This document shows, piece by piece, positions 1-20,191 of a stretch of DNA of 20,191 bases. The notes under the pieces were generated by a model that was given only the letters and a program-made list of their open reading frames with translations, did not search any database and was not told the DNA's origin. The stretch lies in IMG/VR virus record IMGVR_UViG_3300031673_000611, positions 1-20,191 of that record; one strand, given 5' to 3'. The translations under genes and the position numbers were made by a program. This DNA comes from a virus. Every line of letters begins with the position of its first letter. Position 1 is the stretch's first letter.

Positions 1-132
1 CTTAGACAGGTTTTCCTTTCAAGGGGGACCTTTGATGTTATGGCAGGTCTTTATTTCCGGACCTACTACAATTCAATTGGCAATAATGATGTAAAAATGA
101 AAGTGAGCTTCTATGTCCACGAAGAACCATAA
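1..132 (+). CDS. C-terminal end of an upstream phage head protein (partial)
   Basis: The first reading frame is open from the window edge to TAA at 130-132 and gives 43 residues that end in KVSFYVHEEP. The segment alternates polar and hydrophobic residues (for example AGLYFRTYYN) and looks like beta strand. It sits directly upstream of small head genes and a head-tail connector, where major capsid or other head proteins usually lie, so a capsid or head structural role is inferred from position only. The next gene starts inside it at 113, or just after it at 134. The N-terminus lies outside the window and the family cannot be recognised from this fragment. Confidence 0.55.
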   Translation, partial: LRQVFLSRGTFDVMAGLYFRTYYNSIGNNDVKMKVSFYVHEEP

Positions 133-370
133 GATGGAAAAGCCTAAAACCTGGGACCCAAAAAAGATCCTGGTCAATGGCAACCCTCAAACCGTCTTAG
201 CAAAAAAGGCGAAGCTCTCAAACGCCATGATTGCTAAGTTCAAGCGCAATGGTAAGTTAGCATTACAGCGAAAGCTCGAATCCGAGGCCGAGGCGGCTAT
301 TCCGGATACAGCCAGAAGGTTACAGGATCCAGCGGGGCCGCAAATACGACAGAAAGAACCTCAACCATGA
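113..370 (+). CDS. Small basic hypothetical protein in the head module
   Basis: This 85-residue protein is rich in lysine and arginine, with a KKAKLSNAMIAKFKRNGK stretch and an Ala/Glu-rich probable helix followed by a Pro/Gln tail. I do not recognise a family. The basic centre could bind nucleic acid or a neighbouring head protein, but that is a guess. The ATG at 113 overlaps the upstream gene by 20 bases. A second in-frame ATG at 134 lies just after the upstream stop and would give 78 residues. Neither start has a strong Shine-Dalgarno sequence. The gene ends in an ATGA overlap with the phospholipase-like gene, so the two are probably translationally coupled. Confidence 0.6.
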   Translation: MSTKNHKMEKPKTWDPKKILVNGNPQTVLAKKAKLSNAMIAKFKRNGKLALQRKLESEAEAAIPDTARRLQDPAGPQIRQKEPQP

Positions 371-633
371 ATAAGGAAAACGGTTGCGGCCCAATCTGGA
401 TGCCCAAAGAAATCAAAGACAGTTACTTCAAATCTGAATGTGATCTCCATGATCGAGACTATTTGGATGGGCGGGCTCAAGCTGAAGCGGATAAAGTCTT
501 TTATGTCCGCATGGTTCACAGGATCAATGCTGATGGCGGGCTGACTTACACTGAACGCATGAGCCGACGGGCTCAGGCTTTTGTTTTCTATCACCTGGTT
601 AGACGCTTTGGTTGGCTGCATACTCAAAATTGA
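367..633 (+). CDS. Small phospholipase A2-like phage protein
   Basis: This is an 88-residue protein. Near its start it has a CGP turn (residues 7-9), then C25-x-x-H28-D29-x-x-Y32 (CDLHDRDY), and then D42 in an EADKVF helix. In secreted phospholipase A2 enzymes the catalytic helix carries CC-x-x-H-D-x-C-Y, where the His-Asp pair acts with a bound calcium, and a second Asp on another helix supports the His. The match in spacing and in the following aromatic residue is good, but the protein is short, has few cysteines and has no signal peptide. It starts at an ATGA overlap with the preceding gene and lies beside head genes. It could be a virion-associated lipid hydrolase used during entry, or a fold relative without activity. 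The motif is seen; the activity is inferred. Confidence 0.5.
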   Translation: MNKENGCGPIWMPKEIKDSYFKSECDLHDRDYLDGRAQAEADKVFYVRMVHRINADGGLTYTERMSRRAQAFVFYHLVRRFGWLHTQN

Positions 634-672
634 GGTATATACGAAAATATCCAAACCTTTTTAGGGGGTCAC

Positions 673-897
673 ATGAAAGTCAGATTGAAAGCGTTCAGAA
701 AAGGCACTAGCTTCGTAACAGCTACAGCCGAAGGTCATAAGGGATTCTCAAAGGTTGGGGATACGGTTGAATTCAAAGATGAGGCCGTTGCTCATAAATT
801 GGTCACTGATTTCCCTGATATGTTAGAATTGGTCAAAGACCCTGAAAAAACCAAAGTCGTGAAAAAAGCCCCAAAGGACAAATCTAAGGAAACCTAG
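673..897 (+). CDS. Small hypothetical head-module protein
   Basis: This 74-residue protein has a beta-rich N-terminal half (MKVRLKAFRKGTSFVTATAE, then SKVGDTVEFKD), a short helix ending at a DFPDMLELV segment, and a lysine-rich tail (KKAPKDKSKE). Small proteins with a 'do not let the value go past the pocket' style VEFKDEAVAHKL segment and a charged tail are common between capsid and connector genes in siphoviruses, but I cannot name a family. An AGGGGG ribosome binding site at 663-668 sits four bases before the ATG and supports the start. The gene ends two bases before the connector gene. The 39 bases before it form the only real gap in the head module. Confidence 0.65.
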   Translation: MKVRLKAFRKGTSFVTATAEGHKGFSKVGDTVEFKDEAVAHKLVTDFPDMLELVKDPEKTKVVKKAPKDKSKET

Positions 898-899
898 GC

Positions 900-1514
900 A
901 TGCCATACGTTCTCGACACCGTGATAGCTCTCACCGATTTGGTTAATGCTAAGGAGCAATGCCATATTCCCGCTGCTGAAACGGAGAGTGATAATATCAT
1001 TACCCGTTTTATCAACGAGGCTTCGCAACGCATTGAGAACATGACCTCTAGGGCGCTCAAGTCTAGAGCCCACGTTGATTATTTCGATGGGCGCCGCCAC
1101 AATCGGCAGCTTTCACGATCTTGGCCGATCATATCTATGGATGAAGTTTGGATTGACTACACTAGTGAGTTCACTGACGTAGCTAACAAGCTTGACGCCA
1201 CCAAATATTTCATTGATGAGCTGAATACCGGCGTCATTTTGAAAAAATGCCTGTTCCCTAGAGGCAATCGCAATATCAAGTTCGTGTATACGGCTGGCTA
1301 TGCCGTGATTCCCGCGGATCTTGAGGGCGCATGCCTTTGGATGGTCGAATATTTCTATGACCGTTGGTCAGATGAGAGCGTCGGCACTCAAACCAAAAGC
1401 AAGAACTCTGAAAACGTCACATTTCTGCAAGACGTTCCTGATTTCGTGCAAGCCGTACTAGACAAGTACACTCGCTTTGAATTCCCACTGACTCAACCTG
1501 TGGAGAATGTATAA
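900..1514 (+). CDS. Head-tail connector protein (gp6/gp15-type adaptor)
   Basis: This is a 204-residue protein. Its first half is helical, with LTDLVNAKEQCHIPAAETE followed by ITRFINEASQRIENMTSRAL, the usual pattern of gp6-type (HK97) and gp15-type (SPP1) adaptors: a 'position this residue in a gap, then a long helix ending in IE..T.R'. A DYFDGRR loop and the SRSWPIISMDEVWID strand match the segment that in this family docks onto the portal ring. The protein is longer than HK97 gp6, with an extra C-terminal part. AAGGA at 886-890 lies nine bases before the ATG. The following gene begins immediately after its stop. The next two genes are also head-tail joining types, which supports the call. 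Confidence 0.8.
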   Translation: MPYVLDTVIALTDLVNAKEQCHIPAAETESDNIITRFINEASQRIENMTSRALKSRAHVDYFDGRRHNRQLSRSWPIISMDEVWIDYTSEFTDVANKLDATKYFIDELNTGVILKKCLFPRGNRNIKFVYTAGYAVIPADLEGACLWMVEYFYDRWSDESVGTQTKSKNSENVTFLQDVPDFVQAVLDKYTRFEFPLTQPVENV

Positions 1515-2000
1515 ATGGCCGATGAAATCTCAATGGGCCAGCTAGGCATGACCATCCAGGCGCGTATTCTTGACCGCTTGAAGGTATTCAACCCAGGCGA
1601 CCCGAAGCTCAAGGAGACTTTGCTCCGTATTGGGCTGACTCTTGAGACTCAAATCAAATTGAACATTAGATCTCAGCGCCTTATTGACACAGGGCGCCTT
1701 TTGAATTCTATACGGCATAAGTTCTTCACCGAGGGTGGTGTTTCAGGTGTGACGGTTGGCTCATTTGGAGTTCCCTACGCTTCGGTTCACGAATTTGGCT
1801 ACAATGGCCCCCAAAATGTGAGGGGTCACATACGAACGGTTACTCAAGCCTTTGGCAAGCCGATTGAGCCCACTTCTTACCCGGTTGCTGGTTTTACCCG
1901 TCAAATGCGAATACCCGCTAGGCCTTACATGAGGCCCGCTCTAGACAAACAGCGGAATTCAATCCTCAAGCAAATGAAGGGCTTACTCAGCAATGCCTAG
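1515..2000 (+). CDS. Tail completion / virion morphogenesis protein (HK97 gp10 or Mu gpG type)
   Basis: This is a 161-residue protein of the head-tail joining family. Three family hallmarks are visible in order: IDTGRLLNSI, where an early helix turns into the first strand; VPYASVHEFG, the conserved Y-A-x-x-H-E-F-G strand; and MRIPARPYMRPALD, the conserved 'I-P-A-R-P-F' motif near the C-terminus. The Mu gpG and HK97 gp10 families share this layout, and I cannot say which is closer. The start follows the connector stop with no gap, and GGAG at 1502-1505 lies nine bases upstream. The last eight bases overlap the next gene. The product likely sits between the connector and the first tail ring. 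Confidence 0.85.
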   Translation: MADEISMGQLGMTIQARILDRLKVFNPGDPKLKETLLRIGLTLETQIKLNIRSQRLIDTGRLLNSIRHKFFTEGGVSGVTVGSFGVPYASVHEFGYNGPQNVRGHIRTVTQAFGKPIEPTSYPVAGFTRQMRIPARPYMRPALDKQRNSILKQMKGLLSNA

Positions 2001-2439
2001 CCCAGAAGAAGACATTAGAGATAAATTGGTCGACATACTTCAGAACCATGCGACTCTGACCGATATAAAAACCGTCAACTTTGATCGGGTCCAACTGGCT
2101 ATAAGCGATTTCAGGGATCATGAGGTTCCCGCTGTTCAATTGTGGGATGTGGCGCAGGCCATAACCCATGAGCGAGGTAGAATTAGGGTAGGATGGGCCA
2201 TAAGTCTTGAAATCATTATGAAAACTAAGAGCGCGGGGCTGGTTGAACAGGTGGATCTATGGGATTTGCGGCGACGAATACAGCTTGCTTTGTGGGAAAC
2301 CCCCAATCTAGGTATTCCTACGGTGATTCACATGATCTACAATGGGAATATTACTGATCTACATACAGTCGAGCCATTCTATATTGCTCGTATTGATTTT
2401 GAGGTAGCATTTTACGATGATCTTACGGGATCATGTTAA
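1993..2439 (+). CDS. Tail terminator-like protein
   Basis: This 148-residue protein has the usual features of tail terminator proteins (lambda gpU and relatives): an N-terminal helix (IRDKLVDILQNHATL), a VPAVQLWDVAQ strand, a long central helix (DLWDLRRRIQLALWET), and a late strand pair ending in YIARIDFEVAFYDD. Terminators cap the finished tail tube and connect it to the head. The position, between a gp10-type protein and the tail tube gene, is exactly where the terminator is found in many siphoviruses. It starts within the last codons of the previous gene (8-base overlap), which suggests coupled translation. The family match rests on pattern and position, not on a unique motif. Confidence 0.7.
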   Translation: MPSPEEDIRDKLVDILQNHATLTDIKTVNFDRVQLAISDFRDHEVPAVQLWDVAQAITHERGRIRVGWAISLEIIMKTKSAGLVEQVDLWDLRRRIQLALWETPNLGIPTVIHMIYNGNITDLHTVEPFYIARIDFEVAFYDDLTGSC

Positions 2440-2471
2440 GACAATACATTTTTCACCGGAGGCCCTGACCT

Positions 2472-3716
2472 ATGAAGAACTTCGCTGCTATTTTCGCATC
2501 ACAAAATGATGCGATCGCCTTGGAGCAAAAGATATTTATCACTCTGGAGACTACCAGGGGAGTCCTGGCGAATCCGGTGGCGGCTGACTTTATGTTCGCC
2601 CTGTCCGGAGCTTCCGTCAACTTCAGCCAGCCAACTGAGTCCAGTCCTCACAGATCTGGGCGCCACCACACCGGCATAATCAAGAAAAAGACCGCAACTA
2701 GCTGGACTATCCCCAGTTTTTTCAATATCGACACCCTATTAGGGTCAGCTAACGTAGTTGAAATTGATCCAGCCGCTAGATTGCTTTGGCAGTCTTTGAT
2801 GGGAAAAAATGACATCGGTGGCGGCTTCAATAAGTTCACCACTGAAGAAGATCCAGACATCACGTTCTCCATCTACCAGAACGGCGACACCTGGGCCATC
2901 CAGGCGCCCGGTTCTTTCGTTGAAGCTGGCAATGCGAGCTTTCCAGGCGACGGGGAATCTCAGATTGAGTTCTCTGGCTCCTCTAAAACCGCTCTTACAG
3001 TGGGGGTTGGCGACTCAATTGTAGATAATGACGGTGGATCGACTGTCACGGTAGGAACTGGACAAGGGCGATGCTTCCCAGTTGGTTCAAAGGTCATGAT
3101 CATTGAGGCCGATGGCATAACGCGCTCAGCTGACACCCCAGATGGTAGCCCAGCCACAGTATTGACTCAGGTCGGTGATGTGATTGGATTGGATACTGGA
3201 GTCTTGGCAGATGCTGACGGTTCAGGCGTTGGCACCCCAATCTATTTGGCCTACTACGAGCCTGAGTCTCCGGTAGCTATCAATAACCCAATCACAGGGT
3301 TGATCGGCAGCATTTCAATTGCTGGATTCGGACCTCTTGGCAATTGTGTACGGTCTGCAGGACTGAACATGGTCAATAACCATGAACTTCTAGACTATTG
3401 CTACGGCGAAGAAGGTCTAGGCGGCCCATTGTTCGCACCTGGGGGCAGATTCACAGCTGAACTGACCTTAGAGCTCAACTTGAACAAGGCTTTGGTAGAG
3501 TTCATGAACAAAATCAGAGATTTCTCGGGCGAGGCTATCACCTTGATCTTGGGAGACTCAGCAGGTCGACACTTTGAGGCGGTATTGCCTAAAGTGATCT
3601 TCCCGGTTCCAGAGATTTCCGTTCCAGACACAGGAACAATCCCGGTGACATTCGTTGGTCAAGCCAACCAAACAGGGGTTGATGCCGCAGACGAGGTCAC
3701 GGCTTCATTCTTGTAA
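2472..3716 (+). CDS. Major tail tube protein with an inserted domain
   Basis: This 414-residue protein is much longer than common tube proteins (lambda gpV is 246 aa). The C-terminal strand pattern ISVPDTGTIPVTFVGQANQ and the final DEVTASFL are typical of siphovirus tube proteins. N-terminal residues about 1-150 and C-terminal residues about 270-414 look like the tube fold. Between them, residues about 160-265 are rich in Gly, Asp, Val and Thr (VGVGDSIVDNDGGSTVTVG), which suggests an inserted beta domain exposed on the tube surface. CGGAGG at 2457-2462 gives a strong ribosome binding site nine bases before the ATG, as expected for an abundant protein. An intrinsic terminator follows directly. 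No sheath gene is next to it. Confidence 0.78.
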   Translation: MKNFAAIFASQNDAIALEQKIFITLETTRGVLANPVAADFMFALSGASVNFSQPTESSPHRSGRHHTGIIKKKTATSWTIPSFFNIDTLLGSANVVEIDPAARLLWQSLMGKNDIGGGFNKFTTEEDPDITFSIYQNGDTWAIQAPGSFVEAGNASFPGDGESQIEFSGSSKTALTVGVGDSIVDNDGGSTVTVGTGQGRCFPVGSKVMIIEADGITRSADTPDGSPATVLTQVGDVIGLDTGVLADADGSGVGTPIYLAYYEPESPVAINNPITGLIGSISIAGFGPLGNCVRSAGLNMVNNHELLDYCYGEEGLGGPLFAPGGRFTAELTLELNLNKALVEFMNKIRDFSGEAITLILGDSAGRHFEAVLPKVIFPVPEISVPDTGTIPVTFVGQANQTGVDAADEVTASFL

Positions 3717-3748
3717 TGGCAAATGTATTGATCTAATCTAAGCCCTGG

Positions 3749-3774
3749 AGCCCCAAAGCTCTGGGGCTTTTTTT
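3749..3774 (+). terminator. Intrinsic terminator after the tail tube gene
   Basis: AGCCCCA (3749-3755) and TGGGGCT (3762-3768) form a perfect 7-bp GC-rich stem with a six-base loop. A run of seven T's (3768-3774) follows. This is a textbook rho-independent terminator. It would end part of the transcripts after the abundant tube protein and lower expression of the chaperone and tape measure genes. The GGAGGG ribosome binding site of the next gene begins at the next base. Confidence 0.9.
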
Positions 3775-3785
3775 GGAGGGTAAAA

Positions 3786-4274
3786 ATGTCATTTAAGCCG
3801 GTCGAGAACAGAACCATAGAGGTCATTTGCTCAAGAGATGGGTCAATTGGCGCCCCCGAAATGTATCAGGCCTATTTAAAGGATCTGGATGAGGACCTAC
3901 TGGAACTCAAAGAAGATTCAACGCCAACCCGCTTTGTTTTGAAGACTGTCCTTGATTACAAGTGCCAGCAAAAGATCAAAAACATGCAGATCTCCTATAG
4001 TGATGGTGACGTTGACCTCAAATTAGGCTTTGTCATTGAAGAGATCCGCATGAGCCTGATTGACATCAAAGACCCAGGCGCTGAATCAATAAAATTCAAA
4101 AAAGAGGGTGACACCTACGCCTCAAAGAGATTGATGTCAATACTTGAGTCCAATGGAATCATCAATGATCTCTATAACGCCCGCCAACATGCCATGGAGC
4201 CTGAAAGCGGTGAAGATCCCAAAAAAAAATCACAGCCCTCCTTGAGCTCTCCTTCTCAGACAGCGGAGCTCTAA
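3786..4274 (+). CDS. Tail assembly chaperone, short form (lambda gpG-like)
   Basis: This 162-residue protein lies between the tube and tape measure genes, where siphoviruses encode the gpG-type chaperone that keeps the tape measure protein soluble during tail assembly. The sequence is acidic and helical (LKDLDEDLLELKEDS). Near its end it reads GAT CCC AAA AAA AAA, and the zero frame then runs only 14 more codons to TAA at 4272-4274. A -1 shift on the A run extends the protein far further; see the frameshift entry. GGAGGG at 3775-3780, five bases before the ATG, is a strong ribosome binding site. The gene sits behind a terminator, so it depends on readthrough or an unseen promoter. Confidence 0.82.
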   Translation: MSFKPVENRTIEVICSRDGSIGAPEMYQAYLKDLDEDLLELKEDSTPTRFVLKTVLDYKCQQKIKNMQISYSDGDVDLKLGFVIEEIRMSLIDIKDPGAESIKFKKEGDTYASKRLMSILESNGIINDLYNARQHAMEPESGEDPKKKSQPSLSSPSQTAEL

Positions 4275-4669
4275 AAAAAGAGGGCAAAAACTTCAATTGT
4301 TCTACTTGCCTTGAATACACGAAGAAAAGGCGCCGTTGCGCCGAGCCTAGATGGGATTTCACCTCCGAGGATGATCCCATTTTCCCCATTTATATCTCTG
4401 AAGGCGGGATGCTCTACAACTTTTGTCCTGGGAAAGCTACTTGGGACATAGGTTTAGCCAATACTTTCCAACAGTTACTCATTATCTCTGAATTAAAGCA
4501 GTTCCCCAACGGCAAGCCCCTGAATGACCAGGATGATTGGTTCGCTGATCTAGTGGCGTGGTTCCTACCCGCATATGATCTCATGAAATTTGTCAAGAAA
4601 GCCGATATGATATTAGGAAGCAGCAAGGAAATCCCCAGTAAGATCAAAGCACCGAGTAGAGGGCGTTAA
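3786..4669 (+). CDS. Tail assembly chaperone, -1 frameshift fusion (gpGT-like)
   Basis: A -1 shift on the A run at 4221-4229 joins the first 148 codons to a second frame, open from 4229 to TAA at 4667-4669, giving about 294 residues. The second part starts ITALLELSFSDSG, has a Cys pair and a third Cys (FNCSTC, then RRRC), and continues into LANTFQQLLIISELKQFPNG and ADLVAWFLPAYDLMKF. In lambda the T part of gpGT binds the tape measure protein while G binds the tube protein. An ATG at 4409 lies within the second frame, but it has no ribosome binding site and would drop the Cys motif, so a separate gene there is less likely. The open frame between 4275 and 4408 would otherwise be empty. Confidence 0.85.
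4221..4229 (+). promoter_or_regulatory. Slippery site for -1 frameshift (nine A run, AAAAAAA in register)
   Basis: Nine A's follow CCC. In the zero frame the codons are AAA (4221-4223), AAA (4224-4226) and AAA (4227-4229), so A AAA AAA at 4223-4229 is in the X-XXY-YYZ register. CCCAAAA is out of register. A six-base inverted repeat GAGCTC (4244-4249 with 4266-4271) begins 14 bases downstream and could form a weak stimulating stem. RNA polymerase slippage on nine A's is an alternative to ribosomal slippage. Confidence 0.8.
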
Positions 4670-7600
4670 ATGGCTTTAACAGAAGATCTAATGGTCAAAA
4701 TAGGTGTAGATGCCGGGGATGCGTCAAAGTCCCTCAGCAACCTATCTAAGAGCCTGGGGCAAGTGTCTGAGTCAGAGGAACAGGTCATCAAGTCCAATGA
4801 GGATTTGGGCAAGAGCGTCAACGGCCTGAAAATCAATATCGTAGCCTTGAACCAAGGTCTCGACCTTGCCAAAAAAGCCTACGGGGCTTTGACCGGTCCA
4901 ATCAAAGCCGCTACCGCTTTGTTTATTGAACAAGATAAACAGGAACAACAGCTAGCTAACACCCTAAAAGTATTGGGAGAATTCACAGAAGCAGCCTTCA
5001 CTGATTTCAAGCAATTTGCCTCTGGTCTGCAGGAGATTTCAACCGTAGGTGATGAGACGACCCTCCAATTGATTTCTATGGCCAAAGCCCAAGGATTGAG
5101 CAATGAGGCCACCAAAAAACTTATCAAGACTTCAGTTGATCTTGGCGCAGCTACTGACAAGGATGTGAACACCACATTTAGGAGCTTGCTCCAAACCTAT
5201 TCGGGGTCAGTCGGGCTTTTGGGCAGAATGGGGGCTGAGTTCAAGGGGCTCACCGAGGCTGAGTTGAAAGCAGGGGTCGCTATTGATATTGCGGCCAAGA
5301 AGTTTGATGGATTCGCACAGGTTGAGGCAAAGACCTTGGCTGGATCCCTTACTCAAATGAGCAATGCCTTTGGAGATCTACAAGAGCAAATAGGACAGAC
5401 ATTTTCTGAGTTGATAAACCTGCCTGGAATCGTTCGTGTCTTAACTGACGCGATTATGTTGATGCAGACCGCCGTTATAAATCTTAGGAATGGCGGCTTG
5501 GAGAAATTGTCCAAGGCTGTACTTTCCCTGGGCGTGTCATTCACTATTCTATTCGCCATTATGAAGCGGGCCGCAATACAGGCCTTCATAGCCAAGATAA
5601 TAGCTATGACCGTAGCGATGTGGGCGCAGGTCACAGCTACACTGGCAAGCCGAGCGGCCATCCTGGCTATGGGTCAGGCGGCTCTTATTGCTAGCGTCAA
5701 ATTACTAGCCGTTGTCGCCTCAGTGACCGCTATTGTCGTGGCCGTTGATATATTGATAGCCAACTGGCATCAATTGGGTGTCGTTTGGGACTTGGTTAGC
5801 AACGCTATTATATTCGGCTTCTTGAAAGTCGGTGAAACGGTTGCCAAGGGTATTGATTTCATAGTCACCAAAGTATTGGAACTCTCTGAAGCCATGAACA
5901 AAATGAACCTCGTCTCCGATGGGGTAGTTGAGTCAGTTAGGAACATATCTACTCAATCCAAGGGCTCCCTTGAGCTATTTGCCAAAAATCTGGATGAGGT
6001 TGGAGACAAAGGGCAGGAAGCTCTTGATAAATTAGAGCCTGGAACATTGATACCTGCCTTCAAGTCAATGACCTCAATCTTTGAAGCCAATGCAGGGGCC
6101 GCGAGTGGTGGTGAAAAAGCTGCCGAAGGTGCCGCGAAGGCGCTGGCCAAAATGGGCAAAGAATCAAAAGCGGCAGGCAAGGCGGCAGAAGAAGCCGCTA
6201 AGAAATTTGAGGCCATGAGCAAGATGGCTCAAGAAATCGCCGATCAGAATATTGCAATGGCCTTTGACATTGCATCGATGTTAGCCACTGACACTGAAAA
6301 GGTTCAGCTCAAGTTGGCTCAAGACATGATGGCTCTTGATATTAAGAAGCAAGAGCTCAAAGCCCAAAAGGGCTTGACCAAAGAACAGGCCATAGTCAAT
6401 AAGGCCGCGCTTGAGTTCTTGAATATTCGCGGGAACCTAATTGGCGAAAAGGCCCGCCTTGAGATATTGGCTTTGCAGGTCGAAAAACTAGAAGAACAAA
6501 AGAAGGTCGCTGAAGATCTCCTGGCTGGCAATAGAATGATGGTTAGTCTCATCCAGGGGGCCAACGACACAGAAATCCAAGCCATAGATAGAAAACTAGC
6601 TTTAGAGCTAAAGCTTCTTGATAAAAAAGCCAAAGAACTCAAGGACTCACAGAACCTAACCGCTGAGGCAGAGAATCAACTTGATGTTCGTCGCAAATTG
6701 CTGAGGCTCCAGGCCGTTGAAGATAAGAAGGCCTCAAGGCAAAAATTCAAAGAGGCCGGCGAAAAGCCGTTGTTCGACACCGGTCAACTGACAACCATTA
6801 CTTCTGCCCTGGGGGAGTCAACAGGTGCAATGGCTGGAGCGGCTAGCGGAATGGCGGCGGCGGGCATGGGGATGATTGGCGCGGCGGGGATGATCCTTGA
6901 TGCAGGCACCTCGATGCTCAATGCTATCCCTGGGCTGTTTGATAAAGCTTCAAAATTCGTGAATACCCTCACTGACTTTGGCACCACTATGGCCGAATCA
7001 ATAGAGAACTTCATGGACTCCTTAATTAGATTCGCTGAAGAATTCATTCCTAATTTGATAAATGGGATAAGCAGAATCTTAGACGCAATTGTTGATGGCA
7101 TGCCCCAAATAACTCAAGGGATCTTAGACACCTTCAAAGAATTGCCCAAGATGCTCATGAAGTTCATGGATAGATTGCCTGACCTGTTCCAAAGATTAAT
7201 TGAAGATTTTGTTGAGGCTATCCCCACTATCATCGTCGCTTTTATCGAAATGATTATTGAGAACCTGCCCAACCTAGTCGCGGCATATTTCAAGCTCTGG
7301 CCTAAGCTGGCATTGGCTCTGGTCAAAGGGATCATTAGAGGTCTCAGGAAATTCTTTGCCAATATCGGCGTGATCAAAATGGACACCGGCGCCATTGATA
7401 AAATCACTGAGAAATTCAATGAGGGAGTTAAGGCTCTAACTGAAAAGGCCACGAACGTCGCCTCAAAGGTTTTCCAGGTGCTTGAACTCGACGAGGGTGG
7501 CAAGGGCCTGGAGGCCGCGAAGAATGCTGAGAAGCAAGCCAAAGAAGTTCTAAAGAAAATGGTGTCCTGGATCATGAAGCTCATCGAGCTATGGCGTAAA

Positions 7601-8896
7601 CTTTGGAAATGGATCAACGAAAAAATCATCCAACCTTTCACTAAGGTTTGGAGGAAGCTTTGGAAATTCATCAAGAAAGTTCTTACGGTCGCCGCTGAAG
7701 CCCTACAGGTTGTATTTGACTTTGTTCAAATCGTATTTGAGGCCTTCACCGAAGCTATAGAGCTAGCTTGGGAGACCATTGGGACTATATTCAATGAGTT
7801 CATTTCTGGGGTCAACAAGGCTTGGAGTTGGTTCAATGAAAACGTGGTCAAGGAGTTCGCCAAAGGGCTACAGATAGCCTTTGATTCTATAAAGACAACT
7901 TTCACTGATTTCATCACTGACTTTGGAACTGCCATAACTGACCTAGCCACCACGTTCACCGATGGGGCTACCGGTCTAATGGACTTCATCACTGACTTTG
8001 GAACAGCCGTAGATGAGGCAGGGGGCAAGATAGCTGAAGGTTGGAAAACGGCTATGGGTGAAATGACAGACTTCGTCAAGGGACTCGGAGGGAAGATAGC
8101 TGAAGGTTGGAAAGACAAGATGGGCAATCTCCCGAACACGATTAAGAATATCGGTGGTGACATAGCTCTCGGCTGGAAAGACAAGATGGGCAATCTCCCA
8201 AACACAATTAAGGATATCGGAGGTGACATAGCTCTCGGATGGAAAGACAAGATGGGGAACCTGCCGAACACCATCGCAGGATTTGGCGCTGATATGGCTT
8301 ATGGATTCCGAGATAAGTTCAATGACTTAGTTAGCGGTATGGGTAAGAAATTTGCTCAGATTTTCTCAGATAACATTTCACTTCCAAGTGTTGGTGGTGG
8401 TGGTGGTGGTGGTTTCTTAGGGACTGGAATCGGGGCCTTCGGTGGACTAGCTGCTAATCTCCCAATGTTCGCAGGCGGTGGATTGGTTCCAGGTTCTGCC
8501 GTGACCCCAGGCAATAGCTTTAGGAATGACAGGATCCCGGCTCTACTATCACCCAATGAGGTGGTCATCCCTAGATCAGTCACCCAGGACTCAGCCATGA
8601 TGAGTCTAGCTATGGCTTTGGCTAGGGGCCAACTAAGCAAGTTTCAAGCTGGGGGCCTCGTGTTGCCTCAGGGGGCCGCGACCAGGGGGTTGACGTCACC
8701 GGCTAGCCAAGGCTCACAGGGCGCCACCAATAACATCACCCAGAACATTGAGATAGACATGAGCGTTGATGTATCAGCTGAAAACCTTGATAGTTCCTTC
8801 GTAAGAGACAAGCTGATTCCAGTTGTCAAGGATGCCTTGAGACAAGCCAGCGTTCAGGGTGAGCTCTTGATAAATGAAAAAGGGGTCTTTGCGTGA
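4670..8896 (+). CDS. Tape measure protein
   Basis: This 1408-residue protein is the largest tail gene and follows the chaperones directly. Residues 1-280 are mostly helical, with long Ala/Leu/Lys coils. Residues about 281-380 hold several hydrophobic stretches (for example LLAVVASVTAIVVAVDILIA), as expected for a protein thought to enter the host membrane during DNA delivery. Residues 480-770 are Lys/Glu/Ala coils. A 22-aa repeat occupies about 1118-1213. A seven-Gly run at about 1242-1248 precedes GGGLVPG and RIPALLSPNEVVIPRS (about 1268-1306), a motif common in tape measure proteins before the C-terminal strand. The C-terminus (NNITQNIEIDM) is also typical. By the usual 0.15 nm per residue, the tail would be roughly 210 nm. 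Confidence 0.95.
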   Translation: MALTEDLMVKIGVDAGDASKSLSNLSKSLGQVSESEEQVIKSNEDLGKSVNGLKINIVALNQGLDLAKKAYGALTGPIKAATALFIEQDKQEQQLANTLKVLGEFTEAAFTDFKQFASGLQEISTVGDETTLQLISMAKAQGLSNEATKKLIKTSVDLGAATDKDVNTTFRSLLQTYSGSVGLLGRMGAEFKGLTEAELKAGVAIDIAAKKFDGFAQVEAKTLAGSLTQMSNAFGDLQEQIGQTFSELINLPGIVRVLTDAIMLMQTAVINLRNGGLEKLSKAVLSLGVSFTILFAIMKRAAIQAFIAKIIAMTVAMWAQVTATLASRAAILAMGQAALIASVKLLAVVASVTAIVVAVDILIANWHQLGVVWDLVSNAIIFGFLKVGETVAKGIDFIVTKVLELSEAMNKMNLVSDGVVESVRNISTQSKGSLELFAKNLDEVGDKGQEALDKLEPGTLIPAFKSMTSIFEANAGAASGGEKAAEGAAKALAKMGKESKAAGKAAEEAAKKFEAMSKMAQEIADQNIAMAFDIASMLATDTEKVQLKLAQDMMALDIKKQELKAQKGLTKEQAIVNKAALEFLNIRGNLIGEKARLEILALQVEKLEEQKKVAEDLLAGNRMMVSLIQGANDTEIQAIDRKLALELKLLDKKAKELKDSQNLTAEAENQLDVRRKLLRLQAVEDKKASRQKFKEAGEKPLFDTGQLTTITSALGESTGAMAGAASGMAAAGMGMIGAAGMILDAGTSMLNAIPGLFDKASKFVNTLTDFGTTMAESIENFMDSLIRFAEEFIPNLINGISRILDAIVDGMPQITQGILDTFKELPKMLMKFMDRLPDLFQRLIEDFVEAIPTIIVAFIEMIIENLPNLVAAYFKLWPKLALALVKGIIRGLRKFFANIGVIKMDTGAIDKITEKFNEGVKALTEKATNVASKVFQVLELDEGGKGLEAAKNAEKQAKEVLKKMVSWIMKLIELWRKLWKWINEKIIQPFTKVWRKLWKFIKKVLTVAAEALQVVFDFVQIVFEAFTEAIELAWETIGTIFNEFISGVNKAWSWFNENVVKEFAKGLQIAFDSIKTTFTDFITDFGTAITDLATTFTDGATGLMDFITDFGTAVDEAGGKIAEGWKTAMGEMTDFVKGLGGKIAEGWKDKMGNLPNTIKNIGGDIALGWKDKMGNLPNTIKDIGGDIALGWKDKMGNLPNTIAGFGADMAYGFRDKFNDLVSGMGKKFAQIFSDNISLPSVGGGGGGGFLGTGIGAFGGLAANLPMFAGGGLVPGSAVTPGNSFRNDRIPALLSPNEVVIPRSVTQDSAMMSLAMALARGQLSKFQAGGLVLPQGAATRGLTSPASQGSQGATNNITQNIEIDMSVDVSAENLDSSFVRDKLIPVVKDALRQASVQGELLINEKGVFA
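8021..8306 (+). repeat. 66-bp (22-aa) tandem repeat in the tape measure gene
   Basis: Units begin at 8021, 8087, 8153, 8219 and 8285, each exactly 66 bases apart. The protein unit is close to GGDIALGWKDKMGNLPNTI plus a three-residue tail. The third and fourth units are almost identical at DNA level, while the first and fifth have diverged. Copy number can change in frame, which would change tail length by about 22 residues per unit. Confidence 0.85.
8393..8413 (+). repeat. (GGT)7 microsatellite in the tape measure gene
   Basis: Seven GGT codons in a row encode a poly-Gly linker (SVGGGGGGGFL). The run lies between the 22-aa repeats and the GGGLVPG motif. Slippage would change the Gly count without shifting the frame. 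Confidence 0.9.
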
Positions 8897-9909
8897 CAAT
8901 AACGATCATTGATCTAGGCTACCTTGATGAAGGGCCTTATCTTGAGTCTCTTGATTACATGGTTGAGGCGGCTCAAGGTGGAGTCGGTGTCGAATATCTA
9001 GGGCTTCGCGGGCATGGGGTTGGGGTCCAATTCCTTGCCACCATATACAACGCTACGAATCTAAGAGTGATGTGTGATTTCCTTTCCCGCGGATCTCCAA
9101 TAGTGACGGGCGGGAACAACGCATGGGGGAATCCAATAGGAGCCGGCAAGAACTGGAGGGCCAACTCCGTCGCCAATGGTGACTTCTCGGTTTTCAATTT
9201 GAACACTGACATCGTTGAGCAAGTTTGGCGGTCAGGGTCTGGGGTAGTCACCGGCCTTGAGCTTGACATGGACGCCGAGACCTCAACCATATTCATGGAT
9301 ACTTTTGCCATCCTGAACCACAATATTTCAAGGTCAGCTACGGTCAATTTGATTGGATCAAGCGACCCTACATTCACCTTGGTTGAGAAGCTGATCCCAT
9401 TGGCCATGACCGATAACAATCGTTTTCATGTAGAGGAATTCTTACCCTCGGTAGGCTACCGATATTGGCGCCTGACAATCGACGATGCTACCAACCCTGA
9501 TGGCTTCATAAGCATTGGGACTATCCTTTTGGGGAGGTCTAGGATCTTCCACAATGAGTGCTTTGTTGACCAGATTCAATTTGAGCTTCAAGACTTTGCC
9601 GACACAGTCCCTACCGAGGGATTCTCAAACGTGTCGAACTCCAGGACTCAAAAGAGATTCCTTGGGCTTGAGTTCAGATTCTTATTCCTGCAGAAGCTCA
9701 ACTTTCAGATCATGAGGGACATATTCACAGGGCCAAGAACCGTCCTTAAGTGCCTTTGGATTCCAACGCCGAGCGTGACGGACCCAGAGGTGACCGGTAG
9801 ATTCGCTGTATTCTCCAAGCTAAGAAAAATACCGAGAGAGACCCATAACAACAAAGGGCCGAAATCTGACTATGTCAGCTTTTCAGTTGAATTAGACGAA
9901 AGCTTGTAA
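8893..9909 (+). CDS. Distal tail-like / minor tail protein
   Basis: This 338-residue protein starts at GTG, whose last bases overlap the tape measure TGA (GTGA, 8893-8896). AAGGGG at about 8879-8884 gives a good ribosome binding site. Residues about 110-220 read like a galactose-binding or discoidin-type jelly roll, with RYWRLTIDDATNPDGFISIG followed by TILLGRS. Proteins of this type sit at the tail tip, right after the tape measure gene, and link the tube to the hub and fibres. The flanking N- and C-terminal regions (for example LEFRFLFLQKLNFQIMRDI) could form the ring domain. I infer a Dit role from position and the jelly-roll pattern, not from a unique motif. Confidence 0.6.
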   Translation: MTITIIDLGYLDEGPYLESLDYMVEAAQGGVGVEYLGLRGHGVGVQFLATIYNATNLRVMCDFLSRGSPIVTGGNNAWGNPIGAGKNWRANSVANGDFSVFNLNTDIVEQVWRSGSGVVTGLELDMDAETSTIFMDTFAILNHNISRSATVNLIGSSDPTFTLVEKLIPLAMTDNNRFHVEEFLPSVGYRYWRLTIDDATNPDGFISIGTILLGRSRIFHNECFVDQIQFELQDFADTVPTEGFSNVSNSRTQKRFLGLEFRFLFLQKLNFQIMRDIFTGPRTVLKCLWIPTPSVTDPEVTGRFAVFSKLRKIPRETHNNKGPKSDYVSFSVELDESL

Positions 9910-9910
9910 G

Positions 9911-11692
9911 ATGGCGAACAGCGATAGAAAACCGTATTTGACCGCCACGGTCCTTGACCAGGATCTTTTGGACAATGCCCAGGATAACCTAGTCAATGAT
10001 TTTGAAATGATCGTTGATATAGAGACCCCCACGGCTGAGGTCCTGCATCTTTCTGACCGGAATAAATATGTAGGCTCAGGGGATCCAGGCGACGCTGGGG
10101 TATTTTATGAAGCTAGGGTCAGATTCCCCATCATCAAAAAGACCATCGGTGAGTTTCTATCACCCGCGATCAAGTTTTCGACCTTGAGCCTTGAGATCAA
10201 TAATGCTGACGGGAAATTTAATAGATTGCTGCCAGCGGGCGATGACTATGATGGCTGGATTGGTCGAAAAGTCACAGTAAGCCTCGGGCTTCGCAATCTA
10301 AAATCATCTTACTTCAAAATATTTGAGGGCTCAGTCTCCCCAAAGGGGGGCTTTGAACGAACTGTCAAGAGCTTCACTTTGGTAGCCCGCAACAAGTTTG
10401 AGGAGATCAATAAGAGCTTCCCCAGAGAAGTATTCAAGATAGCCAACACGCCTGACATTGAGCCGAATTATGACAACACGATAATTCCTTATGTTTATGG
10501 AGATTGGACAGTTGTTGTTGAGCCAGGGGGCGCCTCATTGAAGGCCATCCCTGTGAATGGCAATAGCGTCAACGTCAATGGCGGTGATGATGTGACCCCA
10601 GGCGACCATACGGTCAATGTTTCAGTGGTTATATCTGACAACGCCAACACCTTTTTTGACAGCACTGAAGTCTACATAAAGAGGGGAGACTTTTTCTTCA
10701 AGTTTGACCCTGCTGATATTGTGAACGTGTCAGTCAACAAGAACAGCTTTCAAGTTAGGCAGGCTGGGACAGCTCCAGCCGGTGTGACTATGGTGGATGG
10801 AGCTCTATATGAATTCACCAAAGGAGATATTTTTCTTGTTAAGGCGAAGGGCAAGGATCTAGGCGCGGCAGGGGTCAATGATAACAACATAGTTGAGCAG
10901 GCGCGTGACATTTTGTTGACCTTTGGGGGCGCCTCTGCCCTGGACTTCACCTCGAATTGGGACACAGTCAGGGATAAAAACACTCCAGCATTCCCGGTTC
11001 AAGATGCGGTGAAGCAGGTGCTATCAAGAATCTGGGCTCAAGAACCTCAGAACTCATTAGATTTTGCCCTATCACTACTTGAGCAGGTAAGAGTTGAGCC
11101 GTTCATAAATAGGGACCAAAAGATTGATCTCAGTACATTGCATTTCAGCGACTTTGTGAACCCATCGTCTACCCCTACGCTCAAGAATTGGGACATTGTT
11201 CGGCCGACTCTACAGCCAAAAATTGATGATCGTACCAACCTCAACAGGGCAAAAGCGGTCTTCAATTTTCTTCCAAACAGAAATGAAGAATTCAACGAGA
11301 CAAAAATATTTAAGAATACCGCCGCCATAACTCAATCAGGGGTGGAAGAATCTAAGAAGATTGTATTCCCGAATCTATACGCTATAGGCGACGCTGAAAG
11401 GCAGTTGATAGAGACCATACGCCTAGCGTCATCAACTCCTGAAAACATTTATTTGAGCGCCACCTGGAGAAGCATGCTGAGAGATATCGGTGATTTCATT
11501 CTCCTAGATGTTGATATTGAGGGCGTTATTTTCGCCAACGTCCCATGCCTTGTCAGAGAAATAGGATATGATCCAAACGGTATCAAACTGCCTATGAGAC
11601 TTTGGAGCTTTCAAATGACCCCATTCCCCGGCTATACGCCTGGTTATCCCGGGACCATTGGCGGTTATAATCAAACGATTACAGAGGAGTAG
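9911..11692 (+). CDS. Probable baseplate hub / tail-associated structural protein
   Basis: This 593-residue protein has an N-terminal part with strands and the DGWIGRKVTVSLGLRNL turn (about residues 115-132) typical of hub proteins, where a 'W-x-G-x-x-v-x-v-x-x-G' strand forms the ring. The middle (about 210-310) is rich in beta strands and Asn/Val. The C-terminus has a helical LIETIRLAS segment and a DFILLDVDIEG strand, then ends in a Gly/Pro/Tyr-rich tail (FPGYTPGYPGT). The order tape measure, Dit-like, this gene fits a hub (gp27-like or Tal-like) role. No peptidase motif was seen. It starts one base after the upstream stop with only a weak ribosome binding site. Confidence 0.6.
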   Translation: MANSDRKPYLTATVLDQDLLDNAQDNLVNDFEMIVDIETPTAEVLHLSDRNKYVGSGDPGDAGVFYEARVRFPIIKKTIGEFLSPAIKFSTLSLEINNADGKFNRLLPAGDDYDGWIGRKVTVSLGLRNLKSSYFKIFEGSVSPKGGFERTVKSFTLVARNKFEEINKSFPREVFKIANTPDIEPNYDNTIIPYVYGDWTVVVEPGGASLKAIPVNGNSVNVNGGDDVTPGDHTVNVSVVISDNANTFFDSTEVYIKRGDFFFKFDPADIVNVSVNKNSFQVRQAGTAPAGVTMVDGALYEFTKGDIFLVKAKGKDLGAAGVNDNNIVEQARDILLTFGGASALDFTSNWDTVRDKNTPAFPVQDAVKQVLSRIWAQEPQNSLDFALSLLEQVRVEPFINRDQKIDLSTLHFSDFVNPSSTPTLKNWDIVRPTLQPKIDDRTNLNRAKAVFNFLPNRNEEFNETKIFKNTAAITQSGVEESKKIVFPNLYAIGDAERQLIETIRLASSTPENIYLSATWRSMLRDIGDFILLDVDIEGVIFANVPCLVREIGYDPNGIKLPMRLWSFQMTPFPGYTPGYPGTIGGYNQTITEE

Positions 11693-11694
11693 AT

Positions 11695-12402
11695 ATGCCT
11701 GCGATACTTTTGACAGTTTCAGAGTCTATCAACGGGGCTGTCGTCTCTGACTTGCTCAACGGAGGTGGAGCGGGCATAGACATGGGCTCCATTTTGAACA
11801 ACTCATATGGGCCTCTAGGGCCTGGAGGTCCAAGTGATAATAGCGGGGCGCAGAACGCCTATGTACGCCACAATGGGGTCAATCCCATAACGAATTTCAG
11901 GACCATGATTAGACCCTTCGGGCAAATTACAGGTTTTTCCTATGCAGGGGCTGAGTCTCCAAATGATGATTTCACTCAATTGAAAAATTTGGGGAATGCT
12001 TCAGGAGATTCAAAGAATAATGCTGATGGCCTTTCAGGTGGCGTTTGGATCGACATGGATGCCGATGTTGCTTCAATAAACGCCTTTGATTTCTCCAACA
12101 ACGGCTTTGATTCAGTGGGTGGATCCAAGGGGGGTAATGATAGCGTCCGCAAATTTGGTGACAATCTCATTGATGGAGTGACCCTAGAAGAATCTTTCCC
12201 AATCAAGGGGTCAGCAATGGTCTATGATTCCGGTGGTGAAACCGTAGCCTCCGCGCCGGTTGATGAGCAGCTTGGAGAGTCAGGAAACACTGTCCTGGGT
12301 GACAACTTCAAAGCCAAGATAAGAGCCTATCTACCTGACAATTTTGACAAGTCAGGGGTGCTCCAATTCGAGTGGGTGCTAGTCTACGCTTTCACTACAT
12401 AA
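11695..12402 (+). CDS. Putative tail-tip structural protein
   Basis: This 235-residue protein is rich in Gly, Asn, Asp and Ser (SYGPLGPGGPSDNSGAQ, then DFSNNGFDSVGGSKGG) and ends in a beta-rich LQFEWVLVYAFTT segment. Small Gly/Asn-rich proteins of this sort between hub and fibre genes are usually baseplate or fibre-attachment proteins, but I do not recognise this one. GAGGAG at about 11685-11690 is a good ribosome binding site. It begins two bases after the hub gene. The stop codon lies in a small AT-rich palindrome at 12398-12413. Confidence 0.6.
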   Translation: MPAILLTVSESINGAVVSDLLNGGGAGIDMGSILNNSYGPLGPGGPSDNSGAQNAYVRHNGVNPITNFRTMIRPFGQITGFSYAGAESPNDDFTQLKNLGNASGDSKNNADGLSGGVWIDMDADVASINAFDFSNNGFDSVGGSKGGNDSVRKFGDNLIDGVTLEESFPIKGSAMVYDSGGETVASAPVDEQLGESGNTVLGDNFKAKIRAYLPDNFDKSGVLQFEWVLVYAFTT

Positions 12403-12413
12403 ATTTATTTATG
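12398..12413. repeat. AT-rich palindrome around a stop codon
   Basis: CATAAAT (12398-12404) and ATTTATG (12407-12413) are exact inverted repeats with two bases between them. The element overlaps TAA of the gene upstream and lies 17 bases before the next start. It is too AT-rich and lacks a T run, so it is not a terminator. It could be a binding site or chance. Confidence 0.35.
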
Positions 12414-12430
12414 CCAACATAAGGAATTTT

Positions 12431-12811
12431 ATGCTTCAGCTAAGGTGGCGACTTGAATATGCAAATAGACCGGCCAGGGTTGGTCGGTGGAATGATCTCG
12501 ATTCACCCAAGCAATGTATGGCCGCTTATGCCCCCAAAGATGGGCTACTTGAGGCTGTAATTGAAGCTAAACTACCTGAAGGAATAATCCGAAGGGTTGG
12601 AGGATGCAACGGATCTGAGTGGGAGGCCTTCCAAACTTTGGCGGCGGCCCATATGCCAGGGTTCTTCAAGGGAACTATCCAACCCGCTCATAGATTTGTC
12701 GGAATGATTCTATATACTAACGATGAAAAAGCCTTTTTCTTGACCACAGGCAAGGCCTGGAAAGAGGTAAGAACAGATCACAACATTCAGTTTGAGGGAT
12801 GGACACAATGA
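12431..12811 (+). CDS. Hypothetical protein upstream of the fibre gene
   Basis: This 126-residue protein starts LQLRWRLEYANRPARVGRWN and has a mixed alpha/beta pattern with a FVGMILYTNDEKAFFLTTG strand pair near the end. I do not recognise a family. It has no signal peptide or membrane segment. An AAGGA site at 12421-12425 lies five bases before the ATG. It ends in an ATGA overlap with the giant fibre gene, so it is probably translated together with it. It may help assemble or anchor the fibre, or act as its chaperone, but this is inferred only from gene order. Confidence 0.6.
   Translation: MLQLRWRLEYANRPARVGRWNDLDSPKQCMAAYAPKDGLLEAVIEAKLPEGIIRRVGGCNGSEWEAFQTLAAAHMPGFFKGTIQPAHRFVGMILYTNDEKAFFLTTGKAWKEVRTDHNIQFEGWTQ
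12794..12798 (+). promoter_or_regulatory. Ribosome binding site that fixes the fibre start
   Basis: GAGGG at 12794-12798 is directly adjacent to the first in-frame ATG (12799), too close to use it. It sits nine bases before the ATG at 12808 and twelve before the ATG at 12811. The start at 12808 is therefore preferred. It overlaps TGA of the upstream gene (12809-12811). Confidence 0.7.
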
Positions 12812-15800
12812 TGAAAAAGATCGTTTTACTGCTTACATTGATCATGGCTCCAGCCGTATTCGGGCAGGTTACGACCAGTACGAACGTGGGCAGAGATCAA
12901 ATAGCCCATCCTGATTTTACTCATCAAAGAGGGATTGGATTACACACCAAGATCCGGGACGCTTGGACCGCAATGTCAGATGACATTTCTGGCCGCTTTG
13001 ATGCTTACTCGTCCATTGCTAATGCCACCACTACAACAGTCACCCACAATCTAGGTTTCGTATTGGCTGACATTGGAGTTCAGATTTATTCAGGAACCCA
13101 TCCAACTCTTACCAAAGTATGTGAGGTAGCAGGTACTTCAGACGATTGCACCGGACTCGGCTGGTTGATTGCGGCAGGTCCAACTCCAAACACTCAGATT
13201 GATGTTACGACGCCCCCTGGAGGTGGCCCTCACACTTTTGCTGTCGTTATTGGCAATGGTGGCGGCGGTGGAGCTGCTGACCTTCAAGGGGCTTATGAAG
13301 GTGGTAACTCGATTAACACAAGTCCAGGCTTCGGACCGATCCTAGTCACCGGGGATCAGTCTCTTGACCTTACAATGACTGGAGTCGTCCCAGCTCTGAA
13401 GATAACCAAAAACACAGGTGTCGCTCAGGCTTTAGAGATTATCCAGAACGCGAACTCAGCAGGTGTCTCCCTGACTAATAACGGGACTTCAACGGGGATG
13501 AATATAACTAACTCCTCGAGCTCAGGAGTCGCCCTAGATGTTAACAACTCCTCCGGAGTCGCGGCTGTGGATATCTCACAGAACACTGGGAACGCGAACG
13601 CTCTAAGAGTTAATAGTTCAGTCTCAGAGGCGGCTCTCTATCTGGACGCCGGACCGAATCACAGACAGATTAAAATGGTCGCGGCTGATTCCAATGACAT
13701 AGAGATCTTCACGACAGCCGTTATTCCTACGTCATGGGACTGGACGCTCCCTCCTGACAACGGAGATCCTGGAGAAGTTCTTCAGACAAACGGGAACGGA
13801 GTCACGACCTGGGAGCCTGGAGGAGCGACTGATCTCCAGTCAGCCTTCGACGGCGGGGAGAATATAGTCATAGCTGACACAGTCAATAAGACGGTCACGA
13901 TAACTAATAACAATGTGACAGATGATCCCATAGCTCTGAGGGTGGTTAATAATAACGCTCAGAATAACGCTATCAGGGTAGAGACGACAGGAGCTGCTAT
14001 CGGAGTCTCAGGAGTCTCTATAAGCCACGGAGCGACCGGATCATCTTCTTCGGCTTTAGATGTTAGAGCAACGGCTGGAGTCGGAGCCACGGCTAAGGCG
14101 GCGTTCTTCAGGACCGATAACGACGCAGCTTCCGCTTCGGTCGAAGCCACATCAAACGGGACCAGTGTTCCGGTGTTTAAGGCGTCAACGGTCTCCAGTG
14201 GATCGTCATTCTTAGCTGTCGCTTCAACGGCTCCAGCTCATGATTTTAATTTTAAACAAGCCTTCACATCATCATGGGACTGGACTATCCCCCCAGATGA
14301 TGGAGACGCTGGAGAGTTCCTTCAGACTGACGGTAATGGCGTCACAACTTGGGAATCTGTCCCAAGCCCAAGCCTTCAAGATGTTTTTGATGTTGCACAA
14401 ACAATAACGATTGCTGACACCGACAACCAAACGCTTCTTATGACCAATAACGACACGACTAATAATCCGAAGACTCTGAGCATGGTGAACACTTCTAATG
14501 GAGGCGATATAACAATCGACCATAACGGAAGTTTCGGCAAGTCGATTGAGATTCTCCATTCTTCTGGATCTCAGGCATTAGATATTTCCCATGATGGCAA
14601 TTCAGCCGCCGCAACTGTTGAAATAGAATCGACAAGCGAAATTTCAGTCGGGCCTGGAATGTTACTAACGACCAAGAACTTAGGCCCTGCTTCAGTTGTA
14701 AAGAAACTCGATGTGGTAAGTATCGTGGCTCCAGCAGCAAGAGGTTCAGTGTTAGAACTTGGTAACGAAGAAACTTTTAACACTAGCCCGCTTGTCGATA
14801 TAAATCAGTCCGGTCCAGGTCGGTCAGTTGAAATTATCTCCACCAACGGAGTTGGAACGAGTGCTCTACTACATATAAAATCAGCGAACTCCGCAGGTCC
14901 AGTCGCAGGCAACGCTCACATAGGTCTTGAAGCGGGAGACGCTTCGGGGACTGTCGGCATTGAAGTCCCTGTTAGTGGAGTCACATCGTACTCTATACAA
15001 CTCCCAGCTTCTCAAGGTGGAGCCGGAACGTCCCTGTCGAATGATGGAACAGGGGTTCTTAGTTGGGTCTCAACACCTGCGGCTGACACTCGGCAAAGCA
15101 CATACGATGCTGGTCCCGACACATCTTTGTCTACCGCAAGCCTTGTTGTGGATAACGACTCAGTAAGTCCGACTTCAAGCTTTTCAATAGAGGCATCGAA
15201 TGCTGAAGTGACGGAATTGTTGGTTGGAAACTCTGGGACATTTTTTGACGTAGTTGGGTCTGCAAAAGCTGTGATCATTCACAACGGAGATAACGGCAGA
15301 TATTATTTCTGGTTCAATGTGACAGATGGGAGCAACTCTCAAACAGACCCAGCGATAGGCGGGACGCAAGTCCAAGTTGACATTCTTGATGCTGACACAG
15401 CCTCTGATATAGCGGGAAAACTTCAGTCTTCTATAGACACACTTCCTGATTTCGGAGCGGGCGTGGCTACTGCAACAGTCACAGTTACAAATGCTAAGAC
15501 TGGTGAATCCATAGATGCTTCCATAGTGGATTCCGCTCTAACATCGGCCACTGTAACAACTCAGGGTTCTGGTAGCCCGTATATTAAAGCTACAAGCTCG
15601 GTTAATCCAACTTTGATGAAACTAGAAAGCACTTATGGAGGGTTTGGTGGATTCTGGGAGCCAGTGTTGGCTATCACTTCAACTAATCCTGTCGGTCCTT
15701 CAATCGGCACACCTCAGGGATTTGGATCTATTCCTTCTGACGATTTTAGTATTAAAACAGGCATCAATTTAGGAGGAGATGGGGGAACAGGATCTATTCA

Positions 15801-17994
15801 GATAAGCACAGGCGGTTCCGGCTCAAACCCTTCTGCTCGCGGAACCATGCTGTTAGACGCCTATTCACTTATCGCGAATGCAGACACAACGATATATATT
15901 CAGTCTCAGACAGGATTGATTGAAGTGAGTCCAGGAACTGTGGAGGCTTCAGACGACTTTAACGGAGGAACATCAATACCTACTGCCCTAACAATCAGGG
16001 GGTCCGATAAAGCTTCTGGCTCTGCTAAAGGAGGCGATGTTGTTGTTCGTGGTGGTGACGGTTTTGGCATAGGGAACAATGGAGGCGATCTTCTTCTCAG
16101 AGGTGGTGATGGAGTTGGAGCGGGATTACCTGGAGTTGTTCGGCTAGGTGGAGATCTAGATCTCAATGGAAATAGTATTATTGATGGTGCTACCACCATT
16201 CTTACCTTGGCTGGGTCAGGTAATGTTGGACTAGGCGAAGACGCTCAGGCTGGATACCTAGGGGTTGATTCTGTAGCTATAGGAACCGATGCGATGTCTT
16301 CGGTGGCAGTCGGTACTGCTTCTGAAAATGTTGCAATTGGTTCCGGTGCTATGGACTCGGCATCACTGGGAGATGCAAGGCAGAATGTAGCGATTGGCCA
16401 AAATTCCATGACAGCAATCACAACTGGTGATGGCAATGTGGCGATTGGGCAAGCTTCCGCGCAAAGCCTTACAACTTCAATAGGAAATACAATCATTGGT
16501 CAAGGTGCAGACAACATAGGAACGAAAAGCTTTTCAATTGCCTTAGGTACTAACGCTGTATTACCGCCTGGCGCGGGTTCTCCAATGATGCAGCTAGGTA
16601 ACGCGATAGTTGGCGGGAACGGGCGAATTGGGCTTATACAGATTGGGCCTGACAATACAACCATCAAACTATCAGATCACACTACAGCCGATGCAACGCA
16701 GGCCGGGAGCTTTACATTAAGATCGGGAAAAAAAACGGCAGGCACCGGGGGCGGTGGAGACATAATCCTTGATACAGGGACGGGTTTTGGCGGTGGTTCA
16801 AAGGGGATAGTTAAAGCCCCAGATGACGCCGCGAACAATGGAGCGAAAGCGCCTAACTTAGACTTTCAAGCCGGGAATAAAACAGCGGGGACAGGCAACG
16901 GTGGAGATGTAACTATCACGACAGGGACGGGTTTTGGCGGTGGCGCGGTTGGAGATATCAAGCTCAGTGCGGCTGGTATAGAAGGGCTCGGGGTCGCTAA
17001 CCTTCCTTCGGGAAGCGCTTTCGACTTCATAAGTTCAGCCTCCGGTCCAGTGAACTACAAGTCGGCGACAGAAGGACTCTTCGGAACTGGGACAGCCTCG
17101 CTCTTCGAGATTAAGACGACCATCGCCGGGAAGGACATCGCTCTCGTCGCTGGAGATGGGGACGCTAAACTGTCAGCGACAGGCGGGAATCTCCAAGGGA
17201 CAGCGGACACTGTCACCGGAGGGAACTCTCTAGACTTCGTGAACAGTGCGGTCGGAGACGTGAACTTCTACGCGGGGAACGGATCCTCCACATTCGAGGG
17301 GTTCTCTTCTGACGGAGCCGGGATCCTTGGAGCGTCTGACATGATGCTCGGATCGCTGACCACTAACAAGACCTTGAGCATCCTGACCGCGGGGAGCTCG
17401 GCGAATATCACGATCGCTCCGGGAACAGATTCCGACATAATCCTTCAGACCAACGGGACAGGCGACGAGATCATCCTGACCGACGGGAACGCTAATAATG
17501 TCGGTGACGTGTGGACGGCGACGGACACGGCTGGATCTGGCCAGTGGCAAACTCCTGGCGTCATTGTTAAGAAAAAACTCGAAAGCTTGGCCTTCGATGT
17601 GACTGGAAGCTTCACAGCTAGTGAACTGTGCAAGCAAGTCTTCACAGTCGGACAGTTTCCTGACGACTCAATAATCACAGAGGCCCTATTCAAAGTCACC
17701 ACAGCTATAACTGGTGACGCTAACGATGACATTAGGACACGGGGTCAGCTCTATGGTGATTCTGGATGTACCACTTCGGCTATAGGCGCAGGTAGAAGTA
17801 TTGAAACCAATGGAGATACAAACGGGAACGAGCTTAGAACAGCGGGATCTTTCTCCTATGTCAACACCGTTTCTGGCACGACTGACGTAGCAGGTACAAA
17901 CGGCTTATATATACGGATGACCGACAACAGCGTTGCAAACGCCACGATCGACACCGGAAATATTGACGTAAAAATTACTTTTATAACCCCATAA
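12808..17994 (+). CDS. Giant repetitive tail fibre or adhesin with a Sec signal peptide
   Basis: This 1728-residue protein begins MMKKIVLLLTLIMAPAVFGQ, a clear signal peptide: basic start, hydrophobic core and a probable cut after VFG. Next comes a fibre-like domain (HTKIRDAWTAMSDDISGRF, then TVTHNLGF). From about residue 150 on it is Ser/Thr/Gly/Asn-rich, with recurring LQ-x-A-(Y/F)-x-x-G starts (DLQGAYEGG, DLQSAFDGG) and a 180-aa duplicated module with SWDWT and NGVTTWE. A YadA-like run of AIG and ALG repeats (VAIGTDAM, NVAIGSGAM) lies at about residues 1138-1252, then Gly-rich TGTGFGGG repeats. The C-terminal 145 residues look globular, with Cys residues. Phage fibres normally carry no signal peptide, so an exported adhesin encoded by the phage is the alternative. 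Codon choice changes inside the gene. Confidence 0.75.
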   Translation: MMKKIVLLLTLIMAPAVFGQVTTSTNVGRDQIAHPDFTHQRGIGLHTKIRDAWTAMSDDISGRFDAYSSIANATTTTVTHNLGFVLADIGVQIYSGTHPTLTKVCEVAGTSDDCTGLGWLIAAGPTPNTQIDVTTPPGGGPHTFAVVIGNGGGGGAADLQGAYEGGNSINTSPGFGPILVTGDQSLDLTMTGVVPALKITKNTGVAQALEIIQNANSAGVSLTNNGTSTGMNITNSSSSGVALDVNNSSGVAAVDISQNTGNANALRVNSSVSEAALYLDAGPNHRQIKMVAADSNDIEIFTTAVIPTSWDWTLPPDNGDPGEVLQTNGNGVTTWEPGGATDLQSAFDGGENIVIADTVNKTVTITNNNVTDDPIALRVVNNNAQNNAIRVETTGAAIGVSGVSISHGATGSSSSALDVRATAGVGATAKAAFFRTDNDAASASVEATSNGTSVPVFKASTVSSGSSFLAVASTAPAHDFNFKQAFTSSWDWTIPPDDGDAGEFLQTDGNGVTTWESVPSPSLQDVFDVAQTITIADTDNQTLLMTNNDTTNNPKTLSMVNTSNGGDITIDHNGSFGKSIEILHSSGSQALDISHDGNSAAATVEIESTSEISVGPGMLLTTKNLGPASVVKKLDVVSIVAPAARGSVLELGNEETFNTSPLVDINQSGPGRSVEIISTNGVGTSALLHIKSANSAGPVAGNAHIGLEAGDASGTVGIEVPVSGVTSYSIQLPASQGGAGTSLSNDGTGVLSWVSTPAADTRQSTYDAGPDTSLSTASLVVDNDSVSPTSSFSIEASNAEVTELLVGNSGTFFDVVGSAKAVIIHNGDNGRYYFWFNVTDGSNSQTDPAIGGTQVQVDILDADTASDIAGKLQSSIDTLPDFGAGVATATVTVTNAKTGESIDASIVDSALTSATVTTQGSGSPYIKATSSVNPTLMKLESTYGGFGGFWEPVLAITSTNPVGPSIGTPQGFGSIPSDDFSIKTGINLGGDGGTGSIQISTGGSGSNPSARGTMLLDAYSLIANADTTIYIQSQTGLIEVSPGTVEASDDFNGGTSIPTALTIRGSDKASGSAKGGDVVVRGGDGFGIGNNGGDLLLRGGDGVGAGLPGVVRLGGDLDLNGNSIIDGATTILTLAGSGNVGLGEDAQAGYLGVDSVAIGTDAMSSVAVGTASENVAIGSGAMDSASLGDARQNVAIGQNSMTAITTGDGNVAIGQASAQSLTTSIGNTIIGQGADNIGTKSFSIALGTNAVLPPGAGSPMMQLGNAIVGGNGRIGLIQIGPDNTTIKLSDHTTADATQAGSFTLRSGKKTAGTGGGGDIILDTGTGFGGGSKGIVKAPDDAANNGAKAPNLDFQAGNKTAGTGNGGDVTITTGTGFGGGAVGDIKLSAAGIEGLGVANLPSGSAFDFISSASGPVNYKSATEGLFGTGTASLFEIKTTIAGKDIALVAGDGDAKLSATGGNLQGTADTVTGGNSLDFVNSAVGDVNFYAGNGSSTFEGFSSDGAGILGASDMMLGSLTTNKTLSILTAGSSANITIAPGTDSDIILQTNGTGDEIILTDGNANNVGDVWTATDTAGSGQWQTPGVIVKKKLESLAFDVTGSFTASELCKQVFTVGQFPDDSIITEALFKVTTAITGDANDDIRTRGQLYGDSGCTTSAIGAGRSIETNGDTNGNELRTAGSFSYVNTVSGTTDVAGTNGLYIRMTDNSVANATIDTGNIDVKITFITP
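13732..14490 (+). repeat. Duplicated 180-aa module inside the fibre gene
   Basis: Copy 1 starts at 13732 and copy 2 at 14272, exactly 540 bases apart. Each begins SWDWT, then an acidic Gly-rich turn, then LQT-x-GNGVTTWE, then an LQ-type start and an (I/V)(T/V)IADT strand with T-N-N repeats. The protein match is strong but the codons differ (for example GGA GTC ACG in copy 1, GGC GTC ACA in copy 2), so the duplication is old or the copies had different histories. Confidence 0.8.
16774..16943 (+). repeat. Gly-rich repeat pair in the fibre gene
   Basis: A 23-base perfect repeat occurs at 16774-16796 and 16921-16943, 147 bases (49 codons) apart. Both encode TGTGFGGG within the longer pattern KTAGTG-x-GGD. 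A related, looser unit (KGGDVVVRGGDGFGIGNNGG) lies upstream at about 16027-16083. Confidence 0.85.
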
Positions 17995-18004
17995 GGGAGC
18001 AGAG

Positions 18005-18052
18005 ATGGCAGAGTTTAGGGGAGACAGAAGTGGACCTCGGGTCAATAGCTGA
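18005..18052 (+). CDS. Possible 15-codon leader ORF before the lysis cassette
   Basis: ATG at 18005 is preceded by AGGGAG at 17994-17999 with a five-base spacer, one of the best ribosome binding sites in the window. It opens a frame of 15 codons (MAEFRGDRSGPRVNS) ending at TGA 18050-18052, which overlaps the GTG start of the next gene in another frame. It could be a leader peptide that tunes lysis gene translation, or a remnant of a longer start. No homology can be judged at this length. Confidence 0.35.
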   Translation: MAEFRGDRSGPRVNS

Positions 18053-18368
18053 AGTTGGAACAGGAGCGATAGGCGGCGGGATCTCCGTCGCGTCCGTCGC
18101 TTGGTTCTTCTTTAATCGCTATATTCAAAGGACTGATAAGAAACACGACGAGCATGACGCTGCGATTAAAGACCTTTCAAAAGGATTATCTGAAGTCAAT
18201 ACAGGGATTAGGGTAATTGAGGCAAGGATAGGTGAAGCGTTATCACTTAGAGATCAAGTTACCGATAACGTCCGAGATATAGCTGTTAACTATGAGCGAA
18301 TTGATAGGTGTCAGAACGATATAGACAAAGGTCTTCAATCTGTAAGAAAAAAACTGGGGGGTTTATGA
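18030..18368 (+). CDS. Small membrane protein with a coiled coil, first gene of the lysis cassette
   Basis: This 112-residue protein starts at GTG. AGGGGAG at 18017-18023, six bases upstream, supports the start. Residues about 10-30 (GTGAIGGGISVASVAWFFFN) form one membrane segment. Residues 34-108 are charged and heptad-like (DKKHDEHDAAIKDLSKGL and beyond), a likely coiled coil. The acidic N-terminus and the RYIQRTDKK after the membrane segment suggest, by the positive-inside rule, that the coil is cytoplasmic, which argues against an i-spanin. A holin or holin-associated (XhlA-like) role is possible. It ends in an ATGA overlap with the next gene. Position upstream of an amidase supports a lysis role. 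Confidence 0.55.
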   Translation: MDLGSIAEVGTGAIGGGISVASVAWFFFNRYIQRTDKKHDEHDAAIKDLSKGLSEVNTGIRVIEARIGEALSLRDQVTDNVRDIAVNYERIDRCQNDIDKGLQSVRKKLGGL

Positions 18369-18703
18369 ATTACTTATTACTTCTTTTATTTTCTTCAATT
18401 GCATTTTCTCAGGAAAATGCTCCAGATCCAGTTGATGCAATAGTTGCACTGCAAAACCTTGACGGAGGTATGGTTGCAAAGATTATCGGTATCGCAGTAG
18501 GCGTTCAGATACTTCTTTACGGTACTGGCGAGGCATTGACTCGAATATCTAAGTTCACTGAAGCAAAATGGGATAACAAAGCAGCCGAAAAGATTTCTCA
18601 GGCCGCATGGATCATGGGTTCTCTTATTTCAAAGTTTGGTTATTCAGTCCCTAAGCATGTTATCGAAGAAAAAGCTAAACAGATGAGGGATAAAAATGAG
18701 TAA
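18365..18703 (+). CDS. Candidate holin with a signal peptide
   Basis: Starting at ATG 18365 (ATGA overlap with the preceding gene) gives 112 residues beginning MNYLLLLLFSSIAFSQ, a short signal peptide. A longer frame from 18308 would hide the signal behind a basic leader, so the 18365 start is preferred. After an acidic linker, residues about 34-57 (GMVAKIIGIAVGVQILLYGT) form a membrane segment. A second, amphipathic helix (KISQAAWIMGSLISKFGY) and a Lys-rich tail follow. A holin two genes before an amidase fits. The signal peptide would give an N-out mature form, which is unusual for a holin. The codons are notably AT-rich. GAGGGA near its end (18685-18690) serves the next gene. Confidence 0.55.
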   Translation: MNYLLLLLFSSIAFSQENAPDPVDAIVALQNLDGGMVAKIIGIAVGVQILLYGTGEALTRISKFTEAKWDNKAAEKISQAAWIMGSLISKFGYSVPKHVIEEKAKQMRDKNE

Positions 18704-18950
18704 ACCCATAGACACAGTTCAATTGCTTTTGGCCCTTATCGGTTTGATTAAATCCGCGTCAGTGGCTATCTCAGTTGTTAGTGTTCAATGGGCTATGGCA
18801 AAAGCAAGTCACTCTAAGAAAAATCAAATTGTCGCAGAGAATGAACTCGCGGCAGAGAAAGAGAAATTGGAGTTGAAAAATGAAGAGACTGTTACTGATA
18901 TTGGTGATCGCATTCTTGACAACCAAGGCGCAAGCGGTCGAAAAAAGTGA
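18696..18950 (+). CDS. Small membrane-anchored coiled-coil protein, possible spanin partner or antiholin
   Basis: This 84-residue protein starts at ATG 18696, overlapping the upstream stop by eight bases, with GAGGGA five bases upstream. Residues about 8-32 (VQLLLALIGLIKSASVAISV) form one membrane segment. Residues 40-84 are Lys/Glu-rich and helical (AENELAAEKEKLELKNEE). The single N-terminal anchor plus coil and the long overlap with the next gene resemble the layout of Rz-type i-spanins. The basic KASHSKKN right after the anchor instead suggests a cytoplasmic coil. An antiholin or holin regulator is the alternative. The next gene begins 71 bases before its end in another frame. Confidence 0.5.
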   Translation: MSKPIDTVQLLLALIGLIKSASVAISVVSVQWAMAKASHSKKNQIVAENELAAEKEKLELKNEETVTDIGDRILDNQGASGRKK

Positions 18951-19218
18951 AATTACACTTGATAAAAGTCGTTGTAAAGAAAATGAGAAATGCGTCTGCT
19001 ATGGTCAAAATTATCTAACTGCTATTGAGGAATTTTATAAGAAGGCTACCGAGTGCCAATCAGATATCAAACATGCCAGAATAACGATAGATGAGCTAAA
19101 GAAATTTGGTAAAGATAAGGAGCCGCAATGGTATCAAGAACCTGGCGTAATAGCTGGCGGAATTCTTATCTCCTTTTCCTTCGGTGCATTGCTAACTTAT
19201 CTGGTCGTAAAGCAATGA
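18880..19218 (+). CDS. Signal-peptide protein with a C-terminal membrane anchor, spanin-like
   Basis: This 112-residue protein begins MKRLLLILVIAFLTTKAQA, a clear Sec signal peptide with an A-Q-A cut site and no lipobox Cys. Mature residues 20-85 are periplasmic, with Cys32, Cys38, Cys40 and Cys59 and a helical charged stretch (YLTAIEEFYKKATECQSD). Residues about 88-112 (GVIAGGILISFSFGALLTYL) form a C-terminal membrane segment. Its start lies within the previous gene, with TGGAG at 18868-18872 as ribosome binding site. Among the four small proteins here, only this one clearly faces the periplasm, so it is the best spanin candidate. It is not a standard o-spanin or u-spanin because it lacks lipid attachment. 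Confidence 0.55.
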   Translation: MKRLLLILVIAFLTTKAQAVEKSEITLDKSRCKENEKCVCYGQNYLTAIEEFYKKATECQSDIKHARITIDELKKFGKDKEPQWYQEPGVIAGGILISFSFGALLTYLVVKQ

Positions 19219-19838
19219 GTTTCCCATCTGAATATCCTGATTTAAGGTTACGCCTTGAATTAGATAATCAGAAACGTCGTCCTTATGTGGATAGGATGCC
19301 TATTGGCATAACTGTCCATTATAGTGCTGGTGTTCGATTGTCTTCAATTATGAAGGCGTTGAGCGACAGGAGTTTAGGCTATCACTTAGTTATCGAAAGA
19401 GATGGCAGTGTTGTCCAATTGTCTAGACTTAATCGCACAGTTGCTCACGCTGGTAAATCCTCTTGGAATGGTCACTCTCCTAATCAAAATCACCTTGCAG
19501 TTTGTTTGATTAGTTGGGGGTGGGTTACTTCAACTGAAAATGAAGATTTTAAGTCATGGGCAGGAACTTTAATAAGATCCGATAGAGTTAGAAAAGCAAA
19601 AGATATTACTGGATCTATGAAGTGGTGGCATTCTGCCTCTAGGGAACAATTTCAAAAACTAAAAGACGTTTGCCACTGGGCAATTGAAAACGGTATTGAT
19701 GTTAGTAATATATGTGGTCATGACGAAGCAGCAATTCCAAAAGGTCGAAAATTAGATCCTGGTGGAGTTTTGCCTTGCAGTATGTCTGAGTTTCGTAAAC
19801 TATTGGCGAATGAGACAAAAACCCTACCGAAACCCTAA
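19215..19838 (+). CDS. N-acetylmuramoyl-L-alanine amidase (endolysin, Amidase_2 type)
   Basis: This endolysin cuts the amide bond between MurNAc and L-Ala in peptidoglycan. Starting at ATG 19215 (ATGA overlap) gives 207 residues. An upstream frame from 19128 would add a poor, overlapping leader. Amidase_2 signatures are visible: ITVHYSAG with zinc ligand H35, GYHLVIERDGSV (55-66), VAHAGKSSW with H78, and CGHDEA with H169 followed by GRKLDPGG with D181 as the third ligand. There is no signal peptide or cell wall-binding domain, so it needs the holin to reach the wall. The single-domain form of about 200 residues is typical of phages of Gram-negative hosts. Codons are AT-rich compared with the structural genes. 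Confidence 0.92.
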   Translation: MSFPSEYPDLRLRLELDNQKRRPYVDRMPIGITVHYSAGVRLSSIMKALSDRSLGYHLVIERDGSVVQLSRLNRTVAHAGKSSWNGHSPNQNHLAVCLISWGWVTSTENEDFKSWAGTLIRSDRVRKAKDITGSMKWWHSASREQFQKLKDVCHWAIENGIDVSNICGHDEAAIPKGRKLDPGGVLPCSMSEFRKLLANETKTLPKP

Positions 19839-20151
19839 ATACCTAAAATGGATAAGAACAAGAGACTGCTCAGTCACCAATAACAATTGGGACACTGTTG
19901 TAGCTCATCACGTTCGCACTGGAAATCAACCAGGCATCGGTCAGAAGGTTTCAGATTATCTAACCATTCCATTGACAGCTATGGAGCACAATAAGCTTCA
20001 TTCAGGAGTCGAAAAGGAATACTACTCTGAAAATAAGCTAGACACAGATCAGATAATTTGCGCCAACCTTCTCGTCTACATAGCCGAGACATGCACCGAC
20101 TATCGAACACTTAGAGATCAACTTGCCTCAATAATTGAAGAACACCGTTGA
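19810..20151 (+). CDS. Ref/DUF968-like HNH-type nuclease
   Basis: The start at ATG 19810, overlapping the amidase by 29 bases, gives 113 residues beginning MRQKPYRNPKYLKWIR, a typical start for this family. An earlier in-frame start at 19762 would add an unrelated leader. The core reads VVAHHVRTGNQPGIGQKVSD (31-49) and YLTIPLTAMEHNKLH (50-64), matching the HH...G-x-G-x-K-x-x-D...PL...H-x-x-x-H pattern of Ref-type and related HNH nucleases. The usual second Cys of the zinc pair is missing: only Cys20 is present before the HH. Related proteins cut DNA with help from RecA-type recombinases. Its place after the endolysin is unusual. It may be the start of a different functional group. Confidence 0.7.
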   Translation: MRQKPYRNPKYLKWIRTRDCSVTNNNWDTVVAHHVRTGNQPGIGQKVSDYLTIPLTAMEHNKLHSGVEKEYYSENKLDTDQIICANLLVYIAETCTDYRTLRDQLASIIEEHR

Positions 20152-20177
20152 CTATTTGAAGTATCCTAAAGTATGGT
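20148..20177 (+). promoter_or_regulatory. Candidate sigma-70 type promoter
   Basis: TTGACT (20148-20153) matches five of six bases of the -35 consensus. TATGGT (20172-20177) matches four of six of the -10 consensus, with an 18-base spacer. The -35 overlaps the stop of the nuclease gene. It would drive genes beyond the window. Confidence 0.45.
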
Positions 20178-20191
20178 CTTTACGAGTAAAG
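20178..20191. promoter_or_regulatory. Inverted repeat at the predicted start point (possible operator)
   Basis: CTTTAC (20178-20183) and GTAAAG (20186-20191) form a perfect inverted repeat with a two-base centre, starting one base after the -10 element. A repressor bound here would block the promoter. The window ends at its last base, so extension cannot be judged. Confidence 0.4.

Follow-up and report, generated by a model that had tools for sequence, protein, structure and literature searches.

An export signal on the fibre of a siphovirus-like phage suggests that such fibres cross the cell envelope rather than assembling wholly inside the cell

Tail operon and fibre gene of the window

The window, i.e. 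the whole stretch of DNA analysed here, is an entire IMG/VR record of 20,191 bp and represents a fragment of a siphovirus-like genome (Table 1). Its fibre gene extends over 12808-17991, with the stop codon reaching to 17994, encodes 1728 aa and opens with MMKKIVLLLTLIMAPAVFGQ... / MMKKIVLLLTLIMAPAVFGQVTTSTNVGRDQIAHPDF. The mechanical start of this open reading frame is an alternative in-frame ATG at 12799, 9 nt upstream of the ATG at 12808; we prefer the latter, because the spacing of the GAGGG element fits it and because it overlaps the stop codon of the upstream gene as ATGA (12808-12811).

Table 1. Tail-operon features of the window, in positions of the 20,191-bp record
Feature	Position	Strand	Remarks
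Tape-measure-like protein	4670..8896	+	Long helical ORF preceding the tail proteins; putative, from length, composition and position
593-aa conserved tail protein	9911..11692	+	Query by which relatives were located and placed
Conserved tail-module protein	11695..12402	+	Lies after the 593-aa tail protein and before the small gene; order kept in relatives
Small conserved gene	12431..12811	+	Immediately 5' of the fibre gene, also in relatives
SD-like GAGGG	12794..12798	+	9 nt before ATG 12808
Sec-type signal peptide (predicted), 19 residues, MMKKIVLLLTLIMAPAVFG	12808..12864	+	Cleavage predicted before Q20
Mature fibre N-terminal domain	12865..13272	+	R..LDHPxLGxxGGxxLH motif; homologous to 56 other fibre N-termini at the same locus
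Long fibre shaft and tip	13273..17991	+	Repeat blocks

An earlier note had read a Sec signal at the start of this fibre, and both its sequence and its coordinates proved correct. The segment consists of an n-region (MMKK), an h-region (IVLLLTLIMAPA) and the residues VFG before Q20, with small residues at -3 and -1. Under a home-made signal rule (basic n-region, uncharged h-region, small residues at -3/-1; threshold 4.5) it scored 6.24; as controls, 1/405 proteins from eight other structural classes and 6/850 whole-protein shuffles reached the threshold. The best evidence that the signal is more than chance comes from a further six contigs whose signals occupy this position, which also makes a chimeric assembly unlikely. 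With Q20 at +1 and the first cysteine at residue 105, the lipobox of signal peptidase II substrates is absent, and the fibre is predicted not to be a bacterial lipoprotein. Tailed-phage assembly is taken to be cytoplasmic; the evidence supports the view that this fibre of the tail operon starts with what looks like a genuine 19-residue Sec signal, which is unusual for a tailed phage.

The remainder of the protein carries five VAIG/IALG motifs at residues 1155-1250 and only four cysteines in 1728 aa (105, 114, 1608, 1654). Searches against Pfam, PHROG and NCBIfam gave no match at E<=0.1, and the fetched loci held no relatives of the shaft and tip beyond the N-terminal domain. As shaft and tip match no fibre family, the label 'fibre' rests on the N-terminal domain and the gene order; in a signal-bearing relative (L006), residues 1250-1395 match PHROG tail fibre 11393. 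At the same cutoff, neither a YadA C-terminal anchor barrel (whole protein against Pfam) nor a type IX C-terminal sorting domain (NCBIfam) was found, so that, on these profiles, the protein neither has the anchor of a YadA-type autotransporter nor counts as recognised type IX cargo.

The earlier note was also right that lysis genes carry signal peptides: the ORF at 18880-19218 begins MKRLLLILVIAFLTTKAQA, and that at 18308-18703 contains MNYLLLLLFSSIAFS. The product of 18880-19218 combines a signal peptide with a C-terminal hydrophobic segment, is encoded beside an Amidase_2 endolysin in the lysis region, and may be a spanin-like part.

Signal-bearing and signal-less relatives

As sole query, the N-terminus of the window fibre had no match in viral contigs. 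The 593-aa tail protein retrieved 5 viral loci as a query and 74 as a profile, and at 59 loci (window included) a downstream ORF held a domain of ~135 residues, the N-domain, at or near its start; this domain (motif in Table 1) recurs at the corresponding locus of many uncultured siphovirus-like IMG/VR contigs. Extra scans brought in L091/L108, L092/L109, L094, L110 and L112-L115, and once near-copies and short fragments had been taken out, 57 N-domains were compared. In 84,980 genomes scanned with tail-protein and signal-bearing N-domain patterns, no prophage or host relative was confirmed. The tail protein had no match among cultured phages, and the TerL encoded on the contig of L008 is only ~30% identical to those of Tunturiibacter and Thermus phages.

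Translation begins 1-7 residues before the N-domain, without a signal, in 50 of the 57; in the other seven a signal peptide immediately precedes it. These counts are not a frequency estimate, since retrieval was pattern-based and the scan with the signal-bearing alignment favoured signal-bearers; in the set retrieved via the tail protein plus L076, they number 5/59. With cleavage sites predicted by eye and rule, the signals are MMKKIVLLLTLIMAPAVFG before Q (window), MRFLALFLSLFVGVASLA before D (L004), MARYLAFVLALFAVLSARA before D (L006), MKRFKFLIPLGFVAFATMLLA before H (L011), MRVFRFVILATLLTFVFG before H (L030), MRTLFKVLFLTLVCGLLTA before H (L108) and MRYIKFLAFIASLFIQDASYS before V (L110). Rule scores are 4.5-6.4 across the seven and 0 in the 50 signal-less fibres; the weakest, L110, was included by inspection at 4.48, just below the threshold.

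Mean pairwise identity is 29% among the seven signals, 23% among shuffled signals and 47% in the N-domain, yet all seven keep a basic n-region, an h-region and small -3/-1 residues. Signal peptides evolve in this way, diverging while keeping their character, which speaks against a specific docking role of the segment. Between predicted cleavage and the [GS]R motif lie 3-8 residues, compared with 3-9 including Met in signal-less fibres; cleavage is thus predicted to restore an N-terminus resembling theirs, which in the window would read QVTTSTNVGR... An SD-like sequence precedes the signal-peptide start in 7/7, while no start codon between signal and N-domain motif is preceded by one or conserved. 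An internal start yielding a signal-less isoform was rejected as unlikely on these grounds, and it appears that the preprotein is made. A disulfide rationale for export was likewise rejected, as cysteine counts do not separate the two kinds of fibre.

The N-domain is single-copy in 11/11 contigs searched, seven of them signal-bearing (two of those ~49 and 56 kb); a second, signal-less copy in signal-bearing phages was sought in these contigs and not found. At columns conserved in signal-less fibres, signal-bearers retain 78% of consensus residues (the window alone 59%) and signal-less fibres 83%, which places the domain under similar constraint in both types. PHROG matches of its members are weak, 12 to a 'tail protein' family and 10 to a baseplate/tail-fibre connector family. 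AlphaFold2 predicts for the window a helix plus an Ig-like beta sandwich, with pLDDT mostly >90 at residues 21-150 and 57-62 in the signal. A fold search with the domain returned matches of Ig-like arrangement (VIA-align Z up to 6.7), among them a P1 baseplate chain (9vzk_Y, Z 5.7), which do not suffice to classify it, and one viral-model match (A0A6J5PFT0, 44% identity). We infer that it is a tail-attachment domain.

Exchange of the signal and other exported products of the group

Signal-bearers are scattered across the 593-aa tail-protein tree, requiring 5 changes, all forced by supported branches, and holding them as one clade was rejected (p 2.5e-90; the first tree, from which this value stems, left L109, a signal-bearing near-copy of L108, unlabelled and gave 6 changes, or 5 without L109). 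On the fibre-domain tree, built without the signal residues, they cluster with 2 changes (shuffled mean 6.8; 0/500 shuffles as low), and the one-clade constraint was not rejected (p 0.63), the constrained tree scoring slightly better. Since its bearers are scattered on one tree and clustered on the other, the signal goes with a fibre type that is exchanged horizontally, and stays with it. The simplest account of these trees, which by themselves do not show gain versus loss, would be a single signal-bearing lineage of fibre N-termini, exchanged at this locus between distant phages with the signal kept each time.

This pattern bears on two points of the earlier note. Homologous fibres starting downstream of the hydrophobic segment, which it had named as evidence against the signal, do exist (50/57), but the seven that keep it come from divergent phages and follow one fibre type. 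The fusion of a host adhesin start to a fibre, which it had also proposed, is not supported as a one-off event at this fibre, the pattern fitting a single old origin with later horizontal exchange in which the signal was kept.

Genes with signals turn up repeatedly in these phages, so that Sec-tagged tail-module products are customary in the group and no peculiarity of the window. Of the 21 phages in which a signal-less N-domain gene is short (<600 aa) and the gene after it can be annotated, 9 have a signal by rule in that next gene, and in L013 the corresponding gene has a signal by eye. Such downstream genes match Peptidase_S74 and PHROG tail fibres in L045 and a PHROG tail fibre in L044; in L036, a signal-bearing gene with a Collar domain comes after a long N-domain gene. 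On the upstream side, close to the tail-tube gene, a small protein family whose members combine a signal with four invariant cysteines (C ... CxxCxxC) occurs at ~10 loci, including the signal-bearing L004, L006 and L030.

Several further genes of these loci were recorded. Second signal-bearing fibre-like genes lie directly 3' of a signal-less N-domain gene at L017:13999-16920, L043:14254-16233, L044:14843-16081, L045:6808-8496, L036:15460-16290 and L060:14597-16612; four of the six have Laminin_G_3, Peptidase_S74, Collar or PHROG tail-fibre matches. Members of the four-cysteine family are encoded at L004:817-1221 and 1257-2003 and L006:647-1030 and 1058-1801, as well as in L020, L025, L028, L030, L037, L044 and L064. 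AlphaFold2 predicts a jelly-roll-like fold for them, with weak matches to disulfide-linked Bacillus endospore appendage proteins (7a02, Z 7.5; 8pdz, Z 6.7) and to many small uncharacterised phage proteins. A lipoprotein of ~290-325 aa with conserved cysteines recurs 3' of fibres (L006:16977-17945; L007:15621-16565; L013:16399-17373; L047 and others). Genes inserted between tail protein and fibre, carrying the motif FYVYAHYD..YIGKG or a close variant, look like GIY-YIG endonucleases (L013:11838-12752; L014:12612-13511; L022:5828-6772; L023:3505-4509). Host-type signal-bearing proteins, namely a papain-like protease (QGQCGSCYAF) and CxxCH-motif proteins, are found in L074 (~20304-21398) and downstream of the fibres in L072 and L075, and a signal-bearing 640-aa protein near fibres (L041:6207-8129) resembles a glycoside hydrolase in sequence (FRLWILWNEW).

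Export of the fibre and comparison with known systems

From the form and placement of the signal, its upkeep in seven divergent phages, its linkage to one fibre type, the single N-domain copy and the lack of an alternative start, all read from the sequences, we infer Sec export, cleavage, folding outside the cytoplasm and tail attachment at lysis. The 19-residue start would act as a signal for Sec and signal peptidase I on a fibre made as a preprotein, which would cross the inner membrane unfolded and lose the signal to expose its mature N-terminus. The mature fibre would then fold and oligomerise outside the cytoplasm and, once the inner membrane fails at lysis, be added to otherwise finished tails via its N-terminal domain. 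That the fibre takes this route and still serves as a virion fibre we rate a little short of an even chance. T4 long fibres, which attach to fiberless particles, provide a precedent for late addition (PMC3004832). Against export and late mounting, it seems an inefficient route for a giant multimer to fold in the periplasm and encounter virions no earlier than lysis, and the cysteine content does not point to oxidative folding. The literature searched contained no tailed phage with a periplasm-folded fibre joining virions at lysis, and the hits examined included no paper on signal peptides of tailed-phage fibres.

The protein may instead be exported for good, as a displayed or released adhesin or receptor blocker that, for example, masks the receptor on the infected cell and so keeps progeny from re-adsorbing. 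The form of the signal agrees with this, signal-bearing and lipoprotein genes are common near the fibres of these phages, and exported surface proteins made by phages are known, e.g. lambda Lom, which is encoded between the tail-spike and tail-fibre genes (PMC12309495). A phage so equipped would be left without an N-domain fibre, however, the domain being single-copy and constrained like its virion-type counterparts, and no anchor or sorting domain was found in Pfam or NCBIfam; we consider this outcome unlikely, but still a serious competitor. Mounting on tails is preferred over a pure adhesin because the sole copy of a virion-type domain stays constrained. Among the three options of the earlier note, an unusual use of the signal in fibre assembly therefore fits best, with the sole domain copy and its conserved residues kept; the exported adhesin remains its rival, and the host-adhesin fusion is not supported.

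A signal look-alike on a cytoplasmic fibre, whose hydrophobic N-terminus has a role in the virion such as plugging into the tail, would accord with the normal behaviour of tailed-phage fibres, which assemble in the cytoplasm and attach to the tail by their N-termini. It appears improbable, since the seven segments share Sec character but hardly any sequence, unlike a docking surface, the signal-less counterparts manage without the segment, and an exposed Sec-like start that is not used would be expected to be lost. Slightly more doubtful still is a signal read by Sec but cleaved late or never, by which fibres would be held at the inner membrane for tails to dock before release: the hydrophobic stretch could double as an anchor and holin-triggered release would presumably suit, but the small -3/-1 residues in 7/7 are those expected for signal peptidase I, cleavage would restore the usual N-terminus, and the N-domain would be periplasmic, away from the cytoplasmic tails.

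Returning to export followed by mounting, a broader and more tentative proposal, to which we give appreciably less than an even chance, is that tailed phages of one lineage construct their host-recognition fibres, and perhaps further proteins of the tail module, outside the cytoplasm: Sec-exported, matured in the envelope and mounted at lysis, with export as a swappable trait of the fibre allele. The natural pairs of signal-bearing and signal-less fibres at the same locus make completion of virions outside the cytoplasm directly testable. If the protein were purely an export product, an attachment protein would have turned into a secreted one, which matters for superinfection and receptor masking. 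Either way, a signal peptide is no proof of a host gene in fibre annotation or fibre-based host prediction.

The closest comparison is with signal-less fibres of the same phage group (L026, L075, L076, L047), which share the N-domain, locus and gene order and are single-copy where searched, but begin MTIVGR... or MSTIVGR... without a signal peptide. The long tail fibre of T4 (gp34-37) is, as proposed here, made apart and added to finished particles (PMC3004832), but T4 fibres fold and attach without Sec export. Lambda Lom is likewise signal-bearing and encoded among tail genes (PMC12309495), but is an outer-membrane beta-barrel and not a fibre with a tail-attachment domain. The M13 coat proteins pIII and pVIII are virion proteins with signal sequences, assembled from the membrane; filamentous phages assemble in the membrane, however, and tailed phages do not. 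Trimeric autotransporter adhesins of the YadA type resemble the window protein in having a signal followed by a long repetitive fibre, including a few VAIG-type head-like repeats, whereas no YadA anchor domain was found in the window protein, which begins with a phage fibre N-domain.
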